DNA of 41,155 nt from an uncultured Pseudomonadota bacterium (GTDB taxonomy: Bacteria; Pseudomonadota; Zetaproteobacteria; Mariprofundales; Mariprofundaceae), in contig CAJXLC010000018.1 in the NCBI GenBank assembly GCA_913055645.1, positions 1 through 41,155 on the forward strand, read 5' to 3'. The notes beneath the pieces were generated by a model. The model was not told where the DNA came from. It searched no databases and saw only the letters and a program-made list of their open reading frames with translations. Position 1 is the stretch's first letter; each line of letters begins with the position of its first letter. Both the position numbers and the translations under genes were made by a program. Shown here piece by piece: positions 1 through 41,155 of this stretch.

Positions 1-2
1 TC

Positions 3-404
3 TTACCATCAGGTATGGATAGAATGGGCTTAGTAGATGGTATTTGGGTATGTACCTTTGAAGAGTTTAAAGGTCTGTGCGCTGTACTGCGTGAATCCAT
101 GGTGCAAATAAGTACGGCAATGGTAACGCAGGAAAATAAAGGTGACAAAATGGGTATGTTGTATGATTTTCTCACCAGTAATGAGTTTAAATTACAAATT
201 GAAGCGATTGTAGAAGGCTTTACTCAAATGAAGTCAGACTTGGAGTCTGAGCAACGAGCGATGCGTAGTATTTGGAAAAAACGTGAAAAACAAATTGAGA
301 AAGTGCTTTTAAATACAACTGGTATGTACGGTTCAATTAAAGGGATTGCAGGTAATGCCGTACAAAGTATTTCATTATTGGAGTTGCCTTTAAATGAATC
401 GTAA
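3..404 (+). CDS. DUF2130 family protein, C-terminal part (5' end outside window)
   Basis: The reading frame is open from the window edge, and the residues before the first ATG (Leu-Pro-Ser-Gly) read on naturally, so this is the 3' end of a longer gene rather than a 129-residue protein. The visible part has the pattern I associate with the C-terminal end of DUF2130 proteins: a 'YDFLTSNEF' stretch, then 'IVEGFTQMKSDLESE', a basic helix 'RAMRSIWKKREKQIEKV' and the ending 'GMYGSIKGIAG'. Full-length members usually have a long N-terminal coiled coil, which would lie upstream of the window. Their function is not established. The family assignment is from memory of the motif. The gene is followed by 265 bases before pcm, so it is probably a separate transcript. 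Confidence 0.75.
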   Translation, partial: LPSGMDRMGLVDGIWVCTFEEFKGLCAVLRESMVQISTAMVTQENKGDKMGMLYDFLTSNEFKLQIEAIVEGFTQMKSDLESEQRAMRSIWKKREKQIEKVLLNTTGMYGSIKGIAGNAVQSISLLELPLNES

Positions 405-669
405 TACATATAATAGATAGTAAGGTATAAGTCAAGTTCAATGATACTAATTGTGACGGTAAAAGTTTTGTTAGTTCGTTTTGAGTAATTAATGCTCTGT
501 ATATTTCCTTGCAGGTGCGATACTTCGGTGCGATACTTTCGGCTTAAATCATTAGTTGGACTCTTTAATAACAAGGGAAAAGGGGTGTGTTATTTTTTGG
601 TTACATTCCTCTCGTCCCGACCAATCCTTTGTTGATGAAAAGCCCATTTCTTTCAATGCTTAAGTTTGC
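405..669. other. Intergenic region before pcm
   Basis: This 265-base stretch has no gene I can support. It holds a 13-base imperfect tandem repeat (GGTGCGATACTTC at 514-526, GGTGCGATACTTT at 527-539). The sequence just before the pcm ATG lacks a strong Shine-Dalgarno. A promoter for the pcm-nlpD run presumably lies here, but no convincing -35/-10 pair stands out. Confidence 0.5.
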
Positions 670-1326
670 ATGAACCAAAATCGTCGATTATTATCTTTTG
701 AACGACCTCGCCGTCGTATGATTGAGGAGCAGTTAATACCTGCGGGTATTTCTGATGCCCGTGTTTTGCAAGCCATGAACACTGTCCCTAGGCATTTGTT
801 TGTTGATAATGCATTGCGTAATCATGCTTATCAGGATTCTTCATTGCCTATTGGTGAAGGGCAAACCATATCTCAGCCTTTTATGGTGGCTCGAATGTCT
901 GAATTATTGGCTCTTGAAGGGCATGAACGCGTGTTGGAAATTGGTACTGGCTGTGGTTATCAAACAGCGGTGTTATCGTGTTTATGTCGGCGGGTTTACA
1001 GTATTGAACGTGTTGCAGCTCTGCATGACAAAGCACGTAAGAATTTGCGTCAGGCTCATCATGCCAATGTTATGCTCAAATGTGGGGATGGTTTACTCGG
1101 TTGGGAGGAATATGCACCCTTTGACGCGATTATGGTGACTGCGGGAGGGTTTGCTTCTGATGTTTGGATAAATCAGCTGTGTGAAGGTGGTGTGTTGTTG
1201 ATGCCAGAAGGAGAGAAAGGTTCGCATCGTTTGGTGCGCCGCAGAAAACTAGCTGGAGGTATTGAGGAAGCGTATTTTGATGCCTGTACGTTTGTCCCAT
1301 TATTGAAAGGAGAGTTACGCCGTTGA
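670..1326 (+). CDS. pcm: Protein-L-isoaspartate O-methyltransferase
   Basis: The enzyme uses S-adenosylmethionine to methylate the abnormal L-isoaspartyl residues that accumulate in ageing proteins, starting their repair; it is cytoplasmic. At 218 residues it has the usual bacterial length. The SAM-binding motif I is clear (VLEIGTGCG, residues 88-96), and the family motif GEGQTISQP occurs at 62-70. The ATG at 670 has only a weak ribosome site; the next in-frame ATG (718, before IEEQL) would still keep the whole fold. The stop codon overlaps the TTG start of the next gene, so the two are translationally coupled. Pcm next to nlpD and rpoS is a known stress-survival cluster in gammaproteobacteria, which supports the assignment. 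Confidence 0.95.
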   Translation: MNQNRRLLSFERPRRRMIEEQLIPAGISDARVLQAMNTVPRHLFVDNALRNHAYQDSSLPIGEGQTISQPFMVARMSELLALEGHERVLEIGTGCGYQTAVLSCLCRRVYSIERVAALHDKARKNLRQAHHANVMLKCGDGLLGWEEYAPFDAIMVTAGGFASDVWINQLCEGGVLLMPEGEKGSHRLVRRRKLAGGIEEAYFDACTFVPLLKGELRR

Positions 1327-1940
1327 TAGAATCAGAATTACCTGCGGTTAAAGAATCATGGTTGCGTCGTGCTTATCACTGGACGTTGGCTTGGGCTGAA
1401 CACCCAGAAGCCAAGTGGGCTTTGTTTTTGATTGCTTTGATTGAAGCTAGTGTGTTTCCCATTCCACCAGATATTTTACTGTTGGCATTGGCACTGGGTA
1501 GACCTGACCTTGCGCTTCGTTTTGCAGCTATTTGTACGGCAGGCTCTACGGTGGGCGCTATATTGGGTTATGCCATAGGTTTGTTATTATTTGCCAGTGT
1601 TGCAGAGCCTGTTTTGCAATTTTATGGTGCAATGGAACAATTTCATGCTGTAGAAGGATTATTTCTTGAATGGGGCTTGTTATTGGTATTGGTTGCAGGT
1701 TTTTCGCCTATCCCATTTAAGGTGATTACGATTGCATCAGGTGCTTTTGGATTACCATTTGTTGGTTTTGTATTTGCAGCTCTTTTATCGCGTGGCACAC
1801 GATTCTTTCTGGAAGGTGGGTTATTACGTTGGGGAGGGGATGGTTTAAGAGCTTGGGTTGAAAAGTACTTCGAGTGGGCAACCTTGGCTGTAGGTATACT
1901 GGTTGTTTTGGGCTTTTTAGGGTTATGGCTACTAAGTTAA
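1323..1940 (+). CDS. YqaA/DedA-like membrane protein (VTT/SNARE-associated fold)
   Basis: This is an inner-membrane protein of 205 residues with several hydrophobic segments. It carries the family-type stretch 'GFSPIPFKVITIASGAFG' followed by 'SRGTRFFLEGGLLRW', which I recognise from YqaA-like members of the DedA/VTT superfamily. DedA relatives take part in lipid scrambling and membrane homeostasis; the role of the YqaA branch is not established. The start is the TTG at 1323: an AAAGGAGAG ribosome site (1306-1314) lies 8 bases upstream, and TTGA overlaps the pcm stop. The gene sits where YqaA- or YgbQ-type small genes often occur between pcm and nlpD. Its end overlaps the start of the nlpD-like gene. 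Confidence 0.85.
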   Translation: MIESELPAVKESWLRRAYHWTLAWAEHPEAKWALFLIALIEASVFPIPPDILLLALALGRPDLALRFAAICTAGSTVGAILGYAIGLLLFASVAEPVLQFYGAMEQFHAVEGLFLEWGLLLVLVAGFSPIPFKVITIASGAFGLPFVGFVFAALLSRGTRFFLEGGLLRWGGDGLRAWVEKYFEWATLAVGILVVLGFLGLWLLS

Positions 1941-2698
1941 AGTATTTTTCTCTGGTTTTCTTTGTTCTGATGCTTTCAGGCTGTTTCAAAACAGAACTGC
2001 CTGTTTACAGTCAATCACATCATAAAAGGGTAAGTCATAGCTCTTATGCTTCAACGTATAAGGTTCGTGCTAAAGATACTTTATACAGTATTGGACGCCG
2101 TTTTGGCATTCATTACAAAACTTTGGCGCGAAAGAATCATATTCGTTATCCTTATACAATCTATATAGGGCAACGCATCTATTTAAAGGGTGTTGCGCCT
2201 CGCTCGCGTACTTTGCCAGTTGCCAAGCACCAATATAAACCCAAGCGTGTAAAAAAGAGCTTTAAAAAAACACCGAAAAAGCATTCAACAAAAAGATATG
2301 TGAGAAAAAGTACAAAATCATTACGTTTGCGCTGGCCTGTGAATGGGGTATTGACCAGTCCTTTTGGGCGACGGGGAAGCCGAATGCATGATGGTATTGA
2401 TATTGGTGTAAAAGAAGGGACTCCAGTTCACGCCGCAGCAGCAGGGGAAGTGGTATACTCAGATCATCGTTTAACTGGTTATGGAAAATTGATTATTATT
2501 CGCCATCGCCATGACTTATTTACTGCGTATGCACATAATCAACGCAACCTTGTCCGCAAAGGCGATAAAGTTAAAGCAGGCGATGTGATTGCCCGTGTCG
2601 GTCATACGGGGCATGCAACTGGACCACATTTACATTTTGAAGTGAGACGAGGCCCTACGCCTGTGGACCCATTGTCGTATTTGCCCAAAAAACATTAA
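1925..2698 (+). CDS. nlpD: NlpD-type lipoprotein: LysM + M23 (LytM) peptidase
   Basis: The gene encodes an envelope lipoprotein of 257 residues that binds and probably cleaves peptidoglycan. I chose the ATG at 1925 because it places a lipoprotein signal directly at the N-terminus (hydrophobic segment, then lipobox LSGC); an upstream in-frame ATG at 1874 would bury it. After the lipobox come a LysM repeat ('YKVRAKDTLYSIGRRFGI...'), a Lys/Arg-rich linker and a C-terminal M23 domain. The M23 metal ligands look intact: HDGID, then AYAH, then HLHFE. In E. coli NlpD these are degenerate and the protein only activates amidases, so this one could be a true endopeptidase. It overlaps the preceding gene by 16 bases and precedes rpoS, the standard order. 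Confidence 0.9.
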   Translation: MATKLKYFSLVFFVLMLSGCFKTELPVYSQSHHKRVSHSSYASTYKVRAKDTLYSIGRRFGIHYKTLARKNHIRYPYTIYIGQRIYLKGVAPRSRTLPVAKHQYKPKRVKKSFKKTPKKHSTKRYVRKSTKSLRLRWPVNGVLTSPFGRRGSRMHDGIDIGVKEGTPVHAAAAGEVVYSDHRLTGYGKLIIIRHRHDLFTAYAHNQRNLVRKGDKVKAGDVIARVGHTGHATGPHLHFEVRRGPTPVDPLSYLPKKH

Positions 2699-2864
2699 TT
2701 GTCTTCCAATAATGTCAATTTATTTGTTTGATTTAAAAGAAATTTTACCCCTATAGCATATTTATGCGATATGCGCTAGGTTTGCTATGCATTATCTTAC
2801 TGCACACCTTGGGAAGTTTGTCAAGTTGACTTCGCGCATGAGAGGAAAGGGGGGGGGTAGATAA
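2699..2864. promoter_or_regulatory. rpoS leader with G9 tract at the ribosome site
   Basis: This is the 166-base gap between nlpD and rpoS. Just before the ATG at 2865 lies GAGGAAA followed by nine consecutive G (2849-2857) and TAGATAA. The Shine-Dalgarno therefore merges with a homopolymer, and a change in tract length would alter its spacing to the start codon. No clear promoter hexamers were identified by eye; in gammaproteobacteria the main rpoS promoter lies inside nlpD. Confidence 0.55.
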
Positions 2865-3710
2865 ATGGCTAAAAAACGTAGTGTTGATCCGATGACTATC
2901 TATATGCGTGAATTATCACGTTATAATCTTTTGACTGCCAAAGAAGAGGTGACACTTTCTAGGCGTATTAGAAGCGGTGATGAAGGTGCTCGTCAACATA
3001 TGATTAATGCCAACCTTAGGTTGGTTGTAAAAATTGCACGACGTTATATGAACCGTGATTTACCACTGGCTGACCTTATTGAAGAAGGAAATATTGGTCT
3101 TATGCGTGCCGTTGAGAAATTTGATGATGCTCATGGTTGTCGCTTTTCAACGTACGCGACTTGGTGGATTCGTCAATCTGTTGAGCGTGCGATTATGAAT
3201 CAAGGACGTACTATTCGTTTGCCGGTACATGTAGGTAAAGAATATAACTCTATGCTGCGTTCGGCGAATCATTTGCGTACCATATTGGGTCGTGAGCCAA
3301 GTGAGAGTGAAATTGCTGTGCATATGGGGAAAACACCCGCACGCATTCAGGCACTGTTAAATGCAACACTACAAACTGAAAGTGCTGATACTACCTTGCA
3401 TGATGATGGTGATTTTACCTTGTATGATATTACCGAAGATGATGATGCTGAGTTGCCTGGAGATCAGTTGGATGCATCTATTCGTGATCATATGTTGGCA
3501 GACTGGATGGAAAAGCTGGGCAGAAAAGAACAAGAAGTGGTACGCTTGCGCTACGGCTTAGAGAGTCATGAGGATCCATGGACACTTGAAGCAATTGGCC
3601 AACATATGGGCGTGACACGTGAGCGTATTCGTCAAATTCAGGTGGTGGCATTGAAAAAACTACGTTCGTTGATGGATGCAGATGATATTCGTCTCGAGGA
3701 GATTATTTGA
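2865..3710 (+). CDS. rpoS: RNA polymerase sigma factor, RpoS type
   Basis: This sigma-70 family factor directs RNA polymerase to general-stress and stationary-phase promoters. At 281 residues it has no long region 1.1, as expected for RpoS. Region 1.2/2 begins with 'DPMTIYMRELSRYNLLTAKE', then the conserved core-binding and -10-melting blocks ('NLRLVVKIARRYMNR', 'FSTYATWWIRQSVERAI') and the 'TRERIRQIQVVALKKL' helix-turn-helix of region 4.2 from about residue 251. The sequence follows E. coli RpoS closely through region 2, and the pcm-nlpD-rpoS order makes RpoS more likely than RpoH or RpoD. The ribosome site contains a nine-G run. The 3' end overlaps the apt start (TTGA), so apt is probably co-translated. 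Confidence 0.9.
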   Translation: MAKKRSVDPMTIYMRELSRYNLLTAKEEVTLSRRIRSGDEGARQHMINANLRLVVKIARRYMNRDLPLADLIEEGNIGLMRAVEKFDDAHGCRFSTYATWWIRQSVERAIMNQGRTIRLPVHVGKEYNSMLRSANHLRTILGREPSESEIAVHMGKTPARIQALLNATLQTESADTTLHDDGDFTLYDITEDDDAELPGDQLDASIRDHMLADWMEKLGRKEQEVVRLRYGLESHEDPWTLEAIGQHMGVTRERIRQIQVVALKKLRSLMDADDIRLEEII

Positions 3711-4234
3711 CTTCATCTAATGCTATAAATTTCCGTGATTTTATTCGTGATATTCCAGACTATCCCAAGCCTGGAATTACTTTTAAAGATATTACACCGT
3801 TGTTGGCAGATGGTGATGCTTTTGGAGCCTGTGTTTCGGCATTAGCATGTCATATGCCGAGTGATGCAAGCCTGATTGTTGGTGTTGAATCGCGCGGTTT
3901 TCTATTTGGTGCAGCTTTAGCCCAGTTAACTGGTTTGGGCTTTGTGCCTGTGCGTAAGCCGGGAAAATTGCCAGCTGATGTGCATGCGATTGAATATGAG
4001 CTTGAGTACGGTATGGATCGCCTAGAAATTCACCGTGATGCTTTGGCACATGGTCAAAAAGTTGTCGTTGTTGATGATTTATTGGCAACGGGTGGTACTG
4101 CCAAGGCCACATTAGATTTGCTTAATCAACTTGGCGCTGATGTTGTGGCTTGTTTATTTGTGATTGAACTGGCATTTCTTGATGGACGTAAGCAGTTGGG
4201 TAACACTCCCGTACAGCATCTTATTTCTTATTGA
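3707..4234 (+). CDS. apt: Adenine phosphoribosyltransferase
   Basis: Apt joins adenine to PRPP to give AMP in purine salvage. The 175-residue length is typical. It has the N-terminal 'IPDYPKPGITFKDITPLL' block and the PRPP-binding loop VVVVDDLLATGGTA (residues 119-132). The start is TTG at 3707: it overlaps the rpoS stop as TTGA, and a GAGGAG ribosome site (3696-3701) is 5 bases upstream. No ATG upstream in frame fits. Coupling of apt to a stress sigma factor is unusual but could tie purine salvage to stationary phase; that link is inference. Confidence 0.95.
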   Translation: MTSSNAINFRDFIRDIPDYPKPGITFKDITPLLADGDAFGACVSALACHMPSDASLIVGVESRGFLFGAALAQLTGLGFVPVRKPGKLPADVHAIEYELEYGMDRLEIHRDALAHGQKVVVVDDLLATGGTAKATLDLLNQLGADVVACLFVIELAFLDGRKQLGNTPVQHLISY

Positions 4235-4317
4235 TAAACGCGGTTTTTTAATATATTTCTATAACTTTCACCCCATCTTTTTTTCTTTAAAAGAGTATTG
4301 ATTTGCACACATGTAAA

Positions 4318-4333
4318 CACTGATAAGTCAGTG
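4318..4333. other. Small hairpin between apt and tRNA-Arg
   Basis: CACTGA (4318-4323) and TCAGTG (4328-4333) form a perfect 6-bp stem with a TAAG loop. No T tract follows, so it is not a standard terminator. Its role is unknown; it may lie in the 5' flank of the tRNA transcript. Confidence 0.35.
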
Positions 4334-4350
4334 CGTGCAGGACGCTATTA

Positions 4351-4379
4351 TTGTGGCTATCATGCTGCGTCATTATAGG
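4351..4379 (+). promoter_or_regulatory. Possible tRNA-Arg/gyrA promoter
   Basis: TTGTGG (4351-4356) and TATAGG (4374-4379) are spaced by 17 bases and would start transcription about 30 bases before the tRNA. Both hexamers are only partial matches to the sigma-70 consensus, so this is a tentative call based on spacing and position. Confidence 0.3.
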
Positions 4380-4412
4380 TGTGCTTTCTTATGACACGGT
4401 GATATTATTTAT

Positions 4413-4489
4413 GCCCTCGTAGCTCAGATGGATAGAGCGACCCCCTCCTAAGGGGTAGGCCAGTGGTTCGACTCCACTCGAGGGCACCA
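4413..4489 (+). tRNA. tRNA-Arg (anticodon CCU), CCA encoded
   Basis: The cloverleaf folds by eye. The acceptor stem GCCCTCG (4413-4419) pairs with CGAGGGC (4479-4485), followed by A and an encoded CCA (4487-4489). The D arm has GCTC/GAGC, and the anticodon stem ACCCC/GGGGT (4440-4444 with 4452-4456) encloses the 7-base loop CTCCTAA, giving anticodon CCT at 4447-4449 (reads AGG). A TTCGACT T-loop is present. It lies 34 bases upstream of gyrA on the same strand and may share its transcript. Confidence 0.95.
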
Positions 4490-4523
4490 TGATTTTTTTG
4501 AGTATGTGATATACGGAGATAAA

Positions 4524-7034
4524 ATGGACGAAATACTGAATCCTGCAGCACCAGTTTTGATTGAAGATGAGATGAAACGCTCTTATTTGGATTACGCGAT
4601 GAGTGTCATTATTGGACGCGCCTTACCTGATGCGCGAGATGGTTTAAAACCTGTTCATCGCCGTATTTTATATGCCATGCAAGATCTGGGTAGTACCCAT
4701 GATAAGCCGTACAAGAAATCAGCTCGTATTGTGGGTGATGTGATTGGTAAATATCACCCACATGGTGATACAGCAGTATATGATGCTTTAGTGCGTATGG
4801 CACAAGAATGGAGCATGCGTCATGTGCTTGTAGATGGGCAAGGTAACTTCGGTTCTGTAGATGGTGATTCTCCCGCAGCCATGCGTTATACCGAATCGCG
4901 CATGAGTAAAGTATCAGCTGAATTATTAGCTGATATTGATAAAGATACAGTTGATTTTGGCCCCAACTATGATGACTCGCTCTCTGAACCTAAGGTATTG
5001 CCTGCAAAATTCCCTTGTTTGCTGGTGAATGGCTCACAAGGTATTGCTGTAGGTATGGCGACCAATATTCCACCACATAACTTGGGAGAAAGTATCAATG
5101 CGACAATTGCATTGATTGATAATCCAGATGCTGATGATGACGAGTTGATGCAAGTGATGCCTGGTCCTGATTTTCCAACAGGCGCGTTTATTTATGGGCG
5201 AAAAGGTATGCGTGACGCCTTTATTTCAGGTCGTGGATCAGTAACCATGCGTGCCAAAGCTTCTGTAGAAACTAATACACGTACTAAGCGTTCATCCTTG
5301 ATTATTTCTGAGTTACCTTATCAGGTGAATAAAGCGAAATTGATTGAGAATATTGCGCATTTGGTGCGAGATAAAAAGTTGGAAGGTATTTCTGATCTGC
5401 GCGATGAATCGGATCGTGATGGTATGCGTATTTATATTGAATTGAAACGTAATGAAATTCCTGAAGTTATTCTGAATAACTTATACAAACACACACAATT
5501 ACAATGCAACTTTAGCTGTAATATGTTGTCTCTGGTTGATGGGCAGCCGAAATTATGTGGTGTGCGTGAATTATTATTGCACTTTATCGATCATCGCCGT
5601 CAAGTTGTCACGCGACGTTGTTTGTTTGACCTAAATAAAGCCGAAGCCCGCGCACACATTTTGGAAGGTCTATTGATTGCACTGGATCATATTGATGCAG
5701 TGATTAAATTGATTCGAGCTAGTCAGACTGGTGCAGAAGCTAAGCAAGGCTTGATGGACACATTTAAGCTATCTGATAAACAAGCACAAGCCATTTTGGA
5801 TATGCGTTTACAGCGCTTGACTGGTCTTGAATATGATAAAATCAAAGCAGAATTTGAAGAAGTTCAAGCATTGATTACCCATTTGAAAGCAATTTTGGCA
5901 GATGAAAAATTGTTGATGAAAGTGATTCGTGAAGAGTTGGAAGAAGTGCGTGATAAGTATGCTGATCCGCGCCGTACTGAAATTGTGGATGAGACAGCTG
6001 AACTTTCAGTTGAAGACTTGATTACCGAAGAAGATATGATTGTTACCATTTCTAATGAAGGTTATATCAAGCGTAATGCCACAAGTCTCTATCGTGCACA
6101 ACGTCGTGGTGGCAAGGGAAAAACTGCGATGACCACGAAAGAAGAAGATTTTGTTACGCAGTTGATGGTGGCATCAACGCATGACTATTTGTTGTTCTTT
6201 TCAGATAAAGGGCGTGTGTTCCGCAAGAAAGTTTATGAAATACCACAAGCAGGACGCGCAACACGTGGTAAAGCTTTGATTAACCTTTTGCCTGTTCAAA
6301 AAGATGAAAAGATTTCAGCAACATTGGCGGTACGTGAGTTTGATGATGAGCATTGTATTGTGATGGCAACCCAAAATGGCGTGATTAAGAAAACCAAGTT
6401 GTCTCAATATCAAAACATCCGTACCAACGGTATTATTGCAATTAAACTCGATGAAGATGATGGCTTGATTGGTGTAGTGAAATCCAATGGCGAACAGGAT
6501 GTGATGTTGGCATCCAGTGGTGGTAAGTTGATTCGATTCCATGAGTCAGATGTACGCACTATGGGTCGTAGTACACGTGGGGTGACGGGTATGCGCATGC
6601 CAAAGGGTGATCAAGTGATTTCCATGACCTTGGTGGCAGAAAAAGCTTCGTTGTTGGTGGTTTCTGAGCATGGTTATGGCAAGCGCACCTTGGTATCAGA
6701 ATACAATTGTCAGAAGCGTGGTGGTCAGGGTGTGTTCACCTTGAAGACGGGTGATCGCAATGGTTCGATGGTGGCAACCATTCAGGTGCTTGATGATGAT
6801 CAAGTGATGATGATGACTGATACAGGTCGTTTGATGCGTATGAAGATGAATGGCATTTCTGTGATTGGTCGTAATACGCAGGGTGTGACCTTGATTAAAT
6901 GTGATAAGAAAGAGCGCGTGATTGGTGCTGTGCGCGTGGTTGAAAAGCAGGATGATGATGAAATTGAAGCAGAATTATTTGATGCTGCCACTGATGGTTC
7001 TACAGAGCATAAAGAAACAGGTGCTGATGAATGA
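4524..7034 (+). CDS. gyrA: DNA gyrase subunit A
   Basis: GyrA is the DNA-cleaving and rejoining subunit of gyrase (A2B2), which introduces negative supercoils. From the ATG at 4524, preceded by an ACGGAG ribosome site, the protein has 836 residues and its numbering matches E. coli through the breakage domain. The catalytic tyrosine is Tyr122 (AAMRYTES), and the quinolone region reads HGDTAVYD with Thr83 and Asp87. Thr at 83 is the natural residue in some genera, so it is not by itself a resistance mutation. The GyrA box QRRGGKGK and the beta-pinwheel C-terminus distinguish it from ParC. The stop overlaps the serS start (ATGA). Confidence 0.97.
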
Positions 7035-8326
7035 TAGATAGAAAAGCTTTTCGTAAAGATTTTGAAGTGATGCAAGCTGCTTTGGCGCGTCGTGGTGATG
7101 CGCTTGTGGCAAAAGGTTCTGCATGGGCACGCGCTAGTGCTCTGGATACAGCACAGCGTGAATTAAAATCGCAGTCAGAAGCATTGCAAGCAGAACGAAA
7201 TAGTGTATCCAAACTGATTGGTCAGAAGAAAAAGAATGGTGAAGATGCATCCGAAGAATTGGCACGTATGGGTGAGGTTGCCAAACAATCCAAGGCGTTG
7301 GATGCACAAGCCAGAGAAGCTGAAACAGCATTTACAGATGCTTTGTTGGAAATTCCCAATATGCCGCATGAATCTGTACCTGATGGTGTAGATGAAGATG
7401 ATAATGTTGAAATTCGCCGTTGGGGAGAGCCTCGCCAAGATGAGGTGCCTGCGCATTGGGATATTGGTGAAACATTGGGTATACTTGATTTTGAAACGGC
7501 GACAAAGCTAGCTGGAAGTCGATTCTCTGTGTTGCGTGGTGCGGCGGCACGTTTAGAGCGCGCTTTGATGCAGTTTATGTTGGATATGCATGCCGATCAA
7601 CATGGTTATGAAGAAGTTTGGGTGCCTGCCATTGCTAATCGTAAAACATTAACGGGCACAGGGCAGTTGCCAAAGTTTGAAGATGATTTGTATGCTTTGG
7701 ACGGTGAGGATGCATTTCTTATCCCGACTGCGGAAGTGCCTGTTACCAATTTATATCAAGATGAAATCTTAAATGCGTCTGATTTGCCTATTCGCCATTG
7801 TGCCTATACACCATGTTTTCGCCGTGAAGCAGGTTCGGCTGGGCGTGATACACGAGGTATGATTCGCCAGCACCAATTTGATAAAGTTGAGTTGGTGCAA
7901 CTTGTACATCCTGATGATGCTTTGACTGGCTTGGATGAGTTAACAGGGCATGCAGCAGCGATTCTGGAAGCTTTGGAGTTACCATATCGAGTGGTAAATT
8001 TATGTGCGGGTGATATTGGCTTTTCAGCACAAAAAACCTTTGATTTGGAAGTTTGGTTGCCAAGTCAATCATGTTATCGCGAGATTTCATCGTGTTCATC
8101 CTTTGCTCAATTTCAAGGGCGACGAGCAGGCATTCGTTTTAAATCAGAAGGAGCTAAACCTGAAGCAGTCGCAACGTTGAACGGTTCAGGCTTGGCAATT
8201 GGTCGTACATTGGTGGCGATTCTTGAAAATGGCTGGGTGCTTGATGAAAATGGCAATGATTCAGTGGTTATTCCTGAAAAATTAAGACCTTATATGGGTG
8301 GGTTAGAGAGAATTATTAAAGTGTAA
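7031..8326 (+). CDS. serS: Seryl-tRNA synthetase
   Basis: SerS is a class II aminoacyl-tRNA synthetase that charges tRNA-Ser (and tRNA-Sec where present) with serine in the cytoplasm. The 431 residues match the family. The N-terminal part (about residues 1-105) is rich in Ala, Lys and Glu, as expected for the coiled-coil arm that recognises the long variable arm of tRNA-Ser. Motif 2 starts [14 protein letters not shown] at residue 263, and motif 3 is [17 protein letters not shown] from residue 384. The ATGA overlap with gyrA indicates translational coupling. It ends 9 bases from the convergent amidotransferase gene, with no strong terminator in between. Confidence 0.97.
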
Positions 8327-8335
8327 ACTGAACGT

Positions 8336-9040
8336 TTAGACAGCATGTAAGTATTCTAGGACACTTTCCATCAATGAGTTGCTGGATAAATAACGCTCTT
8401 GAGAAGCGGATAAAATGGTTGCCTCGGATTGAATATATTTGTCCTCAATAAGCTCATCTTTGCAGCTTTTTACGAGTGCTTGTATAGATGAAGGGGAAGT
8501 CTCCAAGTGACATTGTAGCCCAATCACGTTGTTGCCAATTTGGAATGCTTGATGGTTACAGGCATTGTTTTTTGCGAGATGAACAGCATCTTTGGGCAGA
8601 CTAAACGTTTCTCCATGCCAATGAAATGCTTCGATTTCTTTTGGAAATTGAAAAACAGAAGCATCTTGCGAATCAACTGCTTGAATTGGGAACCAACCAA
8701 TTTCCTTTATTGGATTTGAAAAGACTTTACCACCCATCGCATTGGCAATGAGCTGTGCCCCCAAACAAACACCAAGTACAGGTTTTCCAGCTTTGATAAC
8801 GTTTCTAATAAACTCTTTTTCTTTTATTAGCCAAGGATGCTCAGCCTCATCGTTTACACTCATTGGACCACCCATGATAATAAGGAAGTCAATATCTTCG
8901 ATTTGAGGTAAAACGACGCTGTTAAAAAATTGAGAGCATGATACCTCATAGCCCGTCTTTTTGAGCCAAGATTCAATGCTTCCCAAGCCTTCAAATGGTA
9001 CATGTTGCAAATAATGCGCGTGCATTCTCTTTTTATTCAT
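8336..9040 (-). CDS. Type 1 glutamine amidotransferase (GMP-synthase-like domain, stand-alone)
   Basis: This 234-residue protein is a single class I glutamine amidotransferase domain. It has an oxyanion strand 'FLIIMGGPMSVND', the nucleophile elbow GVCLGAQ with Cys92, and a C-terminal catalytic His-x-Glu ('LQCHLE'). Such stand-alone domains release ammonia from glutamine or act as gamma-glutamyl hydrolases; the true substrate here is not known. It is the last gene of the minus-strand ygfZ-dapE-queF-dapF run, 23 bases after dapF, so it is likely co-transcribed. The ribosome site at the ATG is weak and an internal ATG five codons on is an alternative start. Confidence 0.85.
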   Translation of the reverse strand: MNKKRMHAHYLQHVPFEGLGSIESWLKKTGYEVSCSQFFNSVVLPQIEDIDFLIIMGGPMSVNDEAEHPWLIKEKEFIRNVIKAGKPVLGVCLGAQLIANAMGGKVFSNPIKEIGWFPIQAVDSQDASVFQFPKEIEAFHWHGETFSLPKDAVHLAKNNACNHQAFQIGNNVIGLQCHLETSPSSIQALVKSCKDELIEDKYIQSEATILSASQERYLSSNSLMESVLEYLHAV

Positions 9041-9063
9041 TGCTGTTCGATAACCTGTAGGAG

Positions 9064-9780
9064 TTAGAGCTGATATTGACCTGAAAAAACAATGCTAACT
9101 TCACCTTCAAGAATAAGGTTGTCAGGTGTGCCAGATACCAACACCTTACCACCAGGCATTTCAATGGTTTGCGGGCGTGTATGACCGTCAATGTGCCAAA
9201 CAGCAGCAGCAGTGGCACATGCACCAGAACCGCAAGCTGATGTTCGCCCAGCACCGCGTTCAATAATATCAATATATACATGATCGGCGACTTGCCCTGT
9301 CACAATTTCAATATTTCTATTTTTAGGAAATGACTCAACCGCTTCAAAAAAGACAGAGTGGGGATTGCCAATTTCCACATCAACATGGGCATCGGTTTGA
9401 TTGGTGATTCGAGCAGCACCCATGTCTACAGCAATACCGTTGTCTGTTTTTTTAGCTGTTACTATTCGGTCATTTAAAGCAATGCATACAGACTCTTTAT
9501 TCAGACTATCAAGTAGCAATGCACCCACGCAACGCAAACCATTGCCGCAATTCGCAGCTTCTGTGTCGTCATTGTTAAAGATTCTCATATGTGCATCGGC
9601 ATTTTTGCTTGTTGTTAGAATAAGTAATTGATCGCAACCGATACCAAAACGACGCTCGGTTATGGTGCGGACAAAATCCTTGGTGCATTCAGGCAATTCA
9701 TGGTCAAGACCATTAAGCACAATGAAATCATTACCCTGTGCCTGCATTTTAGTGAAAGGAAGCATGGTTTCTTCTGACAT
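9064..9780 (-). CDS. dapF: Diaminopimelate epimerase
   Basis: DapF interconverts LL- and meso-diaminopimelate without a cofactor, supplying lysine and the peptidoglycan cross-linking residue. Both catalytic cysteines are in their motifs: Cys78 in NCGNGLRC and Cys183 in ACGSGACAT. The N-terminus 'FTKMQAQGNDFIVL' is typical. At 238 residues it is shorter than the usual 270-280, with the loss spread over loops in the middle rather than at the active site. The ATG is joined to the queF stop in a TAATG overlap. Together with dapE two genes upstream it gives two consecutive late steps of the pathway. Confidence 0.95.
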   Translation of the reverse strand: MSEETMLPFTKMQAQGNDFIVLNGLDHELPECTKDFVRTITERRFGIGCDQLLILTTSKNADAHMRIFNNDDTEAANCGNGLRCVGALLLDSLNKESVCIALNDRIVTAKKTDNGIAVDMGAARITNQTDAHVDVEIGNPHSVFFEAVESFPKNRNIEIVTGQVADHVYIDIIERGAGRTSACGSGACATAAAVWHIDGHTRPQTIEMPGGKVLVSGTPDNLILEGEVSIVFSGQYQL

Positions 9781-10172
9781 TATTGACGATGCTCAACTTC
9801 AATCGTGGTATAAACGCCGCCACGAACATTAAAGATAGCTGTGATTTTCAAATAGCGTGGATTCATGACTTTGATTAAATCAGAAGCCATCATATTGGTG
9901 ACTTGTTCGTGAAAATGCCCTTCATCACGAAAGCTCCAGTAATAAAGTTTTAGCGATTTTAATTCCACACACAATTCATCAGGAACATAATCAATCTTAA
10001 TTTCTGCAAAATCGGGTTGTCCTGTTTTGGGGCACAGGCAAGTAAATTCAGGGGAATCAATTTTGATATGATAATCACGCTCTGGATTTGGATTCGGGAA
10101 AACCTCCAATGTTTTGGAGGCTTGAGCCGTGGGTTTATTGCCCAATTGGGTCAGATTCTTGGTGAGTGACAT
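9780..10172 (-). CDS. queF: 7-cyano-7-deazaguanine reductase (QueF, short YkvM type)
   Basis: QueF reduces preQ0 to preQ1 with NADPH in queuosine biosynthesis for tRNA. At 130 residues it is the short, homomeric YkvM-type form. The catalytic block [10 protein letters not shown] is present (Cys47 forms the thioimide, Asp54 is the acid), as is the family motif [20 protein letters not shown], which binds NADPH and substrate. The start is 2 bases after the dapE stop, and its own stop overlaps the dapF ATG, so it is embedded in the operon. No functional tie to diaminopimelate is known; shared transcription is probably growth-related. Confidence 0.95.
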
Positions 10173-10174
10173 GG

Positions 10175-11299
10175 TTAAACCTCAAAATGTTCGATAATAT
10201 CAGAATAAATAGCTGTTAGTGTATCCAGTTCATGTATCGCGACACACTCATTGACTTGATGGATGGTGGAATTGCTCAAACCCAATTCAGCAACGGGCAC
10301 ATCTGCGGCAGCTAAAAAACGTCCATCGGATGTGCCGCCACCAGTATCACGAATGGTTGTGATGTCTGTGATGCGTTTAATCGAATCACATACAGTATCT
10401 AAAAATATGCCATCAGGGGTGGAAAAGGCTGTGGCAACATGATCGAAATCTATGGTTGCTTCACAGTCTTTGCATGCAGCTTCAATCAATGACTTTATTT
10501 GTTCAAAATTATTTCCTGGATTGTAGCGAATATCCAAGAATGCCTCGGCAGTGCCTGGAATGACGTTACTGGCACCTGTTCCAGCATTAAAATTGGTAAT
10601 TTGGCATGATGTTGCCGGAAAACCTTTGGCGGCTTTTCCCCAATCAATGTTAGCAATGCGTGCCAAAGCTGGTGCAGCACGATGAATCGCATTATCAGCA
10701 TCTTGTGGGTAGGCAGAATGTCCTTGTTTACCATGAACGGTGATACGTGCTTGCACCACACCACGGCGACCACGACGGATGGTATCGCCTACATCCTTTG
10801 AGCAAGATGGCTCACCAACAATGACTGCATCAGGCAATGTATTATTTTTCTGCATATATTCGACAATACGAATCGTGCCATCAATAGATTCACCTTCTTC
10901 ATCAGAGGTAATCAATAATTGTAGTGTAGGTAAGGGTGTTTGTTGGGCGCAAAGTGTTGCAACCGCTGCTAACCAACAAGCAATGCCGCCTTTCATATCC
11001 TGTGCGCCACGACCGTGTAAGATGTTATCTTTAACCACGGCTTCAAAAGGCGGGTGTGTCCAAGCTTCGATTGGCCCAGTAGGTACAACATCGGTATGTC
11101 CTGCAAATGCCAATATTCCCTTTAATTCGCCGATTCGGGTATAAATACTATTGGTGATGCCACCTGTATCTACAGGAGTTTGTACAAAACCAAGTGGTGC
11201 CAACAATGATTCGATATAATTTTGGCAGCCAGCATCTTCGGGGGTGGGTGATTCGCGGCGAATCAGTTTGATGGCAATGTTGAGGGCAAGGCTAGTCAT
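10175..11299 (-). CDS. dapE: Succinyl-diaminopimelate desuccinylase
   Basis: DapE is a zinc-dependent M20-family hydrolase that removes succinate from N-succinyl-LL-diaminopimelate, just before the DapF step. The 374 residues match the family. Metal and catalytic residues are visible: His68 and Asp70 (AGHTD), Asp101 ([10 protein letters not shown]) and the glutamate pair in TSDEEGE (134-135). The C-terminal 'GGTSDGRF' and 'NSTIHQVNE' motifs are typical of DapE rather than ArgE. The start overlaps the preceding gene's stop as ATGA. This implies the succinylase branch of lysine biosynthesis. Confidence 0.96.
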
Positions 11300-11574
11300 G
11301 GTGTTGTAATCCTTTCAAATGACTCGCATTGACGATGTATACCGTTAAAACAATATTGTTGCGTTGCCAGTTGTTCAATTTTTTCAATCGTGGCACAGTC
11401 TACGTGTTCAAAGGCTTCCATGAAAGTTGTCTTTTCTTTTTGCATACGTTTGTAGAGCTTTGCTTGGATGTTTAACTCGCTTTGAATATATTTCAACCAT
11501 GTTTGAAATGCATGTTCTTGCTGATGTTCCGCATGATACCAAACAAAGGCAGATAAGGGTTTAGTATCAGGCAT
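11296..11574 (-). CDS. Small DUF4936-like protein
   Basis: This is a 92-residue cytoplasmic protein with no signal or membrane segment. The pattern 'FVWYHAEHQQEHAFQTWLKYIQ...KLYKRMQKEKTTFMEAFEHV' resembles DUF4936 proteins, which occur next to ygfZ in betaproteobacteria; the match is from memory and moderate. Function is unknown. I chose the ATG at 11574, which overlaps the ygfZ stop by 8 bases; a longer frame to 11613 would overlap ygfZ by 47. It ends in an ATGA overlap with dapE, so translation is coupled on both sides. Confidence 0.6.
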   Translation of the reverse strand: MPDTKPLSAFVWYHAEHQQEHAFQTWLKYIQSELNIQAKLYKRMQKEKTTFMEAFEHVDCATIEKIEQLATQQYCFNGIHRQCESFERITTP

Positions 11575-12514
11575 GGCAAGCTTTAAGCACTGTGATATTA
11601 TCTCCATTTTCAAGTGATAATGGTGTCTTGTTTTCTACGGACTCGATGGGTAAATGAGCAATACCAAAGTGTCTGTTCTCAGTATTGCTAGCGGCTGAAG
11701 TAAGCATGCCTATCTTATGCTTATTGCTTTGAATGGGGTAGGGGACATTCGGTAAATTACCTTTTATTTTAACATGATACAGCTTCTTCTTAATGCCTTT
11801 TCTCCAATGCATGCGACTGGTGACTTCTTGTCCGACATAACAACCTTTATCAAAATTTACACCATTCATTTCGATTAAATTGGCATTCAATGGGTGTATT
11901 GAAGTATCCCAATCGCGTCCAAAACGGGGTGTTCCATAAACAATAGTAGCTTTTTCTAAGTCGTTTTCATCACATGTGCTGGAGATGTTTGCAAGTGCCT
12001 TATCAATATCTGTGTTCTTCATAATCATCCATGCACCTTGGCTGGCAGCCTCGCATATTGGTAGGCTAGCTTCGATAGGTTGAGTGATTTCCTGAATGAT
12101 TTGTTTTGTAGCCTCACCTTGAATGGATAAAATACCCAATGCTTCAACGCGTCCCAAGCGAATATCATGACCCAATGCAAAACGGCGTAAACGCTCAACC
12201 AGTGTGACTGCATAAGTTGCTTGGGTGACCATGATAAACTCGCTACCCATGTCAATGATATGCATATCTGCAATCATTTTTCCTTGTGGGGTGAGTACAG
12301 CTGTATAGATAGGGTTACTCGGCGTGAGTAGCTTTATATCTTGGGTAATTTGACCCTGTAAATAATCACGAATGCCCTCACCAGAAGCTTTTAAGACTGC
12401 AAATGATGTGCGGTGGCAGCACAAGGTATGTGTTAAGGAATAGTCCATCATGGCGGTATGATGGACAGTCATGGTGATGAGTTCAAGCCTTGGAAAAATC
12501 ATGTTATTAAACAC
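11567..12514 (-). CDS. ygfZ: YgfZ/GcvT-like folate-binding protein (tRNA-modifying YgfZ)
   Basis: YgfZ proteins bind tetrahydrofolate and help maintain iron-sulfur enzymes such as MiaB. The signature K-G-C-Y-x-G-Q-E is present (KGCYVGQE, from about residue 223), followed by 'VTSRMHWRKG', and the N-terminal half has the GcvT-like 'LKASGEGIRDYLQGQITQD' block. Length (315) is close to E. coli YgfZ. The start is uncertain: later ATGs at 12472 and near 12451 would remove an atypical N-terminal extension, and none has a strong ribosome site. It is the first gene of the minus-strand dap run; the divergent secreted-protein gene starts about 100 bases away. Confidence 0.9.
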   Translation of the reverse strand: MFNNMIFPRLELITMTVHHTAMMDYSLTHTLCCHRTSFAVLKASGEGIRDYLQGQITQDIKLLTPSNPIYTAVLTPQGKMIADMHIIDMGSEFIMVTQATYAVTLVERLRRFALGHDIRLGRVEALGILSIQGEATKQIIQEITQPIEASLPICEAASQGAWMIMKNTDIDKALANISSTCDENDLEKATIVYGTPRFGRDWDTSIHPLNANLIEMNGVNFDKGCYVGQEVTSRMHWRKGIKKKLYHVKIKGNLPNVPYPIQSNKHKIGMLTSAASNTENRHFGIAHLPIESVENKTPLSLENGDNITVLKACHA

Positions 12515-12616
12515 ATAAATGATGTGGGTTTGAATGGTTTCTCGGTTATTGCGAGTACTTGCATTTTAGTTTTAGGCTGATAATTTATCACCCTTAGGGA
12601 ATGAAAGGGAGATGGG

Positions 12617-12925
12617 ATGAAAGCATACACATATGTAAAAGGTACAATGTTGAGTTTTGCATTATTATTGTTGATATCAGCTCCGATATGGTCACCTACT
12701 ACCATGCATTTGCAATACTCTCAAGCCGTTGCTGCGGAAAATTCAATGGCTAAAATTCAACTAATTTTGAAAAAGCTGCGTGGCTCTATGAGCAGTATGA
12801 AAGACTTTGATGAATTAGAGAAATCGGGTATGCCAAAAAAAGATGTGGATCGTATGCGTCGCGCCATGAGTCATAAAATTAATCAGTTAACAGACGAGGC
12901 TATTTCTTCTATTCAGTCGCTGTAA
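12617..12925 (+). CDS. Small secreted protein, unknown function
   Basis: This 102-residue protein is not one I recognise. A basic N-terminus, a long hydrophobic core (about residues 11-26) and an AVAA-E site near residue 40 indicate a Sec signal peptide, leaving a mature domain of about 62 residues. That part is rich in Lys, Met and acidic residues and predicted helical ('MAKIQLILKKLRGSMSSMKDFDELEKSGMPKKDV'), with no cysteines. A strong ribosome site (AAGGGAG, from 12606) supports the start. It is monocistronic between two minus-strand genes. A small periplasmic helical protein is the most that can be said. Confidence 0.75.
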   Translation: MKAYTYVKGTMLSFALLLLISAPIWSPTTMHLQYSQAVAAENSMAKIQLILKKLRGSMSSMKDFDELEKSGMPKKDVDRMRRAMSHKINQLTDEAISSIQSL

Positions 12926-12949
12926 TGCTTATCATTGTGTAGCAATTCT

Positions 12950-13354
12950 TCATGGTTTGTTTGTATGATAGTAGGCATCCAGTAAGGCAGCTTTTAGCTT
13001 AGCGTGGTCAGCTAACGATTCTATCCCCAAATGTTTTTTAGCAATGGATTGTATATGAGATAAGACCGCCAGTTGCTCCCTTGCTTTGATAAAAACATCA
13101 GCATCAAAATTACCATCATGGGTGTATTTAGCGGCTAGCCCTGTCGCGTGAGAAAAATAAATAGGTTCCATAACCATAACATCATATTCATAGCGATAGC
13201 GGTCTAATCCGTTCCTGTTTGCAAGAATATCGTACAACGGTTCTAATTCACATTGATGCTCATTTAGCCAAGTTTCTAAATCAATTTCTTCAGAAAACGT
13301 GAATTTTTCACCTTTAAAATAAAATTCAATACTGGCTGTGATTCGACTATCCAT
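12950..13354 (-). CDS. Conserved-looking hypothetical protein, 134 residues
   Basis: I do not recognise this protein. It has no signal or membrane segment. The N-terminal half reads like a small alpha/beta domain ('ITASIEFYFKGEKFTFSEEIDLETWL'), with a middle rich in aromatic residues ('YRYEYDVMVMEPIYFSHATGLAAKYTHDGNFD') and a helical C-terminus. AAGGA lies 11 bases before the ATG. It is transcribed divergently from the alcohol dehydrogenase gene, with only about 54 bases between the two chosen starts, so the promoters must overlap. Codon use looks like that of its neighbours. Confidence 0.75.
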   Translation of the reverse strand: MDSRITASIEFYFKGEKFTFSEEIDLETWLNEHQCELEPLYDILANRNGLDRYRYEYDVMVMEPIYFSHATGLAAKYTHDGNFDADVFIKAREQLAVLSHIQSIAKKHLGIESLADHAKLKAALLDAYYHTNKP

Positions 13355-13408
13355 AATGCTGTGTGTCCTTTTACTTCAACTAAATGCGGCAGAGGCTATC
13401 ATGTTGGC

Positions 13409-14590
13409 ATGACGATTTCTTTTTCTTTTGCATCAACGCCGCATATTCATTTTGGTATAGGTCGGCGTAATGAGTTGCCTGATATCATTCGAGCTTATGG
13501 GCGTAAAGTGTTGTTGCTTACAGGCGGCAAGTCTTTTGAACAATCTCCCCTATGTCAGCGTTTATGGGACGGTTTAAGTGCTGCTTTTGATGTTCAACGC
13601 GTTGCTATTTTAGGTGAGCCATCGCCGCAAGTCGTGGATGCTGCTGTATCTCAATACCATGCTTGGGAACCTGATTGTGTGGTTGCACTTGGTGGTGGTA
13701 GTTGTGTGGACGCAGCCAAAGCAATTGCAGGATTATTGCCAAGTGGTGATTCGGTGATGGCGTATTTAGAAGGTGTGGGTGAAGGCAAAGTGTTTGCATC
13801 CAATACGACACCTTTTATTGCCTTGCCCACGACCGCAGGAACAGGTGGCGAAACCAGTAAAAATGCGGTGTTATCGGTGATTGGAGATGAAGGCTTTAAG
13901 AAATCTTTTCGCCATGAATCATTGGTTCCAAAGCATATTATTCTTGACCCTGAACTTACAATATCATGCTCTAAAGAAGTGACCGCGGCATGTGGTATGG
14001 ATGCCTTTACTCAGCTTTTGGAATCGTATGTGTCCAGCAAAGCTAATCCGATGACCGATAGTCTTGCATGGAGTGGTTTGATGCATGTTCGTGATTCATT
14101 GTTGCAGGCTGTGGCACACGGTGATGATTTGAAAGCACGTTCGGGCATGTTATATGCCTCATCCATCTCTGGTTTAACCTTAGCCAATGCCGGACTTGGC
14201 TCTGTGCATGGTTTGGCATCGCCTTTTGGCGCATTTTTTCCCATAGCACATGGCGTTGTTTGTGGTGCATTACTTTATGATGCAACACGCATCAATATGG
14301 ATGTTATGTCGGCTCGAGAACCATTCAATATAGCTTTGAGAAAATATGCTGATGTTGGGCGTATGATGTTTGATGATAAGACACTTGATGATCAGCTTGC
14401 ACGCAATCAATTGTTAAAATTACTTAAAACTTGGTCAAAAGAGCTAAAAATGCCAAAATTATCAATTTATGGTGCTAAAAAAAGTGATATTTCGCGATTA
14501 ATTGCCAATATAAGTGGTGGAAGTATGTCCACCAACCCTGTGGTTTTAACGGAAGTAGAGTTAACACAATTGATTGAAGCGGTATTATAG
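13409..14590 (+). CDS. Iron-containing alcohol dehydrogenase family protein (altered metal site)
   Basis: This 393-residue protein belongs to the group III (iron-type) alcohol dehydrogenases, which reduce aldehydes or oxidise alcohols with NAD(P). The nucleotide-binding GGGSCVDAAK and the 'PTTAGTGGETSKNAV' loop are clear. Compared with E. coli FucO (Asp196, His200, His263, His267, His277), the aligned residues here are Asp198, Gln202, His267, Ser271 and His281. One metal ligand and one conserved histidine are therefore replaced. The spacing is exact, so this is unlikely to be a sequencing error. I chose the ATG at 13409; a frame opening at 13361 adds 16 atypical residues. apaH follows after 2 bases. 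The substrate is unknown. Confidence 0.88.
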   Translation: MTISFSFASTPHIHFGIGRRNELPDIIRAYGRKVLLLTGGKSFEQSPLCQRLWDGLSAAFDVQRVAILGEPSPQVVDAAVSQYHAWEPDCVVALGGGSCVDAAKAIAGLLPSGDSVMAYLEGVGEGKVFASNTTPFIALPTTAGTGGETSKNAVLSVIGDEGFKKSFRHESLVPKHIILDPELTISCSKEVTAACGMDAFTQLLESYVSSKANPMTDSLAWSGLMHVRDSLLQAVAHGDDLKARSGMLYASSISGLTLANAGLGSVHGLASPFGAFFPIAHGVVCGALLYDATRINMDVMSAREPFNIALRKYADVGRMMFDDKTLDDQLARNQLLKLLKTWSKELKMPKLSIYGAKKSDISRLIANISGGSMSTNPVVLTEVELTQLIEAVL

Positions 14591-14592
14591 TT

Positions 14593-15402
14593 ATGGCGGT
14601 TTATGCAGTAGGGGACATTCAAGGTTGTTATAAGCCATTGAAGCGTTTGTTGGACAAGGTGAAATTCAACCCGAAAAAAGATGTATTGTGGTGTGCTGGA
14701 GATTTGGTAAACCGTGGTCCAGATTCGTTAAAAACACTGCGGTTTCTAAAAAAACTGGGTGATAGCTGCGTGTGTGTATTGGGCAATCATGATTTACATT
14801 TGTTGGAGCGTTCCTGTGGTGGACGCGATTATAAACGTGATACCTTTGATGAGATATTGGCTGCCAAAGATAAAGATGAGTTGTTGGATTGGTTAAGGCA
14901 TAGACCGCTCATCCATAGCGACAAGAAGTTGGGTTGGTGTATGCTGCATGCAGGTTTGCACCCTCAATGGACATTAAAAGAGACGAAAAAACGTGCCAAA
15001 GCTGTTGAGGCTGTATTGCGCGGTGATGATTGGCAGGCATTTTGTATGCATCTGCATCATGCAGAGTTTTCTGAGCGTGAACCCAAAGGCTCTGGTCTAT
15101 CGTCATTGATTTTTACGACAGCAGTATTAACCCGTACACGGTATTGCACGGCAGATGGTTCTTTCAATTGGCATATACGTACAGGTGAGGCAGAGAAAGA
15201 ATGTGAAAAAGCCTGGTTTTCTCATGAAAACCTTGCGTGGCGTAAAAAATATCGTGTTGTGTATGGGCACTGGGCTGCCAAAGGCTTGGTTTTGGATCAG
15301 CCACATGTATTGGGTTTGGATTCTGGCTGTGTGTGGGGTGGTGGCTTGAGCTTGGCACGTTTGGATGCTGATGAGCCTGTCATTATGACTGTGAAAGATT
15401 AA
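14593..15402 (+). CDS. apaH: Symmetrical bis(5'-nucleosyl)-tetraphosphatase
   Basis: ApaH splits Ap4A into two ADP and controls the level of this alarmone; it can also remove Np4 caps from RNA. It has the three metallophosphatase motifs: GDIQGC (residues 7-12), GDLVNRGPDS (36-45) and GNHD (64-67), followed by a C-terminal 'VYGHWAAKGL' and 'LDSGCVWGG'. The 269 residues match the family. It begins 2 bases after the alcohol dehydrogenase stop, so the two are likely one operon. A terminator-like hairpin follows about 110 bases downstream, before carB. Confidence 0.95.
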   Translation: MAVYAVGDIQGCYKPLKRLLDKVKFNPKKDVLWCAGDLVNRGPDSLKTLRFLKKLGDSCVCVLGNHDLHLLERSCGGRDYKRDTFDEILAAKDKDELLDWLRHRPLIHSDKKLGWCMLHAGLHPQWTLKETKKRAKAVEAVLRGDDWQAFCMHLHHAEFSEREPKGSGLSSLIFTTAVLTRTRYCTADGSFNWHIRTGEAEKECEKAWFSHENLAWRKKYRVVYGHWAAKGLVLDQPHVLGLDSGCVWGGGLSLARLDADEPVIMTVKD

Positions 15403-15477
15403 AATTCCTAGAAAAGTCTTTTGAATGTATAATGGAAAATGTTGACTTGGCAGAGTAATTCACATGAGTGCTTTTAT

Positions 15478-15544
15478 GCTGACCCGCTTCGGGTTATGCT
15501 TCGCGATTAGACGGGTGAGCATCAGATTGTTCTGACTTGCCCGT
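15478..15544 (+). promoter_or_regulatory. Attenuator-like leader upstream of carB
   Basis: Two mutually exclusive folds are visible. The 3' element is a hairpin from 15511 to 15544 (ACGGGTGAG pairing with CTTGCCCGT with two G-T pairs, then TCAGA/TCTGA around TTGT), followed by TTTTCTG, which looks like an intrinsic terminator. Upstream, GCTGACCCG (15478-15486) can pair 8 of 9 with CGGGTGAGC (15512-15520), which would break the terminator stem. The same upstream segment can instead close on itself (ACCCG-CTT-CGGGT, 15482-15494). This is the geometry of transcription attenuation. A simple terminator for apaH is the alternative. Confidence 0.5.
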
Positions 15545-15561
15545 TTTCTGTGTTATGTGAA

Positions 15562-15577
15562 GTTTACACATGTAAAC
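15562..15577. promoter_or_regulatory. Inverted repeat upstream of carB (possible operator)
   Basis: GTTTACA (15562-15568) and TGTAAAC (15571-15577) form a perfect 7-bp inverted repeat with a 2-base centre, 36 bases before the carB ATG. It could be a protein-binding site or chance; no regulator is recognised for it. Confidence 0.3.
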
Positions 15578-15612
15578 ACACAGAAAATCCAGTTTTAGGA
15601 GTTGCCGCCTCC

Positions 15613-18600
15613 ATGCCACGTTGTACTGATATTCAATCGATTATGATTTTGGGGGCAGGCCCCATTGTGATTGGTCAAGCTTGCGAGTTTGATTATTCTG
15701 GAGTTCAGGCTTGTAAAGCACTGAAAGAAGACGGTTTTCGCGTTATTCTTGTGAATTCCAATCCTGCAACCATTATGACAGACCCAGAGTTTGCCGATGC
15801 AACCTATATCGAGCCTGTGACTTGGGAAGTTGTTGCGAAAATCATTGAAAAAGAACGCCCCGATGCGATTTTGCCAACCATGGGTGGGCAAACAGCATTA
15901 AACTGCGCACTTTCATTGAATAAACATGGCATACTTAAGAAATTTGGCGTGAAATTGATTGGTGCGCAACCAGAAGCCATTGATAAAGCTGAAGATAGGT
16001 TGTTGTTTAAAGAATGCATGGATCGTATTGGTCTTGAAATGGCACGAGGCGGTTTTGCCCACTCCATGCAAGAAGCCCGTGATTTGGCTGATGATATTGG
16101 TTATCCGATTATTATTCGTCCATCCTTTACCTTGGGAGGCTCTGGCGGCGGAATTGCTTATAATCCTGAAGAGTTTGAATATATTGCGAACTCAGGCATA
16201 GAAGCTTCACCAACGGATGAAATTCTTGTAGAAGAATCCATTATTGGTTGGAAAGAATATGAGATGGAAGTGATGCGTGATCATGCTGATAACTGCGTGA
16301 TTATTTGCTCTATTGAGAATTTTGATGCCATGGGTGTGCATACTGGTGATTCAATTACTGTTGCACCAGCGCAAACATTAACGGATAAAGAATATCAACG
16401 TATGCGTAATGCTTCCATCGCAATCCTTCGTGAAATTGGCGTAGAAACTGGCGGTTCAAACGTTCAGTTTGCCGTGAACCCTGTAGATGGTCGTTTGATT
16501 GTTATTGAAATGAATCCGCGTGTATCGCGCTCCTCTGCTTTGGCATCCAAAGCGACAGGTTTTCCGATTGCCAAGATTGCTTCGAAATTAGCAGTCGGTT
16601 ATACGCTTGATGAAATTAAAAATGACATCACGGGTGAAACCTTTGCGGCATTTGAGCCTAGCATTGATTATGTGGTCACCAAATTGCCACGTTTTGCCTT
16701 TGAGAAATTCCAAGGTGCCGATAATCGTTTAACCACACAGATGAAATCTGTGGGTGAGGTGATGGCGATTGGCCGTACATTTACTGAAAGCTTGGGTAAG
16801 GCCATGCGTGGACTGGAAGTGGATTCGTGTGGGTTCGATAAATCTGCACCTGCTGATATGGATGAAACTATTTTCTTGCAAGAGAAATTGGCTGTACCTG
16901 GTACTGATAGACTTTGGTGGATGGGCGAAGCTTTGCGGGCAGGTTGGTCTGAAGAAAAAGTCTTTGATGTAACCAAGGTTGATTCGTGGTTTGTACGTGA
17001 GTTGGCTGCCATTATTGAATTGGAACAATCATTGGCAGGGCGTAATATTGCTGATTTATCTGCTGCTGATTGGAGAAAAGCCAAGCGTGAGGGTTTATCT
17101 GATCAACGTTTGGCAATGTTATTAAATAGCGATGAGCAAACAGTGGCGTCTAGCCGTACTAAGTTAGGCATTACACCCGTATTTAAACGTGTGGATACAT
17201 GTGCAGCTGAATTTGAAGCCAAAACACCGTATATGTATTCAACCTATGAAGATGAGTGCGAGGCTTTACCCACAAATAAGAAGAAAATTATGGTGCTTGG
17301 TGGTGGCCCGAACCGTATTGGACAAGGCATTGAGTTTGATTATTGCTGTGTTCATGCTGCTTTTGCATTGTCGGAAGATGGTTTTGAAACCATTATGGTG
17401 AACTGTAATCCTGAAACAGTTTCAACAGATTATGACACATCCGATAGGTTGTATTTTGAGCCGCTTACCTTTGAAGATGTGATGGCGATTGTAGCTGTTG
17501 AAAATCCTACGGGTGTGATTGTGCAGTTTGGTGGACAGACGCCATTGAAACTCGCTGAATCATTGCAAGCTGCAGGCGTGCCGATTATTGGCACCAGCCC
17601 TGATATGATTGATTTGGCAGAAGATCGCGAACGTTTCCAAAAGCTTTTACATGATTTAAAACTTCTCCAACCAGAAAATGGTACCGCTCGCTCTACCGAA
17701 GAAGCTGTATCTGTTGCTAATGAAGTTGGCTATCCTGTTGTTGTTCGCCCATCGTATGTATTGGGTGGTCGTGCCATGCAAATTGTTCATGATGACGCTG
17801 GACTTTTGCGATATATGAATGAAGCGGTACAAGCCTCTCCTGATCATCCAGTATTGTTGGATAGGTTTTTAAATCAGGCGATTGAATTGGATGTTGATGC
17901 TTTGTGCGATGGTAAACGTGTGGTGATTGGCGGTATCATGGAGCATATTGAAGAGGCGGGTGTGCATTCGGGCGACTCATCGTGTTGTTTGCCACCACAT
18001 TCCATTTCCGATGCCATGGTCGCAGAGGTGATACGGCAAACCAAAGCCTTGGGTATGGCATTGAATGTATTTGGACTGATGAATATTCAGTTCGCATTGC
18101 AAGGTGAGACACTGTATGTGTTGGAAGTAAACCCACGTGCTTCGCGTACGGTACCATTTGTTTCTAAAGCAACAGGTGTTCCTCTAGCTAAAATGGCTGC
18201 GCGCATTATGTCAGGGCAAAGTTTGGATGATTTAGGCATTGATGAAGTCAAACAACCTTCGACATTCCGTGCAGTGAAAGAAGCAGTATTCCCATTTGTG
18301 AAGTTCCGTGGTGTGGATCCGTTGTTGAGCCCAGAAATGAAATCAACCGGTGAAGTAATGGGTATTGCCAAGGAATTTCCAGCGGCATTTGCCAAAGCGC
18401 AATTGGCTGGTGGCTCACGTTTGCCAGATGTTGGGCGTGCTTTTGTTTCTGTTCGGGAAGCGGATAAACATCGTGTGGTAGAGTTGTCTAAAATGCTGGT
18501 TGATGCAGGGTTTGAAGTATTGGCTACCGAAGGCACATGCAATACGTTGGCAGAGGCAGGTGTAGTGAGTACAAAAGTGGCAAAAGTGATTGATGGTGTT

Positions 18601-18834
18601 CGCCCACATATTGTGGATAAATTATTATCTGATGAAGTGAATTTTATTGTCAATACAACTGAAGGTGAACGCTCGATTGCGGATTCAAAATCCATTCGTC
18701 AGGCAGCATTGGATAAGGGTATTGTGTATTTTACAACCATGGCAGGTGGATTGGCAGCTGCGCAATCCATGGCAAGTCATGACGATGTTACGACAGTGAA
18801 AAGTATTCAAGATTATCATAAAGGTGAGGCATAA
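15613..18834 (+). CDS. carB: Carbamoyl-phosphate synthase large subunit
   Basis: CarB makes carbamoyl phosphate from bicarbonate, ammonia (delivered by CarA) and two ATP, feeding pyrimidine and arginine synthesis. From the ATG at 15613 it has 1073 residues, equal to the usual length, and begins [16 protein letters not shown] as in E. coli. An upstream in-frame ATG at 15550 would add an unrelated leader; AGGAG at 15597-15601 supports 15613. Two ATP-grasp halves are visible, each with a '[13 protein letters not shown]'-like glycine-rich start, plus a C-terminal MGS-like domain. carA is not adjacent: apaH precedes it. greA follows after one base, a common arrangement. Confidence 0.97.
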
Positions 18835-18835
18835 T

Positions 18836-19309
18836 ATGCAACGTGTCCCAATGACCAAACAAGGCGCAGAGAAATTACGCGAAGAATTGGCTTATACTAA
18901 AGGTGTTAAAAAACACGAGATTATTGCTGCTATTGAAGAAGCGCGTGCGCATGGTGATTTATCTGAAAATGCTGAATACCATGCGGCCAAAGAAGAGCAG
19001 GGTATGAATGAGGCCCGCATTAATATTTTGGAAGATAAATTAGCCAGAGCAGAGATTATTGATCCTTCAACTATGGATACGGATAAAATTGTATTTGGTG
19101 CCAAGGTTGAGTTGATTGATGCTGAAACTGAAAAGTCTGTGTCATACCAGATTGTTGGTGAAGATGAGGCAGATTTATCGCAAGGTAAAATCTCTATTAC
19201 ATCACCGATTGCACGTGCCTTGATTGGCAAAGAAGAAGGCGATGAAGCAATTGTGCGTGCGCCAGGTGGTGAGCGTGAATATGAAATTGTGAGTGTGGTG
19301 TACTCATAA
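18836..19309 (+). CDS. greA: Transcription elongation factor GreA
   Basis: GreA rescues backtracked RNA polymerase by stimulating cleavage of the extruded RNA 3' end. The 157 residues consist of an N-terminal coiled coil with the acidic tip ('[18 protein letters not shown]') and a C-terminal FKBP-like domain ('[18 protein letters not shown]'). I chose the ATG at 18836, which gives the family N-terminus [18 protein letters not shown] and has AAAGGTGAG upstream at the end of carB; an earlier ATG at 18824 lies inside carB. Its stop overlaps the next ATG as TAATG. Confidence 0.96.
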
Positions 19310-19797
19310 TGGCTATGCATGCTGCTTGCGTACGCATGGGGGCGCTCAGACTTTGTCTGGCGATGATACTTGGTTTGTTGCTGGTATCGGGCTATGTGGT
19401 GGCACCCATACTCTTTGCCAAGGCTGATAGTTCGATGCAAGCAGGCATGTTGGCTGGACACATCTTTCATATGGTGAATATGGGCGTGTTATTTTTAGCA
19501 GCCGCAGTGGCATCATTTTGGATGCGCTCGCACACAGCAGGACGTTTGAACTGGATATTGTTATTGCTGATTGCTGTATTGATTTCTATTAATGAGTTTG
19601 GCATTTCACCTTTGATACAAGCGATCAAAGATAGTGCAGGTGCCATTGATGCATTGGCAAAAGATGATCCACAACGTGTGCAATTTGGTATCTATCATGG
19701 TGTGAGTGCAGTGTGTCATTTACTGGCAACATTGATGGCTGCCTTACTTGTTGCTTTAGGCGGAAAATCCTGCAAAACCAAGTGTAAGCATGACTAA
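19309..19797 (+). CDS. DUF4149-type inner-membrane protein
   Basis: This small protein of 162 residues has about four hydrophobic segments, with the 'VAPILFAKADSSMQAGMLAGHIF' and 'FGISPLIQAIKD' stretches typical of the DUF4149 (TMEM205-like) family. Function is not known. The gene is locked into the carB-greA operon by 1-base and 8-base overlaps on its two sides. DUF4149 genes next to greA occur in betaproteobacteria, which supports the assignment. The C-terminal tail is short, Lys-rich and contains two Cys. Confidence 0.75.
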   Translation: MAMHAACVRMGALRLCLAMILGLLLVSGYVVAPILFAKADSSMQAGMLAGHIFHMVNMGVLFLAAAVASFWMRSHTAGRLNWILLLLIAVLISINEFGISPLIQAIKDSAGAIDALAKDDPQRVQFGIYHGVSAVCHLLATLMAALLVALGGKSCKTKCKHD

Positions 19798-20851
19798 AGT
19801 TACCGACTGGCTTAACCAACGTATGGCTGATACGCAGCTTATGATGTTGTTGGCTTCATTGTTTGGTATTTTTACCTTGGTATGGCTATTGGGCGATGTT
19901 TTGGCGCCAGTAATATTTGCCATTGCTCTAGCTTATGTATTGGACGGTATTGTACAATTATTGGTGCGTTTGCACATGCCTCGATTGCTGGCTGTGATTT
20001 TAGTATGTGTCGGCGCATTGTTAATGGTGTTGTTTACCATGCTTGCCGTATTACCATTGTTGACCGAACAAATCATGCGTTTGGTTCAGCATATCCCTCA
20101 GTATGTCACATCATTGCGCACCTTTTCGCATGAGATACAAACCAATTATGCCGAGTGGATCAATCCAGATATTTTGCAACAAATGATTGCTAGTGTATCC
20201 AAAAAAGCCCAAGAATGGGGCGGGGCAGTTGTTTCGATGTCGCTGTCATCGATTCCCAACCTTATTGCCTTGTTGGTATATGCTGTTTTGGTGCCTGTAT
20301 TGGTGTTCTTCTTATTGAAAGATAAAGATAATATTCTTACTTGGGGCAAAGGCTTCTTGCCGCGCGAACGTTCTTTATTGGGGCGTGTATGGCGTGAATT
20401 GGATATGCAAATTGGCAATTATATACGTGGTCGTTTTTGGGAATCATTTATGGTGGGCTTTGTTATGTGGCTTACGTATGTGATGATGGGGCATGAATAT
20501 GCGTTGTTGTTGGGGGTCTTGACAGGTATTTCTGTATGGATTCCATTTGTTGGTGCTGCAGTTGTAGCTTTGCCTGTATTGTTGTTATCCTTTTTCCAAT
20601 GGGGAATCGCAGATATGACCGTTTATGCGGTGCTGGCTTATGCGATTATCCAATTGATTGATGCCAATGTTGTGATTCCTTGGTTGTTTTCTGAGGTTGT
20701 AAATCTGCATCCGATTGCCATTATCGTGGCAGTGTTATTTTTTGGTAGTTTGTGGGGAATTTTGGGCGTGTTTATTGCCATTCCTATGGCTGCTTTGGTA
20801 CAAAGTGTATTGATTATCATTGCTGAACGAAGCACCCAACCTGTGACATAG
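19790..20851 (+). CDS. AI-2E family transporter (PerM/TqsA-like)
   Basis: The gene encodes a polytopic inner-membrane protein of 353 residues with the family layout: N-terminal membrane segments ('LVWLLGDVLAPVIFAIALAY'), a long periplasmic stretch (about residues 100-155, 'EQIMRLVQHIPQYVTSLRTF'), then a C-terminal membrane block with 'GVLTGISVWIPFVGAAV' and 'ANVVIPWLFSEVVNLHPIAI'. Members export small molecules such as AI-2, or ions, and the substrate cannot be told from sequence. It starts inside the 3' end of the DUF4149 gene (8-base overlap) and closes the carB operon. Confidence 0.9.
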   Translation: MTKVTDWLNQRMADTQLMMLLASLFGIFTLVWLLGDVLAPVIFAIALAYVLDGIVQLLVRLHMPRLLAVILVCVGALLMVLFTMLAVLPLLTEQIMRLVQHIPQYVTSLRTFSHEIQTNYAEWINPDILQQMIASVSKKAQEWGGAVVSMSLSSIPNLIALLVYAVLVPVLVFFLLKDKDNILTWGKGFLPRERSLLGRVWRELDMQIGNYIRGRFWESFMVGFVMWLTYVMMGHEYALLLGVLTGISVWIPFVGAAVVALPVLLLSFFQWGIADMTVYAVLAYAIIQLIDANVVIPWLFSEVVNLHPIAIIVAVLFFGSLWGILGVFIAIPMAALVQSVLIIIAERSTQPVT

Positions 20852-20901
20852 ATTTAAGAAATTGTTTTTTCCAATAAAATTAAAAAAGAGGATTTAATAC
20901 T

Positions 20902-21987
20902 ATGACAAGATTATTTAATTTTAGTGCAGGCCCAGCCATGCTACCAACTGCTGTTATCAAGCGTGCACAGCAGGAAATGTTGGATTGGAATGGTTCAGGC
21001 ATGTCGGTTATGGAAATGAGTCATCGCGGTAAAGAATATATGTCGATTGCTTCAAAAGCCGAACAAGACTTACGCGATGTAATGACTATTCCTGACAACT
21101 ATAAAGTCTTATTTCTCCAAGGTGGTGCATCGTTACAATTTGCCATGGTTCCGTTTAATTTATTGGCAGGTAAGCAAAGTGCTGATTATATTAATACAGG
21201 TGTATGGTCAAAGAAAGCCATTGCCGAAGCTAAGCGTTACTGTGATGTGAATATTGCAGCAGATACTTCAAGCAATGGTTTTACCACTGTGCCAACACAA
21301 GTCGAATTAAAATTAAATCCTGATGCAGCTTATGTGCATTATACACCCAATGAAACCATTGGCGGTGTTGAATTTGATTATATCCCAGAGACAGGCGATG
21401 TGCCTCTTGTTGCCGATATGTCTTCAACCATCCTTTCGCGTCCCATTGATGTTTCTAAATTTGGTGTCATTTATGCAGGTGCGCAAAAGAATATTGGCCC
21501 TGCTGGTTTGGCAATTGTGATTATTCGTGAAGATTTGTTGGGAAATGCACCAGAGAGTACACCCGCGATGTTGAATTATGAAATTGCTGCTAGCAATGGC
21601 TCGATGTATAACACACCAGCAACATACAGTTGGTATATGGCAGGCTTGGTGTTTGAATGGATTAAAGAGCAGGGTGGGCTTCAAGCCATGGGAGAAATCA
21701 ACCAACGCAAGGCAGAGAAATTGTATGCAGTTATTGATAACAGTGCTTTTTATGCTAACCCAGTGCCAAAACACAACCGTTCTTGGATGAATGTGCCGTT
21801 TACATTGCCCGATGCCGATTTGGATGCAGATTTCCTTGCTGGCGCAGCAGAGAAAGGATTAATTACACTCAAAGGACATCGTTCTGTGGGTGGTATGCGC
21901 GCAAGTATTTACAATGCTATGCCTGAAGAAGGTGTGGATGCACTTGTTGCTTATATGGAAGAGTTTGAAAAGAACCAAAGTTTATAG
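20902..21987 (+). CDS. serC: Phosphoserine aminotransferase
   Basis: SerC is a PLP enzyme that transaminates 3-phosphohydroxypyruvate with glutamate to give phosphoserine; it also serves in pyridoxine synthesis. The 361 residues match the family. The N-terminus 'FNFSAGPAMLP' is diagnostic, the PLP-binding lysine is Lys196 (AGAQKNIGPAG), and the C-terminal 'GHRSVGGMRASIYNAMPEEGV' closes the fold. An AAGAGGA ribosome site precedes the ATG. It is separated from serA by a terminator, so the two serine genes are adjacent but probably separate transcripts. Confidence 0.97.
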   Translation: MTRLFNFSAGPAMLPTAVIKRAQQEMLDWNGSGMSVMEMSHRGKEYMSIASKAEQDLRDVMTIPDNYKVLFLQGGASLQFAMVPFNLLAGKQSADYINTGVWSKKAIAEAKRYCDVNIAADTSSNGFTTVPTQVELKLNPDAAYVHYTPNETIGGVEFDYIPETGDVPLVADMSSTILSRPIDVSKFGVIYAGAQKNIGPAGLAIVIIREDLLGNAPESTPAMLNYEIAASNGSMYNTPATYSWYMAGLVFEWIKEQGGLQAMGEINQRKAEKLYAVIDNSAFYANPVPKHNRSWMNVPFTLPDADLDADFLAGAAEKGLITLKGHRSVGGMRASIYNAMPEEGVDALVAYMEEFEKNQSL

Positions 21988-22005
21988 GTTTAAAGCAGTT
22001 AAAGT

Positions 22006-22040
22006 AAAAGCCCTTTGTGAAAGCAGGGGGCTTTTTTATT
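22006..22040 (+). terminator. Intrinsic terminator after serC
   Basis: AAAAGCCC (22006-22013) pairs with GGGCTTTT (22028-22035), with a 14-base loop, followed directly by further T residues (TTTTTTATTTT). It lies 19 bases after the serC stop. Confidence 0.85.
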
Positions 22041-22145
22041 TTCGTTTGACCTACACAACCAAGCTTATAGGCTCTCACCGCAATCCGTTGCTGATTCTTG
22101 ATGAGATTGCACAGAAGCATACCTATGGCTAACGGAGCATCACCC

Positions 22146-23747
22146 ATGAAACAATCTTGCCCTAAAGTTTGGATTGCCGATAAAATGAGCCAACGTGCCA
22201 TTGAAGTGTTTCGTTCGCGCGGCATTGAAGTGGATTATAACCCTGGCTTATCGGTTGAAGAACAAATCAAAATTGCGGGTCAGTATGATGGTATTGCAGT
22301 GCGCTCATCCACGACACTTAAAGCTGAACTTTTAGATGCCGCAGAAAATATCAAAGTGATTGGTAGGGCAGGCATTGGTGTGGATAATATTGATGTGCAG
22401 ACATGTTCTCGCCGTGGTGTGGTGGTGATGAACACGCCTTTTGGTAACACAATCACCACAGCGGAATTGGCTGTGGCGCATATCGTTGCAGCTGCGCGTC
22501 AGATTCCACAAGCCACAGCATCAACACGGGATGGTAAATGGGAAAAAGCATCATTTATGGGCATGGAGTTGACTGGCAAAAAAGCTGGTGTGATTGGTGC
22601 GGGAAATATTGGTGCGATTGTTTGTGACCGTTTGAAAGGGCTGCATATGTCGGTCTATGTTTATGATCCATTTATTTCCGATGAACGTGCTTCTGCTATG
22701 GGTGTAACCAAGATTGATACCGTAGCCGAATTGGCACAACTGGTGGATATATTGACCATTCATGTGCCATTGCTGGATGTAACACGTAATTTAATCAATG
22801 CGGATATTCTGAAAAACATGAAAAAAGGCTCGATTCTTGTGAACTGTGCCCGTGGTGGTATTGTGGATGAGAAGGCTTTGTATAAAGTCTGTAAATCTGG
22901 GCACTTACGCGCCGCTGCTCTTGATGTGTATGAAGATGAGCCAGCCAGAGATAACCCATTATTTGAATTGGATAATGTGACTTTCACGCCACATATCGGT
23001 GCGTGCAGTGATGAAGCACAGGAAAATGTTGCTGTGCAAGTTGCTGAGCAAATGTCGGACTATTTATTGACTGGTAGTGTCAGCAATGCTGTGAATGTGC
23101 CATCACTCTCGGAAGAAGAAGCGGCAGCATTGCTTCCTTATATGTCGCTTTCTGAAAAATTAGGGCAATTTATGGGGCAGGTAATGCGCCCTGGTTATAG
23201 CAAGCTTACGGTGCGTTTTGAGGGTGCTGTGAGCAAGTTAAACCGCCAGCCTTTACTCAATGCAGTATTACAAGGTTTGTTATCGCGTAGTATGGATGAA
23301 GTGAATGTTGTGAATGCCATGGTGCTGGCAAAAGAGCGCGGTATTGAAATAGAAGACGTATCATGCGATACATCGGATCACTTCGCTAGCCTCATTCGTT
23401 TGGAATTGACGGGTGATGATGGACATCGTTGTGTATCGGGCACGGTATTTGATGGTACACGTGCGCGTTTGGTGAGCATTGATGATTGTGAGATTGAAAT
23501 GGCTCCTGCAGGGCGTTTATTATTTATTGAAAATCGTGATAAACCAGGTGTGGTTGCTGCAATGGGTTCGATTTTAGCCGATGAAAATATCAATATTGGC
23601 GATTTCCGTTTGGGTCGTCGTGAAGGTAAGGCTGAAGCGGTTGCTTTGGTGGGTATTGATTCTGAACCGAGTGCGAACGTTATCGAAAAACTTGAAGCAT
23701 TGGAAAATGTGGTGACCGTACGTTACGTTTCTTTGGAGGATGTGTGA
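22146..23747 (+). CDS. serA: D-3-phosphoglycerate dehydrogenase (long form with ACT domain)
   Basis: SerA oxidises 3-phosphoglycerate with NAD, the first step to serine, and is normally inhibited by serine through its C-terminal domains. From the ATG at 22146 (ACGGAG upstream) it has 533 residues, the long form with an intervening domain plus ACT domain. The NAD loop is 'GVIGAGNIGAIV'; the catalytic Arg is in 'NCARGGIVDE', the Glu in 'DVYEDEPARD' and the His in 'TPHIGACSDEAQ'. The ACT domain reads 'LLFIENRDKPGVVAAMGSIL'. The stop overlaps the hisZ GTG start. Confidence 0.96.
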   Translation: MKQSCPKVWIADKMSQRAIEVFRSRGIEVDYNPGLSVEEQIKIAGQYDGIAVRSSTTLKAELLDAAENIKVIGRAGIGVDNIDVQTCSRRGVVVMNTPFGNTITTAELAVAHIVAAARQIPQATASTRDGKWEKASFMGMELTGKKAGVIGAGNIGAIVCDRLKGLHMSVYVYDPFISDERASAMGVTKIDTVAELAQLVDILTIHVPLLDVTRNLINADILKNMKKGSILVNCARGGIVDEKALYKVCKSGHLRAAALDVYEDEPARDNPLFELDNVTFTPHIGACSDEAQENVAVQVAEQMSDYLLTGSVSNAVNVPSLSEEEAAALLPYMSLSEKLGQFMGQVMRPGYSKLTVRFEGAVSKLNRQPLLNAVLQGLLSRSMDEVNVVNAMVLAKERGIEIEDVSCDTSDHFASLIRLELTGDDGHRCVSGTVFDGTRARLVSIDDCEIEMAPAGRLLFIENRDKPGVVAAMGSILADENINIGDFRLGRREGKAEAVALVGIDSEPSANVIEKLEALENVVTVRYVSLEDV

Positions 23748-24694
23748 GTGTATTAAAACCAATCCTTGGTCTTGAGGATGCTTTTGGAGAGCAGGCAAGT
23801 CATTTGCGCGCTTTGCAATTTCAGTTGTTTGAAATTTATAATAAAGCGGGTTTCTCCGAAGTTATTCCACCACTGGTAGAGCGTCCGCAATCGTTGGTTT
23901 CTGGTGCTGGGCGTTTTTTATCCGATCAAACCTTGGTTTTTTCAGATCCTGCCGATGCTGGGCAATTAGCGATTCGCCCTGATATAACGCCACAGGTAGC
24001 GCGCATTGCTGCTACGCGTATGCAATCTTCTGATGCATTGAAATTATATTATTCAGGGCAAGTGATGTTGGCGCGACCTGATGCTCGTTCTGGCTCTAGG
24101 CAGCAATGGCAGACAGGTGTGGAGTATTTGGGTGTATCAGGCGAAGCTGGGGATGTGGAAGTCATGCATCTTGCGGGTCTTTCTATGCAAGCAGCAGGTT
24201 TTTCTTCACCGGTATTGCAGGTAGGGCATATGGGGCTTATTAGTGCACTGACTGAGGGCAGCGAAACAACACTTGAAACTTGGGTAAAAACCTTATCAAG
24301 ACGCTCTCCAGAAGATATGCTAAACCAGCTCGCTAATGAAGATTTGCCGCAAGTTAATAAAGACGCATTGATGGCATTGGCAGCAGGGCAGGGCGATGAT
24401 GTTTGGTTGGCTGAGATTGCAAATCAAATCAATGATGATTTTGCAACGGCTGCACAAGAGCTTTTGCAATTGGTGCAAACAGTTGAATCTCGTTTGGTTG
24501 GTGAAGTAACTATTCAGATTGAAGTCGCGGTTGTGCCACGCTTTTTGTACCATAGTGGTATGGTGTTCAGTGGTTTTGCCGATGGCTCATCGCGTGCTTT
24601 ATTGCATGGCGGACGTTATGATGAAATGATGAAAGCACATGGTCGTGCCATGCCAGCAACGGGTTTTTCGTTTGACCTATGGGCTTGGCTGTAA
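23744..24694 (+). CDS. hisZ: ATP phosphoribosyltransferase regulatory subunit HisZ
   Basis: HisZ is a histidyl-tRNA-synthetase-like protein without aminoacylation activity. It partners the short HisG to form the first, feedback-regulated enzyme of histidine synthesis. The 316 residues include class II motif 2-like sequence ('LKLYYSGQVMLARPDARSGS') and the 'LLHGGRYDEMM' segment; it is shorter than HisS and lacks the anticodon domain. The start is GTG at 23744, overlapping the serA stop, with GGAGGA at 23735-23740. hisZ next to purA is common where hisG is the short form, so a short hisG should exist elsewhere in the genome. Confidence 0.93.
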   Translation: MSVLKPILGLEDAFGEQASHLRALQFQLFEIYNKAGFSEVIPPLVERPQSLVSGAGRFLSDQTLVFSDPADAGQLAIRPDITPQVARIAATRMQSSDALKLYYSGQVMLARPDARSGSRQQWQTGVEYLGVSGEAGDVEVMHLAGLSMQAAGFSSPVLQVGHMGLISALTEGSETTLETWVKTLSRRSPEDMLNQLANEDLPQVNKDALMALAAGQGDDVWLAEIANQINDDFATAAQELLQLVQTVESRLVGEVTIQIEVAVVPRFLYHSGMVFSGFADGSSRALLHGGRYDEMMKAHGRAMPATGFSFDLWAWL

Positions 24695-24752
24695 GCAATT
24701 GAGTGTAGATTTTTAATAGTTTTTCCGCCTTTTAAGGCGAATTGGGGATAAG

Positions 24753-26048
24753 ATGACAAATACAGTAGCGATTGGTATTCAATGGGGTGATGAAGGCAAG
24801 GGAAAAGTTGTCGACTTGCTTGCGCCTAAGATGGATGTTGTAGCACGTTTCCAAGGTGGTCCAAATGCAGGGCATACCTTGGTAATTGGTGACCAGAAGA
24901 CTGTATTGAATCATATTCCATCGGGTATTTTGCATAGTAATATTCTTAGCCTAATTGGTAATGGTACCGTCGTTGACCCATTTCGTTTGGTGGAAGAGTT
25001 GGACATGCTTTTGGCTGCGGATATTCCAGTCAATGATAGGTTGCGTATTTCTGACCGCTGTCAGCTTATTCTGCCATATCACCGTGCTTTGGATGCGGCG
25101 CGTGAAGCCGCAAAGGGTAAAGGCAAGATTGGTACAACAGGGCGTGGTATTGGCCCATGTTATGAAGATAAAACGGCACGTCGTGGTATTCGCCTAGTGG
25201 ATTTGAATGCGAATGATTTGGATGCGCGTATTGACGAGAATCTTCGTTATGTGAATTTTATGCTGGTGGAATTTTTGGGTGCCGAAGCAGTATCCAAAGA
25301 ATCTGTTGTAAAAGCCTTGGATTTGGCGCGTGAACGTTTGTTACCATTGGCTGCAGATGTTCCATTGATTCTTCATCAGAATATTAAAGCTGGTAAAAAT
25401 ATTCTTTATGAAGGTGCGCAAGGTTCAATGTTGGATGTTGATCATGGTACTTATCCATTTGTAACCTCATCAAACACCGTTTCAGGTGCTGCTCTTGCTG
25501 GTCTTGGTGTTGGACCAAAAGAAGTGCATGAGGTACTTGGTATTTGTAAAGCCTACACCACTCGCGTAGGTGCAGGGCCTTTCCCAACAGAGCTTTATAA
25601 TGCCGATGGTATGTGTGATATAAAAAAAGCAGGCAAACATATGGCTGAAAAAGGGCAAGAATTTGGTGCAACCACGGGTCGCCCTCGTCGTACAGGTTGG
25701 TTTGATGCTGTTGTGGTGCAACATGCTGTACGCATCAACGGCGTGACTGGTTTGGCAGTTACTAAGTTGGATGTCTTGGATGGCTTGGAAGAAGTGAAGT
25801 TATGTATTGCTTATGAACGCAATGGTGAACGTTTGGAATCTATTCCTGCATGTGCCAAAGCGTTGGATGAATGTACACCCATTTATGAAACATTGGCCGG
25901 TTGGTCTGACAACACTTTTGGTTTGAAAGATGTGACTCAGCTTCCTGATGCAGCGAAAGCATTGCTCAAACGTATTGAAGAAGTATGTGCTTGCCCTGTA
26001 ACGATGTTATCAACAGGTCCTGATCGCGATCATATTTGTCATCTATAA
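24753..26048 (+). CDS. purA: Adenylosuccinate synthetase
   Basis: PurA joins IMP and aspartate with GTP to form adenylosuccinate, the committed step to AMP. The 431 residues match the family. The GTP-binding P-loop is GDEGKGK (residues 12-18), followed by 'FQGGPNAGHT' and the 'GTTGRGIGPCYEDK' signature. The ATG at 24753 is preceded by GGGGA. It follows hisZ after 58 bases, with a small CGCCTT-TT-AAGGCG inverted repeat in the gap (24727-24740) that is too short to be a terminator. Confidence 0.97.
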   Translation: MTNTVAIGIQWGDEGKGKVVDLLAPKMDVVARFQGGPNAGHTLVIGDQKTVLNHIPSGILHSNILSLIGNGTVVDPFRLVEELDMLLAADIPVNDRLRISDRCQLILPYHRALDAAREAAKGKGKIGTTGRGIGPCYEDKTARRGIRLVDLNANDLDARIDENLRYVNFMLVEFLGAEAVSKESVVKALDLARERLLPLAADVPLILHQNIKAGKNILYEGAQGSMLDVDHGTYPFVTSSNTVSGAALAGLGVGPKEVHEVLGICKAYTTRVGAGPFPTELYNADGMCDIKKAGKHMAEKGQEFGATTGRPRRTGWFDAVVVQHAVRINGVTGLAVTKLDVLDGLEEVKLCIAYERNGERLESIPACAKALDECTPIYETLAGWSDNTFGLKDVTQLPDAAKALLKRIEEVCACPVTMLSTGPDRDHICHL

Positions 26049-26077
26049 ATCATTGCGTTTGAGGTAAGTGGTAATAT

Positions 26078-26520
26078 ATGGATTATGATGAGTTACTAAG
26101 TATTCATAAAAAAGCATTTGCACTCAATGATAAGGAAAAACTTATTTTGGAGAGTTTTGCGTTTTCAAGATGGTGATATTTCTGTAAAATCAGGTTCAGT
26201 ATTAGCATTTTGCGGCTTAATTATTGCAACATCCATTGTTCAACTTACTGCTTCAAGCGATTCATATATTTTCATACTAAAAGATAGCTTTTCTTGGTAT
26301 ATTAATGGCGTAGGATTGATGTTGCTTTTTTTAAGTGCAGGCGTTTGTTTGAGAGCTTTAACGGTATCTCCAAGCTATTCAAAAGATGGGAAAGAAAGAA
26401 GCACTTGTTCAATTTTATACTTTATGTATCTTGCGAAAGAAGCTTGTTTCTTTCTCTGTGAAACTAACGGCATTTGGCTCACTCTGTGTGTTGATTTCAC
26501 TTTTATTGAGTACTCTGTAA
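26078..26520 (+). pseudogene. Small membrane-protein gene with two +1 frameshifts
   Basis: An ATG at 26078 with GAGGTAAG upstream opens a frame (MDYDELLSIHKKAFALNDKE...) that stops at 26174. A second frame, without its own ribosome site, carries two strong membrane segments (from 'SGSVLAFCGLIIATSIVQL'). A third frame from about 26386 gives 'MGKKEALVQFYTLCILRKKL', then a last membrane segment, and stops at 26520. Joining the three with single-base corrections near 26163-26176 and 26381-26386 (an A4 run) gives one sensible protein of about 145 residues with three membrane helices. I do not recognise the family. Either the gene is decaying or both sites are sequence errors. Confidence 0.6.
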
Positions 26521-28631
<2,111 letters not shown>

Positions 28632-28633
<2 letters not shown>

Positions 28634-28664
28634 GCAGTTATTACTGCTTGGTATATTTATTTTC
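28632..28664 (+). terminator. Probable terminator of thiC
   Basis: AAGCAGT (28632-28638) pairs with ACTGCTT (28643-28649) around TATT, followed by a T-rich stretch (TATATTTATTTT). The stem starts within the thiC stop codon. The T tract is interrupted, so termination may be partial. Confidence 0.55.
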
Positions 28665-28669
28665 GCGGC

Positions 28670-28723
28670 ATTCCCGCGCAGGCGGGAATCTAGGATTTAC
28701 TGTCTACCCGATCAGGTCGGGTA
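28670..28723. repeat. Double-hairpin intergenic repeat (CATTCCCGC type)
   Basis: Two adjacent perfect hairpins are present: ATTCCCGC/GCGGGAAT (28670-28677 with 28682-28689, loop GCAG) and TACCCGA/TCGGGTA (28705-28711 with 28717-28723, loop TCAGG), followed by TGACGGGATGAC. The 'cattcccgcgcaggcgggaatc' look is that of dispersed intergenic repeats found in many proteobacterial genomes. The number of copies elsewhere cannot be seen from this window. Confidence 0.65.
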
Positions 28724-28842
28724 TGACGGGATGACTTATGCATAGTTTTCCTAGTTTTTTTAAGTGAATATTTTGTATGGCTTGGCAGCAGAATTTGTGC
28801 TGATAGACTATAATATTATCGCTAGATTGATAGGAGGCAGAG

Positions 28843-29298
28843 ATGCTAAAAGCCCGTGATATTATGAATGCTGAACCACCTTATTGTGACTTGGATACCT
28901 CGATTCAGGATGTTTCTAAGCGTTTTGCTGAAGAAGAAATATCAGGCATGTTGGTTTTGGATGATGATAAACGCTTGCTGGGTGTGATTACTGAAAGTGA
29001 TTTGATTGATCAACAGGCTAAGTTGCATTTGCCTACTGCGATAGCTGTATTTGATATGGTGATTCCGTTAGGTGAAGAAAAGTTTGAACGAGAGCTTTCT
29101 CGTATGCAGGCAATGACAGCGGAAAATTTAATGTCGATGGATGTGCGCAGTGTCGATGTGAATACAGATTTGGCTGAAATTGCCAGCTTGATGGGTGAGG
29201 TGGATGTCCATCATTTGCCTGTACTTGAAGATGGTACTGTGGCGGGTTTAATTTCAAGACGTGAAATTATTCAGGCATTGGCTGGGAAACTCTCTTAA
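28843..29298 (+). CDS. CBS-domain pair protein
   Basis: This 151-residue protein consists essentially of two CBS domains. The first runs from 'KARDIMNAEPPYCDLDTSIQDV' to 'GVITESDLIDQ', the second from 'TAENLMSMDVRSVDVNTDLAEI' to 'AGLISRREIIQAL'. CBS pairs bind adenosine nucleotides and act as energy or ligand sensors, usually controlling a partner enzyme or channel; no partner is next to it. A strong AGGAGG site precedes the ATG. It is monocistronic, flanked on both sides by hairpin-type repeats. Confidence 0.93.
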   Translation: MLKARDIMNAEPPYCDLDTSIQDVSKRFAEEEISGMLVLDDDKRLLGVITESDLIDQQAKLHLPTAIAVFDMVIPLGEEKFERELSRMQAMTAENLMSMDVRSVDVNTDLAEIASLMGEVDVHHLPVLEDGTVAGLISRREIIQALAGKLS

Positions 29299-29332
29299 CT
29301 AAGTCCGACCTAGATAAATGCTAATGAAAGCT

Positions 29333-29409
29333 GTCATCTCGACCGAAGCAGAGAGATTTATTTCACAACACATTGATAATAAAGATCTTTCGACTTCGCT
29401 CAAGATGAC
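29333..29409. repeat. 77-bp imperfect inverted repeat (MITE-like)
   Basis: GTCATCTCGACCGAAGC at the left end mirrors GTCATCTTGAGCGAAGT read from the right end on the other strand (29409 inward), with the arms continuing in mostly paired form (AGAGAT/AAGATC) to a short AT-rich centre. The termini GTCATCT-GA resemble mobile intergenic hairpins seen in many genomes. It sits between the CBS gene and tsaE and may be transcribed as a long hairpin. Confidence 0.6.
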
Positions 29410-29458
29410 CAATGGTGTCAAATAGCGTTAATCATTGGGAATGACAGAGGAATAACGT

Positions 29459-29893
29459 TTGCAGAAAATACTCAACAATGAACAAGAAACCTGTGCTTTT
29501 GCGCAGCAATTAGCCAAAACATTAAAATTCGGTGATGTGATTGCATTGTCGGGCGATTTGGGTGCGGGTAAAAGTGTATTTGCGCGGGCTTTGATGCGGG
29601 CTTTGGGCGTGAAAGATGAAGCTTTGCCGAGTCCTACCTACGCCATTATCCAAGAGTATGAAGGCGTACTTGCCTCGGGCGAGCCTTGCAAAGTGGCGCA
29701 TATGGATTGGTATCGCCTAGAACATGCCGAAGAAGTTGAAATGTTGGGCGTGCGGGAGTTCTTTGAAGCGCCTTGGATTTCAATTATTGAATGGCCTGAA
29801 AGAGCCATGAATACTTTTCCAGCCTCGTTGACACATATTACGTTACGTTATGTCGAACGTGATATGGATCAACGTTCGATTGAAGTAGGCTAA
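29459..29893 (+). CDS. tsaE: tRNA threonylcarbamoyladenosine ATPase TsaE
   Basis: TsaE is the small ATPase of the TsaB-TsaD-TsaE complex that makes t6A37 on ANN-decoding tRNAs. The 144 residues match the family. The P-loop is GDLGAGKS (residues 32-39), with 'LPSPTYAIIQEYE' as the conserved switch region and 'HMDWYRLEHAEE' following. The start is TTG at 29459: an AGAGG site lies 8 bases upstream and no upstream ATG is in frame. It is transcribed alone; the next genes downstream are on the other strand and belong to the accessory island. Confidence 0.93.
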   Translation: MQKILNNEQETCAFAQQLAKTLKFGDVIALSGDLGAGKSVFARALMRALGVKDEALPSPTYAIIQEYEGVLASGEPCKVAHMDWYRLEHAEEVEMLGVREFFEAPWISIIEWPERAMNTFPASLTHITLRYVERDMDQRSIEVG

Positions 29894-29969
29894 ATATAAT
29901 CTATAAAAATAACATAAGTTTAAATTTATATGTTTTTTTGATAAATTTTAGTTATTTCCATATATTTTA

Positions 29970-29998
29970 CTATTTTATATCTTATAAAATAGGCTTTT
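29970..29998. terminator. AT-rich hairpin with T tract after tsaE
   Basis: CTATTTTAT (29970-29978) pairs with ATAAAATAG (29984-29992) around ATCTT, followed by GCTTTTT. It is 76 bases after the tsaE stop. The stem is AT-only apart from its outer pair, so termination may be weak. Confidence 0.4.
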
Positions 29999-30034
29999 TA
30001 AGCATTGTTGGCTAAGTTAAATTGAAATATTTTA

Positions 30035-30061
30035 AATCAATCGAGTCTGACCCTATTGATT
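30035..30061. repeat. Inverted-repeat remnant AATCAAT...ATTGATT
   Basis: AATCAAT (30035-30041) and ATTGATT (30055-30061) flank CGAGTCTGACCCT. The sequence GAGTCTGACCC between such arms is one I associate with REP-type or small-transposase-linked repeats; that link is recollection only. It lies at the left edge of the cassette island, where the second attC would be expected. Confidence 0.35.
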
Positions 30062-30079
30062 ATGTCTGAATTTTTCTTG

Positions 30080-30430
30080 TTAGCTGTTGGCAATAACATT
30101 GTGTTTTGTATTAAGCATTTCTAGTAAATATTCTTCTATTGCTGGGGCTTCAAATCCAACATTTATTGGAAGAGGAATCGTTGTTATATATTTACAGTCA
30201 GATGACTCAGCTGTTTTGGAATTCCATTTCACATCAAATCTAGCACTAAGGCGTGAACCAATATTATGTGATGCCTTTCCAATATAAGAAACTAATTTAT
30301 CTGAATCTAAAAACACATACACGCCAGGTTTTTCATTGCTCGGCCATGAAGCTCTAAATTGTGTGGATATATCGAGCAAGTCAGTTAATTTCAATTTACC
30401 GTGTGGTCGGATGTTTATGATTAAACTCAT
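30080..30430 (-). CDS. GIY-YIG nuclease-like protein (cassette gene)
   Basis: This 116-residue protein has a compact GIY-YIG fold: 'GVYVF' (residues 36-40), 'SYIGKAS' with the YIG triad at 49-51, arginines at 60 and 64, the glutamates of 'AIEEYLLEMLN' near 99-104 and a final Asn (111). All the usual catalytic positions can be filled, so it may be an active DNA nuclease. No DNA-binding or methylase domain is attached. Its stop codon lies inside AGCTAAC, the reverse complement of the GTTAGCT at the start of its unit, the expected layout of an integron cassette. It has no Shine-Dalgarno; see the promoter entry. Confidence 0.8.
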   Translation of the reverse strand: MSLIINIRPHGKLKLTDLLDISTQFRASWPSNEKPGVYVFLDSDKLVSYIGKASHNIGSRLSARFDVKWNSKTAESSDCKYITTIPLPINVGFEAPAIEEYLLEMLNTKHNVIANS

Positions 30431-30441
30431 TTAGAACTATT

Positions 30442-30470
30442 TTTAAAGCATTGAATGTAGAAAGTGTCAA
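30442..30470 (-). promoter_or_regulatory. Cassette promoter, nearly leaderless
   Basis: On the minus strand TTGACA (30470-30465) and TTTAAA (30447-30442) are spaced by exactly 17 bases. Transcription would start near 30435, only about five bases before the ATG at 30430, so the mRNA would be almost leaderless, matching the absence of a ribosome site. Just upstream a GAGGG is followed by ATGTAA (30477-30472), a start-stop pair. Confidence 0.5.
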
Positions 30471-30494
30471 TTTACATATTCCCTCTTTATGTAC

Positions 30495-30587
30495 AGCTAA
30501 CGCCCTGCATAACCTGACGGTTTTACACAGAGCAGAACGAAGTGGCGCGGCGTGTAAAACCGGTCAGCGTTTATGCAATTGTTAGGC
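30495..30587 (-). other. attC-like integron recombination site
   Basis: Read on the minus strand this 93-base site runs GCCTAAC ... GTTAGCT, starting 3 bases after the HPP stop codon. Inside, GCATAA/TTATGC (30507-30512 with 30571-30576), CTGAC/GTCAG and an 11-bp stem CGGTTTTACAC/GTGTAAAACCG (30518-30528 with 30552-30562) form a long imperfect hairpin with an extrahelical G at 30562 and a 23-base apical region. Outer 7-mers of RYYYAAC/GTTRRRY type, palindromic arms with bulges, and position right after a stop are attC features. GTTAGCT has one mismatch to GTTRRRY. Confidence 0.8.
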
Positions 30588-30590
30588 TTT

Positions 30591-31100
30591 TTACAGCCAA
30601 TATTTTGGATAGCTCCGATCCTTAGAAATATTGTTGTAAAAAAGGGCTACTAGCACTAATAGGATAGCACCAATCAATGTTGGGGTTAATAGAAACTCCC
30701 AGTTTGCACCAACTAGAAATACAATAAACGGATTTGAACCCGCAGGTGGATGTGGAACCCTCAATAGTTGCATGACTGAAAGTGCCGTTGCTAAAGATAA
30801 GGCCATGCTCCACCAGTCTGGGCTAACAAAATGCAAGAATACTAAACCAGTTAGTGTTGATACAAAATGTCCGCCAATCACATTTCGAGGCTGTGCAAAT
30901 GGGGTATCAGGGAGTATGAATAATACGAAGATGGATGCCCCAAACGAACCTAAAACTAACGGTTGTTTGGTATAGTAAGCCAATGAACCAACTACGGTCG
31001 CAGCCAAAAAAGCCCCAAACCAAATAAAACCTACCTGGCTTAAAGGTGGTGAAGGTGGTAATGGTGTAGACAAACCTTTGAATTTTTGAAAATATGACAT
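30591..31100 (-). CDS. HPP family membrane protein (cassette gene)
   Basis: This inner-membrane protein of 169 residues has about four helices and carries the family name motif in 'RVPHPPAGSNP' (HPPAG at 117-121), plus 'PLVLGSFGASIFVLF' and 'FAQPRNVIGGH', all conserved in HPP proteins. A plant chloroplast member has been linked to nitrite transport; the bacterial role is not settled. GAGGAG precedes the ATG. The stop is 3 bases from the attC-like site. The tetR gene lies 55 bases upstream on the same strand with an operator-like site between, so HPP is probably the regulated target. The coding sequence contains a further copy of that site. Confidence 0.9.
   Translation of the reverse strand: MSYFQKFKGLSTPLPPSPPLSQVGFIWFGAFLAATVVGSLAYYTKQPLVLGSFGASIFVLFILPDTPFAQPRNVIGGHFVSTLTGLVFLHFVSPDWWSMALSLATALSVMQLLRVPHPPAGSNPFIVFLVGANWEFLLTPTLIGAILLVLVALFYNNISKDRSYPKYWL
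30958..30975. repeat. Third copy of the operator-like sequence, inside the HPP gene
   Basis: AACGGTTGTTTGGTATAG is identical to 31126-31143, the site between tetR and the HPP gene, 168 bases away. Here it encodes Tyr-Thr-Lys-Gln-Pro in the HPP protein, and the left half-site is degraded (CTAAC instead of CAAAC). Confidence 0.6.
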
Positions 31101-31122
31101 GGTATTTCTCCTCTTTTAGATA

Positions 31123-31139
31123 ACAAACGGTTGTTTGGT
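31123..31139. promoter_or_regulatory. TetR operator-like site before the HPP gene
   Basis: CAAAC-GGTT-GTTTG (31124-31137) is a near-copy of the palindrome in front of tetR (16 of 20 positions over the wider site). It lies between the tetR stop and the HPP ribosome site. Confidence 0.6.
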
Positions 31140-31155
31140 ATAGATAGCAAATATT

Positions 31156-31719
31156 TTACGGCAGAAAATCGATAATTGCCTTGTTTTGAATTTTAAAGGG
31201 ATCTGGTTTCCCATATATACGCATTAACATGATGCTACCTTGCGTGGCTGATACAATTTGCATAGCTTTTTCCTTGGCCTGTTTTTCTCCGATTTCAGGT
31301 TTTAATATTTGATAAATAGCTTCTTCCCAGTTTTTGAAATACTCAATAATTTCATTCTTAAACAAAGGAATATTATTTGATATTTCCAATGCAAAGTTAC
31401 CCAATAGGCACCCCCCTTCGCTATTCATAAAATATTCTTCAACCTTTTTAGTGAACAAAATCAATTTATCTTTAGGGGATAGCTGTTTTGTGTAGGCAAT
31501 TGAAAATATTTCTCTATTAAAATACTCATGAATATATTTCAGGCATTCCAAAGCTAATTCTTCTTTGCTTTTAAAGTGATGATAAATACTTCCTTTGATT
31601 AAACCGCAAGCTTCTCCAATAGTTGCCATCGTCGTACTGTTGTAGCCATGTACTTTGAACAAGTGAATGCTCTTTTGGATTATTGATTCTCTATTTGTCT
31701 TTATTACTGGCATAACCAT
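31156..31719 (-). CDS. TetR/AcrR family transcriptional regulator (cassette gene)
   Basis: This 187-residue repressor-type regulator has an N-terminal helix-turn-helix of TetR type ('SIHLFKVHGYNSTTMATIGEACGLIKGSIYHHFKSKEEL', roughly residues 17-55) and a helical ligand domain. The domain includes 'GGCLLGNFALEIS', a pattern with a conserved Cys seen in several TetR subgroups that sense electrophiles or oxidants; the ligand is not known. A perfect CCAAAC-GGGA-GTTTGG palindrome sits just upstream of the ATG and would allow autorepression. An alternative ATG lies two codons in. AT-rich codons set the gene apart from the core genes. It is the first gene of the inferred two-gene cassette. Confidence 0.9.
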   Translation of the reverse strand: MVMPVIKTNRESIIQKSIHLFKVHGYNSTTMATIGEACGLIKGSIYHHFKSKEELALECLKYIHEYFNREIFSIAYTKQLSPKDKLILFTKKVEEYFMNSEGGCLLGNFALEISNNIPLFKNEIIEYFKNWEEAIYQILKPEIGEKQAKEKAMQIVSATQGSIMLMRIYGKPDPFKIQNKAIIDFLP

Positions 31720-31722
31720 TTA

Positions 31723-31738
31723 CCAAACGGGAGTTTGG
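31723..31738. promoter_or_regulatory. TetR operator-like palindrome at the tetR promoter
   Basis: CCAAAC (31723-31728), GGGA, GTTTGG (31733-31738) is a perfect 6-bp inverted repeat overlapping the predicted transcription start of tetR, an ideal autorepressor position. Related sites occur at 31123-31139 and 30958-30975. Confidence 0.65.
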
Positions 31739-31741
31739 CAT

Positions 31742-31770
31742 AGTATAAATGATAACGGTAGTTTTGTGAA
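31742..31770 (-). promoter_or_regulatory. tetR promoter
   Basis: On the minus strand TTCACA (31770-31765) and TATACT (31747-31742) are separated by exactly 17 bases, five of six matches each to the sigma-70 consensus. The -35 box abuts the core site GTTAGGC (31777-31771), so the promoter belongs to the cassette. Confidence 0.65.
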
Positions 31771-31777
31771 GCCTAAC
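31771..31777 (-). other. Core-site 7-mer GTTAGGC at cassette start
   Basis: GTTAGGC on the minus strand fits the GTTRRRY core and is the exact reverse complement of GCCTAAC (30587-30581), the first core of the attC-like site at the other end of the tetR-HPP unit. No partner attC half is visible beyond it (31778-31900), so the unit may be joined to an attI-like or secondary genomic site. Confidence 0.6.
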
Positions 31778-31960
31778 AATCCCAATCGCAGGAATCGTTG
31801 TCCTCATATTTTCTATACTTATACGGACATATTTTCCTTGATATTGGATATTAAGGGCAAAACAAGGATAATCTGTAGCATTAAGCATTTTCATAACACC
31901 ATCGTGAATAAAAGGGAATCGAGCGTCAAGGCATGTTTGTTTGTAGTTTGTAAAGGGATA
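31778..31960. other. Junction between cassette island and gltD terminator
   Basis: This stretch of 183 bases has no gene I can support. A short minus-strand frame (starting at 31894) lacks a convincing ribosome site and family. No integrase fragment or complete attI/attC could be recognised. Confidence 0.4.
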
Positions 31961-31991
31961 AAAAAAAGGCCGCTAAACAGCGACCTTTTTT
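31961..31991. terminator. Terminator after gltD (bidirectional)
   Basis: A7, then GGCCGCT (31968-31974), loop AAAC, AGCGACC (31979-31985), then T6. The 7-bp stem with one G-T pair has A/T tracts on both sides, so it can stop transcripts from either direction. It lies 17 bases beyond the gltD stop. Confidence 0.85.
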
Positions 31992-32008
31992 GAAATGATA
32001 CATCATGC

Positions 32009-33445
32009 TTATTTTGCAGGTAAGCCCGAGCTTCCCATCAAATATTCGTCGATACCACGGGCACATTGACGACCTTCGTTAATGGCGCGAACCACCAATG
32101 ATTGACCACTACGCATATCACCCGCAGAAAAGACTTTTTCAAGGCTGGTTTGATAATCCGATGTATTGGCAGATACATTGCCACGACCATCTTTTTCCAA
32201 TGCCAATTCTTCAATCATGCCTTCATGCACAGGATGCAAGAAACCCATAGCAAGGAATACAGCATCAGCTTGTAAGGTGAAATCAGAGCCTTCGATTTCT
32301 GTCATATTCCAACGACCATCCGTATTGACCCATTCAACACGCGCACATTCAATGGCAGTTACCTTGCCATTTTCACCCACAAAACGTTTGGTAGTGATGG
32401 CGAAATCACGCTCACAACCTTCTTCTTGCGAGGTTGAGGTACGCATTTTCATTGGCCAATTTGGCCATGTGACCAGTTTATCAATGGTTTCAGCAGGGGC
32501 AGGCATAATTTCAATTTGTGTGACCGATGCTGCACCATGACGGTTTGATGTGCCGATACAATCCGAGCCCGTATCACCACCACCAATCACCACGACATGT
32601 TTACCTTTGGCAGACACAAATTCTGATTCAGGAATATTATCACCCAATACACGCTTGGTATTTTTGGTGAGTAATTCCATGGCAAAATGAATACCATTCA
32701 AATCACGACCTTCAATCGCTAAATCACGCGGTGCTTCTGCACCACCTGTTAATGCAACGGCATCAAATTCTTCGAGTAACGATTTCGCAAGAATATCTAC
32801 ACCAATATGTTGGTTTACACGGAATTCCACACCTTCAGCTTCCATTTGCTGCAAACGTCTATCAATCACAGCCTTATCAAACTTAAAGTTTGGAATGCCA
32901 TAACGCATCAATCCGCCAGCACGGTCTTCTTTTTCAAACACCACCACATCATGACCCACACGCGCCAATTGTTGCGCACATGCCAAACCTGCAGGGCCTG
33001 AACCAACAACCGCAACTTTTTTGCCCGTTTTTTCTTTGGCAATTTGCGGTGTTACCCAACCATTTTCAAATCCTTTCTCAACAATGGCAAGCTCGATATT
33101 TTTAATGGTGACTGCATCACCAATCAAGTTCACCGTACAAGCTTCTTCGCATGGGGCAGGGCAGATGCGACCTGTAAATTCAGGGAAGTTATTCGTGCTA
33201 TGCAATACATCCAAAGCTTCACGCCATTGATTTTTATACACCAAATCATTCCAATCAGGGATGATGTTGTTTACAGGGCAACCATTATGACAAAATGGAA
33301 TACCACAATCCATGCAGCGCGCACCTTGTGTGCTCATATCATCTGGAAGCTTTGAAAACTCCTTGAAATGCACCACACGCTCTGCAACAGGAGCATATGA
33401 AAGGTTTTCACGGTCAAATTCTTTGAATCCAGTCGCCTTACCCAT
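32009..33445 (-). CDS. gltD: Glutamate synthase small subunit
   Basis: GltD is the FAD-containing subunit that takes electrons from NADPH and passes them to GltB. The 478 residues match the family. The N-terminal iron-sulfur region has Cys44, Cys47, Cys52 and Cys56 ([13 protein letters not shown]), with a second Cys group 'CPAPCEEAC'. It is followed by an FAD fold ('[17 protein letters not shown]') and an NADPH fold ('[13 protein letters not shown]'). It starts inside the 3' end of gltB (8-base overlap) with GGAG upstream, so the two subunits are translated together. Confidence 0.96.
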
Positions 33446-36400
33446 GAGTAGACTCCTTATTTGCTAATGCTTGATTGGCTTTGCTCTCTTCTTCTCGTTC
33501 TGCCAAGGCTCGTTTGTAATCCACTGGCATGACCTTCACAAACTTGCTTAAAGAAGCATTCCAGTTATCCAAAATTGCCTTACCACGTGCAGAATTGGTA
33601 TAATGAACATGACGGGTAATCATTTGATGCAAGATTTTCTCATCATTTTGACTGATGCTATGGCGAATCTTCACACGACCCATGGTTTCCAAATCACCAC
33701 CTTGATGATCCAAGCTCTCAAGCGCTTCATCTTCGGACAACACAGGCTCAAGAGCGACTTGCGCCATATTACAAGAGCTTTCAAAATCACCTTTTTCATC
33801 AAAGACATAAGCCATGCCGCCAGACATGCCCGCAGCAAAGTTGCGACCGGTCTCGCCTAGAATCGCAATTGTGCCACCTGTCATATACTCACAACCATGA
33901 TCGCCAACACCTTCAACGACTGCGACTGCGCCTGAGTTACGTACCGCAAAACGCTCGCCTGCAATACCATTGAAATAGGCTTCACCATCGACAGCGCCGA
34001 ACAATACAGTGTTACCTACAATGCTATTTTCTTCGGCTTTAATTGGTGTTTCTGCTGGCGGACGAATACTAATGCGACCACCTGACAAACCTTTACCCAC
34101 ATAATCATTACCGATACCAACCAAATCAATGCTGATACCGCGTGCCAACCATGCACCCAACGCTTGACCTGCTGTGCCTTTGGCTTTGATGGCAATGCAA
34201 TCTTCTGGCAGACCTTGATGACCATATTTCTTGGCAACTTTACCTGATAACATGGTAGCGAAACTGCGATCCACATTGCAGATTGGCGTTTCAATAACGA
34301 CAGGTGTTTTGTTTTCAAGTGCAGGGGCTGCCTGTGCAATCAATTTGTTGTCAATCAAGGCATCTAAACCATGATCTTGGCTTTGATTATGGTGTTTTGC
34401 ATCGTCGCTATCGACTTGATGGAAGATTGGGGTTAAATCAATGCCCTGCGATTTCCAATGACGCATGGCATCATCGGTATCAAGCATATCGACTCGACCA
34501 ATCATTTCATCAAAGGTGCGGAAGCCAAGTTCTGCCATGATCTCACGTGTTTCTTGTGCAACATACATGAAATAGTTGACCACATCTTCAGGTTTACCAA
34601 CAAATTTCTTGCGCAATTCTGGATCTTGAGTGGCAACACCAACAGGGCAGGTGTTGAGATGACATTTACGCATCATGACACACCCTTCGGCAATCAAAGC
34701 GATGGTGCCAAAGGCGACTTCATCCGCACCTAGCAATGCAGCAATCACCACATCACGACCTGTACGCATTTGACCATCGGCTTGTAAACGTGTGCGGCTA
34801 CGCAAACGATTTAGCAGCAAGGTTTGCTGCGTTTCAGCCAAACCAACTTCCCAGCAACTTCCTGCATGTCTGATGGATGTCAGTGGTGATGCACCTGTAC
34901 CACCATCATGACCTGCGATTACCACATGATCGGCATGCGCTTTTACCACACCTGCGGCAACCGTACCCACGCCAATTTCAGATACCAATTTGACTGAAAT
35001 ATCAGCATCGGTGTTGGTGTTTTTAAGGTCAAAAATCAATTGTGCTAAATCTTCAATCGAATAAATATCATGATGTGGAGGCGGGGAGATTAAACCCACA
35101 CCCGGTGTGGAATGACGCACTTTACCAATACGAGCATCGACTTTATGCCCTGGTAATTGTCCACCTTCACCTGGTTTTGCACCTTGTGCCATCTTGATTT
35201 GAATCTGATCGGCATTGGCAAGATATTCAGCAGTTACACCAAAACGACCCGATGCAACCTGTTTAATCGCAGAGCGCATGGAATCACCATTTTCAAGCGG
35301 TGTGAAACGCGCAACTTCTTCTCCACCTTCACCTGTATTGGACTTACCACCTAAACGGTTCATAGCAATAGCAAGCGTGCTGTGTGCTTCATGTGAAATG
35401 GAACCAAATGACATTGCACCCGTAGCAAAGCGTTTGACGATATTGGTGGCTGGTTCAACTTCATCAATGGAAATGCTTTTACCTTCATTGAATTTAAACA
35501 AGCCACGCAAGGTCACCAATCTATCTTTAGGATGGTTAATATGATTAGCAAATTCTTTGTACAGGTCATAGTTATTTGTACGCACGGCATGTTGAAGTTT
35601 GGCAATGCTATCAGGACCAAGCAAATGTTCTTCGCCGCGCACACGCCAAGCATATTCACCGCCTGCATCCAAAGCATTTTTGTGGGCTTGCGAGTTACCA
35701 TAAGCTAGGCAATGACGCATCACAGCTTCTTCAGAGATTTCTTTAAGTCCAGCACCTTCAATTTGGGTTACTGTGCCCGTGAAATATTTTTCAACAAATT
35801 CAGATGAAAGGCCAAAGGCCTCAAAGATTTGTGCGCCACAGTAGGATTGATAGGTGGAAATACCCATTTTCGACATGACTTTATACAGACCTTTACCAAT
35901 GGCTTTGATAAAGCGTGGTTCAACCTCTTCAATAGGCAAATCATCAGCTAATTGACCGCATGCATGCATATCCATCAAGGTTTCAAATGCCAAATATGGG
36001 TTAATCGCTTCTGCACCAAAGCCTGCCAAGGTAGCAAAATGTTGAATTTCGCGGGCAGAACCTGTTTCAATCACCAAGCCTGTTTCCACACGTAGTCCTT
36101 TACGAATTAAATGTTGATGTACAGCAGATGTTGCCAATAGTGCAGGGATTGGAATATTTTTTTCACTTAAAGCACGATCGGAAAGGATGACAATATTATA
36201 ATGTTGCTCAACAGCTCTTTCTGCTTCACGGCATAGACGATTAATCGCCGCTTCCATACCCGATGCACCCGCTTCAATACTGTAGCACATGGATAGTGTT
36301 TTGGTGCGGAAACCATTATCGGTGACCTTATGAATATAACGCAGCTTTTCCAAATCTTTATTGGTTAGGATGGGCTGATGTACTTCCAGACGAAGGTTTT

Positions 36401-38081
36401 GCTCCTCGTCATCAAGCCCTAGTAAATTTGGGTTCGGGCCAATCAAAGAAGTCAGGCTCATAACCATTTCTTCACGAATAGGGTCAATCGGTGGATTGGT
36501 GACTTGCGCGAACAATTGACGGAAGTAATTATATAAAGGTTTCGCGCGATTAGACAACACAGCATGCGGTGAATCATTGCCCATGGAGCCTGTGGCTTCT
36601 TGACCTGTAATTGCCATTGGAGCCATAAGGAATTTTAAATTCTCTTGGGTATAACCAAAGGCTTGTTGCTTGTTTAATAAGGTCGCATGGTCAGGTTGTT
36701 GTACTTCAACATTTGCTTCTAAGTCTTCAATTTGTATCTGTGTTTCAGCTAAAATCTTGGCATAGTCTTTTTCATTGGCAAGTTCATTCTTAATGCTTTC
36801 ATCATCAATAATTTGACCTTTTTCTAAATCAATCAAGAACATTTTACCGGGTTGCAAACGCCATTTCTTAACAATTTTTTCTTCAGGAATATCCAATACA
36901 CCCATCTCTGATGCCATGACCACCAAATCATCATCGGTAACCAAGTAACGGGCAGGACGCAAACCATTCCTATCTAATGTTGCGCCAATTTGACGACCAT
37001 CGGTAAATGCAACTGCCGCAGGACCATCCCAAGGCTCCATCAAGGCTGCATGATGCTCATAAAATGCTTTGCGTTTTTTATCCATTAAATGATTGCCAGA
37101 CCACGCTTCTGGAATCAACAACATCGCAGCATGGGTAAGCGAATAACCGCCCATCAGCAATAATTCCAAAGCATTATCAAAACAGGCTGTATCGGATTGA
37201 TTTTCTGCAATAACAGGCCAGATTTTATCCAAATCTTCACCCAAAACACCCGACTTCATGGAATGACGACGGGCATTCATCCAGTTGATATTGCCGCGAA
37301 CCGTATTGATTTCGCCATTGTGTGCCACCATACGGAACGGGTGTGCTAATTCCCAAGCTGGGAATGTATTGGTGGAGAAACGTTGATGCACCAGTGCCAA
37401 AGCAGAGGTCATGCGTGCATCTTTCAAATCTTCATAATATGCACCAACCTGATGCGAGAGGAACATGCCTTTATATACAATCGTGCGGCTAGACATGGAT
37501 GCAAAATAGAACTTGGCAGGATCATCCAAGTTTAAATCGTGAATATAGTTTCGAGCCACTTTGCGAATCACATATAACTTGCGCTCAAAGGCATCTTGGT
37601 TATTGATATTGTCGCCCATGCCAATAAATACTTGGCGGATAAACGGTTCACATGAAGTAACACTTTCAGGAAGATCAGCATGCACACCATCGACAGGCAC
37701 ATCACGCCAGCCGAGTAGTGTTAAACCTTCAGCTTCAATGGTTTCTTCAATAATATTCTCGCAAGTGGTGCGATGGGCTTTATCTTGCGGAAGAAAAACC
37801 ATACCCACGCCATATTCACCATCTTTTGGTAATGTAATATCAAGGCTTGATGTAACGGCTTGAAAAAACGCATCAGGAATTTGAAGAAGAATACCTGCAC
37901 CATCACCTTCACGCGGGTCAGCACCCGCAGCTCCACGGTGGGTTAAACGAAGTAGGATTTCTAATCCTTTTTCAACAATATCATGGCTTTTTTGGTTTTT
38001 AATATGTGCAATAAAACCAACGCCACAAGCATCATGTTCTTGTTGTGGATTATACAAACCTTGCTTGCGTGGTAATGACAT
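33438..38081 (-). CDS. gltB: Glutamate synthase large subunit
   Basis: GltB converts glutamine and 2-oxoglutarate into two glutamates, the main ammonia-assimilation route together with glutamine synthetase. The 1547 residues are the normal length. A short propeptide precedes the class II amidotransferase nucleophile Cys19 ([11 protein letters not shown]), which must be exposed by cleavage. The FMN/central domains follow, then the 3Fe-4S motif C-x5-C-x4-C ('[12 protein letters not shown]'), and the C-terminal GXGXG beta-helix ('[21 protein letters not shown]'). AGGGG precedes the ATG. It is transcribed away from glgB across a structured intergenic region. Confidence 0.97.
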
Positions 38082-38112
38082 CAGTATCCCCTATAAACTT
38101 TTTAGCAGTGTT

Positions 38113-38167
38113 AAGAACCTTCAAAAGTGATTGTGTGGCTATAGGTATATAGCAATCAGAGGTTCTT
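38113..38167. other. Nested hairpin in the gltB leader
   Basis: AAGAACCT (38113-38120) pairs with AGGTTCTT (38160-38167); inside, TGATTG (38128-38133) pairs with CAATCA (38153-38158); at the tip GCTATA (38138-38143) pairs with TATAGC (38148-38153), sharing one base with the second stem. It lies 32 bases before the gltB ATG on the transcript side. No uninterrupted T tract follows on either strand. Confidence 0.5.
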
Positions 38168-38188
38168 TAGCTTATTTTCCAACGTTTT

Positions 38189-38211
38189 ACTGATTTGTTA
38201 TACAATTCAGT
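38189..38211. promoter_or_regulatory. Near-palindromic operator-like site
   Basis: ACTGATTTGTT-ATACAATTCAGT is symmetric at 18 of 23 positions (ACTGA-TTGT ... ACAA-TCAGT). It lies upstream of the gltB leader hairpin and includes a TATAAC on the gltB strand that could be a -10 element. The regulator is not known. Confidence 0.35.
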
Positions 38212-38457
38212 GATAACGCGGCGACGCAGCCTAGCGAAAATGAATGAAGTTCTCTACCCATTTGAGATAAATCGCGATAATTTTTTATATGTGATGTTAA
38301 ATTTGTAAGTAAAGCGAATTGTTATGCTGACGGATGTGTCATGTTCGTGTACATTTGCAGGCACTTTGAAGAGATAACGGCATGCCCGATATTTTCATTG
38401 TAAGTGTTTCGTATCAAGCTCAATAGTTTTTATCTATTTAAGTATAAGGGGAGTTGT

Positions 38458-40632
38458 ATGCAAGGTCTTTCATCACAGTCTTGGGAAATTATTGAGGCAC
38501 GCAGTTATGATCCATTTGCATATTTAGGAAGGCATGAGCTTGCAGACGGTGCAATCGTTGTCCGCGCATTTAAACCTAGGGCTGAAAAAATGTGGTTGTT
38601 GAGCGGTAAATCAAAGACCTTGATGCCGCGTATTGAAGGTACTGATATTTTTGAACTGTTATGGAAGAAGGGCAGCTTTGATGCTGCTTATCATTTCCGC
38701 ATTGAAAATGCTGATGGGCATAGCTGGGAAGAAGAAGATGTTTATCGTTTTTCGCCATTTTTGGGTGATATGGATTTACACTTGATGGGCGAAGGCAATC
38801 ATTTTGAAAAGTATAAAATGATGGGTGCGCACGTGCGTGAACACGAGGGTATTTCAGGTGTTAGTTTTGCTGTTTGGGCTCCCAATGCCAGCCGTGTTTC
38901 TGTTGTGGGTAACTTTAACCATTGGGATGGTCGTGAGCATACGATGCGTTTGCGTGGATCTTCGGGGATTTGGGAAATGTTTATTCCAAGCCTTTGTGAA
39001 AGTGAAGTATATAAATTTGAAATTCGCACACAAAGTGGTGAATTATTAGAAAAAACTGACCCGTATGCACAACAAATGGAATTGCGCCCCAATACAGCCA
39101 GTGTTGTTCATAACTGTAAGAAATATGTGTGGAATGATGCTGGATGGATGAAAAAACGCCCTGAAAAACAGGCATTGGATCAGCCCATGTCTATTTATGA
39201 GGTGCATTTAGGATCTTGGCGTAGGGCAGGGGAAGATTATTTAAGTTATCGCGATTCTGCGCATCAGATGGTCGAATATTGCCAATGGATGGGTTATACG
39301 CATATTGAATTAATGCCCATTACAGAGCATCCGTTTGATGGCTCTTGGGGTTATCAGGTGGTGGGATATTTTGCGCCGACCAGTCGCTTTGGCAGCCCTG
39401 ATGATTTCCGTTATTTTGTCGATTATTGTCATCAACATGGTATTGGCGTGTTGCTCGATTGGGTTCCTGCACATTTTCCTAAAGATTCTCATGGCTTGGC
39501 GCGTTTTGATGGTACAGCACTTTATGAACATGAAGACCCACGCTTGGGCGAGCATAAGGATTGGGGAACCTATATTTTTAACTTCGGTCGCAATGAAGTA
39601 CGAAATTTCTTGATTGCTTCGGCTTTATTTTGGCTGGATGAGTTTCATATTGATGGTTTGCGTGTGGATGCTGTGGCATCGATGTTATATTTGGATTATT
39701 CACGTGAAGAAGGTGAATGGATGCCCAATAAATATGGTGGGCGCGAGAATTTAGAGGCTGTGGAGTTCTTAAAACAATTCAATACATTGGTGCATGAGCG
39801 TCATCCAGGTGCGGTTACCATGGCTGAGGAGTCAACCTCATGGCCTATGGTATCAAAACCTATTTATCTAGGTGGTTTGGGTTTTACCATGAAATGGAAC
39901 ATGGGTTGGATGAATGACACATTGACTTATTTTGAAAATGAGCCGATTCATCGTCAATACCATCATCATCAACTGACGTTCTCGCTTGTTTATGCACACA
40001 CTGAAAACTTCATTCTACCATTTTCACATGATGAAATAGTACATGGCAAAGGCTCAATGCCAGATAAAATGCCTGGTGATGATTGGCAGAAATTTGCCAA
40101 CTTACGCTTGCTGTATGGTTATATGATGACCCACCCTGGCAAAAAATTACAAATGATGGGAATGGAATTTGGTCAATGGCCAGAGTGGAGTGAAGATGTC
40201 TCTCTTGCATGGGATCAATCAAACTTTATGCCACATCGTGGTTTACAATTGATGATGCGAGATATGAATCATGTTTATCAAAATACACCTGCTTTATACG
40301 AAGTGGACTTTGATGGTCATGGTTTTGAGTGGTTGGATTGTGATGATGCGGAACAGTCATTGTTAAGTTATGCCCGCCGAGATAAAAATGGAGGCACGGT
40401 TTTTGTGGTATTAAATTTAACGCCTGTACCGCGTCATGATTACCGCTTGGGTGTCTTTGAAGCAGGTGTTTATCAGGAAATCATGAATACCGATGCAGTA
40501 ACGTATGGTGGCTCAGATATGAACAATGCTGGTGATGTGATGAGTGAGAAGGTCGCAGCAATGGGTAAAGAACATTCATTATCGATTCATTTGCCACCGC
40601 TTTCATGTTTGGTCTTTGCCCTTAAAGCATAA
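38458..40632 (+). CDS. glgB: 1,4-alpha-glucan branching enzyme
   Basis: GlgB makes the alpha-1,6 branches of glycogen. From the ATG at 38458 (AAGGGGAG upstream) it has 724 residues, close to E. coli GlgB. It contains an N-terminal carbohydrate-binding fold ('[20 protein letters not shown]') and a GH13 barrel. The nucleophile is the Asp of '[16 protein letters not shown]', the acid is the Glu of '[10 protein letters not shown]', and the third carboxylate is in '[13 protein letters not shown]'. An upstream in-frame ATG at 38404 has no ribosome site. No other glycogen genes are in the window. Confidence 0.96.
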
Positions 40633-40780
40633 CAATCACGCGGGTTTATTTATATGCATTGGATTGTTGACCTTGGTTCAAGAAGAGCAAGCTATATTGT
40701 TTGTATATGAAGGTTCATTAAGTCATAGGGCAATGAAATAATAACCTGAAAAGTAAGGTGTGCTGTGCTAGCATAATGGC
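40633..40780. other. Intergenic region before the antiporter gene
   Basis: This 148-base gap has no gene and no clear terminator for glgB. CATAAT (40772-40777), just ahead of the antiporter ATG, is too close to the start to serve as a normal -10. Confidence 0.35.
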
Positions 40781-41155
40781 ATGCCACCTTTTATTGAAAT
40801 AGAGTCACAAGGCTCGGTTGTTTTTACCATGTTTCTTATTTTTTTCGGTGCTGCAATTTTGGCAACGTTGGCATTGTATGCGCGACAAGCTATTTTGGTG
40901 AGCTACATTGCGTTGGGTGTGTTGTTGGGTCCTATGGTGCTGGATTGGGTGGATAATGCGCTTCTGGTCAAACAAATTTCAGATATTGGTATTATGTTCT
41001 TGTTGTTTTTGCTCGGCATGAATCTTCCGCCACAGAAATTAAAACAACTGCTTCGTGAAACAACACTCACTACCTTAATAAGTGCCATGCTCCTTATGCT
41101 TGTAGGCTTTATTGTGGCTTTTTCTTTTGGGTTCTCATGGTTTGAATCGTTGGTT
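40781..41155 (+). CDS. KefB/KefC-type cation:proton antiporter, N-terminal part (3' end outside window)
   Basis: The frame opens at ATG 40781 and runs to the window edge (125 residues seen). It begins MPPFIEIESQGSVVFTMFLI and has about four membrane segments with 'AILVSYIALGVLLGPMVL' and 'ISDIGIMFLLFLLGMNL', the CPA2 family pattern for the first helices of the Na/H-exchanger domain. The short soluble N-terminus is normal. Whether a RCK/TrkA-N domain follows, as in KefB and KefC, cannot be seen. Initiation is not supported by a strong ribosome site, so a nearby alternative start is possible. Confidence 0.85.
   Translation, partial: MPPFIEIESQGSVVFTMFLIFFGAAILATLALYARQAILVSYIALGVLLGPMVLDWVDNALLVKQISDIGIMFLLFLLGMNLPPQKLKQLLRETTLTTLISAMLLMLVGFIVAFSFGFSWFESLV

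Follow-up and report, generated by a model that had tools for sequence, protein, structure and literature searches.

The window analysed here, a stretch of 41,155 nucleotides, is contig 18 of a draft genome (1.88 Mb, 99.5% complete) from an uncultured member of the Mariprofundaceae (Zetaproteobacteria), a family of iron oxidizers. Read along the minus strand, the locus comprises gltD, with its stop codon at 32009; an attI site just downstream of gltD (31774-31868); a gene for a TetR-family regulator of 187 amino acids (31156-31719; Pfam TetR_N, 4.4e-15); a gene for an HPP-family membrane protein of 169 amino acids (30591-31100; Pfam TM_HPP, 6.8e-48); an attC site (30495-30587); a gene for a GIY-YIG-like protein of 116 amino acids (30080-30430) that weakly matches the N terminus of UvrC; an R'' box (30079-30085); and a REP-like repeat, which is itself on the plus strand (30034-30061). 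The repeat is followed by tsaE on the opposite strand. A strong inverted repeat (GTCATCTTGAGCGAAGTCGA... type) located between a CBS-domain gene and tsaE (29332-29410) resembles repeats found in relatives.

An earlier reading of this DNA, made from the letters alone (the sequence-only reading), had placed an attC-like site at 30495-30587, beginning three bases after the stop of the HPP gene, with GCCTAAC and GTTAGCT ends and bulged palindromic arms. The letters and coordinates proved correct (30587-30581 on the minus strand and 30495-30501, respectively), as did the spacing between the HPP stop at 30591 and the attC at 30587, and the bottom strand of the site was found to fold as a canonical R''-L''-loop-L'-R' hairpin with extrahelical bases (folding z = -3.1). 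The covariance-model search that had been proposed as a check was performed with a model, R1, built from 27 attC sites of other genomes of the family, most of them beside an attI or an intI, and none taken from the host genome. The site scored 39.8 bits (E = 6.9e-9, 67 kb searched) and was the top match when R1 was run on the whole host genome (E = 2.0e-7). The attC, on the minus strand, is real, and its observation is taken as confirmed because of this score and the genome-wide rank. By BLAST, the site also matched (E = 9e-20) a sequence resembling attC that lies within a cassette-like array in a Ghiorsea relative. A strict GTTRRRY/RYYYAAC pattern scan missed true attC sites because those of the family have looser R boxes, and it was replaced by a fold-based scan and the covariance model. 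RNAalifold returned no structure from a plain MAFFT alignment of the attC sites, and the arms were therefore aligned, and the structure supplied, by hand. An Rfam scan of the region gave no attC family and chance-level matches only.

The tetR-HPP unit begins with GTTAGGC (minus strand, 31777-31771), the exact complement of the GCCTAAC of its own attC, as had been pointed out, and is a complete cassette with an intact attC (cassette 1; minus strand, 30501-31776, from TTAGGC to the G of the attC). The proposal that this cassette joins a regulator to its target is supported indirectly by a palindrome, CAAACGNNNGTTTG, which was present upstream of both tetR and the HPP gene in each of the three genomes possessing the pair. 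In the window, the operator-like palindromes are CAAACGGGAGTTTG upstream of tetR (31724-31737) and CAAACGGTTGTTTG upstream of the HPP gene (31124-31137). Since these palindromes are conserved before both genes, the cassette is probably self-regulated by its own TetR-controlled promoter, in which case no integron promoter would be needed. A candidate sigma-70-like promoter for tetR, TTCACA-17-TATACT, lies within the cassette (minus strand, 31742-31770); it is weak, matching 10/12 consensus positions, and promoter-like sites were no more frequent here than in shuffles. In two Ghiorsea relatives the tetR-HPP pair lacks the form of a cassette, which counts against the explanation favored below. 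On contig 50 of the host genome (L167, 6384-7044), recF has an attC and RelE/Phd-like toxin-antitoxin genes as neighbors; in genome G053 (locus L041), a tetR-HPP operon without an attC was observed on the same side of recF. A search for the cassette DNA on plasmids returned nothing, and the plasmid-borne HPP relatives, at less than 60% identity, were uninformative.

The GIY-YIG unit begins with GTTAGCT (30495-30501), which exactly complements the AGCTAAC (minus strand, 30085-30079) containing the GIY-YIG stop, again as first read. On the basis of this seven-base match, and of the attC R' box where it starts, the unit looks like a second cassette (minus strand, 30079-30500, from TTAGCT to the surviving R'' box) whose attC has been broken by the REP-like repeat, a dispersed element present in many genomes of the family. 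The sequence-only reading had seen no second complete attC, and indeed only the R'' box is left as a remnant, with the REP-like element beginning 18 bases further on. No further attC signal was detected for cassette 2 by the fold-based scan or R1. A candidate attC at the opposite end of cassette 2 (29990-30085) gave no convincing fold (z -0.8 to -1.8) and was rejected. The GIY-YIG protein was not found on plasmids, no relatives were found in the GTDB genome collection, and within the family there was no close homologue, the UvrC domain alone giving matches. REP-like repeats or a RAYT-type transposase gene were seen inside or just past the R'' box of an attC at three loci (window, 30034-30061; L104, about 2380-2600; L103, about 7604-7700), as if attC hairpins served as targets for these elements.

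The 95 bp to the left of the insertion point were found, by BLAST against relatives, to be repeated in the host genome and across the family. In relatives, intI genes (TIGR02249 matches above the curated cut-off) are located 60-120 bp from the same element, in the fixed orientation proper to attI and with the cassettes on the far side. A sequence model, R2, was built from 12 intI-adjacent attI copies only, all from other Mariprofundaceae, and run on the whole host genome, where it recovered the window copy (60.4 bits, E = 2.8e-16) together with six further copies; an attI fragment is present in addition at the start of contig 2. Weak-scoring copies may be decayed. In a phylum sample of 249 genomes, all 48 genomes with an R2 match belonged to the Mariprofundaceae, and R2 gave no match in four genomes that represent sister families within its order. 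Two contigs from outside the family that share a 20-mer with the element (L159 and L161) had no R2 match and were discarded as chance. One contig filed under a Robiginitomaculum MAG (L157) contains the attI and attC types of the family and was probably misbinned, its likely source being Ghiorsea.

The stretch at 31774-31868 (minus strand) is thus an attI, with the crossover G^TT at 31777/31776, and not a random secondary site, its predicted function following from position, sequence and content. The sequence-only reading had left the choice at a 'secondary or attI-like chromosomal site'; the R2 E-value decides for attI, and the secondary site falls away. The other parts of that proposal (a pair of cassettes, their insertion through integron recombination and the lack of a neighboring integrase) were supported as well. 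It had missed that the 95 bp up to 31774 belong to a dispersed attI family also found at true intI loci, and that a REP-like repeat interrupts the second attC. It is very unlikely that the cassettes came from a distant integron and landed at a non-classical attG, a GTT site that is neither attI nor attC, with no integron ancestry. Insertion at attG has been published (Loot et al. 2024, as cited in PMC11023631, PMC12444791 and PMC12901181) and yields single attC sites without an integrase (SALIN, PMC12690207), but the attI of intI-bearing relatives matches the 95 bp adjoining the crossover on its left with the E-value given above, and this element recurs at other cassette insertion points in the host genome.

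Four of the host attI copies, on contigs 18, 3, 26 and 2, each precede a cassette that opens with seven bases exactly complementary to the R'' box of its own attC (GTTAGGC/GCCTAAC, GTTAGCT/AGCTAAC, GTTAAGT/ACTTAAC and GTTGTGC/GCACAAC). The products of these four cassettes are an AAA ATPase pair, a TPR protein, a protein without a Pfam match and the tetR-HPP pair, and further genes behind attI copies include those for a NERD protein, an Mrr-type restriction enzyme and a DUF347 protein. Among the 47 attI copies first collected across the family, exact 7/7 matches between start and R'' box were obtained at 12, an undercount since the start of the contig-26 cassette was misplaced, while 2000 shuffles gave 1.3 on average and never more than 5. 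A recognizable attC is not present downstream of every attI copy, a further point against the explanation favored below. Heptamers resembling GTTAGGC are common, and a chance palindrome with chance seven-base matches beside ordinary genes might be imagined; however, the genome-wide top attC match, the attI model match and this shuffling test already refute such an accident, which has a negligible probability. A cassette-like array with several attC-like sites, running from queA to a SulP transporter gene, was observed on contig 203 of G055 (L043, 7548-10565), and no intI or attI was seen there.

No integrase had been visible in the window, and the search for intI was extended, as had been suggested, to the whole host genome. 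TIGR02249 gave weak tyrosine-recombinase matches only, the best at 68 bits and below the cut-off of 265. The match on contig 47 was rejected as a phage-type integrase. The host genome has seven attI copies and one fragment, with intact intI beside none of them, and intI is likely to be absent from it, with the proviso that a draft assembly can hide intI, as multi-copy attI breaks contigs. Across the family, intI above the cut-off was found in 25/74 genomes, a count to be read with the fact that most are drafts in which repeats break contigs, so that intI can be missed. The attI element amounted to 220 copies in 57/74 genomes, with up to 15 in each, and 130 of the 220 lay in the 36 genomes outside the 25 with intI. 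Most attI copies of the family are in genomes or loci without intI. G012 (20 contigs) has 15 attI copies and no intI; G017 (10 contigs, 100% complete) has six attI copies and two intI genes, of which one is complete and the other, located beside a second attI, is broken. Two genomes, G016 (L095) and G032 (contig 37, L096), were observed to carry an intI of a divergent lineage without this attI type, and the intI lineage and the attI type may therefore go together.

Of 65 attI copies without intI that were analyzed, 11 have retained a 5' stub of intI, graded in length from 47 to 257 nt and in register with the attI. Two are in the host genome, where a remnant of the intI N terminus persists directly beside the orphan attI on contig 3 (L091, upstream of 8627) and contig 6 (L191, upstream of 2433). 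The orphan attI sites therefore derive, at least in part, from intI-attI units minus intI. A duplication of the intI 5' end together with attI, about 800 bp apart within a cassette array, was observed on contig 15 of G026 (L104, 2210-3109) and is a possible step in attI multiplication. The stubs bear on two further explanations. Were the repeat a mobile element (MITE- or REP-like) that inserts before GTT and was adopted as attI by some integrons, then up to 15 copies per genome, internal inverted repeats and a mostly sharp left boundary could be understood. However, the distance and orientation to intI are fixed at intI loci, the graded stubs show that many copies come from intI-attI units, and the copies at orthologous gltD and aspC positions are of long standing and not fresh insertions, so this origin appears unlikely. 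The locus could also be a plain fossil, left by several complete integrons in which every intI decayed, with attI and cassettes inert and no use in trans. The graded stubs and the broken intI of G017 would both fit such decay, and CALINs in general are seen as degraded integrons (PMC9024848).

The comparison of relatives at gltD bears on this fossil reading. The attI copy downstream of gltD is shared by the host (G000) with five further species, and two genera are represented: G007, G002, G004 and G001 are congeners of the host, and G059 is a Ghiorsea. Copies at an aspC-like position were found across three genera, and copies at dnaN in two species belonging to the host's own genus. At the gltD, aspC and dnaN ports, the DNA of different species is homologous as far as G^TT, and in every comparison with an intact attI no similarity is seen past it; the one exception is G002 compared with G004, where a truncated attI is followed by the same HNH-like gene. 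Relatives at gltD thus keep gltD and the attI and diverge exactly at the G^TT of 31777, the opposite of a conserved set of three genes in an identical context without attC-like ends. The aspC port of G059 and the contig of the gltD port in G001 also contain model-confirmed attC sites. The content of the ports has turned over between species, and the same orphan port with different genes across species and genera speaks against inert fossils; it follows that exchange continued after divergence, or that ports were emptied and refilled. Between G000 and G059, moreover, the attI block can be aligned at 71%, whereas the spacer between gltD and attI has no local match, and this contrast hints at constraint on a port that has no integrase in cis. 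Turnover before the local loss of intI would also account for part of this, and the fossil reading, though not favored, retains an appreciable share of the probability.

The locus can be set against systems already known. In a complete sedentary chromosomal integron, the attI type, the attC type, the order and orientation of the cassettes and the G^TT junctions are the same, and the locus has both an attI and attC-ended cassettes. Such an integron, however, has intI in cis and a single attI, whereas here gltD lies upstream of attI, no intI was found genome-wide and there are several attI copies. CALINs and SALINs (PMC9024848, PMC12690207) likewise are attC-bearing cassettes without an integrase, but here an attI is kept at the junction. 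With exactly one attC and no intI nearby the locus qualifies as a SALIN; a CALIN needs two or more attC sites lacking intI, and here the second attC is reduced to its R'' box. The usual tools seek attI in class 1 integrons only (PMC9024848), and CALIN or SALIN calls therefore leave the presence of an attI open. Cassettes at attG, as far as Loot et al. 2024 is represented in the papers citing it (PMC11023631, PMC12444791), share chromosomal insertion away from the intI platform, but the target here is a recognizable, repeated member of the attI family and not a divergent non-classical site. The ilvD integrons of Xanthomonas, in which a degraded intI is accompanied by CALINs at fixed loci (PMC12444791), are similar in that cassettes remain after the loss of intI and that off-platform CALINs occupy conserved positions; they differ in having intI at one ancestral locus per genome, while here attI recurs at many loci per genome. 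Delta-attI-type cassettes (PMC12901181) also have attI sequence away from its usual intI-adjacent place, but in those a truncated attI replaces the attC of the cassette, whereas here a full attI stands alone before normal cassettes, cassette 1 having a normal attC. CALINs, SALINs, attG insertions and the integrase-less Xanthomonas loci are thus already known (PMC9024848, PMC12690207, PMC12444791, PMC12901181, and Loot et al. 2024 to the extent cited therein). In the open-access papers searched, no account was found of a dispersed attI family with many intI-less, cassette-bearing copies per genome at ports shared across genera.

Integrons are described as a single platform with one attI beside intI. 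Recombination by the integrase, IntI, takes place at G^TT between attI in double-stranded form and the bottom strand of attC in its folded form, and the cassette inserted last adjoins attI. It is very probable that the locus downstream of gltD is an orphan attI that lost its intI and holds two gene cassettes, which would have been inserted in trans at a reused port. The site would have arisen as an intI-attI unit from which intI was then trimmed away. An IntI acting in trans, encoded by a former copy elsewhere in the genome or by one since lost, would have joined the attC bottom strand to attI, or the integrase may have acted before its own loss; the GIY-YIG cassette would have entered at G^TT first and the tetR-HPP cassette second, the latter probably running on its own TetR-controlled promoter. 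The port would have been kept and reused in different species. For the family as a whole, the orphan copies are most likely attI sites that shed their integrase and are used in trans now, or were until recently.

A broader proposal, which we put forward tentatively and at somewhat below even probability, is that the integron of the Mariprofundaceae is distributed: intI-less attI ports behind gltD, aspC, dnaN, map and other housekeeping genes, held across species and genera, would be kept by selection and refilled in trans by an IntI that is itself gained and lost. That the ports are still in use is close to an even question, recent fossils are a weaker but genuine contender, and the remainder goes to other readings. 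With orphan attI sites, some CALIN and SALIN elements gain a concrete origin, one that is invisible to the usual tools because attI outside class 1 integrons is not modeled by them. The finding of seven or eight attI sites in a genome without any detectable integrase alters the definition of an integron and the view of how cassettes spread, and the presence of up to 15 attI copies per genome suggests that gene capture in this family is distributed over many chromosomal ports instead of one.
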